DNA of 41,931 bases from Nitrososphaerales archaeon (lineage in GTDB: Archaea; Thermoproteota; Nitrososphaeria; Conexivisphaerales; Conexivisphaeraceae): contig JAGDXL010000019.1 of the NCBI GenBank assembly GCA_023256385.1, positions 1-41,931 on the forward strand. Direction: 5' to 3'. Below, piece after piece: positions 1 through 41,931 of the stretch. How positions within the stretch are numbered: position 1 is the first letter of the stretch; each line of letters opens with the position of its first letter. The position numbers were made by a program, and so were the translations under genes. The notes under the pieces were generated by a model, which worked only from the letters and a program-made list of their open reading frames with translations, had not been told where the DNA came from and ran no database searches.

Positions 1-55
1 TCAATGCGCCCGCCTCGTAAGCGGGAGACCGCGGGTTCAAATCCCGCCCGGGGCT
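1..55 (+). tRNA. tRNA-Thr (anticodon CGT), 5' part cut by window edge
   Basis: Anticodon stem-loop CCCGC-CTCGTAA-GCGGG, T-arm GCGGG-TTCAAAT-CCCGC, 3' acceptor strand CCGGGGC+T. Confidence 0.9.
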
Positions 56-101
56 CTCCTCATGCGTTTCGCAAATATATTGGTAGATTGCCCTCACGGG
101 C

Positions 102-2135
102 ATGGGCAACCCCCTGAGATCATTCCTAGACCCAGCGTCAATATCGGTGGTCGGCCCGTCCCCAAAGGGCAACATAGGCACCGCCATACTGGAGAATTTG
201 CTCGATATGAAGTCGCGCGGCAGACTCAGGTCGGAGGTACACGCCGTGAACCCGATGTATGATAGCTGTCTCGGCGTACCGTGCGAAGCTGATCTTCCGG
301 CATCCGAGTTGCTCATAGTGGCGGTACCCCCATCCCTCTCTGTAGATTATCTGCGGAAGGCGGCCTCCATCGGCTACGCCGCTGCAATTGTGGTCTCCGG
401 CGGTTTCGAGGAGATAGGCGGCCCGTCGTTGAAGGGGCTACTGCCGGAGCTGGGCGGAATGAGGGTGCTCGGGCCCAACACCCTCGGCGTGGTCGATCCC
501 TACACGGGGGTCTTCGCCATATTTCTGCCCAGGAGGAAGAACGGCGCTGAGAACATACCAGAACCCAGGGCCGGCAACGTGGTACTGGTAGCACAGAGCG
601 GTGGCCTCAGCGCATCTCTCTATGACTACCTGAATTCCTCGGGTCCCGGGATCAGGGCGCTCGTATCGGTGGGGAATGCGGTTGACGTGGACATAACGGA
701 GTCCGTGGAGTACTTCGCCGATGATCCTAGGACGGCCGTGATCCTCCTGTACGTGGAGAGGGCATCTGAGGGAAGGGCTCTGCTGGACGCGATGAAGCGC
801 GCCAGGGACAATGGAAAGAGAGTCGTCGTCCTGATGGGCGGCACCACGTCGTCCGGCAGACGCGCTACCAGCTCCCACACAGCATCTATACTCTCATCAG
901 CACATGTGTCGGGGGAGGCATTTCGGCAGGCTGGCGCATACGTCGCTAAGGACCTCGAGGATGCGCTGGATGCAGCGAAGGTAGCATCTATGATAAATGG
1001 AGATCCGAGCGACAGCGTTGCAGTCCTGACGAACTCCGGGGGCGCGGGCGTGTTGGCGACCGATGCGCTCAGCTCACTGGGATTCAATCTACCGGATCTA
1101 TCATCGGATCCCCGGCTCAGCTCGCTGCGCGCCTCCGGGATTCTATCGCAACTCTCCTCAGTGGCCAATCCGGTGGACGTGACGGGATCCGCGTCTGACC
1201 GCGAGTTCATCGCCGCATACAGCGCCTTGATGGACGCACCTGTCGGTGGGATCGTATTGATTCCCACGCACTATCCACCTGGGATGACGGAGGATCTGCC
1301 GCGCGCGTTGGCCTCGCTATCCAGGAAACCCACGGTGGTGGTGGAGGTCGGCGATTCCGAGCTGTCCAGGCGCACGAGGTCGCTCTACGACTCACTCGGC
1401 CTTCCATCATATCCGAGTCCCGAGAGGGCATCCCGGGCGCTTCATGTAGCTAGGTGGTTCGCCAGGAATCTCGGCACGTGGACCGTAAACAGATCCGCGC
1501 ACGGTGGATTGCACATACGCGGCGGCCTGTGGCCAGACCTAGTGGACGCGCTATCGATAGCGGGGTTCGACATTCCAGAGTGGTCTTGGTTGGAATCGCC
1601 CGACGAATGGCCACCGAGTAATTATCCAGCGGTTTTGAAGGTGTATGCGCAGTCAATATCGCACAAGACGGAGGCCGGCGCAGTAATAGTAGGAATACGC
1701 GACGCGCATGAGATGGAGGAGGCCATGCGCAGGCTGGCACCTATAGCTAAAGCCGCGTCTGGTAGGATATATGCCCAGAGAATGGTTCGCGGGGTTGAGA
1801 TGAGGGTTGGCCTGGTCAGAGATCACGACTTTGGCTGCGTGGTCGACGTTGGCCTGGGAGGCGTATTGACGGAGATACTGGGGGATCATTCCACGAGGGT
1901 GGCGCCGGTGACATCCGAGGAGGCGTTTTCTATGATATCGGAGCTCAGGCTGAGGCCTCTTCTAGAGGGATATAGGGGGATGCCTCGGGTGGATACGGGA
2001 AGGCTATCCTCCGCGATCTCAAAGTTCAGCGACGTCGCATGTTCTGAGGGGGTAGTGGAGCTCGAGGTGAATCCATTGATCGTGGACGGCCCCAAGCTCT
2101 ATGCCGTTGATGCGAGGGCTGTATTGTCCGCATGA
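102..2135 (+). CDS. Acyl-CoA/acetate-CoA ligase (ADP-forming), fused alpha-beta subunits
   Basis: N-terminal CoA-binding (SISVVGPSPKGNIG), LVAQSGGLS motif, C-terminal ATP-grasp (YPAVLKVYAQSISHKTEAGAVIVGI). Confidence 0.9.
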   Translation: MGNPLRSFLDPASISVVGPSPKGNIGTAILENLLDMKSRGRLRSEVHAVNPMYDSCLGVPCEADLPASELLIVAVPPSLSVDYLRKAASIGYAAAIVVSGGFEEIGGPSLKGLLPELGGMRVLGPNTLGVVDPYTGVFAIFLPRRKNGAENIPEPRAGNVVLVAQSGGLSASLYDYLNSSGPGIRALVSVGNAVDVDITESVEYFADDPRTAVILLYVERASEGRALLDAMKRARDNGKRVVVLMGGTTSSGRRATSSHTASILSSAHVSGEAFRQAGAYVAKDLEDALDAAKVASMINGDPSDSVAVLTNSGGAGVLATDALSSLGFNLPDLSSDPRLSSLRASGILSQLSSVANPVDVTGSASDREFIAAYSALMDAPVGGIVLIPTHYPPGMTEDLPRALASLSRKPTVVVEVGDSELSRRTRSLYDSLGLPSYPSPERASRALHVARWFARNLGTWTVNRSAHGGLHIRGGLWPDLVDALSIAGFDIPEWSWLESPDEWPPSNYPAVLKVYAQSISHKTEAGAVIVGIRDAHEMEEAMRRLAPIAKAASGRIYAQRMVRGVEMRVGLVRDHDFGCVVDVGLGGVLTEILGDHSTRVAPVTSEEAFSMISELRLRPLLEGYRGMPRVDTGRLSSAISKFSDVACSEGVVELEVNPLIVDGPKLYAVDARAVLSA

Positions 2136-2199
2136 GCGTGGGCCCTTGACGACCGTGGCGCGCGTGAAGCCACGCCCCTCCCCTCATTGCCCCCTGGGA

Positions 2200-2256
2200 C
2201 GGCAAGGTGGAGTCATGGGCGGGAAGCTCCTGGGCTTCAGCCGAGGAGAGCCTGCT
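2200..2256 (+). mobile_element. Remnant copy A (3' end only) of short IS200/IS605-like element
   Basis: GGCAAGGTGG...GGGAAGCTCCTGGGCTTCAGCCGAGGAG matches the 3' ends of the copies at 5727-5956 and 19668-19866. Confidence 0.5.
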
Positions 2257-2294
2257 AAACCAAAGAATTATAAATATCCTTTGTTAACATAGAA

Positions 2295-3443
2295 ATGATG
2301 GAGAAGATAAGCAGGGGTCTTGAGGATGTTGACATCAAATGGACCAAGCTTACTACCATAGACGGCGAGAAGGGAATCCTCAGGTACTCCGGTTACAGCG
2401 TGGAAGACCTCGTGAACGGAGGCGCATCAGCTGAGGAGATACAATATCTATTCCTAAACGGCGAATTGCCGCGGGAACAGGAACTCCGCGATTTCTCGTC
2501 CAAGGTGGAGCGCGGGTATCGCGTTCCTGCGCACGTGTTATCCGCCATCTCCAATCTTCCCAGATCATCTGATGCAGTCGCCCTCCAGATGGGCGCATTC
2601 GCGGCGCTGGCGGCCTCGGAGCGCTTCAAGTGGGATAAGACGACCGACAGGGATGTGGCCGCGTCCACCATAGGCAACATGCTCACGATAACCGCCAACG
2701 CGTATCGTCACGTGGAGGGCATGCCGTTCACGGAACCGGATCCGCGCGGTGGTTACGCCAAGGCGTTCCTAAGGGCGGCGCTTGGCAGGGAGCCCACGGA
2801 CGAGGAGTCGAAGGCCATGAACGCGGCACTCATACTTTACATGGATCACGAGGTTCCGGCCTCCACGACCGCGGGGCTGGTCGTGGTGTCGACGCTGTCC
2901 GATATGTACTCGGGCGTGACGGGTGCGCTCGCGGCGCTCAAGGGTCCGCTTCATGGAGGTGCAGCGGAGGCAGCCATAGCGCAGTTCGCTGAGATAGGCT
3001 CCGAGGACTCGGTGGAGAAATGGTTCCAGGAGAACATCCTGTCCGGCAGGAGGAGGTTGATGGGGTTCGGCCATAGGGTCTACCGGACTTATGATCCCAG
3101 GGCGAGGATATTCAAGGGATTCGCCGAGCGTTTGGCTCCAAGAAACCCGGAGGCGTATAAGTACTACCGTATAGCATTGAAACTCGAGGAGCTGGGGATC
3201 GCGCAGTTCGGATCTAAAGGCATATATCCAAACACGGACTTCTGGTCCGGGATAGTCTACATGTCCATAGGATTCCCCCTGAAGAACAACATATACACAG
3301 CGCTCTTTGCTTTGTCCAGGATAACCGGGTGGCTGGCGCACTTCATAGAGTACGTCGAGGAGCAGCATCGCCTGATAAGGCCCAGGGCGGTCTATATCGG
3401 TCCGGGCGAGAGGAGATTTATACCCCTGAGTGGTCGCTCATAG
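2295..3443 (+). CDS. Citrate synthase / 2-methylcitrate synthase family
   Basis: GILRYSGYSVEDL, LKGPLHGGAAE, MGFGHRVYRTYDPRA motifs; TATA-like ttataaata upstream. Confidence 0.93.
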   Translation: MMEKISRGLEDVDIKWTKLTTIDGEKGILRYSGYSVEDLVNGGASAEEIQYLFLNGELPREQELRDFSSKVERGYRVPAHVLSAISNLPRSSDAVALQMGAFAALAASERFKWDKTTDRDVAASTIGNMLTITANAYRHVEGMPFTEPDPRGGYAKAFLRAALGREPTDEESKAMNAALILYMDHEVPASTTAGLVVVSTLSDMYSGVTGALAALKGPLHGGAAEAAIAQFAEIGSEDSVEKWFQENILSGRRRLMGFGHRVYRTYDPRARIFKGFAERLAPRNPEAYKYYRIALKLEELGIAQFGSKGIYPNTDFWSGIVYMSIGFPLKNNIYTALFALSRITGWLAHFIEYVEEQHRLIRPRAVYIGPGERRFIPLSGRS

Positions 3444-4283
3444 TCCGATCCTGCGCGTAGCCTCCCTCGCTATTTCCGCGTCAAGTTCCTCGTATCTATG
3501 ATAGTGTATGACCTCGTACTGGTCCTTTCTGGTCATCAATTTATCCAGGAAGTCCTCCTGGGTCCCCCTTTCCATGAGATGCGCATACGCGTCAGCGGCA
3601 GCCCGCGCCGCCGCCCTGAAAGCCGTGACCGGAAATATCACAATTCTGTAACCCATATTACGGAACTCATCCGCGCTAATGTAGGGAGTCTTGCCGAATT
3701 CCGTCATGTTAGCCAGCAGCGGGTACTTTATCCTATTGGCGGCCTCGGCGAACTCCTCCCGACTGAGCAATGCCTCCGGGAATATTATATCCGCTCCAAC
3801 TTTCCCATAGAGGTTTGCCCTCTCAACGGCCTCCTCCAGGCCCATAACGCCCCGAGCATCGGTTCTGGCTACTATGAGCGCCTTCCTCCTCGCTTTGAGC
3901 GCAGCCACTATCTTCTCAACCATCTCATCCCTGGAGACTACGTCCTTGCCCTCCAGATGTCCGCACCTCTTCGGCATCCTCTGGTCCTCTATCTGCACGG
4001 CGCTGGCCCCTGCCTCCTCGAGCACCTGCACCGTGCGGTAAACGTTGAGCGCCTCCCCGAATCCGGTGTCCGCGTCGACTATTATGGGAAGATCCGTCAC
4101 GCGCCTAATCCTCCTGAGGGCCTCTGCCACCTCGTCCAACGTTATCAGTCCCAGGTCCGGAAGCCCCATGGACGATGTCAGCGCTGCACCAGAAAGATAC
4201 AGCGCATTGAACCCGGCCCTCTCAGCCAGCAGTGCAGAGAAGGGGTCCCAGACGCCCGGGGCTACCGTGAAGCGACCCAGCAG
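3438..4283 (-). CDS. prpB: Isocitrate lyase/PEP mutase family protein (methylisocitrate lyase-like), proposed CTG start at 4283
   Basis: PIIVDADTGFGEALNVYRTVQVLEEAGASAVQIEDQRMPKRCGHLEGK; extending upstream of the listed ATG (4169) restores FTVAPGVWDPFSALLAERAGFNALYLSGAAL. Confidence 0.85.
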   Translation of the reverse strand: MLGRFTVAPGVWDPFSALLAERAGFNALYLSGAALTSSMGLPDLGLITLDEVAEALRRIRRVTDLPIIVDADTGFGEALNVYRTVQVLEEAGASAVQIEDQRMPKRCGHLEGKDVVSRDEMVEKIVAALKARRKALIVARTDARGVMGLEEAVERANLYGKVGADIIFPEALLSREEFAEAANRIKYPLLANMTEFGKTPYISADEFRNMGYRIVIFPVTAFRAAARAAADAYAHLMERGTQEDFLDKLMTRKDQYEVIHYHRYEELDAEIAREATRRIGL

Positions 4284-4293
4284 TTCCTCTCCC

Positions 4294-5586
4294 TCAGACG
4301 ACGAGATCCCTCACCCCGAGGTTCCTCGCGCTCAATGCCGCATTGATGGAGTCATCGCGAAGTCCGAGATCCCTCGCCTTCTTCACCAACTCAGCATCAC
4401 TCATCGGCCGGTCGGCGTGTCCCCTCGGGAGCTCCAAGTACGATTCATATGTTCCTCTTTCCGTCTTGACCCTTATCCTCACCGGGAGCTTTTTCGGATA
4501 CATTGACGTGAACTCCTCCTTCTCCACGACCTTCACCTTGGACATGACGCGTCTCACAGTCGGATCCCCTATCAGATCGTAGGAGTCCAACCAGAACCTG
4601 CGCTTTACTAGTGCGACGGATACCATGAAGGGCAGACTGTGGTCCGCGGTTTCCCGATTCTCCGGGGCCCATTTGCTGGGGTCGTCCGCCAGTATCGTCT
4701 TGGCGGCCTCGTACGTCTCAACGATCACCTCCTCCACCTCTCCTTCGAGGTCCATGGATAGCGCCGCCTCTATAGCCGCCTGCGCGTGGTACTCTGCGGG
4801 ATACTCCTTAATGTGCGTCCTCAATATCCCACGAGGCTCTCCCAGATCCTTGAAGGCTTCCTCATCAACATCCTTCAACACCACATTGACAAGCCCCATC
4901 CTGCCCGAGAAGGGAAGTGCCGGACCTGTGACCCCCTCCTTGGCCAGTATGGCCGCGAACGTCGCATTACGCGAGGCATCCGCGGCTGCTCCCGCCTTCC
5001 ACATGGAGAGGGCGCCGCTCCGAGTCTCCCTCAGTGCCACGTTTGGCACCAGTGACAGTGAAATAGCGTTCTTCGTCCTTACGCGGTCCAGCCCCATCAA
5101 CTTTGAGATAGCGGCCGCCTCCGCGACTCCCAAGAACAACACATGATCGAACCCCCTGGCCCTGAGGGACGAGTAGTCGCATAGTCTGACGCCGATCTCA
5201 TATCCAACCGCGGCCGCCTCCACGAGCCTCCTGCCGGTCGATCCCATCGCGGCCCCCACAGCCAGTAGCCCGCCTAGCATATCGCTAGGATGGAGCGGCT
5301 CTCTCGATAGGTATGTGTCATTGAAGTCAAGATACCTGATAAGAAACGTGTTGTAGAACGCCGCGTAGTCGGGGGAGAACGCGCCGCCATCGACCGTCCT
5401 GTAGTCTCCCCTGAGGTATGAGCCCACAGCCCTGAGCGTGCCGGCCGCCGTTGCGCGCGAGGAATACGCTGCGTTGGCCAGCGCGTCCGCTATCCTCCGC
5501 TCTACCTCGTGTACTACCTCGTGGGACAGCTTCTCGTACTCCACTTCCTGCACGTAGTCCGCAATTAGATCCGAGATCTCCTCCAT
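4294..5586 (-). CDS. prpD: MmgE/PrpD family protein (2-methylcitrate dehydratase-like)
   Basis: FLDFNDTY-like (RYLDFNDTYLSREPLHPSDMLGGLLAVG) and overall PrpD-like sequence; adjacent to prpB-like gene. Confidence 0.88.
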   Translation of the reverse strand: MEEISDLIADYVQEVEYEKLSHEVVHEVERRIADALANAAYSSRATAAGTLRAVGSYLRGDYRTVDGGAFSPDYAAFYNTFLIRYLDFNDTYLSREPLHPSDMLGGLLAVGAAMGSTGRRLVEAAAVGYEIGVRLCDYSSLRARGFDHVLFLGVAEAAAISKLMGLDRVRTKNAISLSLVPNVALRETRSGALSMWKAGAAADASRNATFAAILAKEGVTGPALPFSGRMGLVNVVLKDVDEEAFKDLGEPRGILRTHIKEYPAEYHAQAAIEAALSMDLEGEVEEVIVETYEAAKTILADDPSKWAPENRETADHSLPFMVSVALVKRRFWLDSYDLIGDPTVRRVMSKVKVVEKEEFTSMYPKKLPVRIRVKTERGTYESYLELPRGHADRPMSDAELVKKARDLGLRDDSINAALSARNLGVRDLVV

Positions 5587-5726
5587 TTGAGTTCACTAAC
5601 ACGTTGGCCGAATATAAGCAAATGGGGCGCGATGCGCGGCCGTGCCCCGTATACATATGATTACAGTATATTAGAAGTATTAAGTAAGCGGGAAAACCAT
5701 CAGGAAGCTAACGTGCGACCTCTCCC

Positions 5727-5956
5727 AAAGCTTTATAAAAGATTGTGAGTGCGTGGCATTGATGTCGACCGTGAGGCGCAGGTTTCATATATGCGCGGAT
5801 TGCGCGGCGCATATGCTCTACAGCACCCCGCGGTCGGCGCTCAGGACGGGAGCCATCCCCGATATCTATGGAGCTCCACCCCCTTTAGCTCCAAAGAGGC
5901 GGCAAGGCGGGGCAATTAGCTGGGAAGCTCCGGGGCCTTCAGCTGAGAAGTAGCTC
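5727..5956 (+). mobile_element. Short non-autonomous IS200/IS605-like element, copy B
   Basis: Homologous along its length to copy C: TATA box, TTGAYGTCGACYGT...RGGCKCAGGTTYC start, GCRCTCAGGAYGGGA middle, GGCAAGG...GGGAAGCTCCGRGGCYTTCAGCTGAGRAGTAGCTC end. Confidence 0.55.
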
Positions 5957-5986
5957 CAACCTCCCGTCCTACGCTGTCTTCACTCA

Positions 5987-6060
5987 GGGGCTGTGGGCTA
6001 GCCTGGTAGGCTGCCGGCCTTGGGCGCCGGCGGTCGCCGGTTCAAATCCGGCCAGCCCCA
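5987..6060 (+). tRNA. tRNA-Pro (TGG)
   Basis: Acceptor GGGGCTG/CAGCCCC+A, anticodon arm CCGGC-CTTGGGC-GCCGG, T-arm GCCGG-TTCAAAT-CCGGC. Confidence 0.95.
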
Positions 6061-6161
6061 TCACGAGCAATCTGCGGCCGCCCAGCCCTTACCCCCCATG
6101 TCAAATATATTTAAACTGCACTCAACAATATTTAATTAATGGGACGCACCAGCGCAGCGGG

Positions 6162-7916
6162 TTGTCCGAGGGGCAGTTCAGGCGCGCCATCGGCATATTC
6201 TCCGTGATCTCGTCGCCGAGCAGGCTGGAGATACTGAGGCAGCTGAACTCAAGGGGTCCCATGGGCTACTCAGAGCTGAAGTCCAGTACCGGATTTCGGG
6301 CAAAGAAGGAGTCAGGGAAGTTCGCTTATCATCTGAGGAAGCTTCTGAGGCAGGGCCTGATACAGCACAATAGGGTCGATAAGAAGTACGGCATAACTCC
6401 GCTGGGCAGGCTCGTCCTGAACGCCGCGCGGGAAATAGATGAGCGCGCACTCCTCCATGTCGAGCAGGTAATGATAAGGACTACGCATGAGACACTGGAG
6501 CCCTTCAGCTCCAATCGGTTGATGCAGAGCCTCGTGAAGGAGGCCGGAATGTCCAGGGATGCTGCCCAGAAGATAGCCTCGGAAATAGAGCACCTAGTGA
6601 TGGGGCGCGAAGGTCTCTACCTGACGACGCCCATGATAAGGGGAATGGCTTCCTACTTGCTCCTCGTGGACGGCAAGGACGATGAGAGCACTAGGCTGGC
6701 GAAGTTAGGCATATCCAACTGGGACCTCGAGCTAATGTTGTCCTCATCGCCAGGAGTTCAGAGCGTCATACGCGAGGCCGGATTCCGCGCGCTGCGCGAG
6801 CGCGAACTCTTCTCCTCATATCCCAAGGACGTGGTCGACGCCCACATGGAGGGTGAGCTCAACATAAGGGACATCGGCACCTCGACGCTCGCACCTGACA
6901 GCGTATCTATACCACTGGACCGCTCCGCACAACTCGAGGATCTACTATCGCTGGCGCTCTCCACCAGAGTGGAGCTATCCATCGTAGCGCGCGAGGACCA
7001 TGATCCATCGGAACTCCGCCGTCTCCTGTTGAACGTTGAATCCGCCCTCAGGGCATATGGATGGCCCGTCCTTCTCAACACAGTCCTTCTCAACGAGGAC
7101 CTTGTGAAGGCGACCGATGGGCTGAGAGGCGCCGAGGGCTCCCGGCTCTCGTTCACCCTCGCATTTCCCGGTTCGCCGAGGGCGGCTGCGGCCCTCGCCT
7201 CCCGCGGCTTGGCGGTGTCCACCTCCACTACCGGCGCGCTCAGGTCGTTCCTCGGGGCTCCCGTCGATCCCGAGCTGCCGTTGATATCTATAGTCGGCGC
7301 ATCGGTAAACATGCCTAGGCTGGCGTACGAGACCCAGGGAGATGAGGCATACTTCAGCGCGAGGCTCCTACAGGTGGTGGAGAAGGCGTCGTCGGCGCTC
7401 GAGCACCGGATGAAGAATCTACCGAGATCATTTAACGGCAATAGGATAATGTCCGGTGCCAAAGTATTTGGGTTCGTCAACCTGATAGGGTACTCCGAGT
7501 CACCGCCCGCCGTGAAGCTGGGCCCGAGCCTTATACGGCTGGTGGAGGGCACAGGAGTTCTCGCCGCGCTCATGTACGATCATAGATCGGCCCAGAGACT
7601 GCGTCGCCTGGACGCGGAGCGCATGCCGCCCTCCGAGCTGCCGCACATCGCTGGATGGATACCGGATGGTTACACCAGCGGATATTACGCGCCGCCCTCC
7701 GAGCGCTCGCAGACCCAAGTACCGCTCACCTCGGCATATGCCAACATCGTGCAGTCCCACGAGCTCACAAATACTGTTGACGAGCATACATCAGTAGTTC
7801 CAACGTTAAAGGTGTGCAGGGCATGCGGGTCGCTGAATCCTCCGGGAGCCACGGCCTGTTCTAGGTGCGGATCCTCCGCGCTTGCACCGCTGTATAATGG
7901 CGTGCTAATTTCATGA
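6162..7916 (+). CDS. ArsR-like HTH + ATP-cone + NrdD-like region + zinc ribbon protein (putative regulator)
   Basis: HTH SSPSRLEILRQLNSRGPMGYSELK; ATP-cone-like SSNRLMQSLVKEAGMSRDAAQKIASEIEHLV...TTPMIRGM; PKDVVDAHMEGELNIRDI; CRACGSLNPPGATACSRCGS. TTG start. Confidence 0.75.
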   Translation: MSEGQFRRAIGIFSVISSPSRLEILRQLNSRGPMGYSELKSSTGFRAKKESGKFAYHLRKLLRQGLIQHNRVDKKYGITPLGRLVLNAAREIDERALLHVEQVMIRTTHETLEPFSSNRLMQSLVKEAGMSRDAAQKIASEIEHLVMGREGLYLTTPMIRGMASYLLLVDGKDDESTRLAKLGISNWDLELMLSSSPGVQSVIREAGFRALRERELFSSYPKDVVDAHMEGELNIRDIGTSTLAPDSVSIPLDRSAQLEDLLSLALSTRVELSIVAREDHDPSELRRLLLNVESALRAYGWPVLLNTVLLNEDLVKATDGLRGAEGSRLSFTLAFPGSPRAAAALASRGLAVSTSTTGALRSFLGAPVDPELPLISIVGASVNMPRLAYETQGDEAYFSARLLQVVEKASSALEHRMKNLPRSFNGNRIMSGAKVFGFVNLIGYSESPPAVKLGPSLIRLVEGTGVLAALMYDHRSAQRLRRLDAERMPPSELPHIAGWIPDGYTSGYYAPPSERSQTQVPLTSAYANIVQSHELTNTVDEHTSVVPTLKVCRACGSLNPPGATACSRCGSSALAPLYNGVLIS

Positions 7917-8258
7917 CTGCTGCTGTAGCTTAAGTATGGCGGCTGCCAGATCCCCGCCCGCCTCTACCAGCGCCTGTATAGCTTGGTCGCGCGTCGCTCC
8001 AGTCTGCTCCATCACGAGCTTCACGTCCTCCTCGGAGAGCGTAACTTCCTCCTCTCCCTCGGTCACTTCCTCCTTTCCCATCACGTTGTAGATCGCTACA
8101 TCCTTCTCCTTGGTCCTCAACTTGTACACGGTGGGATCCTTGACGCGTATCGTCCTTCCGCCCTCCATCTGCATAATGACTTCCTTGACGCCCTCTATCT
8201 CCTCCACGTTTAGGCCCATCTTCTCCATCATCCTGCGGGCCTGTCTATTGGAAATCAA
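7911..8258 (-). CDS. nac: Nascent polypeptide-associated complex protein (archaeal NAC), TTG start proposed
   Basis: MMEKMGLNVEEIEGVKEVIMQMEGGRTIRVKDPTV and C-terminal UBA-like VKLVMEQTGATRDQAIQALVEAGGDLAAAILKL; GAGGTG precedes TTG. Confidence 0.92.
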   Translation of the reverse strand: MISNRQARRMMEKMGLNVEEIEGVKEVIMQMEGGRTIRVKDPTVYKLRTKEKDVAIYNVMGKEEVTEGEEEVTLSEEDVKLVMEQTGATRDQAIQALVEAGGDLAAAILKLQQQS

Positions 8259-8355
8259 CGCACACCTCACGGATTCCCGGTTCCTATAACCGTATCGGAA
8301 GTCAACCCGCACGTTCGCGCAAAGATATCACAACCGGAATCGCGTCAAACGCGCA

Positions 8356-9096
8356 TTACCATCGGATTCCCAGCTCCTCCAAGACTGCCTGATAGGAACG
8401 ATCGTCCATCTCCTCCTTGTATTTCTTGAGCGCCTGCACGAGCGACCTATCTGGTATCCTGCCAATCATGCGCGCTATCGCGCTCGCGAGCGATGTTACG
8501 TTTGCCGGCCTTCTCGAGGCACTTGCCGACCCGAAGTCCAGTATCTCCGGGCCTTCAGATGTCACGAGGACGTGATCGCCAGGGTTATGCAGCTCTCCAT
8601 GGTCTATATGCGCAGCGTCGAGCGCCCGTGCCTTATCCAGCGCGAGCGAAAGCGTGCGCTTGGACCTGTCCACCCCAACCTCTCCGTTCCTCAGAAATGT
8701 CGCCAGCGGCATTCCTATCAGCAACTCCATCAATAGAATATCTTCATCCCATCCCACAAGCTCAGGGCCCACGCCGGCTAGGTTAGCCGCGCGCAGCATC
8801 GCACCCTCGAATTTCAGGTCGATGACCGGCGCATCGACGCGCCTCACCTTGGCGGCGGCCAGTTCTCCCCGGACGTTGCACATGAGCACTATTGACGACT
8901 TGCCCTTCCCTAGGACCCTAAAACCGTCGATGATAGTTTCTCCCTCATCCGCGATGGCGTCCACGCCTAGCGCCTCCAGCTCCCTAGCCGCGCGCAGTGC
9001 GGCGGCGCGATCTCCAGTGGGATATGCCAGGAGCTCCGGCGCCTCCTCGGCTATCTCCCACGGATCATGCCAGCTGACGCCCGTATGCAAGCCCAC
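8356..9096 (-). CDS. Predicted small serine/threonine protein kinase (COG2112/RIO-like)
   Basis: LGKGKSSIVLMCNVRGELAAAKVRR, DAAHIDHGELHNPGDHVLV, PEILDFGSAS kinase motifs; GTG start chosen, overlaps cca 3' end. Confidence 0.78.
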   Translation of the reverse strand: MGLHTGVSWHDPWEIAEEAPELLAYPTGDRAAALRAARELEALGVDAIADEGETIIDGFRVLGKGKSSIVLMCNVRGELAAAKVRRVDAPVIDLKFEGAMLRAANLAGVGPELVGWDEDILLMELLIGMPLATFLRNGEVGVDRSKRTLSLALDKARALDAAHIDHGELHNPGDHVLVTSEGPEILDFGSASASRRPANVTSLASAIARMIGRIPDRSLVQALKKYKEEMDDRSYQAVLEELGIRW

Positions 9097-10426
9097 TGAG
9101 GCTCTTCCGCGCGGATTCATCCCCGTGCAACGCCTCCATTCCCTGCAGTATACGCGCCGAGCGCAGCACGCCCTCAAGTCCCCTGGAAGCTCCGGCGATT
9201 CTGACTGGATCCCTAATTGCCGCGCGGAGCTCATCGAAGGCGCTTCTTTCCTCGGCGATCAGCGTAGAGAACATGCGGCCGTTCTCATCTATCCATACTG
9301 GCCCCTTATCCTTGGATGCGTCTAGGAACTGCCTCCGCGCCTCTGCCATCATGATATGTGGTCCCCTCCTGAGCTCCACGCGGCAGCACCTGAGGCTGTC
9401 CAGCAGGAGCGAGACGGCGATAGTCCTATCGTCTTCGCCGGCTGCATACGCGAGCACTTCGAACCCCCTGGACCCCAGATATCTCGACAGCCCCCTGACA
9501 GTTCTCCAGAGCTCACCCCAGAGGATGTCCTCCGGCTCCGATGGCTTCTCGATGACCAGTGTGATGGAGTTCGGGGCCACGTCCTCCGGCTCCAGAGGCC
9601 TTCCAAGGGATGCCTGCCTCTCGAAGAACTCCCCGCGCGGATGCTCCAGGAATGCCTCCGAGGATGCGATGAACCTTCCAAGGCTCCAGGCGGAAACTGC
9701 TGCCCCCAGATTCCTCCTGGGATCCACCGGATCTGGCACTATTATCAATGCTCCTGCCCGTTGTTGAGGCCTGAAGTCCGCCGGAAGCGTCTCCAGCGCC
9801 AGCACCTCCCCCATTCTCCAGGAGGTGGCTGCCCTCATGAGTTCGATTAGGCCACCATACTTCAGCACCAGCACCTCCACCAGATATCCGCTGAACCCGC
9901 GCACCTTTATCTCGGCGCCGTAGACGCCTTGAGCTATCATGAACGCCTTAGCGACCCTTATCTCGTCCCTCATGGCATCCGTGAGCCTGGCCAATAGGTA
10001 CTCAGTGTGATATGGCGATCTGTCCGCCGCGCTAATCCACCGTCCGCGCTGCACTCTATAACAAGGCACGACCTCCACGTCGATGCCGTCGACCTTTCCG
10101 CTCAGGTATGGATGCTCAGCGTACTTTCTCTCCACACGCTCGGCTCCCATAATGTCGAGGGCTCTTCCGGCGACCCTCAGTCCTTCGTCCTCGAGGTTCA
10201 CTCCCGGCTGGAGAAGTACAAATACGTCTATGTCGGCATGGCCCGCTAGCCACGTGCCGTGCGCATAGGATCCTCCGAGCCTCGCCTCGCCCTCCAGTCC
10301 CAGATCGGCCAGCGCACGTGCTGCCGCGTTCAGCGCCCTGGAGGCGATCCCTCCAACTCTTTCTCTCTCCTCGGGCGAAGGCCTCAGCCTCGCCTTAACC
10401 TCCTCCACTACCTCCTCCGGCCTCAA
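9065..10426 (-). CDS. cca: Archaeal CCA-adding enzyme (tRNA nucleotidyltransferase)
   Basis: GGSYAHGTWLAGHADIDVFV nucleotidyltransferase motif, YAEHPYLSG, VRGFSGYLVEVLVLKYGGL. Confidence 0.93.
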   Translation of the reverse strand: MRPEEVVEEVKARLRPSPEERERVGGIASRALNAAARALADLGLEGEARLGGSYAHGTWLAGHADIDVFVLLQPGVNLEDEGLRVAGRALDIMGAERVERKYAEHPYLSGKVDGIDVEVVPCYRVQRGRWISAADRSPYHTEYLLARLTDAMRDEIRVAKAFMIAQGVYGAEIKVRGFSGYLVEVLVLKYGGLIELMRAATSWRMGEVLALETLPADFRPQQRAGALIIVPDPVDPRRNLGAAVSAWSLGRFIASSEAFLEHPRGEFFERQASLGRPLEPEDVAPNSITLVIEKPSEPEDILWGELWRTVRGLSRYLGSRGFEVLAYAAGEDDRTIAVSLLLDSLRCCRVELRRGPHIMMAEARRQFLDASKDKGPVWIDENGRMFSTLIAEERSAFDELRAAIRDPVRIAGASRGLEGVLRSARILQGMEALHGDESARKSLSGLAYGRQLA

Positions 10427-10973
10427 CCAGTGGATACACCTCTATGTCGGTGTAGACAGGTCCGGTCCGCGACAGGATGCTCCTCTTCAACTTGAACTCC
10501 GCGACGTTCAGCCTCCCGAAGTCGTAATCGCCGTACTCCTTGAGCACGTCCATCGTGCCGTGAGACCTGCCCTTGACCCTCGCTATTGTGAGGTGCGCAG
10601 CGAATCCCTCATCCTCCCTCGGCACTATACCCCTCAATGCCCTCTCCACGCCATCCCTCAATTTTCTGAGGTCATCCTCCCCTTCCTCCACGCCGATCCA
10701 CAGCACGCGTGGATTGCTGGGTGATGGGAACGCACCCAGCCCCCTGAGCGAAGCGGTGAACGGATGGTACCTCACAGTCCTCAGGGCATCGGCTATCCTG
10801 CTGACGGCGCCCTCCTCCACCTCACCTATGAACCTGAGCGTCAGGTGCAAGTTCTCCTCCTCCACAGGCTTCACCCTGAGGTTTGTCTCGAGCGCGTTCC
10901 TTATGGTCCTATAGGTCTTCAGGCCGTCGCCCTCCAACCTTACGTCCACTGCGACGAAGCACCTGACAGGCAT
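10395..10973 (-). CDS. thpR: RNA 2',3'-cyclic phosphodiesterase (LigT/ThpR)
   Basis: HLTLRFIGEV and HLTIARVKG HxT motifs. Confidence 0.92.
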   Translation of the reverse strand: MPVRCFVAVDVRLEGDGLKTYRTIRNALETNLRVKPVEEENLHLTLRFIGEVEEGAVSRIADALRTVRYHPFTASLRGLGAFPSPSNPRVLWIGVEEGEDDLRKLRDGVERALRGIVPREDEGFAAHLTIARVKGRSHGTMDVLKEYGDYDFGRLNVAEFKLKRSILSRTGPVYTDIEVYPLVEAGGGSGGG

Positions 10974-11134
10974 CGTGTATACGCCGCGGCCCCGGGTTTT
11001 ATAGTTCTTTACTCGACTTCTGGTGTATAAATAAAATCCATTTCAAGATGCCGCGCTCATTCATTGCCCGTCCTCTCCCCCGGGAACTCTGCCCGACCCT
11101 AAACCTAATTTGGGCGCACACAGCATCGGGCGCG

Positions 11135-11731
11135 ATGGACGGGAACGATGCGCCCCTCATTGTGGGGATAACTGGCATGCCTGGCGCCGGAAAGACCACG
11201 GCTGCTGGATATCTCTCCAGGGTCGGCTACGGCATTATATCAATGGGCGACGTGATAAGGGAGGAGGTCCGTCGTAGGGGGCTCAAGCCAGGACTGGAGA
11301 GTCAGCTGCGCGTCATGGAGCTGGTGAGGAAGGAGCATGGGCCGGCCGCGCTGGCGGTGCTCCTCGAGTCAAAGATAACCTCGATGGACGGGCGCGTCAT
11401 AGTGATAGATGGTATAAGGTCCCCCGAGGAGGTGGCGCATCTGGGAAGGCTCGGTAGCGTGAGGATACTGGCCATCCACGCCTCGCCCGCCAAGCGCTTC
11501 GAGTACCTGAGAGGTCGGGGGAGGCACGATGATCCACACACATGGGAGGAATTCCGTTCCAGGGATTCCGCGGAACTCTCGCTGAGGATAGGCGATGTGA
11601 TAGCGCTGGCGGACGGCATGATAGTCAACGAGCGCACAACTAAGGATGAGCTGGGAGGGAGCGCCGTCGATGCCGTGAGGTCCTGGGTGAACGAGCTTGA
11701 GGGCTCCGTCCGAGCAGGAAATCAGGGTTAG
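11135..11731 (+). CDS. Dephospho-CoA kinase-like P-loop nucleotide kinase (UPF0200-like)
   Basis: GITGMPGAGKTTAAGYL Walker A, GDVIREEVRRRG, VIDGIRSPEEV; ATG at 11135 gives a better N-terminus than 11048. Confidence 0.82.
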   Translation: MDGNDAPLIVGITGMPGAGKTTAAGYLSRVGYGIISMGDVIREEVRRRGLKPGLESQLRVMELVRKEHGPAALAVLLESKITSMDGRVIVIDGIRSPEEVAHLGRLGSVRILAIHASPAKRFEYLRGRGRHDDPHTWEEFRSRDSAELSLRIGDVIALADGMIVNERTTKDELGGSAVDAVRSWVNELEGSVRAGNQG

Positions 11732-12128
11732 AGCGGAGGCGTGGTTGAACCCGAGCGAGGACGCCTCCAAGGTCATGCGCGCGATGATGAACGTACTGGG
11801 AGGTAGAAGGGCGGGCGACGTGGTCGAGCGGGTCGAGGATCACCTGATAGTGGTGGAGGCCTCGGGCGTACAACCGCTTTTCGCCCTGCGCGATCAGGCC
11901 AGATACAGGCGCGTGATGGCCGCGCTCCGCCGGCTCTTGATGGAGAACAGGGCCGGCAACCGTACCCACGTCTACATAAATAGGCAAGCAGCATATGTGG
12001 GCCGCATATCGTTCATCGAGGACGAGGACGAATCACCGCTGGGGCCCATAGTTCTGAGGCTCGAGTCCGAGGATCTAGATTCATTGATCAATTGGCTGGT
12101 CCCTGAGAAGGAGTCCCTCAGGCGCTAG
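11697..12128 (+). CDS. Small RNA-binding/exosome-associated domain protein (COG1325-like)
   Basis: VEDHLIVVEASGVQPLFALRDQARYRRVMAALRRLLMENRAGNRTHVYINRQAAYVGRISF; TTG start. Confidence 0.7.
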   Translation: MRAPSEQEIRVRAEAWLNPSEDASKVMRAMMNVLGGRRAGDVVERVEDHLIVVEASGVQPLFALRDQARYRRVMAALRRLLMENRAGNRTHVYINRQAAYVGRISFIEDEDESPLGPIVLRLESEDLDSLINWLVPEKESLRR

Positions 12129-13022
12129 GACGAACGTCCTGCCCTCCTTTGCCAGATGTACATTCTGGAACTCCTTCCTAGCTTCCCTCAGAAGCAGGTC
12201 CAGATCCCTGTACCTATTGCTGAAGTGCGTGAGCACTAGGTGCTTGACTCCGGCCCTCGCGGCGACCCTTCCGGCCTCCTTAGCCGTGGAGTGCATGTTC
12301 TCGAGCGCCCTGCCACGGTCGCGCGTGGAGAACGTTGCCTCATGCACGAGCAGGTCCGCGCCCCTGAACAGCTCCACGAGCCTGCGGGTTGGGCGCGTGT
12401 CGCCGGAGTAGGCTATTGAAGTCCTGACCTCCAGCGGATCCAGGACATCCTCGGGCCTCACGGTCCTTCCATCCACGTTCACGGACGCCCCCGCCTGGAG
12501 CGTCTTCCACAGCGGACCTACTGGCACTCTCAGCGCCCTCGCCCTTTCTGGATGGAATTTCCCGGGCCTCCTGAAGTCCAGTCTGTACGCGTAGTTGGGC
12601 GCAGTGTGCCGTCCCAGCGCGGTTCTCACGGTGGCGCCGCATATCTCGAGCTCAAGGCCATCCCTCACATCGTGGAAATCCAGCTCGAATGTAAGTCCAG
12701 CCCGCATGCGGTCGAGCGCCGTGACCAGGAATCCCCTGAGGCCCCGGGGGCCCATCAGGTGCACTTCCCGGGTCCTGCCGGACAGGCTCAGGCTCAACAG
12801 GAGCCCCGGGATCCCCAACACGTGGTCCCCATGCATGTGCGAGATCAAGATGCACAGCTTCCTGTTGACGTATCTCAGTCCGAGCTCCTGCATCGCGTAC
12901 TGCGTTCCCTCGCCGCAGTCCAGCATGAAATATGCGTCCTCGGATCTCACGAGCGCCGCTGGCAATCTCCTTCCGTAGCCCGGCGATGCCGAGGCGGTGC
13001 CGAGGAACGTGATCTCATACAG
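12081..13022 (-). CDS. rnz: Ribonuclease Z, proposed CTG start at 13022 (or 13028)
   Basis: LISHMHGDHVLGIPGLL metallo-beta-lactamase motif; in-frame upstream extension reads (L)YEITFLGTASASPGYGRRLPAAL. Confidence 0.9.
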   Translation of the reverse strand: MYEITFLGTASASPGYGRRLPAALVRSEDAYFMLDCGEGTQYAMQELGLRYVNRKLCILISHMHGDHVLGIPGLLLSLSLSGRTREVHLMGPRGLRGFLVTALDRMRAGLTFELDFHDVRDGLELEICGATVRTALGRHTAPNYAYRLDFRRPGKFHPERARALRVPVGPLWKTLQAGASVNVDGRTVRPEDVLDPLEVRTSIAYSGDTRPTRRLVELFRGADLLVHEATFSTRDRGRALENMHSTAKEAGRVAARAGVKHLVLTHFSNRYRDLDLLLREARKEFQNVHLAKEGRTFVLAPEGLLLRDQPIDQ

Positions 13023-13024
13023 GC

Positions 13025-14002
13025 TCAGCGCCCGGTCACCTTGTACACGAATATCTTCCTAGTGAGCGCATCGTGGACCTTGTGTAAATACGTTTCCAGG
13101 AGATTTACACCGTTCGCGGATGCCGGCTGCACGCGCTCCCTCACCATCAGCGCAGCATACCCACCGGGCTCGAGGAAATCCGGTAGCTCCTCCACAATGT
13201 GCCGTAGGAGCTCTTCCGTTGTGGAACCCATGGCGCTGCTCATCCTGCCATATGGAAGATCCGACGCCACGCAGTTGGCGCGCGAAATGGGGAGGACCCT
13301 CGCGTCACCCCTCACTATTCCTCCTAGAGATCCACGCCACTTAACGTTCTTGAGGGATCCCCGCGCCATGCGCCAGTCCAGGTCCACGCCCACCGGAAGA
13401 CATCCCACATCCTCGGCCTCCTCCAGCACCCCACCCGTGCCTGAGAATGGATCCAGCAGCACCCCGCCCATCCTCGGCCTGCTCAGATTCACCAGGGCGC
13501 GCGCCAACCTGGGCACCAGCACCGATGGGTGACGGAATGGCCTGCTGCGGACGTCCTTGAGCCGCCATTTGCCCTTATGCGGGTGAATGACCGCCACGTA
13601 CGTAGTGTCGCCCATGCGGTACGCCTTCAACACTGCACCCGGCCTCCTGACGTCCACGCGCACGCCCGCACTGATCAGCCGCTCACCGAGCAATATGGTG
13701 ACGCGCTCGTTTAGCTCACTTCCAAAGCCCTCGGCATCGGCCTTGGCAGGCACCTCAATCGAAGGTATCTCCATCGCGGCCGAATAGAGCTCGGTCGCGC
13801 GACCCCTCCACAGCAGCATTCCAGATTCCGACACGAAGCCACCCAGGCCTCCTAGGTCAACCTCCCTGGGGCATTCCAGCACGGCGACTGGGGGATTATA
13901 CTCTATGACGGCGTGGCCTCCTGCCATTGACTCACAGAGCGCCCTGGCCTCTCCAATCCCCAGATCCGGGTTATCCCCACTGAGCTTCGCGAATATCAGC
14001 AC
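13025..14002 (-). CDS. tRNA (guanine-10-N2) methyltransferase-like (Trm-G10)
   Basis: DPFSGTGGVLEEAEDVGCLPVGVDLD and ASDLPYGR SAM-MTase motifs, THUMP-like N-terminus. Confidence 0.85.
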   Translation of the reverse strand: MLIFAKLSGDNPDLGIGEARALCESMAGGHAVIEYNPPVAVLECPREVDLGGLGGFVSESGMLLWRGRATELYSAAMEIPSIEVPAKADAEGFGSELNERVTILLGERLISAGVRVDVRRPGAVLKAYRMGDTTYVAVIHPHKGKWRLKDVRSRPFRHPSVLVPRLARALVNLSRPRMGGVLLDPFSGTGGVLEEAEDVGCLPVGVDLDWRMARGSLKNVKWRGSLGGIVRGDARVLPISRANCVASDLPYGRMSSAMGSTTEELLRHIVEELPDFLEPGGYAALMVRERVQPASANGVNLLETYLHKVHDALTRKIFVYKVTGR

Positions 14003-14181
14003 GTGAAGCGCGGATCAAGTCCGCTTGTGGTTTAACCTTTCGGGGCATCGGTCCGCGGCTTACTTTAAACAAGCGCGTTTGCATGGTGGTTCCTGGCAAA
14101 TCCTTATATTGCTTCTTAATGTCAAATGAATATGTGTCATCATCATGCGATGTGTTCCCCCACATATCATATCTCACGGCC

Positions 14182-14859
14182 ATGGGCAGGACCGTTGTAC
14201 TAGTCACGGAGATCCACGGCCAGAAGATCACGAGAAGCCTGATATCGGAGGGGGTCCTAGTGACGGGGTCAAAGGAACACCTCAGGTTCTACGACTTGGC
14301 CCTGAAGTCCGGCAAATCGGAGATCGTGGAGGGCGACCACAGGATATTGCTGGAGGTGATAGGCCCCTCGCCGGGTCTACTCGTGGTGGGTTCAGGGCCA
14401 GTGGCTGCATCCGTGGCGCGCATAGCTAGGGACGCCGGAATACCGGTCGCACATCTCTCCGAGGAGCCCTATCAATCCGAGGAAATAATGACGGCCTCGC
14501 TGGACGCATTCGACAGTGCACTCACGGAAGGAGCGTTCGTCGTGGTCGCCAACGAGGGAGGAAGTCCCTACGACGTCGACGTCGTCGAGAAGGCCCTAAG
14601 GAAGGGAGCGAAATATGTCGGTCTTATGGCGAGCGAGAGGAGGGCGCGCGAATCCATAGAGGAACTGCTCAGGAGGGGAATTCCAATGGACATCGTGCGG
14701 GGTAGGCTCCACACGCCTGCCGGGCTTGACTTGGGCGGTAGAGGCGCCGGCGAGATCTCACTCTCGATAGTTGCCGAGGTCCTCAAGGTTATGCGTGCCG
14801 GATCCGGTCGTCACCTCAGCGAATTGAAGGGGCCACTATCCGAGCGTCCACGAGAATAG
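14182..14859 (+). CDS. XdhC/CoxF family protein (molybdoenzyme cofactor maturation-like)
   Basis: KYVGLMASERRARESIEELLRRGI...LHTPAGLDLGGRGAGEISLSIVAEVLKVM. Confidence 0.8.
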   Translation: MGRTVVLVTEIHGQKITRSLISEGVLVTGSKEHLRFYDLALKSGKSEIVEGDHRILLEVIGPSPGLLVVGSGPVAASVARIARDAGIPVAHLSEEPYQSEEIMTASLDAFDSALTEGAFVVVANEGGSPYDVDVVEKALRKGAKYVGLMASERRARESIEELLRRGIPMDIVRGRLHTPAGLDLGGRGAGEISLSIVAEVLKVMRAGSGRHLSELKGPLSERPRE

Positions 14860-15069
14860 CAAGAGTGTTCATCATCAGGAAGATGGTTGAATCGTTAGAT
14901 TCGTACAGGTCGCGAATATCCATTGATTGTCACAGCGCATAGAATTAAAGCAATACAATACGGTCAAAGTTCACGCCCGCGGAGATCACATCGGGTTAGG
15001 TAAGCCATTCAACGCCGTTAGATGCTGATAGCCGAAGCAGGAAATAGCTCTTTGAGGAATAAAGGGGCG

Positions 15070-15822
15070 TCAGAGAGCCAGTGCCGCGCTGGTCAATGCA
15101 CCAGCCAGCGTTATTTTCGAGTACGGATTATCCATGCTATCCGATGCCACTATGCGTTCCGGGAGGTCTGTGAGCATCTCGCTACATCCTATATGTGGTA
15201 CAGCGTAGTATGCTGCGCGCAGACGCATCAGTTTCCCCAGCTCATCACACGAGGTCACTAGGTCCCACAGGAGTACTTCTCCGTCGAGCACCTCCAGCTC
15301 ATCTAGGCGATCGCTTGGCATCACTCTGAGCTCCGCTCCTACCAGCTCCGCGAATGCCTCTGCCCTATTCTCTAACCTGGGCGGTGCAGCCACATGCATC
15401 TTCACGATCTTTCCAGAGAGCCATTTCGCTATCTCCGGATAAGCGGATACAGCCACTAGCGGTGTCCTAAGCGCGGTAACAACTTCTGGTAGTGGATCAG
15501 ACACTATCACATGATCAGCACCCATTAGATCAAGGCCGCCCGCCAAGTACTGAAGCACCCTTCCCTCAGCCTTTATACCCATGTATGGCACAGCGAGCAC
15601 AATTCTACGGGCCCTCCCCGAGATCCTCTCAGAAACCGAGATCGCGCTGTTCAGGTAGTACTCGAATGGCTCCGCCATCGGGTGCACCACAAGTGCCTCC
15701 ATGCCCTCCACGTCATCACCGCGCACAGAGTCCCATCTGTAGATCTTCGCCCTGAGCGATTCGGACAGCGCCCTGACCAGCGACGAGACATACGGTCCCT
15801 CCACGAGGACTAGATCCCTCAC
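15070..15822 (-). CDS. Divergent ribose-phosphate pyrophosphokinase-like protein, probably catalytically degenerate
   Basis: RARRIVLAVPYMGI...GLDLMGADHVIVSDPLPE align by eye with PRPP synthetase; PRPP-loop position reads LLWDLVTSCDE instead of VVDDxxSTGGT. Confidence 0.6.
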   Translation of the reverse strand: MRDLVLVEGPYVSSLVRALSESLRAKIYRWDSVRGDDVEGMEALVVHPMAEPFEYYLNSAISVSERISGRARRIVLAVPYMGIKAEGRVLQYLAGGLDLMGADHVIVSDPLPEVVTALRTPLVAVSAYPEIAKWLSGKIVKMHVAAPPRLENRAEAFAELVGAELRVMPSDRLDELEVLDGEVLLWDLVTSCDELGKLMRLRAAYYAVPHIGCSEMLTDLPERIVASDSMDNPYSKITLAGALTSAALAL

Positions 15823-15904
15823 GACTTGGATTGAGGCTAACGTATTTTTAAGTCATGGTTTTCCGAGTCCTATCATCTTATATGTCGATTGATTATATTC
15901 TATC

Positions 15905-16336
15905 ATGAGGTCGAGGCGCGTGCATGAGATCTCCGACCCGCTCGTGCGCAGGTGGATAGAGGACGCCCGGCATGGGAGCGAGGAGACTTCGCTCCAGAAG
16001 CTCCGCACATACGGCACGTTCATGGTGCTCGCGCTCATGGGCCCCCTCATAGTCTCGTTCATCATCTGGATCATCGGGAGCGCCTTCGCCGCCGGGGGAG
16101 GAAAGGCGCCCGGGATCACGTACGGGATCTACATGATACCAGGGAACCAGAGCGGCGTCAGCTACCTATGGATAAACAGCCCGGCGAACGGCGGCGTCGC
16201 GTCCTCGCCAGCGTTCCCCACGGTCATGCTCACGATCCTGAACTCGCTCATAGTGATAATATAGATAGTGGCCGCGCTCTTCCTGGGGATAGAGCTGATC
16301 GTGTCATTCTTCAGCTACTACAGCGAGCGCCGCTGA
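15905..16336 (+). CDS. Small membrane protein interrupted by in-frame TAG at 16262-16264
   Basis: TM segment GTFMVLALMGPLIVSFIIWIIGSAFA; after TAG the same frame continues IVAALFLGIELIVSFFSYYSERR*. Confidence 0.6.
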
Positions 16337-16419
16337 CAGCGATCCGTGCTGCATTGATGATGAGGTGCTGTCTCTCCATTATGATAGAAAAATCGGACTG
16401 AGGTGGCGCGACCTTCCCG

Positions 16420-17247
16420 CTACTTGTGCCCGTGGGGGCTGCTCGTGCTCGACGTGCCGCTCACGTAGGCGACGTTGAAACTGGTCCCCTCGCTGAGGAG
16501 CCCCGAGGGAGATGCCAGGGTCTGGTTATTGGAGTTGACCATCGTTATCGACGTGGAGTTGAACGCGGACGTTCCCAGGGGCGAGTACGTGCCGTCGATT
16601 TCCGCGTAGCACGTTCCGCTCACGCTCGTGTAGTAGGGCCCGAACTCGGCGGTTCCGAAGTTCGCGAGGGTCGTCAGGCTTCCCCCTATGGCCGGTCTCT
16701 CGACTATCCACTCGGCGGAACTCCTGTCCGCGCCGGGGACCGAGGTGGCCGGGGACACGTAGGTCCACCCCTCCGTCACGTCCTTCAGGAACGTCGTGAA
16801 CGTGTTGTTGTTGGAGTTGTACTGGACCCACGCGACTATCAGGTCCCCCGGCTTGACCACGTCGTTCGATGGGGCGTAGACCGGGGAGGCCGGGTAGAAC
16901 TCGTACCATGCTGAGTAGCTGACGGAGCCGTGGGAGCTCTCCGCCAGTATCCCGGTCTGCTCGACCGTGCTGTCGTTGTAGCCGTCTATGCCGACCCAGA
17001 CCGCCACATACGTCGACGACTTGCTGGACTGGACTGTCGGGACGTAGAAGGAGGCGTTCGCCACCGTGACGGATCCCGAGCCCACGACATCCGCGTACCC
17101 GGCCCAGTTGAGCGACGTGGTGCTCCCGGCCCTCAGGGGGATGCGGGGGCCGCCGACGCCCACCGTATGCGAGCTCGCCACAGCTGGGATGGCTGCAAGA
17201 AGCGCCACCAGCACGACCACGGACGCTATCAGCCACGATCTGCGCAT
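16420..17247 (-). CDS. Secreted peptidase G1 (eqolisin/A4-like) family protein
   Basis: N-terminal signal peptide; SLNWAGYA, YVAVWVGIDGYNDSTVEQTGI, YSAWYEFYPA, SAEWIVERPA. Confidence 0.82.
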   Translation of the reverse strand: MRRSWLIASVVVLVALLAAIPAVASSHTVGVGGPRIPLRAGSTTSLNWAGYADVVGSGSVTVANASFYVPTVQSSKSSTYVAVWVGIDGYNDSTVEQTGILAESSHGSVSYSAWYEFYPASPVYAPSNDVVKPGDLIVAWVQYNSNNNTFTTFLKDVTEGWTYVSPATSVPGADRSSAEWIVERPAIGGSLTTLANFGTAEFGPYYTSVSGTCYAEIDGTYSPLGTSAFNSTSITMVNSNNQTLASPSGLLSEGTSFNVAYVSGTSSTSSPHGHK

Positions 17248-17466
17248 CGAGGTCCGGTGGGATCATCATCCTTATAAATATTTGGCTCTAGGGAGCTCAG
17301 CGCTCCACGACCTTGCCCGTATGCACCGTATTAAACGAATTATATTCAATTCAGCGTCTTCATCGCGCGATTCCCATCACGCGCAGCCCTGGCTTTCCGG
17401 CACGACGTGCACGCCCCAGCGCAGTGCGGATACAGTCGGCGGTCCCGTGGCTTATAGGTCCGGCCA

Positions 17467-17721
17467 GTGGTTTCCATCGTGGAAGCCGCCGCATTGCCGT
17501 TCATCCTGGCGCTCCTCCTCTACGTCGCGTTCTATCACCATGATCTCCCGCGCTTCCTCCACCCGGTGCGTTCCACCTCTTGGGGCCGCGCACTGGAGGC
17601 GCTCGGGATCCGCGCGATGGTGCGGGAGAAGCGGGACCTATCGCCAGTCCTAATCATAATCGGGATAGCGCTCGCTGTGGGAGCGGAGGAGCAACCACGC
17701 GAGCACGAGAAGATAGCATGA
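17467..17721 (+). CDS. Possible small membrane protein
   Basis: Two hydrophobic segments (AAALPFILALLLYVAFY, LSPVLIIIGIALAVGA); no recognised family. Confidence 0.35.
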   Translation: MVSIVEAAALPFILALLLYVAFYHHDLPRFLHPVRSTSWGRALEALGIRAMVREKRDLSPVLIIIGIALAVGAEEQPREHEKIA

Positions 17722-18079
17722 GCGCGGGCCGGTATGATGAAGGGCAGCACCGTGGACCTGCTCGACCATCTCATGCGCTCCAACGCCGATCGCGCACGCG
17801 GCGCCCCCGTTCTACGTCGAGGGCCGCGCCGACATGGGGCGGCGCTGATGGCGCGCTACGGCGCCCTCCGGCTCGACGAGGACGGGCTGGGCCGGCTGGC
17901 GCGGTCGCTGGGCGCACGTGACCCCCGTAACCGCCGATCCGCTGACGCGCGAACGAACTATGTAAATACGTACGCCTATGGTGTCCCAAAAACTGTCCTC
18001 CACACATGGGTCGTCCTAGCTTAGCCCCGGAAGGTCAAGGCTAACTATTTATTTAGGCTTCAGCGGAGCCTCCACTGAT

Positions 18080-18283
18080 TTGCCCGACATGACGTGTCCC
18101 GAATGCGGGGGCAGGCTCGTCTACGATCCAGTCACTGGTTACTACAGCTGTACTTCCTGTGGCCTCTCTGCCACTAGGGCGCAGCTGGCCGCTCTGAGGG
18201 AGAAGAAGAGGGACGCCGCTGTCCGCGAGAGGTCCAGACAGAGGGAGTACTTGGACTGGTGGGTCTCCAGTAAGAAGAGGTAG
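18080..18283 (+). CDS. Small zinc-ribbon protein
   Basis: CPECGGRLVYDPVTGYYSCTSCG. Confidence 0.8.
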   Translation: MPDMTCPECGGRLVYDPVTGYYSCTSCGLSATRAQLAALREKKRDAAVRERSRQREYLDWWVSSKKR

Positions 18284-18340
18284 ACGAGCTCCTGCACACC
18301 GCCGTCATCCCAAAGCTTTTGCGGCGGTCGTGCCATAGCG

Positions 18341-19105
18341 TTGGGCATGCACGTCGTGTTCTCGGTGGGAACGGCCGGCTCCGGTAAGAGCCTGCTCACG
18401 TCAGCCCTTAGGGAATGGTTGGAGGAGAAGGGATGGGACGTCTACACCGCCAATCTGGACCCCGGCGCCCGTAACCTACCCTATGAGCCAGATGCCGATA
18501 TCCGATCCATCATAGACATAAATGAGCTCATGGAGAAACATGGCCTGGGGCCTAATGGTGCCCTGATATTGGCGATAGATATGGCGGCTGCGAGACTGCA
18601 CGAAGTGTTGCAGGACGTAGATGAGGCTTCCCCCGACTATTTACTGGTGGATACGCCCGGGCAAATGGAGCCGTTTGTCTATCGGCCGAGCGGGCCACTC
18701 ATAGTGGAACAGTTCCCCGGCGCATCAAAGGTCATGCTGTTCCTGATGGACGGTTGGCTGGTCTCCAACCCGCTGAACTACGTGTCTATACAGTTGCTGG
18801 CCGCCTCGGTGAGGCTTCGGTTTCCGGTTCCGTTCGTGCAGTTACTCACAAAGGCGGACCTCATAGAGGATCAGGTGGATCGCGTGATGTCTTGGTCCAC
18901 AAGGCCCTCAGAACTGGAGGATGCCATCAACAGCAGCTCGGATGGCGAGGCTTATCTGATGCATCGCAGGCTTCTTTCAATGCTGGCCAGGGGAGGTTAC
19001 ATTGAGAAGCCGATTCCCGTGTCCGCTGTCACAAGGGCGGGCTTCCTATCCCTCTCATCCGCGCTCGCCAATATACTCAGCGGAGGAGAGGACCTCCAAG
19101 ATTAG
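18341..19105 (+). CDS. GPN-loop GTPase family ATP/GTP-binding protein
   Basis: GTAGSGKSLLTSAL Walker A, NLDPGARNLPYEPDADIR, GPNGAL loop, DTPGQME. Confidence 0.92.
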   Translation: MGMHVVFSVGTAGSGKSLLTSALREWLEEKGWDVYTANLDPGARNLPYEPDADIRSIIDINELMEKHGLGPNGALILAIDMAAARLHEVLQDVDEASPDYLLVDTPGQMEPFVYRPSGPLIVEQFPGASKVMLFLMDGWLVSNPLNYVSIQLLAASVRLRFPVPFVQLLTKADLIEDQVDRVMSWSTRPSELEDAINSSSDGEAYLMHRRLLSMLARGGYIEKPIPVSAVTRAGFLSLSSALANILSGGEDLQD

Positions 19106-19130
19106 TGAAATGCGCCACATAGGAGCTAGC

Positions 19131-19589
19131 TCAGTCATCCTCGCGTGCCCGCGCTCTCTCGGCCAGTAGACTCTCCAGTTCATCCACCGTGTAAAGGAGA
19201 ACGCCATAACTTCTCGCCCTTCCCTTGGCGCCATCACTGAACGACCTGGATACCAGTATAGGGACGACCGAGAGGCCCAGCTTCTCCTCTAGGAGCCATC
19301 TCACATACTCCTCAAAGTCCTTCCTAGTCTGGCTGACGTCCGACGGCATCGCTTGATCCGTGTTCTTGCTCTGTACTATGAAGACTGTTCCCCCCTTCGA
19401 GATCACAAGATCTAGGATACGGTCGCCATACTTCCGTCTCTTCTCAACCCTCCAACCGTGTTCCTCAGCTATCCTTTCTATAAAGTCCTCGAGCTCCTTG
19501 CCCTTCTCCACGGCATTCCTCTTGGCCCTCCTGCCACCACTTCTGTCCTTATTCCGATCCCGGGCCACGTGTCCGGCTATTTTGTGCAT
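19131..19589 (-). CDS. Restriction endonuclease-like (Mrr/Hjc-like PD-(D/E)XK) protein
   Basis: GDRILDLVISKGGTVFIVQSKN (D...QxK variant of the nuclease core). Confidence 0.65.
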   Translation of the reverse strand: MHKIAGHVARDRNKDRSGGRRAKRNAVEKGKELEDFIERIAEEHGWRVEKRRKYGDRILDLVISKGGTVFIVQSKNTDQAMPSDVSQTRKDFEEYVRWLLEEKLGLSVVPILVSRSFSDGAKGRARSYGVLLYTVDELESLLAERARAREDD

Positions 19590-19624
19590 GTTATAAAGAT
19601 GTCAGGAGGTTTAGGGGAAGCAGC

Positions 19625-19652
19625 AAGCTCCGAACCTTAAGGGCGGGGATGT
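19625..19652 (+). repeat. IS200/IS605-type right-end palindrome
   Basis: AAGCTCCGAACCTTAAGGGCGGGGATGT: outer stem CTCCG/CGGGG, inner CCTTAAGG. Confidence 0.45.
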
Positions 19653-19667
19653 ACGGACTTCCTAAAA

Positions 19668-19866
19668 GTTCTATAAAGATATGCGAGCATAACGGCATTG
19701 ACGTCGACTGTTGGGCTCAGGTTCCGCGTGTATGCCGATGAGATGGCGCGGGCACTCAGGATGGGACCGCCCGTCGTGTCCGCGGAGCTCCGCCCTCCAT
19801 CACCCGCGATATGGCAAGGTGGGGGCGATGAGCCGGGAAGCTCCGAGGCTTCAGCTGAGGAGTAGC
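19668..19866 (+). mobile_element. Short non-autonomous IS200/IS605-like element, copy C (contains 55-aa ORF 19698-19865)
   Basis: Homologous to copy B; ORF MTSTVGLRFRVYADEMARALRMGPPVVSAELRPPSPAIWQGGGDEPGSSEASAEE*. Confidence 0.55.
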
Positions 19867-20015
19867 TCAAAATCATGTCATAATGGTGCATAGTGTATAC
19901 TGCTATATCGAATAGGTGAGCCACTTATCTACTGATGCCCAGGAGCATCCCGCCTAGACGACCTGCACTCGCCCGTGGGGATCGCATCGGCCCGCGCCGC
20001 ATGTAAATGTAAGAA

Positions 20016-20609
20016 TTATGCAGTGGCTGGATAGTTGTAATTTTTCGATGCGCACAATATAGAACTCGCCGCCCTCATAACGCCGTTTATGGCCAAGGAT
20101 CTGGAGCCGGCCCAAGCGATCACCACGCACGCGCCATCAGGTGGCTCAGGGTTGACCTTCACGGGATACTCGTAGCTCCAATCGGGGAACATGTATTTAC
20201 CGCCCCTCTTGACCATTATCAGCGCGCCGTCAGCGCCGCCCCTCACGGCCTCGTCCCGGTGCATAACGCCGGTGCCAAGGACGCTGCATCCATTCTTCAC
20301 TATCACGCATGCGACCTCGCCTCCATAGCGCTCCGGCAGCTCAACGTCCGCCGGCTCAAGCACGCCCGCTAGGGAATCTGCCTCCGCACTGCCCTTCGCT
20401 GTGAGGTACGCTCCCCCTCTGTCGGAGCCCGCGAGACCCGTCGATTTGAGCTTGGACAATATCGTTCTTCCGGTGGCCTCCCCGACGTCGAGGAGCTCCG
20501 CGAGCCCCTTTCTCCCTACCCTGCCCTTCCTGAGCAGCAGAAGCGCGTATGCTGACAGCGCCAGCTTGGAGTCCCCGCGCCATGAACACGGATCAGTGAG
20601 GGACGCCAC
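20016..20609 (-). CDS. HTH + DUF4443 transcriptional regulator
   Basis: wHTH (GRKGLAELLDVGEATGRTILSKLKSTGLAGSDRGGAYLTAKG) then MHRDEAVRGGADGALIMVKRGGKYMFPDW. Confidence 0.75.
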   Translation of the reverse strand: MASLTDPCSWRGDSKLALSAYALLLLRKGRVGRKGLAELLDVGEATGRTILSKLKSTGLAGSDRGGAYLTAKGSAEADSLAGVLEPADVELPERYGGEVACVIVKNGCSVLGTGVMHRDEAVRGGADGALIMVKRGGKYMFPDWSYEYPVKVNPEPPDGACVVIAWAGSRSLAINGVMRAASSILCASKNYNYPATA

Positions 20610-20634
20610 GTCTGAGATCGGGCCCGCGCGCGAA

Positions 20635-22251
20635 TTAAGCTTGACGGCTGCCGCGCGCCTTCACGCGATCCACCAACAGCACGTAGTTGTAGCCGTCCAC
20701 GAGTGCTCCGAGGCTCGCCTCGACTATGTTCCTCGATAGCGAGGTGGTGGACCACCTCCGCTGTCCGTCCGAGAACTCCACATATACGCGAACCTTGGAC
20801 GCAGTGCCCTCCACGCTGTCGACGACGCTCACCTTGTAGTTCACCAGCGACACCCCTGAGAGCTCATCTGCCAGCTTGCCGACGGCGCTCCTCATGGCGC
20901 TGTCCAGTGCGTGCACAGGTCCCACGCCCCTTCCCCGACCATGTCTGACCTGGTGGCCGAACCTGACTATGACGTCCGCAATTGACTCGACTTCGCCCTC
21001 CTCCTCCCTGGAGACGTTGACGCTCCAATAGATCACGCCCAGCTGATCCGCGCTGATGCCCAAGTTCCTCATCAATATCATCCTGATCGTGGCGTCCGAG
21101 TCCTCGAGCGAGTAACCCTCCGCCTCCATCCTCTTTATCTCCTCGAGCGCCTTCCCCAGCGCCGGATCATCCTTGTCCACCTCCAATCCCAGCCTCCTCG
21201 CCTCGTTCAGCAGCGCCGCCCTGCCGGAGAGCTCGCTGATCGTTATCCTCCTATAGTTGCCCACCAGCTCCGGATCCACGTGCTCATAGCTCCTCGGCTC
21301 CTTCAACATTGCATCAATATGTATTCCTCCCTTGTGCGAGAACGCCCTGCTCCCCACGTACGGCTGGTACGGGTTCTCCTGCATGTTGAGGAGTTTGTAG
21401 ACGTGGCGCGAGAGCGCTGTCAGCCCACGGAGCTGATCCTCCCTCGGCGCATCGCTCCTGAGCGCCCTGAGTCCCATCTTCAGCACGAGCGCGGGAAGTA
21501 CCTGTATAAGGTCAGCGTTGCCGCATCTCTCACCTATTCCGTTCACGGTTCCTTGGACGTGCCGCGCGCCCTCCACGACAGCCATTATCGTGTTAGCTAC
21601 CGCGTTTCCCGAATCATTGTGCGCATGTATTCCAAGGTCCGCGTGCACCGACTTCCTAGCCTCCCGCACGATGCGCGCCACCTCGTGCGGCAGCGATCCA
21701 CCATTCGTGTCCGCCAGCACCAGCCTCTCCGCCCCGGCCTCCTCGGCGGCCCTTAGGACCTTCGTCGCGTACTCGGGATCCTCCCTGTAACCGTCGAAGA
21801 AGTGCTCGGCGTCGAATATTACGTGCAGCCCATGTGCACGGAGATAATCGATCGTGTCCCTTATCATATCCAGGTTCTCCTCGGGGCTCACTCCGAGCAC
21901 CTTCTTCACGTGCAGGGTCCAGGACTTGCCAACTATGACGGCGGTCCTCACACCTGCGCTCAGGATCGCCCCCAGGTTCTGATCCTCATCCGCCCTCACC
22001 CCCCTGCGCTTCGTCGATCCGAACGCAACGACCTCGGACCTGGAGAGGCCGAGTTCCTTCACCTTGGAGAAGTACTCCAGGTCCTTCGGGTTGGATGCCG
22101 GCCAGCCACCCTCCACGTACGATATCCCAAGCTCGTCGAGCCTCTCGGTTATGCTCAGCTTGTCCTGGAGAGTGAAGGAGACTCCGCTGGCCTGGGCTCC
22201 GTCCCTCAGCGTAGTGTCCAGGACTTCCACGTCCAGATCCAACGTCTCCAC
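20635..22251 (-). CDS. cimA: (R)-citramalate synthase, CimA type
   Basis: VLDTTLRDGAQASGVSFTLQDK, GIHAHNDSGNAVANTIMAV, GTVNGIGERCGNADL, SHKGGIHIDAM. Confidence 0.88.
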   Translation of the reverse strand: METLDLDVEVLDTTLRDGAQASGVSFTLQDKLSITERLDELGISYVEGGWPASNPKDLEYFSKVKELGLSRSEVVAFGSTKRRGVRADEDQNLGAILSAGVRTAVIVGKSWTLHVKKVLGVSPEENLDMIRDTIDYLRAHGLHVIFDAEHFFDGYREDPEYATKVLRAAEEAGAERLVLADTNGGSLPHEVARIVREARKSVHADLGIHAHNDSGNAVANTIMAVVEGARHVQGTVNGIGERCGNADLIQVLPALVLKMGLRALRSDAPREDQLRGLTALSRHVYKLLNMQENPYQPYVGSRAFSHKGGIHIDAMLKEPRSYEHVDPELVGNYRRITISELSGRAALLNEARRLGLEVDKDDPALGKALEEIKRMEAEGYSLEDSDATIRMILMRNLGISADQLGVIYWSVNVSREEEGEVESIADVIVRFGHQVRHGRGRGVGPVHALDSAMRSAVGKLADELSGVSLVNYKVSVVDSVEGTASKVRVYVEFSDGQRRWSTTSLSRNIVEASLGALVDGYNYVLLVDRVKARGSRQA

Positions 22252-22265
22252 GGCTCCATTTTCGC

Positions 22266-23954
22266 CTAATTAAGTGCTCGTGAGTATCCGTTCGGGCACC
22301 GGAGCACGGCTCCCTCATCCGCTTGGCACACGGATGACGCATACCTGGAAAGCACGCCCGTGACCTTCGCAATTTTCTCGGGGGTCCTCCAGCTCCTCCT
22401 CCTGTCCTCCAGCTCCTCCTCCGAGAGTTCGACGTCCAGCCGCCGGGATTCCACGTCTATGGAAATGACGTCCCCGTTCTTTATGAGCGCGATCGGCCCT
22501 CCCACCGCCGCCTCCGGCGCTACGTGCCCCACGCAAGGCCCCCTTGTGCCGCCCGAGAAGCGGCCGTCCGTCACCAGGGCGACCTCGGAGGAGAGGCCCA
22601 TTCCCACGATTGCCGATGTGGGCGACAGCATCTCCCTCATGCCGGGCCCACCCCTCGGCCCCTCGTAGCGTATCACGACCACGTCGCCACCGGATATTTT
22701 GCCGCCCACAATCGCGCGATACGCATCCTCCTCCGAGTCGAAGACGCGGGCAGTGCCCCTGAAGCGCATGTTCTCCTTGGGGATGGCTGCGGTCTTCAGC
22801 ACGGCTCCCCTGGGGGCGAGCGATCCCCTGAGTATCGCTATGCCGCCCTCGGCGTGCACGGGGTTCTCAGGTCCCCTTATGATGGACGTATCCTTGACCT
22901 CGGCCCCTCCCACTATCTCCCCGATGGTCCTGCCGGAGACCGTGAGGACATCCAAGTGAATGAGCTTGGATATCGATTTCATCAACGCTGGAACTCCGCC
23001 GGCGACGTGTAGATCCTCCATCATGTACGGCCCGCCCGGATATATCGGTGCGACGTGCGGCACCTTCCTGCTCATGCGGTCGAAGTCGTCCAGGCTAAGA
23101 TCTATGCCAGCTTCCCTCGATATTGCCAGCAGGTGCAGGACGGTGTTCGTGGAGCCACCGAGCGCCATGTCGACCGCTATCGCGTTCTCCAGGCTATCCC
23201 GGGACAGAAACTTGGACAGGTTAGCGCCCTGCCTGACGAGCTCAACTATCCTCTCCCCGGCCCTCCTGGCTATATCCTTCTTCTCCGCGCTGACTGCCAG
23301 CGCGGTCGCTGTGTAGGGGAGCGAAAGTCCGGCGGCCTCCGCTATCACCGCCATACTGTTCGCGGTGAAGAGCCCGCTGCAGGAACCCGGACCCGGGCAT
23401 GCCACCCTCTCCAGCTCCACGAGTTCCTCAAGCTCCATCTTTCCGGCCCTATAGCTCCCGACCGCCTCGAACACGTCGACGAGGCCCACCTTCTTTCCCC
23501 TCCAGATGCCCGCCGCCATGGGGCCGCCTGTGACGACTATCGTGGGCAGGTTCAGCCTGGCTGCCGCCAGCAGCATCCCAGGGGTTATCTTATCGCAGTT
23601 GGTTAGCAGCACCAGTCCGTCGAACTTGTGCGCGTTCACCATTATCTCTATCGAGTCCGCGATGACCTCGCGCGAGGGAAGCGAGTACTTCATGCCTGAG
23701 TGTCCCATCGCTATGCCGTCGTCCACCGCGATCGTGTTGAACTCGAATGGAACCCCTCCGCCGGCGCGCACCCCCATCTTCACGTATTCCGCGAGCCTCC
23801 TCAGGTGCACGTGTCCCGGAACCACCTCCGAGTAGCTGTTCGCTATTCCTATGAACGGCTTCCTGAAGTCGTCCTCTCCCAGGCCGGTCGCCCTTAGAAG
23901 TGATCTGTGCGGTGCCCTCTCGGGCCCCTCCTTTACCTCCGAGCTCCTGAGCAC
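22266..23954 (-). CDS. ilvD: Dihydroxy-acid dehydratase (GTG start proposed)
   Basis: [50 protein letters not shown]. Confidence 0.95.
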
Positions 23955-24043
23955 ACCTACCGTTAAACTGTGAGGATAAAAAGGCCGCGGTAGATGCGCG
24001 ATACCCTTATTTATGAGTCGCTCACTAGGAGGCGCGATCGACA

Positions 24044-24109
24044 ATGTCGGAGCGCATGAGCGCGTCACCATCCTCGGTTGCGCTCATAGTGCTCCTCATT
24101 GTCGTGTGA
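24044..24109 (+). CDS. BCAA-rich putative leader peptide of ilvB operon: [21 protein letters not shown]
   Basis: ATG...TGA, 21 codons; last ten residues [14 protein letters not shown]-like ttatttat at about 24009-24016 and AGGAGG at 24027-24032 upstream. Confidence 0.75.
24049..24095 (+). promoter_or_regulatory. Leader hairpin 1 overlapping the leader ORF
   Basis: GGAGC(24049-53)/GCTCC(24091-95) plus ATGAGCGC(24056-63)/GCGCTCAT(24080-87). Confidence 0.6.
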
Positions 24110-24111
24110 GT

Positions 24112-24136
24112 GGACCCCTCTCTTAGAAAGGGGTCC
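24112..24136 (+). promoter_or_regulatory. Leader hairpin 2 just upstream of ilvB SD
   Basis: GGACCCCT-CTCTTAGAA-AGGGGTCC perfect 8-bp stem; ilvB SD AGGAGGTGA at 24141-24149. Confidence 0.65.
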
Positions 24137-24156
24137 TTCTAGGAGGTGAATGTGAA

Positions 24157-25851
24157 TTGAACCTCATGTCCGGTTCCCGCGCCCTCATAAAGGCCCTGGA
24201 AAGGGAGGGCGTGGACGTCGTGTTCGGAATACCGGGCGGCGCAATAATGCCGGTCTACGATGAGCTGTTGAACAGTGATATACGGCACGTCCTAGCTAGA
24301 CACGAACAATCGGCCGCCCATATGGCTGACGGATATGCTAGGGCCTCTGGAAGGGTTGGCGTGTGCATGGCCACGTCCGGTCCCGGCGCGACAAACCTGG
24401 TCACGGGCGTCGCCACGGCTTACATGGACTCCACGCCGCTCGTGGCGATAACGGGTCAGGTGCCCACGTCGATGATGGCGAGGGACGCGTTCCAGGAGAT
24501 AGACGCGGTCGGAATATACACACATGTCACCAAGTACTCGTTCCAGCTGCTCAGGTCATCCGAGGTGCCTTACGTAACGAAGGCCGCCTTCTTCCTAGCT
24601 TCCACCGGTCGCACGGGCCCCGTGCACATCGACATGCCGAAGGACGTTCAGACGGGGGAGGCCGAGATGTCTTTCCCGGATCACGTAGACATAAGGGGTT
24701 ACCGGCCATACGTGCCCCCGGATCCGGCAGCAGTGGCACGGGCGCTCGACCTTCTGCTGGAGTCCGAGAGGCCCATAATACTTGCCGGCGGCGGCGTGAT
24801 AAAGTCCGGCGCCCACGACTATCTGCTGCAGCTGGCCGAGTCCGCGCTGATACCCGTGGCGACGACCCTGATGGGGAAGGGCGCGGTACCAGAGGACCAC
24901 CCGCTTTCCCTGGGCCCCGTCGGAATGCACGGAACAGTCCAGGCGAACAAGCTGGTGAACGAGGCGGACCTCGTGCTGGCGATCGGGGTGAGGTTCTCCG
25001 ACAGGACCACCATGGAGGTGAGGGGATTTGCGCCGGACGCCACAATAGTGCACTTCGACGTCGATCCGACCGAGGTGGGAAAGAACGTCAAGGCACATCA
25101 CGCCGTCACGGGCGATCTGAAGGCCAGCATTGGGCTGCTGCTTAGGATGTTCCAGGAGCGCGCCAGGACCGGGAGCTGGGGCGCCTGGCGCAGGAGGGTG
25201 GAGGAGGTGGTCTCACAGTGGCGCGACGCCGTTGTGGGCGTCAAATCGGAGTTCTCGCCGCCGCACATACTGAGGGCGATGCGCGAGATACTGCCGCCCG
25301 ATTCCATCGTGACGACCGAGGTCGGACAGAATCAGATGTGGGCTGAGCTGTACTTCAAGGTGCTGAGGCCGAGGACCTTCATAACGAGCGGCGGGCTGGG
25401 CACCATGGGCTTCGGATTCCCCGCGGCCATAGGGGCGAAGGCTGCTCGCCCAGACGTGCCGGTGGTCGACGTGGCGGGCGACGGAAGCTTCATGATGACC
25501 ATGAACTCCCTGGCAACCAGTATAGATGAGAAGCTTCCAGTAGTAGTGGTTATACTGAACAATTCATCGCTCGGCATGGTCGCGCAGTGGCAGAGGCTGT
25601 TCTACAACCGTAGATATGCCGCTACCATATTCGGGGCCAATCCGGACTTCGTGAGGCTGGCCGAGTCGTTCGGCGCCGAGGGCGTCAGGGTCTACTCCAT
25701 GGACGAGTTCCGCAACGCCTTCAGGACCGCGATCCGCAGCGATGTAACAACGGTGATAGATGTTCCAATACATCCCGAGGAGGACGTGTTTCCGTTCGTC
25801 GGTCCGGGGAGGACGCTGAACGAGATGCTATTGGGGGATGGAAGGGAATGA
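24157..25851 (+). CDS. ilvB: Acetolactate synthase large subunit
   Basis: GIPGGAIMPVYDEL, ATSGPGATNLVTG, TPLVAITGQV, ThDP motif GDGSFMMTMNSLAT; TTG start. Confidence 0.95.
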   Translation: MNLMSGSRALIKALEREGVDVVFGIPGGAIMPVYDELLNSDIRHVLARHEQSAAHMADGYARASGRVGVCMATSGPGATNLVTGVATAYMDSTPLVAITGQVPTSMMARDAFQEIDAVGIYTHVTKYSFQLLRSSEVPYVTKAAFFLASTGRTGPVHIDMPKDVQTGEAEMSFPDHVDIRGYRPYVPPDPAAVARALDLLLESERPIILAGGGVIKSGAHDYLLQLAESALIPVATTLMGKGAVPEDHPLSLGPVGMHGTVQANKLVNEADLVLAIGVRFSDRTTMEVRGFAPDATIVHFDVDPTEVGKNVKAHHAVTGDLKASIGLLLRMFQERARTGSWGAWRRRVEEVVSQWRDAVVGVKSEFSPPHILRAMREILPPDSIVTTEVGQNQMWAELYFKVLRPRTFITSGGLGTMGFGFPAAIGAKAARPDVPVVDVAGDGSFMMTMNSLATSIDEKLPVVVVILNNSSLGMVAQWQRLFYNRRYAATIFGANPDFVRLAESFGAEGVRVYSMDEFRNAFRTAIRSDVTTVIDVPIHPEEDVFPFVGPGRTLNEMLLGDGRE

Positions 25852-26345
25852 ATGGAGCAGAGGGGAGCTCACAGACTCCTATAATCTACTCCTTAATAGT
25901 GGAGAATAAGCCGGGCGTCCTCTTCAGGGTTGCCTCCCAGTTCCGCAGGAGGAGCTTCAACATAGAGAGTGTGGCGGTGGGCGTGACGGAGCGTCCCGAC
26001 ACATCAAGGATGATAATAACTATGCGCGGGGATCAGCAGATGGCGGAGGACTTCGCCAGGGTGCTCAGGCGCACCGTGGACGTGATAGACGTGGATCGCA
26101 TGGATCCTGGGAGGGCAGTGCAGAGGGAGCTTGCGCTGATCAGGGTGAAGCCAGGGGGCAAGGAGATAGCGGGCGGCGTCCGGGGGGAGGGCGAGCTGAA
26201 AATACTAGCCGAGTCCTCCGATGGCGCCATCATACAGGCGATCGGTCCTCCTGATTACTTGTCGTCCTTAGTGGACGCACTGGTCCGTGGGAAAGTACTT
26301 GAGGAGGTGGTCCGCACGGGCGTGGTGGCATTGGAGGTGCGGTGA
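25848..26345 (+). CDS. ilvN: Acetolactate synthase small subunit (ACT domain)
   Basis: YSLIVENKPGVLFRVASQFRRRSFNIESVAVGVTE. Confidence 0.95.
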   Translation: MNGAEGSSQTPIIYSLIVENKPGVLFRVASQFRRRSFNIESVAVGVTERPDTSRMIITMRGDQQMAEDFARVLRRTVDVIDVDRMDPGRAVQRELALIRVKPGGKEIAGGVRGEGELKILAESSDGAIIQAIGPPDYLSSLVDALVRGKVLEEVVRTGVVALEVR

Positions 26346-26348
26346 TAG

Positions 26349-27335
26349 ATGTCCAAGATATACTACGATAATGACGTGTCCATGGAGCCCATACTCTCGA
26401 GGAAGGTGGCCGTCATAGGCTATGGAAGCCAGGGAAGGGCGCAGGCACTGAACCTGAGGGACAGCGGGGTCGAGGTGTACGTCGGCCTCAGGAGGGGAGG
26501 GCGCTCTTGGTCGCAGGCATCTCAGGACGGATTCGAGCCCCTTCCGATGGATGACGCAGTGAGGAGGGCCGACGTGGTCCAGATACTGATACCTGACCTG
26601 CAGCAGCCCTCCGTCTACTCGAGCGTCATAGGCCCCAATCTGAGGAAGGGCGCAGCGCTGGGATTTGCTCACGCGTTCAACATGCACTACGGGCTCATCC
26701 GCCCACCCGGGTGGGCGGACGTGTTCATGGTTGCGCCCAAGAGCCCCGGTCCACGCCTCAGGGATGAGTACGTGGCCGGCAGGGGGGTTCCGTCGCTGAT
26801 AGCCGTGGCTCAGGATGGATCCGGAAAGGCGAAGGACCTGGCGCTCGCCTATGCGAAGGCGATAGGCTCCACCCGTGCGGGGGTCATGGAGACCACCTTC
26901 AAGGAGGAGGTGGAGACCGACCTCTTCGGAGAACAGACCGTGCTGGTGGGCGGCGTCACCTATCTGATACTCAGGGGCTTCGAGACCCTTGTCGAGGCTG
27001 GATATCAGCCTGAGGTCGCGTACTTCGAGGTGCTGAACGAGCTGAAGCTGATAGTTGACCTCATACAGTCCGGCGGCATATCACACATGCTGGAGTCCGT
27101 ATCCGAGACGGCGCGCTACGGCGGCATGACCCGGGGTCCGCGCGTTATAGATGAGCGGGTGAGGGAGAACATGCGCGAGGTCCTCAAGGAAATACAGTCC
27201 GGCGAGTTCGCGAGGGAGTGGGCAGGCGACGTCGATAAGAGCTCCGCCGAGATGAGGCGCCTGGTGGACTCCATCAGGTCGCACCAGATAGAGAAGGTGG
27301 GCGAACAGGTTCGGCGGCTGATGAAGATCGGGTGA
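26349..27335 (+). CDS. ilvC: Ketol-acid reductoisomerase
   Basis: VIGYGSQGRAQALNLRDSGVEV, TTFKEEVETDLFGEQTVLVGG. Confidence 0.96.
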   Translation: MSKIYYDNDVSMEPILSRKVAVIGYGSQGRAQALNLRDSGVEVYVGLRRGGRSWSQASQDGFEPLPMDDAVRRADVVQILIPDLQQPSVYSSVIGPNLRKGAALGFAHAFNMHYGLIRPPGWADVFMVAPKSPGPRLRDEYVAGRGVPSLIAVAQDGSGKAKDLALAYAKAIGSTRAGVMETTFKEEVETDLFGEQTVLVGGVTYLILRGFETLVEAGYQPEVAYFEVLNELKLIVDLIQSGGISHMLESVSETARYGGMTRGPRVIDERVRENMREVLKEIQSGEFAREWAGDVDKSSAEMRRLVDSIRSHQIEKVGEQVRRLMKIG

Positions 27336-28912
27336 ACTCGGTGAGGAACGGGCTGGATCCGCTGTCATCAGATGGTAAGGTCTACATATTCGACACGACC
27401 CTTAGGGATGGCGAGCAGACACCCGGCGTCGCCCTCACGCCCGATGAGAAGGTGGAGATAGCCCGGCAGCTGGACAAATTGGGGGTCGATGTGATCGAGG
27501 CGGGATTTCCCGCGTCCAGCGAGGGCGAGTTCGAGGGGGTCCGCAAGGTATCCTCACTCGGCCTGAGGTCCAGGGTGGCGGCGCTCGCCAGATCCGTCAG
27601 GGGCGACGTGGACAGGGCGCTCGCCGCGGGCGTCGACAGGATCCACGTCTTCATAGCGACGTCGGACGTGCACCTTCAGTACAAGCTGAAGATGAGCAGG
27701 GAGGACGCGCTGGCCAGCGCCGTCGACGCCGTCAGCTACGCGAAGTCGCACGGCGTCGAGGTCGAGTTCTCGGCGGAGGACGCAACGAGGACGGATCCCC
27801 AGTTCCTTCGCACGGTCTTCTCCGAGGTCGCGGCAGCGGGCGCCGACGTGCTGGATATACCTGACACCGTGGGCGTGGCCACGCCGGAGAGGATCGCGGA
27901 GCTCGTGAGGCTCACCAAGGAGGCGGCGCCGGGAAAGATTATCAGTGTGCACTGCCACGATGACTTCGGGCTGGCGGTCGCCAACAGCGTCTCAGGCGTC
28001 CTCGCAGGGGCCCAGCAGTTCCACGCCACCATAAACGGGATAGGCGAGAGGGCCGGCAACGCCTCGCTCGAGGAGGCCGCACTGGTGCTGAAGTTCCTGT
28101 ACGGAAAGAGCGTCGGGATAAAGCCCGAGCTCATCTACGAGACCTCGCGCCTGGTGGCCAGGCTCACCGGAATCTATCCGCCGCCCAACAAGGCACTGGT
28201 TGGAGACAACGCCTTCGGCCACGAGTCTGGCATACACGTCCACGGGGTGCTGGAGATGCCCTCCACCTATGAGCCCATAAGCCCAGAAGTCGTCGGCCGC
28301 AGGAGGTTCTTCGTCGCCGGGAAGCACGCCGGAAGCCACGGCATAGAGGCTATGCTGAGGGAGTATGGAATCGACGTGAATGAGGAGCAGCTGCGCCAGA
28401 TAGTGCGCGAGGTGAAGCGCCTGGGCGACATGGGCAAGACGGTCACGGATGCCGACCTGCTGGCAATCGCCAGGAGCGTCCTGGGGAAGCTCCCCGCTGG
28501 GGAGGCGGCGGTCTCCCTCACGGGGCTGGTGGTCGTCACGGGAATGGGCGTCAGTCCAACCGCGTCCGTGCGCATCCGGTTGAAGGATCGCGACGTGGAC
28601 ACTTCCAGCGTCGGCGTCGGGCCCGTCGATGCGGCCCTGCGGGCAATACAATCGGTGGTCAGGGAGATAGCGGACGTCCGCCTGGTGGAATACAGGCTCG
28701 AGGCCATAACGGGCGGATCCGATGCGCTGGGGGAGGTCGTGGTCAAGGTGGAGGACGACCTCGGCAACATGGCGTCCGCGCGCTCAGTCGGCACGGACAT
28801 AGTGATGGCAAGCGTGGATGCGATGGTCGATGGAATAAATAAGATCCTCCAGAAGAGGTCGGCGGTGGCAACAGGGAATGTGCGCATACAGAATAGCGGT
28901 AATAGAGGGTGA
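27332..28912 (+). CDS. leuA: 2-isopropylmalate synthase
   Basis: FDTTLRDGEQTPGVALTPDEK, VHCHDDFGLAVANSVSG, INGIGERAGNASLEE, C-terminal regulatory domain. Confidence 0.93.
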   Translation: MNSVRNGLDPLSSDGKVYIFDTTLRDGEQTPGVALTPDEKVEIARQLDKLGVDVIEAGFPASSEGEFEGVRKVSSLGLRSRVAALARSVRGDVDRALAAGVDRIHVFIATSDVHLQYKLKMSREDALASAVDAVSYAKSHGVEVEFSAEDATRTDPQFLRTVFSEVAAAGADVLDIPDTVGVATPERIAELVRLTKEAAPGKIISVHCHDDFGLAVANSVSGVLAGAQQFHATINGIGERAGNASLEEAALVLKFLYGKSVGIKPELIYETSRLVARLTGIYPPPNKALVGDNAFGHESGIHVHGVLEMPSTYEPISPEVVGRRRFFVAGKHAGSHGIEAMLREYGIDVNEEQLRQIVREVKRLGDMGKTVTDADLLAIARSVLGKLPAGEAAVSLTGLVVVTGMGVSPTASVRIRLKDRDVDTSSVGVGPVDAALRAIQSVVREIADVRLVEYRLEAITGGSDALGEVVVKVEDDLGNMASARSVGTDIVMASVDAMVDGINKILQKRSAVATGNVRIQNSGNRG

Positions 28913-29906
28913 CGGCATAGGTCCGGAGGTCGTGCCGGTGGCCATCTCGGTGGTCCAGCGCGCGGCCGACATCTTCGGGTTCTCGGTCGAGTTCCGCGGG
29001 TACAGGGCAGGCGACTCCGCGCTCGCCGAGCTCGGGGAGGCACTGCCGGAGGAGACGATACAGGGCGTCAGGTCCTCCGACGCGGCGATCAAGGGCCCCG
29101 TCGGCGAGACCGCGAAGGACGTCATAGTCCGCCTCAGGCAGATGTTCGATCTCTACGCAAATCTGCGCCCGGCCAAGGTCTATCCCGGGGTGAGGCCGCT
29201 GATGGACGGCGTGGACATACTGATAGTCAGGGAGAACACCGAGGATCTCTACAAGGGCTACGAGTTCGAGCTGCCGGGCTCGGCCGTCGCGCTCAAGGTC
29301 GTGACGGAGCGGGCGTCCAGGAGGATAGCTGAGTACGCGTTCAGGGAGGCCGAGAGGCGCAGGAAGCACGTGACCATAGTCCACAAGTCCAACGTGATGC
29401 CCAAGACGGATGGACTCTTCGGCCGCGTCGCGAAGGAGGTGGCGAGTTCCCATCCAGGCGTATCCTATAGGGAGATGTACGTGGACGCGGCGTCCATGGC
29501 CCTGATAAGGGATCCTCGCTCCTTCGACGTATTGCTCACGATGAACGTCTACGGGGACATACTGTCGGATGAGGCGGCCCAGGTCGTCGGGGGGCTCGGC
29601 ATGGCGCCCTCCGCCAACATAGGGGAGAAAATGGCGCTCTTCGAGCCCGTCCACGGATCCGCCCCCGACATAGCTGGAAAGGGGCTGGCCAATCCGTACG
29701 CCACTGTGCTCTCCGCCGCGATGATGCTGGACTGGCTCTCCCAGGCCAAGGGCGATCCACGGCTGGAGAAGGCATCTAAACTCGTGGAGTCCGCCGCCGT
29801 CACCGCCCTCAGGAGAGGGATAGCGACGCCCGATTTGGGTGGCAAGTATAAAACCAGCGAGGTGGGGAAGGGTCTGGAGGCGGTGATGGTTGAGCTCGGA
29901 GGATGA
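28878..29906 (+). CDS. leuB: 3-isopropylmalate dehydrogenase (isocitrate/isopropylmalate dehydrogenase family)
   Basis: IAVIEGDGIGPEVV, VRENTEDLYKG, MNVYGDILSDEAAQVVGGLGMAPSANIG. Confidence 0.92.
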   Translation: MCAYRIAVIEGDGIGPEVVPVAISVVQRAADIFGFSVEFRGYRAGDSALAELGEALPEETIQGVRSSDAAIKGPVGETAKDVIVRLRQMFDLYANLRPAKVYPGVRPLMDGVDILIVRENTEDLYKGYEFELPGSAVALKVVTERASRRIAEYAFREAERRRKHVTIVHKSNVMPKTDGLFGRVAKEVASSHPGVSYREMYVDAASMALIRDPRSFDVLLTMNVYGDILSDEAAQVVGGLGMAPSANIGEKMALFEPVHGSAPDIAGKGLANPYATVLSAAMMLDWLSQAKGDPRLEKASKLVESAAVTALRRGIATPDLGGKYKTSEVGKGLEAVMVELGG

Positions 29907-30714
29907 CGAGCTCAGGAGGCTCGTTCAAGAGAGATCCGCGCTGAGGAAGCAGGTGGATGCAGCGCTCCAGAAGGTCGGGTCCCTCAAGGAGGAGCTCAAG
30001 AACGTCAGGGCGAAGCTGGACGAGGAGAACTCCAATTACGGGAAGCTGAAGAGGAGATTCGAGGAGCTCAGGGAGGTCAAGGGCTCTATAGTGGAGGAGC
30101 TCAGGGAACTGCGGGGACGGATCTCCGACCTTCGCAAGATATCCAGGGGATTGCGCGTGGAATCCGGCTCGGACACGGCGGCGAACCTCGAGAAGGAGAT
30201 AGAGAGGCTGGAGTGGGAGCTCCAGACAAAGCCAAGGGATGAGATAGACGAGCGCAGGATGGTGGAGAGCCTGGGCAGGCTGACCAAGGAGTTGCAGCTG
30301 CTCCGCAGGGCTTACGGCGTGAGGTCCGAGATGGATTCTGTGGACAAGCGCATACGTGATCTGGAGGATCGGTATGAGGAGGTGCAGATGGAGATCGACG
30401 CGGTGAAGGACGAGCTTGACAGGTCTAGGGAGAGGCTGAAGTCGCTCCTGACTGCCAAGCGGCAGCTCGTCCAGGAGCTGTCCGAGGCCGGCGAGGACTT
30501 GAGGGAGCTGAGGGACAGGCTGGTGCAGGTTGAGGCGCAGGTCAATGCCAGCAGGTTGAGGCGCAGGGAGGAGGAGCGCAGGCGCAGGGAGGACGAGGAG
30601 TCGCGCGCGATGGGCCTGAGGAGGAGCGAGGCCATGAAGAAGCTGGAGCGCAACGAGCCGCTCTCCTGGGAGGACCTGCAGGCGCTCTACGCGTCGGGCA
30701 GTGGATCCTCTTAA
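29890..30714 (+). CDS. Archaeal coiled-coil protein (COG1340-like)
   Basis: Continuous heptad-rich coiled coil, LQTKPRDEIDERRMVESLGRLTKEL signature. Confidence 0.7.
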   Translation: MSSEDDELRRLVQERSALRKQVDAALQKVGSLKEELKNVRAKLDEENSNYGKLKRRFEELREVKGSIVEELRELRGRISDLRKISRGLRVESGSDTAANLEKEIERLEWELQTKPRDEIDERRMVESLGRLTKELQLLRRAYGVRSEMDSVDKRIRDLEDRYEEVQMEIDAVKDELDRSRERLKSLLTAKRQLVQELSEAGEDLRELRDRLVQVEAQVNASRLRRREEERRRREDEESRAMGLRRSEAMKKLERNEPLSWEDLQALYASGSGSS

Positions 30715-30755
30715 TACGTTTAATTGCACGTGTACCCATAACCATGATGTAGGGA

Positions 30756-31877
30756 ATGGAGTCGGCCAGCGGCAAAATACTGGTCCTCAACGTGGATAGG
30801 GACGACGACCTCGGCCTGAAGGCCTCAGTGGATACTCCAATCGTGGGCAGGGATCGGTGCTTGGACGCGGCGGTCAAGCTGGCGCTGGCGGATCCCGAGG
30901 AGGCTGATGCGAACGGAATATTCGCCGCCGTCCACATGGCCGACGATCTCAAGACCCGTGGATATGATGTGGAGGTGGCGGTGCTCGCCGGCCATCATAC
31001 GAGCTCCTTCGAGGCAGATCGCAGGATAAGGAATCAGGCCGCGCAGGTCATCTCAACTGTTAAGCCGTCTGGCATAGTCTTCATATCCGACGGCGCGGAC
31101 GATGAAACCGTCATACCTATTATACAGCAGTTCGCGCCGATACTCAGCGTCCAGAGGGTTGTGATAAGGCACAGTGGCTCCATCGAGGAGAGCTACGAGG
31201 TTCTCGCCAGATATCTCAAGTTGGCGCTCGGCGACATAAGGTACTCCAGGTATGTGCTCGGCGTCCCAGGCGTACTCCTCCTGCTCCTCGGCGCCCTCGC
31301 GCTCTATCATCTGGAGGTATACGCCGGCTACGCAATACTGATACTCCTCGGCGCCGCCATGATGTACAAGGGATTCGGCGTCGACGAGGCGCTGGCGCGC
31401 GCTAGACGCTCCCCGATATTCACCCTGAGCCTGTTCACGCTCGCCGCATCAGCTATATTAGTAGCCTCTGGGATCGTGCAGGCATCGCACGTCGTGCAGT
31501 CGCTGGACCTCAGCCTGAGGCCTCCCGGTGTCAGCGTGACCCAGTACGTGGCCGGCGCCGCCATTTCGGCCGCGCTGCCTTACCTATGGGTTGCATTCAT
31601 ACTCTATCCGCTCGTCATGACGGCCTACTACGCCATCAGGAGGAGCTACAAGGCGCTGAGGAGCATCAGCGCATTCGCGGCGGCGGCCCTGCTCTACTAC
31701 CCGCTGATGGAGCTGGCCCTCTTCATCGAGAATCCCTACAGGTCGGTGTCGCTGGTGCTCGTGACCCTCTTCACAAGCCTCGCGGCGCTCTCGTTGCTGA
31801 CATACTTCATATATAGGATCCTCAGGTCACATCAGAGGGATAGATGGGAGCGGGCAAGAGGCTCTACAGGTCGGTGA
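30756..31877 (+). CDS. DUF373 family membrane protein
   Basis: LVLNVDRDDDLGLKASVDTPIVGRD..., FISDGADDETVIPIIQ, multiple C-terminal TM segments. Confidence 0.85.
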   Translation: MESASGKILVLNVDRDDDLGLKASVDTPIVGRDRCLDAAVKLALADPEEADANGIFAAVHMADDLKTRGYDVEVAVLAGHHTSSFEADRRIRNQAAQVISTVKPSGIVFISDGADDETVIPIIQQFAPILSVQRVVIRHSGSIEESYEVLARYLKLALGDIRYSRYVLGVPGVLLLLLGALALYHLEVYAGYAILILLGAAMMYKGFGVDEALARARRSPIFTLSLFTLAASAILVASGIVQASHVVQSLDLSLRPPGVSVTQYVAGAAISAALPYLWVAFILYPLVMTAYYAIRRSYKALRSISAFAAAALLYYPLMELALFIENPYRSVSLVLVTLFTSLAALSLLTYFIYRILRSHQRDRWERARGSTGR

Positions 31878-32650
31878 GGCTGGCTGCCTCGGCCATGGGA
31901 GCGTATCGGCTCTACGAGTGGCTCTTAGAGAGATACGTGTCCTCCGGCCCCATCCCATCGCATGTCGGGATAATACTGGACGGCAACCGCAGATGGGCTG
32001 ATGAGATGAGGATGCCCAGGTGGATGGGACATCGCTACGGCGCTGACAGGCTCGAGGAGGTCCTCCACTGGGTGCTGGACCTCGGCATAAGGACGACGAC
32101 CGTCTACGCGCTTTCGATAGAGAACATGGAGAGGAGGCCGAGGGAGGAGGTGGACAGGATACTCGAGCTCATCAAGGAGCGCTCTAAGAAGCTGGTCGTG
32201 GATCCGCTCGTCCACGAGAGGAAGGTCCGCGTGAGGCTCATAGGCGACAGGACGCGGCTGCCCGAGGACGTGCGCGCATCGCTGGAGGAGGCGGAGCGCG
32301 CCAGCGCCGGATACGACAGGTTCTTCCTCAACCTAGCGGTGGCGTACGGCGGCAGGGAGGAGATAGTGCACGTCGCCAGGGAAGTTGCCAGGATGGCCGC
32401 CTCGGGGACCATAAGGCCGGAGGACGTGGACGAGGAGCTGATATCCTCGCTCACCTACACCGGGGGCCTCCCCGATCCCGATCTGATAATAAGGACGTCC
32501 GGCGAGTCGAGGCTCAGCGGGTTCCTCCTCTGGCAGAGTGCCTACAGCGAGCTGGTATTCCTGGACGTGTACTGGCCTGAGTTCCGCCGCATAGACCTCC
32601 TGAGGGCAATCAGGACCTATCAGAACAGGTCCCGCCGCTTCGGCGGCTGA
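31844..32650 (+). CDS. uppS: cis-prenyltransferase (undecaprenyl/polyprenyl diphosphate synthase)
   Basis: HVGIILDGNRRWADEMRMPRWMGHRYGADR, ALSIENMERRPREE, DLIIRTSGESRLSGFLLWQSAYSEL. Confidence 0.94.
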   Translation: MGAGKRLYRSVRLAASAMGAYRLYEWLLERYVSSGPIPSHVGIILDGNRRWADEMRMPRWMGHRYGADRLEEVLHWVLDLGIRTTTVYALSIENMERRPREEVDRILELIKERSKKLVVDPLVHERKVRVRLIGDRTRLPEDVRASLEEAERASAGYDRFFLNLAVAYGGREEIVHVAREVARMAASGTIRPEDVDEELISSLTYTGGLPDPDLIIRTSGESRLSGFLLWQSAYSELVFLDVYWPEFRRIDLLRAIRTYQNRSRRFGG

Positions 32651-33563
32651 GCGCGGCCACGAGGTCCCGCGGCTCCTCGATGCGCTCGATGCCCCTGAGG
32701 AGTTCTCCTATCGTAGGCTCACCCTCCACGCCGACCCTGAGGTATCCATATCTCTTGGATATGACCCGGGAGTCCACAGGCACGCGCAACGAGGAGAGTA
32801 TCAGCTTGGCCCTCTCCTCAGGTCCAGGAAGCGGCTGAACCCTTCCCTTCAGCGCAGACATCAGCCTGGCGGCGTCCTCAGCCATCGCCATATTGTTGAA
32901 GAACACGTACGCGTCGTGGAAGTCCTTGGCGATTTCAACTATCCTTAGCAGCTCCTCCGTCCTGTACTGGTAGTCGTAATGTGGTAGCCTCCCGTGGAGC
33001 CTGAAGTATGCAGGACCCTCCACGTGCACGGGAGGCCACGTTAGCGGATCCGTCACATGAGTGACGTCCACTGCCTCCAGTGCCTCCCTGAGCTCTTCCG
33101 CACGCCTCATCCACATGTCGCCCCTAACCTCCAGTCCTATACGAAGAGATCCGTGCCGGCCTGCGAAGAATTCACGTATCCTGCGCAGGTTATCTTCGTC
33201 CGGCTCGAATGATGGCGGCATCTGAACCACTACGTACTCGGCGCCGAGCGCGCTGGCCATAGCCTCGGTTGCCCTCCACGAATTCGCTACCTCCTCAGTT
33301 TTCCTCAACATACCATATCCGCCAGGATCTCCTTCGAGTAATTTCCCGAATTTTCTCCAGGTCGGGCTGCTGCTCGGGTGCGAAACCCCCTGAAATGCCT
33401 TCATGGTGATGTGAAATCCCTCCCCGAGGGACGACCTCCACCTGCTCAGCGTGCCCTCCCTCACTATCCTGTAGAAGGTCTCCTGGATCTCCATGGCGTT
33501 GAACCTACGCGCGTAGTCTGCGAGCGCAAGTCCGGCCCTCCCGCAGCATCCCGTTATTATCAT
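32610..33563 (-). CDS. DUF72 family protein
   Basis: IITGCCGRAGLALADYARRFNAMEIQETFYRI, AYVFFNNMAMAEDA; ATG at 33563 preferred over listed 33713. Confidence 0.85.
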   Translation of the reverse strand: MIITGCCGRAGLALADYARRFNAMEIQETFYRIVREGTLSRWRSSLGEGFHITMKAFQGVSHPSSSPTWRKFGKLLEGDPGGYGMLRKTEEVANSWRATEAMASALGAEYVVVQMPPSFEPDEDNLRRIREFFAGRHGSLRIGLEVRGDMWMRRAEELREALEAVDVTHVTDPLTWPPVHVEGPAYFRLHGRLPHYDYQYRTEELLRIVEIAKDFHDAYVFFNNMAMAEDAARLMSALKGRVQPLPGPEERAKLILSSLRVPVDSRVISKRYGYLRVGVEGEPTIGELLRGIERIEEPRDLVAALSRRSGGTCSDRS

Positions 33564-33627
33564 ATCCGGCACCCATGGACCCGTTCCATGATAAACGCTT
33601 AATTCAGGCCTTCGCCAGACGAAGGAC

Positions 33628-34329
33628 ATGTCCGAGTTCACCCTGATGCCGGTCGAGCTGCACTCCAAAGAGGACGTTGCGAGGCTCGCCTGCGCCCTGG
33701 AGAAGATCCCCAAACCCGTGCTGGCCCTGAGGAAAGACGACGGTTACATGGTAGGATCCATCGGGGAGGAGCTGCAGGACGGATCCGTGCTCTTCTTCTA
33801 CCACGAGGAGTCGACGGTCGGGGACTATCTATGCTACCGCATTGATGGGGGGAGGGAGACCGCATACTACTCACAGGATGCCCCACCCCTTCCCACGATA
33901 TGCTCCCCAGTGATAAAATTCAAGTCATTCCCCATTAGATCGCCCTCCAGGCGCGGCGATGGCAGGGGGAAATCGCAGCTACTGCCGGTGGAGGCGGAGG
34001 ACTTGCAGAGCGTCGCCAAGATGGGCCTTTACCGTGCTGCACTGGACGAGCCACCCGGCGTCCTATACTACATTCCGTGCGGCTCGGGGATATTCGGGAG
34101 CTTCGTTAGGGCCTCAGAGGACAATGGTCCAGTACTCTTCATGTACAACGCTCATCCCGAGCCATCGTCCGGGTTCCTCAAGACGAATCCCAGCAGGATG
34201 GGCCGCGTGGAGTTCGCGTCCAGTCCCAGCGAACCGGGGTACGTTTATCTCAAGATAGTGAGGCTGAAGAACTGCCCGGACTTCCTCCATCTTCCCTCAG
34301 ATGGGCCTGATGAGTCCCCAGCCGACTAA
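33628..34329 (+). CDS. Hypothetical protein with internal duplication
   Basis: Long ORF with native-looking codon use; two similar halves (see findings). Confidence 0.7.
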   Translation: MSEFTLMPVELHSKEDVARLACALEKIPKPVLALRKDDGYMVGSIGEELQDGSVLFFYHEESTVGDYLCYRIDGGRETAYYSQDAPPLPTICSPVIKFKSFPIRSPSRRGDGRGKSQLLPVEAEDLQSVAKMGLYRAALDEPPGVLYYIPCGSGIFGSFVRASEDNGPVLFMYNAHPEPSSGFLKTNPSRMGRVEFASSPSEPGYVYLKIVRLKNCPDFLHLPSDGPDESPAD

Positions 34330-35006
34330 TCCCTGATATATCAGCTGGGCCGCGAACCCCGCTATTATTATGCTGAGCAGCCTACTGAGTGCCCTTATTC
34401 CATTCTTGCCCATCAGCAGAGCTATGGATCTGGAGAACCTCATGATGATCGCGGTTAGGACCGCCACTATGACCACTGCGAGCAGCAGATCCAGCATCGA
34501 CCTAGTATCGGACATTATTATCAACGTGGCCGCAGTTCCGGGGCCGACGAGCAGCGGTGACGCGAGCGGCACAACCGCAGCCTCCTGCGGATCCAGCGAC
34601 AGCGACCTGGATCCCTCCCCCATTATGTCTACCGCGAGCACCATCAGCAGGATCCCTCCTCCCAGCATGAAGCTGTAGATGCTCACGCCGAAGAGCTGCA
34701 GGAGCAGACCACCCACAAGTGTGAAGAACATCAGGAGCACCACCATCGCCGCCACCACGGTCGTCCAGAGCCGCGTGCGCTCCTTCTGCTCCATCCCCTC
34801 CTCGAAGTACAGATAGAGCGGCAGAGCTGATATCGGATCCATGACCGCGAACAGCTGCACGCTCAATATCGCCACCTCCAACGGATCTATACCTCCTGAT
34901 ATAACGCGCAGTCCCGTCAATGCCACCCTTATCACTATGAGCGCCGCCAGGAATATTATGAGTTCCATGTACCTTGATCTACTGATGATTCTTTCCCGCG
35001 CGCTCA
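34297..35006 (-). CDS. MarC family membrane protein
   Basis: FAVMDPISALPLYLYFEEGM..., ASPLLVGPGTAATLIIMSD; start 35006 (TTG) or 34968 (ATG). Confidence 0.85.
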
Positions 35007-35636
35007 AGCAGGATCCACCTTCAGCGTCGACCACTCCCTCCGGACGATATATGGATAATCTCCCCAGCGAAGCCTCCATTGGTTCACGAATTCCAGGGTC
35101 CTCCTGTCGTGCGGGTAACCGGATCCAATCGAACCATAACGCGAGCTGTATTCTATGATCGCATCATCCCTTGTGACCTTGGCGATCACGCTTGCCGCCC
35201 CCACTATCACATAACTCGCGTCGGCGTGATGTCTGGCAACTATCCTCACGTGACACCCAGCGGAGCGGGCCAGATCCTCCACCAGGGCGCCGAACCTCGC
35301 CGGGCGCGGATCCGGTGCGTCCACTATTGCAACATCAGGCCTCGCGTCGCAGATCAGCTTCGCAAATGCCGCCGCCTCCAGCGAGTTCAGGTTACCTCCC
35401 CTGGCCCTCGTCGACGAGTCGACCGTCCAGTGAGGGATCAGCAGGGCGCGGACATCTGCCGACCTCGATATATCGCGGGCCACGCGCCTCCTGGTCCTCG
35501 GCGAGAGCTTCTTGGAGTCCTTGGCGCCCATCTCCAGCAGCCTCGGCTGATCCTCCGCCCTCACCGCGACCACCGCGACGGCCAGCGGCCCCAGAAGACT
35601 GCCCCTGCCCGCCTCATCCAGCCCGGCGATCCTCAT
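35004..35636 (-). CDS. rnhB: Ribonuclease HII
   Basis: IAGLDEAGRGSLLGPLAVA, AASVIAKVTRD, GSGYPHD. Confidence 0.94.
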   Translation of the reverse strand: MRIAGLDEAGRGSLLGPLAVAVVAVRAEDQPRLLEMGAKDSKKLSPRTRRRVARDISRSADVRALLIPHWTVDSSTRARGGNLNSLEAAAFAKLICDARPDVAIVDAPDPRPARFGALVEDLARSAGCHVRIVARHHADASYVIVGAASVIAKVTRDDAIIEYSSRYGSIGSGYPHDRRTLEFVNQWRLRWGDYPYIVRREWSTLKVDPA

Positions 35637-36172
35637 GGCGTGTTCCCGTACAGAATTCTGGCGACCTCATCGGCCAACCCATCCCTATTATCCTCCGTCA
35701 CCTCCACGAGCACCCCCTCCGGATGCCTCACGAATGATTTCATCAATGGGTCCTCCATGGAGCGATGTACGACCACTATTGCTCTGGCGCTGGAGTCCAG
35801 TATCCTAGACACACTTCTCCTGAAGGACGGGCTGAGCAGTTCCATCGGCCCTATCTCATCGCACAGCAAAACCTGCGCCCCCGCAAGTGCCCTCTCAACA
35901 ATCCTCGGCACAAATTCCTCAACCCCCTTAATGTTCACGTGATATTTTCCTATCCTTGGTCCCTGTCCCACGACGTCGGCTAGGACCTCGCGCGCTCCAG
36001 TCGTGAAATCTATAAGCTCAAATCCCCTCCTTACGACGCCCTCCCTCACCTCCCTGGAGTAGAATCCATCCACCACGAGCCCCTTTGACCTCAGGATTTT
36101 GGCGGCGGCCACCGCCACCGTTGTCTTGCCCACTCCGGGCCTGCCAGTCAGGGTCACGATTCTCCTCTGCAC
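35633..36172 (-). CDS. NTPase (THEP1/NTPase_1 family)
   Basis: TLTGRPGVGKTTVAVAAAKIL, VLLCDEIGPMELLSPSF. Confidence 0.9.
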   Translation of the reverse strand: MQRRIVTLTGRPGVGKTTVAVAAAKILRSKGLVVDGFYSREVREGVVRRGFELIDFTTGAREVLADVVGQGPRIGKYHVNIKGVEEFVPRIVERALAGAQVLLCDEIGPMELLSPSFRRSVSRILDSSARAIVVVHRSMEDPLMKSFVRHPEGVLVEVTEDNRDGLADEVARILYGNTP

Positions 36173-36369
36173 ATATCCTGTGAGTTTGAACCTGAATATA
36201 AGCGAAGACGCGACGGCGTCACGATTAATCCTACGTACTACGTACTTTCAACGCGTGGAGATTTACTATCACATTTTTTATAATAGAAATAGCAATTACC
36301 ATCGCAGGACTTTCACGTGCTCGAGCAGGCGAAAGGCTATAAGAGGGATGAGGGCCCACCATCTGACGC

Positions 36370-36452
36370 GCGGGGGTTGCCGAGCGGTCAAAGGCGCGAG
36401 GTTCAGGCCCTCGTCCCGCAGGGGTTCGTGGGTTCGAATCCCACCCCCCGCA
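36370..36452 (+). tRNA. tRNA-Leu (CAG)
   Basis: GCGGGGG/CCCCCGC+A acceptor, CGAGG-TTCAGGC-CCTCG anticodon arm, variable arm, TTCGAAT T-loop. Confidence 0.93.
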
Positions 36453-36492
36453 TCAGCGGAATGTTTTAGCGTTCTGCCGCGGTGCGGACCGC

Positions 36493-37776
36493 GTGCTGTG
36501 GAGCGACGAAGTGGTGGCCGCCGCGGAGCTGGCGGCGCTCTTGGCATTCCTCGCATCCCGCGTCAAGCATCCCAAGCTTCCGGTATGGGCTTTCATGTCG
36601 CTCCTCGCGTTCGTCAGCGTATCGCTGGGCCTGGTTCCCGTGGACGCCATAGGATCCGCGATAGACTACGACGTGGTCCTGTTCCTCATAGGGATGTTCA
36701 GCCTGGTGTCCATGGCCGAGAGCTCCGGCCTCCTCGATTACCTTGCATACCGCATGTCGTCGCTTCGGATCAGCGGACTCGCATACCTGCTCGTCCTCTC
36801 GCTGTTCTTCGGCCTCCTGTCGGCGCTCGTGGTGAACGACACGATGGCGATGATGGGCGTCCCCCTGGCGCTGTCGATCTCTGAGACCGCCGGTGTGGAT
36901 CCGGAGGCAATAGTGCTGCTGCTCGCCTTCTCCCTCACAATAGGATCTGCCTTCACCCCCATAGGGAATCCACAGAACGTCCTGATAGCGGTGGAGTCCG
37001 GCGTCAGCGCACCGCTGACGACGTTCGTGGAGTACCTCGCGGTGCCGACCGTGATCAACCTTCTGCTGCTCCCCCCTGTGATGGCCATGCTCTACCCTGG
37101 CATCAGGAAAACCGGGCGCGTCACGGTCACTAGGCCGAACGTGGACCGCAGGGATGCGACCATAGCCGCTGCAGGAATAGCGGCCGTCGTGGTCGCCCTC
37201 GTCGTCAACGATTACATGGAGCTGTCGGGGCTTCCCCACTTCCAGAACATCGGGTTCATACCGTTCGTGGTCGCCGCGGGCGCGTACTCATTCGCACGCG
37301 ACCCCAGGAAGGTCGTGCGCAGCGTCGACTGGGGTACTATAATCTTCTTCATCTCGATGTTCATAACGATGTATGGCATCTGGAGGAGCGGCCTCTTCTG
37401 GGAAATGTCGCACGCACTGATACCCTCGATGACCACCGGGCTTCCCGGGATCCTGGAGATAGGCGCGGTGTCCGTGGCGCTCAGCCAGCTCATGAGCAAC
37501 GTGCCCTTCGTGAACCTCTTCATAGACTACATGAGGCAGCTCGGCTATGGCCCTGGATCCGCTTGGGCATGGTTGACGCTCGCATATTCCTCCACCATAG
37601 CCGGCAACCTGACGTTCCTGGGGGCCGCCTCCAACATAATAATACTGGAGGGGCTCGAGTCCAGGAGAGGCCACTCGATGTCCTTCTGGAGGTTCCTGAG
37701 GGCCGGCGCCCTCGTGACCGCCATCAACTTCGCCGTCTACTCGGCGTATCTCTACCTGGTTTTCTTCGTCAGATGA
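36493..37776 (+). CDS. SLC13/ArsB/NhaD-like ion transporter
   Basis: Multiple TM segments, ALVVNDTMAMMGVPLAL, TIGSAFTPIGNPQNVLIA. Confidence 0.85.
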   Translation: MLWSDEVVAAAELAALLAFLASRVKHPKLPVWAFMSLLAFVSVSLGLVPVDAIGSAIDYDVVLFLIGMFSLVSMAESSGLLDYLAYRMSSLRISGLAYLLVLSLFFGLLSALVVNDTMAMMGVPLALSISETAGVDPEAIVLLLAFSLTIGSAFTPIGNPQNVLIAVESGVSAPLTTFVEYLAVPTVINLLLLPPVMAMLYPGIRKTGRVTVTRPNVDRRDATIAAAGIAAVVVALVVNDYMELSGLPHFQNIGFIPFVVAAGAYSFARDPRKVVRSVDWGTIIFFISMFITMYGIWRSGLFWEMSHALIPSMTTGLPGILEIGAVSVALSQLMSNVPFVNLFIDYMRQLGYGPGSAWAWLTLAYSSTIAGNLTFLGAASNIIILEGLESRRGHSMSFWRFLRAGALVTAINFAVYSAYLYLVFFVR

Positions 37777-40198
37777 TTATCCTCTTGAATAGTTGTACCT
37801 TCAGGAAGTTGTTGGCCACTAGGAAGAGCAGAGCCGAGAAGAGCAGCGCAAATGCTATAGCCACAGGAGGCAGCGCCGGGAGCTCCGGTAGCCCGAAGTA
37901 CGTGATGGCCGCCGCTGCGGCGATGTCCGCGGACATCGCTATCAGCATCGTGCGGCTGGGCATGCTCCTCCAGAAGTTCCTGCGCTCGCGGACGTTCAGG
38001 AGCGTGAATATGTTGCTGTAGAGCAGGAACAGGAAGCCGAAGGTGGGCAGATTGGCCTGGGTGACGCCGAACCACCTGAGGCCCGCGAACGTGGCGGCGA
38101 ACGCCTCAACGATCATCGCCACTCCTATGGCGCCGGACACCTTCATGAAGTCGCCTATGTGCCAGGACACCGGCTTGCCGGACCACCATCCCACGTAGTC
38201 CGTCGCCTGCGTCAGCGTCACGAAGTCGAACATGAACAGTAGGAGCAGCATCCCCAGCGCGTTTATGACGTAGAGCCCGAATATTATCGCCGCCAGCGCC
38301 ACGAATATCACGTTCTGGAAGAGCCTGGACAACCTGCTCAGAATCCAGGTGGCCACCCTCTCGTAGACCTGCCTTCCTATCTTGACGAGGCTCACTATGT
38401 TGCTGAGGCCGGGCTTCGTGAGCACCACTGCGGCAGCTCCCTTCGCGACGTCCGTGGCGTTGCTCACCGCTATCCCCACGTCGGCCTGCCTCAGCGCCGG
38501 CGCATCGTTGACGCCGTCGCCGGTCATGCCGACCACGTGGCCCCTTCCCTGTAGCCCCCTGACCAGGGTGAACTTGTCCTCAGGATAGGCCTCGGCGAAC
38601 CCGTCTGCCTCCTCCACCATGGCGGCCGCCGCTACCGCGTCGTTCTGTGTCGCCTCCTTCACCTCTGACATCCTGATTACCTTCTCGCCCAGGCCTATCT
38701 CGGAAGCTATCGAGCGCGCGACCGCCATGTTGTCCCCGGTCAGCATCTTGACCTTGACGCCGAGCTTCCTCAGCTCCTCTATCAACTTCGGGGTGTCAGG
38801 CCTCGGGGGATCCCTTATCCCCACGAGTCCTGCCAGCTGCCAGGATCCGTTCTCCTTGTACGCGACCGCGAGGACACGCTCTCCCTTCGCAGCAAGCGGC
38901 GCCGCCATGGGCGTCGCGTCCTTTCCGTGCAGCGAGGAGATGACCTCCAGCGCCCCCTTAGCCACGGTCATCTCGCGATCCCCGCACACCACGACTGCCT
39001 CCGTCCTCCGGGTGGTCGGATCGAACGGCGTGAACGACTTCTGCTGGCACTTCGTGATATCCAGCCCGCGCCTCTTGGCCTCCGATATGAATGCCAGATC
39101 TATTGGATCCTGGTTGGCCTCCTGCGACGCCAACGCGCCGTAGAGGATCACGGTGTCCTCGTCCACCGCCGCGGGTATAACGTCCTTCACGGTCAGCTGG
39201 TTAATGGTCAGCGTTCCTGTCTTGTCTGAGACCAGCACGTCCATGGTCGCGCCTCCCTCTATTGCCTCCAGTTTAGTGACGAGCGCCCCGGAGTCCGCCA
39301 GCTGGCGGGCGCCTATCGCCATGCTGACGGAGAACATCGCGGGCAGCGCTATCGGTATCGCCGCGAGGATCAGCACCAGGAAGAGCGGCAGGTCCTCCAC
39401 CACGTTCTGCCCCCTGATGGCGCTCGTGACGCCGAGGAGCGCTATGAGCACCAGCGCCACCGCCGCCATCCACAGCGTTATCTTGTTGACGACCGCCGCC
39501 ACCCTGGGCCTCGGCTTCGCTATCTTGACGAGCTCCGTCGTCCTTCCGAAGTACGTGTTTATGCCCGTGAGCGCCACTATGCCAGTTGCCTCACCCCTCC
39601 TCACTATGCTCCCGGAGTAGACCAGATCGTTCGGCCCCTTCCTGAGGGGGAGTGACTCCCCGGTGAGCGCGGACTCATCCACCTCCACCTCCCCAGTCGC
39701 CAGCTTGACGTCCGCCGGAACGAAGTCCCCGAGCCTGATCCTGACGACGTCCCCTGGAACTAGGAGCCTGGCGGGCAGCTGCTTCCACTCGCCGTCGCGC
39801 AGGACCCTAGACTGGACCTGCAGCTTGCTCTTCAGGAGCTCGAGCGCCCTGTTGGCGTTCTCCTCGTGCATCCAGCTTATCAGTGCGTTCACGAACAGCA
39901 GTGCTATCACAACGTACAGGTCCAGGAACTTCCCCAGCACCCCGCTCATGACGGCAGCTGCCATGAGGACCCATGCGCCAGGTCCCCAGAACTTCCTCAG
40001 GAAGGACGCCAATGGGTTCCGGCGTTTCTCCGGCACATCATTCGGGCCGTAGTGCCTGAGCCTCTCCTCAGCCTCGGACGACGTGAGCCCCTTTCCGGGA
40101 TCCGTGCCGAGCTCCCGCGCCAGATCCAGCGTGCTTGCCTTGAGAACGTGGTCCTTGTCCAGCTGACGAGAGGTCCCAGCCCCCGAGCTCATGCCCAC
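37769..40198 (-). CDS. Plasma-membrane H+-ATPase-type P-type ATPase (P3A-like)
   Basis: DKTGTLTINQLTVKDV, TGDNMAVARSIASEIGLG, TGDGVNDAPALRQADVGIAVSNATDVAKGAA. Confidence 0.93.
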   Translation of the reverse strand: MGMSSGAGTSRQLDKDHVLKASTLDLARELGTDPGKGLTSSEAEERLRHYGPNDVPEKRRNPLASFLRKFWGPGAWVLMAAAVMSGVLGKFLDLYVVIALLFVNALISWMHEENANRALELLKSKLQVQSRVLRDGEWKQLPARLLVPGDVVRIRLGDFVPADVKLATGEVEVDESALTGESLPLRKGPNDLVYSGSIVRRGEATGIVALTGINTYFGRTTELVKIAKPRPRVAAVVNKITLWMAAVALVLIALLGVTSAIRGQNVVEDLPLFLVLILAAIPIALPAMFSVSMAIGARQLADSGALVTKLEAIEGGATMDVLVSDKTGTLTINQLTVKDVIPAAVDEDTVILYGALASQEANQDPIDLAFISEAKRRGLDITKCQQKSFTPFDPTTRRTEAVVVCGDREMTVAKGALEVISSLHGKDATPMAAPLAAKGERVLAVAYKENGSWQLAGLVGIRDPPRPDTPKLIEELRKLGVKVKMLTGDNMAVARSIASEIGLGEKVIRMSEVKEATQNDAVAAAAMVEEADGFAEAYPEDKFTLVRGLQGRGHVVGMTGDGVNDAPALRQADVGIAVSNATDVAKGAAAVVLTKPGLSNIVSLVKIGRQVYERVATWILSRLSRLFQNVIFVALAAIIFGLYVINALGMLLLLFMFDFVTLTQATDYVGWWSGKPVSWHIGDFMKVSGAIGVAMIVEAFAATFAGLRWFGVTQANLPTFGFLFLLYSNIFTLLNVRERRNFWRSMPSRTMLIAMSADIAAAAAITYFGLPELPALPPVAIAFALLFSALLFLVANNFLKVQLFKRIII

Positions 40199-40237
40199 TT
40201 GTCCCGTCCCATATCATATATACGGGTTACATGTGGA

Positions 40238-40309
40238 TGGACCGGGCGGGATTCGAACCCGCGACCTCCCGCGTGCAAGGCGGGCATTCTACCGCTGAAC
40301 TACCGGCCC
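40238..40309 (-). tRNA. tRNA-Ala (TGC)
   Basis: Reverse complement GGGCCGGTAGTTCAGCGGTAGAATGCCCGCCTTGCACGCGGGAGGTCGCGGGTTCGAATCCCGCCCGGTCCA; G3:U70 pair. Confidence 0.95.
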
Positions 40310-40514
40310 GCGCACATCTACGTGGGGCGTGATTATAAGATGTTAGGAGCCCCAGGGAGCGATGAGACCCAGAACTTTTGTGGATAGGAGATTCGAGCCT
40401 CCCCTCGTGTAGGTTGTTATGAGCATAGTTAAAGATGTACGCCACGGGCTAAAATTCCACGTGTGAGCGAACGACGAGATTAATGCGCGCGATGCCTAGC
40501 TTCCTGGGCGAAAA

Positions 40515-40618
40515 ATCGGGAGGCGCTCCTGCGACTAGGAGCGCCAACGGCATCGATACGAGGACTATCTCACGGTAGAACTCCTCAATAAGCCTCCACC
40601 GTCCGCCACCCTCCCGAT
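40515..40618. other. Nested inverted-repeat structure (candidate structured RNA or gene remnant)
   Basis: Outer ATCGGGAGG/CCTCCCGAT and inner GGCGCTCCT-GCGACT-AGGAGCGCC, both perfect. Confidence 0.35.
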
Positions 40619-40751
40619 GAACCTCAATCGCCCTTCACCTGTGGTAAATAGGATGGACTTCTATAATAAGTTTGAATATCGGTATCTAGGCACCCCGCGC
40701 CGGAATCACCCGTCGAGCACTGTCATTAGAATTGTTGCTTAGCTATAGTTA

Positions 40752-41675
40752 TTACTCGACCTTCTGATACCGCCTACATGCAGACATGAGACGCGAATGC
40801 AGGCTGTATGGTAAACTTTTATATTGATCAAAATAATCCTTACCATCTCTTACTAGTAATGCGCAATGAATAGCTACTCCTCTACCATAATTAGTGGTTT
40901 CTATTCTATGTGACACCTCTAATAAATCATTTTGTATAGACCCGGAGGAGCCTTGAAGCTTCAAGTTAAGTGCGCTATTATGTTTTGACCTAGACCGGTC
41001 TATTAGGATCATAACTATTATTTTCTTATAACCTTTGACATAGTCATACATTTGTTTGAAAAGACTGCTCAGCGTACCTGGTCTATTGACCTTGACTAGT
41101 TTGAGCTCCAGTCCTAGCACGTCCCCGCTTCTCTTGCGACGCACCTCTAGATCTATCCTATGACGCGAACCACTGATCGAAGATTCGGATTTGACGTCAT
41201 AATCAGTGCTTCCAATTATAAATTGCTTCATGTACCGTTGTAAGTCGCTTTCTTTTCTAAATTTGCCTTGGATTGTTAAATTATCAAATGCGCGTGTCAG
41301 CTTATCAAATGCTTTAAATTTATCGGATTTATTCACTAGCTCTTTATGTAATTTATTTAATTCGCTATCTTTATGCTTAAATTTTATATTATTATCTTTG
41401 CTATATCCCACTATTCTCTCTTCACTTACGAATAAGCTCAGATAGTTGATCAATGTTTTCTTATCTATTTCTGATGGTTCCTCGCAAATAGTGGATGTCA
41501 TAATATCTTCTAAAGCATTCGGAGCCGCATCACCATCTATTGTGAAATTATTAAAAAATGCGAGTGCATATGAATCAATTATCTTATTAAAGGTCCTTGG
41601 ATTGGTAGACTCACGTCTTATTTTATAAATAAAATCATTTAAATCTTTCTTGCTATATTCCTGCAGAAGTTCCAT
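40752..41675 (-). CDS. AT-rich ORF with PD-(D/E)XK nuclease-like C-terminus (possible defence/restriction-related)
   Basis: SRHRIDLEVRRKRSGDVLGLELKLVKV (D...ExK core); ATG at 41675 (MELLQEYSKKDLNDF); clearly AT-rich compared with the rest of the window. Confidence 0.6.
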   Translation of the reverse strand: MELLQEYSKKDLNDFIYKIRRESTNPRTFNKIIDSYALAFFNNFTIDGDAAPNALEDIMTSTICEEPSEIDKKTLINYLSLFVSEERIVGYSKDNNIKFKHKDSELNKLHKELVNKSDKFKAFDKLTRAFDNLTIQGKFRKESDLQRYMKQFIIGSTDYDVKSESSISGSRHRIDLEVRRKRSGDVLGLELKLVKVNRPGTLSSLFKQMYDYVKGYKKIIVMILIDRSRSKHNSALNLKLQGSSGSIQNDLLEVSHRIETTNYGRGVAIHCALLVRDGKDYFDQYKSLPYSLHSRLMSACRRYQKVE

Positions 41676-41836
41676 CTTAACAAAAATACTTCCCCATATA
41701 TAAGAGGCCCAGAGACTAGGTACGCGTAAATTGGTAATTAATTGATAGTTCGGTAGTTCTCCGCGCATCCCTATTAATATTATATTTTAACCTAAAATAA
41801 AACCATTATGCTATATAGCGGCTGTGGGACAGAATT

Positions 41837-41931
41837 CTAGTACGGGGCTAGGTGGAACAGGCTGTGCCACAGGCCTATGCAGAACAGCGCCCCCTTGATC
41901 CTGTCCTCCCTCCTCTGCGCCACTCCCCAGC
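41837..41931 (-). CDS. C-terminal fragment of a CDS running off the window
   Basis: Minus frame reads WGVAQRREDRIKGALFCIGLWHSLFHLAPY*. Confidence 0.4.
   Translation of the reverse strand, partial: WGVAQRREDRIKGALFCIGLWHSLFHLAPY

Follow-up and report, generated by a model that had tools for sequence, protein, structure and literature searches.

In bacteria, a leader peptide packed with branched-chain amino acid (BCAA) codons ahead of BCAA genes is the hallmark of a well-known sensor of amino acid supply. For the ilv and leu attenuators of Escherichia coli, the alternation of 1:2, 2:3, and 3:4 pairings and a terminator with a U-tract have been experimentally proven. The described cases nearest to the locus reported here are the ilvB leaders of actinobacteria, including Corynebacterium, Mycobacterium, and Streptomyces (PMC1262725, PMC10272879, PMC11857589). 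Replacement of the candidate codons in a similar ilvB leader of Streptomyces coelicolor left regulation unaffected (PMC1262725), a result that by analogy may count against the reading of the archaeal leader proposed below and calls for caution. In archaea, neither transcription attenuation nor antitermination had a known example as of 2021 (PMC8448881), and attenuation by upstream open reading frames (ORFs) is mentioned for archaea in a general sentence, free of examples, of another source (PMC10219788). No archaeal amino acid leader peptide was found in the openly available full-text articles searched, and the initial annotation of the DNA studied here had likewise been aware of no BCAA leader-peptide attenuator described in archaea.

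The window, meaning the whole 41,931-nucleotide stretch of DNA analyzed, was found to encode an ilvB-ilvN-ilvC-leuA-leuB operon 3′ of a short ORF, with ilvD-cimA divergent on the other side, as assigned by Pfam and NCBIfam (Table 1). The sequence, frame, and coordinates given for this ORF by the initial annotation were exact on re-reading, and its count of nine Val, Leu, or Ile (V/L/I) residues among the final 10 was reproduced, with the codon run located at 24077-24106. The start codon is ambiguous from sequence alone, as an alternative in-frame ATG is possible at 24056. The leader stop is separated from the ilvB TTG codon by a spacer of 47 nt, and this TTG, preceded by the Shine-Dalgarno (SD)-like sequence AGGAGGTGA, appears to be the best placed ilvB start. 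To compare loci, any short ORF ending ≤78 nt from a gene start was scored by the number of V/L/I in its final 10 codons. By this measure, the V/L/I run of the window is far beyond chance: (i) the leader scored 9 compared with a maximum of 6 in 1,000 dinucleotide shuffles (0/1000 matched); (ii) the score never exceeded 6 for the other window ORFs of at least 150 aa; and (iii) none of 345 ORFs scored >6 in 160 kb of a sister genome (G001), scanned as 8 stretches of 20 kb. As in the classical leaders, a short ORF rich in end-product codons thus precedes a biosynthetic operon in the window, and its identification as a BCAA-codon leader is strongly supported.

Table 1. Features of the leader and ilv-leu operon region of the window
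Feature	Position	Strand	Evidence or remark
TATA-like element CTTATTTATG, putative core promoter for transcription of leader and ilv genes	24006..24015	+	Sequence; TATA peak
Hairpin 1, 5′ leader part with V/L/I codon run	24040..24103	+	RNAfold
Leader ORF	24044..24109	+	ATG 24044, TGA 24107-24109; 21 codons plus stop
Hairpin 2, GGACCCCT / AGGGGTCC	24112..24136	+	8 bp, −13.7 kcal/mol, z = −2.45
SD-like AGGAGGTGA of ilvB	24141..24149	+	Sequence
ilvB, acetolactate synthase large subunit	24157..25851	+	TIGR00118 731 bits; TTG start
ilvN, acetolactate synthase small subunit	25848..26345	+	TIGR00119
ilvC, ketol-acid reductoisomerase	26349..27335	+	TIGR00465
leuA-type 2-isopropylmalate synthase	27332..28912	+	NF002085 677 bits
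leuB-like isopropylmalate/isocitrate dehydrogenase	28878..29906	+	PF00180 334 bits; TIGR02088 408.8 bits, slightly below the 409.8 cut-off

Conservation of the leader was examined in ilvB upstream regions at roughly 135 loci within the phylum. A score of at least 7/10 was detected in 51 of the 86 regions of the same class, Nitrosopumilaceae included (59%; shuffles, 1.05%). The peptides were highly divergent, as illustrated by MASRPLAGVSLAVSIVLLVILG from the window's family, by MDKRLSLTRLLNIDVLVVPLLVLLL, MEQLEASSKLVSIIRRLNVILLIIV, MSELPTPKPIVLSGLVAVQLVLLLVS, MKLGGSASISSILLLVDLML, and MPRTDSEHKVHVLVLLELA from further loci, and by MTKVDSTSISSILLQVELVL from Nitrosotalea devanaterra (L184). Nothing persisted across the class except the V/L/I cluster at the C terminus, the stop, and the position before ilvB; it is the composition that is conserved and not the peptide sequence. 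A codon run that is kept while the surrounding peptide and DNA diverge is the pattern classically sought in attenuators. The initial annotation had proposed related genomes as a check, in which the ORF, its codon run, and its stop should be retained and the flanks should drift, and this was the outcome in about 16 families of the class and, unexpectedly, in Archaeoglobi. The latter belong to a different phylum, with the leader first surfacing in Archaeoglobaceae during a scan of named genomes; 19 of 30 Archaeoglobi ilvB loci scored at least 7 (shuffles, 0.6%) and all 30 loci examined had a leader scoring at least 5/10, including MSATLELNNFGVVLGVVLIVVVVLLL and, before ilvB of an Archaeoglobus genome, MKKFSGKEFIVVQLLLLF.

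The distribution of the leader was uneven. Within the ~135 loci of the phylum, leaders were present in three families of other classes (f41, f62, and f69), most remaining families outside the window's class were without one, and a clear leader was absent from most members of family f4 and from 6/6 sampled members of f9. Matches in f36 and f53 were discarded because they fall within an upstream coding frame running to ilvB. A Trp-containing ORF before ilvB in f31 (MRSSRLWLDSGGVIGWSQPWVLGGI/MRLSRLWLGSGEEIGWSQPWVLGGI; L129 and L131) is probably spurious, since there too the upstream coding frame extends to ilvB. Outside Archaeoglobi, no ilvB leader was found in the 20 Halobacteriota genomes sampled, and in many of these ilvB sits behind another BCAA gene. 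A test of leader presence against operon-head position was weak (p = 0.02), and no conclusion is based on it.

The position of the leader on its transcript was next considered with respect to promoter elements. The best TATA match peaked 30 to 39 nt upstream of the leader start across 96 loci, a distance at which it occurred far more frequently than at others, with the element of the window 38 nt before ATG 24044; therefore, the leader is predicted to come first among the ORFs of the transcript, after a 5′ untranslated region that is very short or nonexistent. Two hairpins were predicted at the window. Hairpin 1, formed by pairing of 24040-24046 with 24097-24103, 24049-24055 with 24089-24095, and 24056-24063 with 24080-24087, had a z of −5.4 relative to dinucleotide shuffles (RNAfold) and displayed a single case of compensatory change, with A24043-T24100 replaced by G-C in a related genome (G002). 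This stem was very stable in the family of the window but varied among other families, and is not a general feature. Hairpin 2 begins 2 nt past the leader stop, with arms at 24112-24119 and 24129-24136, and is not followed by a U-tract, such that the pairing of hairpin and U-tract typical of an intrinsic terminator was absent from the window; both parts were found at L008, L018, L303, and L308. Such a placement was usual where a stable hairpin exists, with the spacer hairpin starting ≤4 nt from the leader stop in 25 of the 31 hairpin-bearing loci (expected, 9.7). T-tracts of at least 4 nt followed the ORF in 81% of the Nitrosopumilaceae and 89% of the Archaeoglobi sampled, instead of or besides a hairpin (e.g., CCCCGCTCTTCTGCGGGTTTTT of L308). 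Scanning of 19 loci against Rfam gave 0 matches above the gathering score, and RNAalifold detected no consensus fold for the full Nitrosopumilaceae alignment, probably because the spacers are unalignable across genera.

Folding was also used to examine how a ribosome on the leader may relate to these structures. In most of 23 loci, a ribosome footprint at the last V/L/I codon was predicted to abolish the stop-adjacent hairpin, and a ribosome placed on the stop codon was predicted to mask it likewise; the model below therefore hinges on the kinetics of ribosome release. The predicted accessibility of the ilvB SD did not change consistently between the stalled and released states of these loci, and a search for antiterminator (2:3) pairing gave nothing consistent. 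Hairpins 1 and 2 do not compete with one another; the folding instead predicts that a ribosome would mask hairpin 2 directly, by steric hindrance.

Other layouts and elements were observed near ilvB in relatives. In f16 (L051, L052, L054, and L112), the V/L/I run has GTCCTCC, a sequence complementary both to ATGGAGGAC within the same leader and to TTTAGGAGG, the SD of ilvB, which suggests a putative SD-sequestering version of the leader. In f5, a hairpin (GGTCTACTT..AGTAGACC) and TTTT lie within the leader ORF of L014 and L017, with a related stem in L011, and are followed by more V/L/I codons and a stop beside the ilvB SD; by its sequence, this layout is one of the same parts in a different arrangement. 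In six Nitrosopumilaceae loci (L019, L021, L077, L081, L082, and L167), a conserved AT palindrome resembling AATTTTAACACATTAAAATTATGG lies between the leader stop and ilvB, and may serve either as an AU hairpin/terminator or as a site for protein binding. In f25, of another class, a different conserved element, GTGAGGGATCGTCACCTCAATA, accompanied by a short stem and by an ORF that begins M-R-D-R, was located ~90 to 165 nt before ilvB (L142, L146, L147, L148, L157, L158, L159, and L173) and may be another cis-regulatory element.

From the composition, conservation, and promoter-proximal position of the ORF, together with where the hairpin lies and how a ribosome would mask it sterically in the predicted folds, we infer that the leader is transcribed and translated, and that it probably senses the charging of Val, Leu, and Ile tRNAs via the translating ribosome and so controls ilvB-ilvN-ilvC-leuA-leuB. 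In this model, transcription would begin just upstream of the leader, as the first ORF on the message. When Val, Leu, and Ile are ample, ribosomes would reach the stop and depart, allowing the hairpin abutting the stop to fold and lower expression; premature transcription termination or pausing is the most likely means, aided by the T-tract in some lineages and perhaps by FttA/aCPSF1 elsewhere. When any of the three is scarce, ribosomes would stall in the codon run beside the stop, and the stalled footprint would cover the 5′ arm of the hairpin such that the operon is expressed. That the footprint removes the hairpin in the predicted folds, with SD accessibility unchanged, would favor a stalled ribosome that prevents an inhibitory hairpin. 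This hairpin may act on transcription, through termination that is either intrinsic or assisted by FttA, or it may act on translation, the window being without a U-tract. The initial annotation had read the ORF as an attenuation leader; its leader character is supported by the conservation and by the promoter-like element directly upstream, and the stricter term attenuator should be applied provisionally at the window, because the U-tract that follows the hairpin in bacterial intrinsic terminators is missing there.

A BCAA-sensing leader might alternatively alter the translation of ilvB and not its transcription, through reinitiation, coupling, or release of the ribosome-binding site. We regard this as a credible but unlikely alternative: the window and several families are without a U-tract, the stop-to-ilvB spacing is short (12 to 74 nt, median 42; 12 to 14 nt in L011, L013, L014, and L017), and CCTCC within the V/L/I run of f16 is a possible pairing partner of the ilvB SD, yet SD accessibility was not consistently different between stalled and released ribosomes, and spacings >30 nt give little coupling in Haloferax (PMC12548453). 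The SD-sequestration form of this model was set aside, having no consistent support in the folding of the 23 loci. A further alternative, in which the region serves chiefly as an operator bound by a transcription factor (e.g., of the Lrp type) and the leader is minor or vestigial, is very unlikely; an AT-rich palindrome (AATTTTAACACATTAAAATT) does follow the ORF in some Nitrosopumilaceae, and archaeal control known so far is exerted at promoters (PMC8448881), but an operator leaves the preservation of V/L/I codons unexplained and the ORF is present where the palindrome is absent.

This codon preservation was apparent in close pairs of loci, where 52 codons at V/L/I positions differed by a single nucleotide and 41 of these differences retained V/L/I, compared with 38% expected; the observed count is somewhat inflated by the selection of loci for V/L/I richness, and the pairs are non-independent. 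The leaders were also specific in location. Among upstream regions of the same class, a score of at least 7 was reached by 0/30 for ilvD and 0/30 for leuA, and no recurrent Trp or His leader was found before trpE or hisG, respectively. Small membrane proteins are common and V/L/I residues are hydrophobic, such that the richness of the ORF in these residues could reflect a small membrane peptide and not amino acid sensing. This explanation is highly improbable, however, as the peptide sequence is unconserved and such ORFs occur beside ilvB but at no other point of the pathway. It is further disfavored because 69% of the non-V/L/I residues in the final 10 codons are polar or charged, A, F, G, and M being scarce, and because hydrophobic runs are short, with a median of 6 for the longest one (at least 15 in only 2/96 leaders). 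Finally, although short ORFs are common, a chance ORF within a GC-rich spacer is refuted by the shuffles, the background genome, and the recurrence across phyla, and has a negligible probability.

Overall, the ribosome-mediated reading extends to a broader proposal, to which we give roughly even weight: that BCAA attenuation by this means evolved independently and is widespread in archaea of at least two phyla and, in many lineages without a bacterial-type terminator, would operate by a stalled ribosome that sterically blocks the stop-adjacent hairpin, possibly gating FttA-dependent termination. The locus family provides many candidates for archaeal attenuation, some in cultured organisms (Nitrosotalea devanaterra and an Archaeoglobus), and the question is therefore directly testable. 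If the reading is correct, archaea couple leader translation to operon expression, and an unannotated layer of control would be added in ammonia-oxidizing archaea.

Compared with the known systems, the archaeal leaders most resemble those of actinobacteria, with which they share (i) a short ORF with an I/V/L codon run directly before ilvB; (ii) a hairpin that overlaps or adjoins the ORF end; and (iii) the same first gene. The actinobacterial leaders are bacterial and have reported poly-U terminators, whereas the archaeal leaders have a predicted promoter of the TATA type and the window is without a U-tract. The ilvG(MEDA), ilvB, and leu attenuators of E. coli likewise have a BCAA-rich leader before BCAA genes with the codons near regulatory hairpins, but rely on a 2:3 pairing that has no consistent counterpart at the archaeal loci. 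In translational attenuation of the ermC type, as cited in PMC10219788, stalling on a leader reshapes the downstream mRNA structure, as proposed here for archaea; the ermC-type output is release of the SD, an accessibility that was not consistently changed at the archaeal loci. The analogy to bacteria is suggested to be one of function, with homology not implied, and, if the proposed reading is correct, would mean that bacteria and archaea converged on the same logic of amino acid sensing.

Follow-up and report, generated by a model that had tools for sequence, protein, structure and literature searches.

The window, the whole 41,931 nt stretch of DNA, from an incomplete assembly of a Nitrososphaerales archaeon, that was analysed here, carries ilvD on the minus strand, divergent from an operon on the plus strand that begins with ilvB. 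The spacer between the two genes contains a TATA-like box, a 21-codon ORF, two predicted hairpins, an SD sequence and the TTG start codon of ilvB. The features are as follows:

22266-23957, minus strand: ilvD, dihydroxy-acid dehydratase, divergent, with a probable GTG start near 23957
24005-24014, plus strand: TATA-like box CCTTATTTAT of the putative leader/ilvB promoter, at -39 to the leader start
24039-24104, plus strand: hairpin 1 (MFE fold), with the leader start codon on its 5' arm and the branched-chain amino acid (BCAA) codons on its 3' arm
24044-24109, plus strand: leader ORF of 21 codons (ORF translation)
24077-24106, plus strand: putative control-codon run of 10 residues adjoining the stop codon, of a type conserved in 15 families
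24108-24139, plus strand: hairpin 2 (core 24112-24136; MFE fold), ending just 5' of the SD
24141-24149, plus strand: SD of ilvB, AGGAGGTGA, a perfect SD by its sequence
24157-25851, plus strand: ilvB, acetolactate synthase large subunit (TIGR00118, 731 bits)
25848-26345, plus strand: ilvN
26349-27335, plus strand: ilvC
27332-28912, plus strand: leuA
28878-29906, plus strand: leuB-type dehydrogenase

The ilvB start codon lies 7 nt 3' of its SD, and the four downstream genes of the operon (25848-29906, plus strand) overlap or adjoin one another. The 601-aa ORF of ilvD would start at 24071, which is too far upstream because the family match begins only at residue 41. From the position of the TATA-like box, transcription of the leader and ilvB is expected to start at about 24036-24040, and the leader ORF, which lies downstream of this predicted operon promoter, would therefore be near-leaderless. 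The same spacing recurs in related genomes, where 53 of 66 loci have a TATA-like 8-mer at 31-40 nt 5' of the start of the leader (tied positions were assigned toward -40, which sharpens the peak somewhat).

The ORF heads an operon (ilvB/N/C, leuA) for the very amino acids that its terminal codons specify. How unusual this is was assessed in G001, a complete sister genome of 1.58 Mb, in which 1422 genes were called and 754 gene-upstream regions were scored alike. The ilvB leader ranked first of 754 for an Ile/Leu/Val run (9 of 10 codons; the next best region had 7), and the ilvB upstream region ranked second of 753 by fold z-score. A genome-wide scan of G001 for other cognate-codon leaders found no second case that was convincing. 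Across the loci of the class, the last 11 residues of the leaders are 75% I/L/V, 0.2% F and 0.3% M; the I/L/V share is partly selected by the way leaders were picked, while the scarcity of other hydrophobic residues is not. Since F and M are almost absent, the run appears to be pathway-specific rather than generically hydrophobic. This bears on the view that the product of the ORF is a small hydrophobic (membrane) peptide with a function of its own, or that the ORF is incidental to a structured RNA with another role. The run is indeed hydrophobic and the hairpins are conserved, but the run comprises just 7-10 residues, which are I/L/V almost throughout, F, M, G and W being very rare, and it is linked to an operon for these very amino acids, while the N-terminal half of the peptide varies between families and the RNA has no match in Rfam. 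We regard such a role as highly improbable.

Folding of positions 24035-24165 gave an MFE structure of -64.5 kcal/mol that contains both hairpins, as against -38.2 +/- 3.4 kcal/mol for shuffled sequences (z -7.7; none of 200 shuffles was equally stable). Taken separately, the leader region with hairpin 1 has a z-score of -6.3 and the spacer with hairpin 2 one of -2.5. All of the sequence strings quoted in an earlier note on this DNA lie where it placed them: GGAGC (24049-24053) with GCTCC (24091-24095), and the stem ATGAGCGC (24056-24063) with GCGCTCAT (24080-24087), in hairpin 1; GGACCCCT (24112-24119) with AGGGGTCC (24129-24136) as the core stem of hairpin 2; and TCACCATCCT (24065-24074) in the hairpin-1 loop, with CTCCT at 24092-24096. 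The two hairpins that it described are both present at their sites, but hairpin 1 is larger than the 24049-24095 given there, because an outer stem of 8 bp, CGACAATG (24039-24046) with CATTGTCG (24097-24104), extends it to 24039-24104 and so encloses the leader start codon (24044-24046). The note's proposal that a BCAA leader ORF is built into hairpin 1 is borne out (ORF 24044-24109, run on the 3' arm), and its further suggestion that a stalled ribosome would disrupt this hairpin is supported, the BCAA codons being the 3' arm itself. Hairpin 2 has a weak extension to 24108-24139 that takes in the GA of the leader stop codon. A search of positions 23500-24700 with the Rfam covariance models gave no matches at E <= 1, and known RNA families (T-box, Leu_leader, riboswitches and others) were rejected.

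The ilvB upstream regions of 90 loci, from 16 families of the class Nitrososphaeria, were then compared. BCAA-rich leaders precede ilvB in 15 of the 16 (f1, f3, f5, f7, f10, f12, f13, f15-f20 and f24, plus one f4 locus), and are alike in a run next to the stop codon in which 7-10 of 10 codons are for Ile, Leu or Val, in a near-leaderless promoter and in a hairpin at the stop codon. Example peptides are MEQLEASSKLVSIIRRLNVILLIIV (f5), MPNTGSERSRHKVKILVLLVLA (f10), MGKDFDFQIPVSISILLLSLLL (f20) and MKLGGSASISSILLLVDLML (f7); their N-terminal halves are not conserved between families. The best 10-codon I/L/V count averages 6.7 over the 90 loci as against 4.6 in shuffles, and counts of at least 7 occur in 59 of the 90 on the sense strand but in only 8 of the 90 on the reverse strand. 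Leaders are missing in half of the f10 loci, and they are absent or degenerate in most f4 loci and in all six f9 loci.

Both hairpins are kept in relatives in spite of sequence change. In 15 of 15 families the leader region, with hairpin 1, folds more stably than its dinucleotide shuffles (mean z -1.7; f1, -5.0), and in 13 of 14 so does the spacer, with hairpin 2 (mean z -1.5), so that, as in attenuators, conserved stem-loops both overlap and follow the ORF. The 5' arm of hairpin 2 starts between -9 and +8 nt from the stop codon in all loci that possess it, and its arms vary while their pairing is retained: GGACCCCT/AGGGGTCC in the window (L001), GACCTCC/GGAGGTC in L003, GCCGGGCAT/ATGTCCGGC in L004, GGACTCACA/TGTGAGTCC in L118 and GGGCTCA/TGAGCCC in L120. 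Stems of f1 were compared arm by arm, as a MAFFT alignment of four f1 leaders misaligned the hairpins and column-based covariation was not used. Pairing between the start region and the BCAA region exceeds that of shuffles in 14 of 17 groups, Archaeoglobi and DHVE2 included, and is weak in f7, the largest family (z 0.36). The leader start codon of Nitrosopumilus-type loci is paired with bases immediately 3' of the stop codon, and the stem variants TGAGTAC/GTACTCA, TGAGCACA/TGTGCTCA and GTGTGT/ACACAC are all paired. The layout found in these sequences, conserved class-wide, is that of a promoter-proximal ORF with terminal Ile/Leu/Val codons and the two predicted hairpins.

Some loci depart from this pattern or carry additional elements. 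In f5 (L011, L014, L015) and in L013 there is no hairpin 2, and the leader stop codon lies directly against the ilvB SD, which suggests that the output stage has diverged while the sensor has been kept. Relatives in families f7, f9, f10 and f12 possess archaeal amoA, which identifies the class as Nitrososphaeria, and the gene is absent from the tested genomes of the window's own order (G001, G003, G004 and G005). In the amoA-bearing f9 loci (L122, L123, L125, L127 and L128), a conserved ORF, MYSHPYMLYH..., rich in Met, His and Tyr, stands before ilvB in place of the BCAA run. Nitrosopumilus-type genomes (L020, L024-L028, L150, L157, L165-L167, L310-L329) share an AT-rich block, ATTAAAATTATGG or a sequence very like it, which is strongly conserved and lies between leader and gene, some 40 nt 5' of ilvB; it may be an additional, internal promoter from which transcription would bypass the leader.

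The earlier note had proposed that the loop sequence TCACCATCCT, or CTCCT, pairs with the ilvB SD, and that a stalled ribosome would free the SD. These complementarities exist in the window, and in two single loci (L005 and L112) the MFE structure pairs the end of the leader with the SD region, but the pairing is not conserved even among the nearest relatives: the TCACC of the loop corresponds to TCATC at L002, the sister locus, where IlvB is 98% identical, and L003 does not retain it either, while the SD of L004 lacks AGGAG. The window duplex is unexceptional (z -1.5; 10% of shuffled leaders do equally well), the families taken together show no excess of complementarity between leader and SD (mean z -0.21), and exposure of the SD is not reduced beyond that seen with shuffled leaders (0.32 vs 0.36). 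Folding with and without ribosome-occupied segments, which the note had recommended, barely changed the predicted exposure of the SD, the value for the window being 0.25-0.32 at every ribosome position when only the RNA downstream of the footprint was folded. Sequestration of the SD by the leader was rejected as a general mechanism, the conserved leader/SD pairing of an SD-sequestering translational attenuator not being found, and for the window itself we consider it very unlikely.

The sequence that follows hairpin 2 in the window is TTCTAGG, and the note's statement that no T-tract is present there holds for the window and for most families; a T-tract is likewise absent after hairpin 2 in L003, L004 and L006 and in families f10, f12, f13 and f15-f19. 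The window lacks the GC-rich hairpin with U-tract of an intrinsic terminator, a search of its plus strand for a terminator-like site found none, and an intrinsic terminator was rejected for want of a U-tract in the window or most families. U-tracts occur after hairpin 2 only in f3 and part of f7.

Control could nonetheless be transcriptional, with hairpin 2 or the ribosome-free RNA leading to termination before ilvB, either intrinsically or via the archaeal factor FttA/aCPSF1, and with a ribosome in the BCAA run preventing it. The f3 locus L005 has T6 after hairpin 2, and runs of at least 4 T follow it in 11 f7 loci, although T-runs are common by chance in the AT-rich f7 genomes. Outside the class, BCAA-run leaders were found before ilvB at L038:2789-2894 (DHVE2), L060:541-607 and L077:2884-2971 (both Archaeoglobi), and two of the three are followed by a hairpin and T6: the DHVE2 leader, where the hairpin is GC-rich, and that of the Archaeoglobus locus L077, with the peptide MNATPFSEKIGVSFLGVVILVGIIVVLL. 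Moreover, archaeal transcription and translation are coupled and FttA is the likely cause of polarity (PMC7858274, PMC12548453). Factor-dependent termination is a live alternative. Against this stands the missing T-tract in the window and most families, and we judge this form of attenuation unlikely, if still to be reckoned with.

A third possibility is translational coupling, in which ribosomes that finish the leader would start again at ilvB across a gap made shorter by hairpin 2. Hairpin 2 does span the distance from stop codon to SD, and the leaders of f5 and L013 end right at the ilvB SD. In the window, however, 47 nt separate the leader stop from the ilvB start, and in both Haloferax and E. 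coli coupling is slight or absent once the gap exceeds 30 nt (reviewed in PMC12548453), so re-initiation is unlikely. In addition, ilvB has a perfect SD of its own, and the sign would be wrong, as coupling predicts more ilvB when amino acids are plentiful. We give this explanation little weight.

On the sequence evidence, leader-peptide attenuation of some kind is quite likely, and with somewhat less assurance the element in the window can be specified as a ribosome-mediated, leader-peptide attenuator of the ilvBNC-leuA-leuB-type operon that works without an intrinsic terminator. Whether it acts at translation is close to an even question, falling slightly on the doubtful side, and action at transcription is rather unlikely. 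We infer stalling, and the sign and level of control, along the following lines. A ribosome on the near-leaderless transcript would translate the leader ORF; when charged Val, Leu or Ile tRNA is scarce it would dwell in the run and prevent hairpin 1 from closing, and on reaching the last codons of the run it would also cover the foot of hairpin 2, so that ilvB is expressed. With Val, Leu and Ile plentiful, the ribosome would finish and leave, both hairpins would fold, and ilvB expression would fall. The output would then consist of hairpins 1 and 2 in the ribosome-free leader depressing ilvB, most likely at or just before initiation. The absence of a conserved U-tract and the conserved placement of hairpin 2 before the SD make an effect on initiation or early elongation of ilvB likelier than intrinsic termination. 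The third, mutually exclusive hairpin of textbook attenuators was not clearly seen in the window; when the model placed a ribosome on BCAA codons at the beginning or in the middle of the run, hairpin 2 was still predicted to be folded and no alternative hairpin appeared, and no mutually exclusive (antiterminator) pairing switched by ribosome position was found.

Short ORFs were also seen upstream of other genes and in other archaea. In Bathyarchaeota, the region upstream of ilvB (L031, L033-L037) has a conserved short ORF, (A/G)TGAGGGATCGTCACCTC..., for example MRDRHLNNWDRRVLIL*, which in some species ends in a few BCAA codons; it could be a further type of leader. Upstream of hisG, no clear His run was found except for short leaderless ORFs in f1, where all three genomes (L183, L184, L185) have a predicted leaderless mini-ORF, ATG NNN GTT CAT (M-x-V-H), that overlaps or abuts the hisG start and is a possible His-codon leader.

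At trpE, the mRNA of 30 of 36 class loci is predicted to be leaderless, and its 5' end (ATG/TTG GGT G(A/G)N NNN NTT TGG) opens a short ORF M-G-(G/D/E)-x-x-W of 6-18 codons that overlaps trpE and is always +1 out of frame with TrpE. The TrpE frame is closed in L172, L174, L212, L337, L338 and L341 (L335 is similar by eye); the other loci with the short ORF are L173, L175-L180, L203, L206, L208-L211, L213-L217, L219-L224 and L226-L228. In several f2, f15 and f16 genomes the TrpE frame reads GTG NNN TAG TTT GGN and is thus interrupted by a stop codon at this point; the region examined contains no ATG, GTG or TTG ahead of the conserved domain. Since the frame has no canonical start in these genomes, TrpE may need either a +1 shift at the Trp codon or a non-canonical start. 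An SD-like GGGTGA together with NUU UGG gives a layout like that of bacterial prfB. The arrangement at trpE suggests that sensing of cognate codons by the ribosome is a habit of the class.

A 2021 study (Blombach et al., PMC8448881) stated that no transcription attenuation or antitermination was known in archaea, and by that account ribosome-sensing attenuation, a control that the present element resembles, lacks a known transcriptional example there. A search of the open-access literature, with subscription papers and preprints outside its scope, found no report of archaeal leader-peptide attenuation. Tentatively, such attenuation may be an ancestral and widespread form of control of archaeal amino-acid operons, near class-wide at ilvB in Nitrososphaeria, occurring also in Archaeoglobi, DHVE2 and possibly Bathyarchaeota; sister devices would include an out-of-frame trpE start that senses Trp codons (with a possible +1 frameshift). 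If the leaders work, then archaea, abundant ammonia oxidisers included, would read amino-acid supply by ribosomes in cis, as bacteria do, and such sensing would need no bacterial-type terminator. With the catalogue of loci supplied, the question of archaeal attenuation becomes directly testable in cultivated species.

In the ilvGMEDA, leu, his and trp attenuators of E. coli, a leader peptide rich in cognate codons heads the cognate operon, and stem-loops overlap and follow its ORF. The archaeal element shares these features, and by analogy its sensor would work like that of an E. coli-type attenuator, but its putative control codons are located in the 3' arm of hairpin 1 and adjoin the stop codon. 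It is not classed with the E. coli attenuators because neither a switching antiterminator/terminator pair nor an intrinsic terminator was found. Translational attenuators of the ermC type depend on drug-induced arrest by the nascent chain, and the SD itself is sequestered. They likewise have a leader ORF whose stalled ribosome remodels hairpins before a downstream RBS, as we infer for the archaeal element, in which, by contrast, the SD lies outside both hairpin cores. The actinobacterial LEU element, a leuA leader with a conserved pseudoknot and a run of leucine codons that has been proposed to pair with the SD (PMC1262725), resembles it in its cognate-codon leader and in that run/SD pairing has been proposed for both; the pseudoknot is conserved in LEU, whereas the archaeal codon-run/SD pairing is not. 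The ilvB leaders of Corynebacterium, Mycobacterium and Streptomyces, short ORFs with runs of Ile/Val/Leu codons 5' of ilvB(N/H)C (PMC1262725), are bacterial and have hairpins followed by poly-U, whereas the window element is archaeal and has no poly-U; it differs from them further in that its leader start codon lies within hairpin 1 and its hairpin 2 stands at the stop codon. Their mode of action is likewise unclear (PMC1262725), and they share with the archaeal element a BCAA-codon ORF 5' of ilvB whose run overlaps a hairpin.
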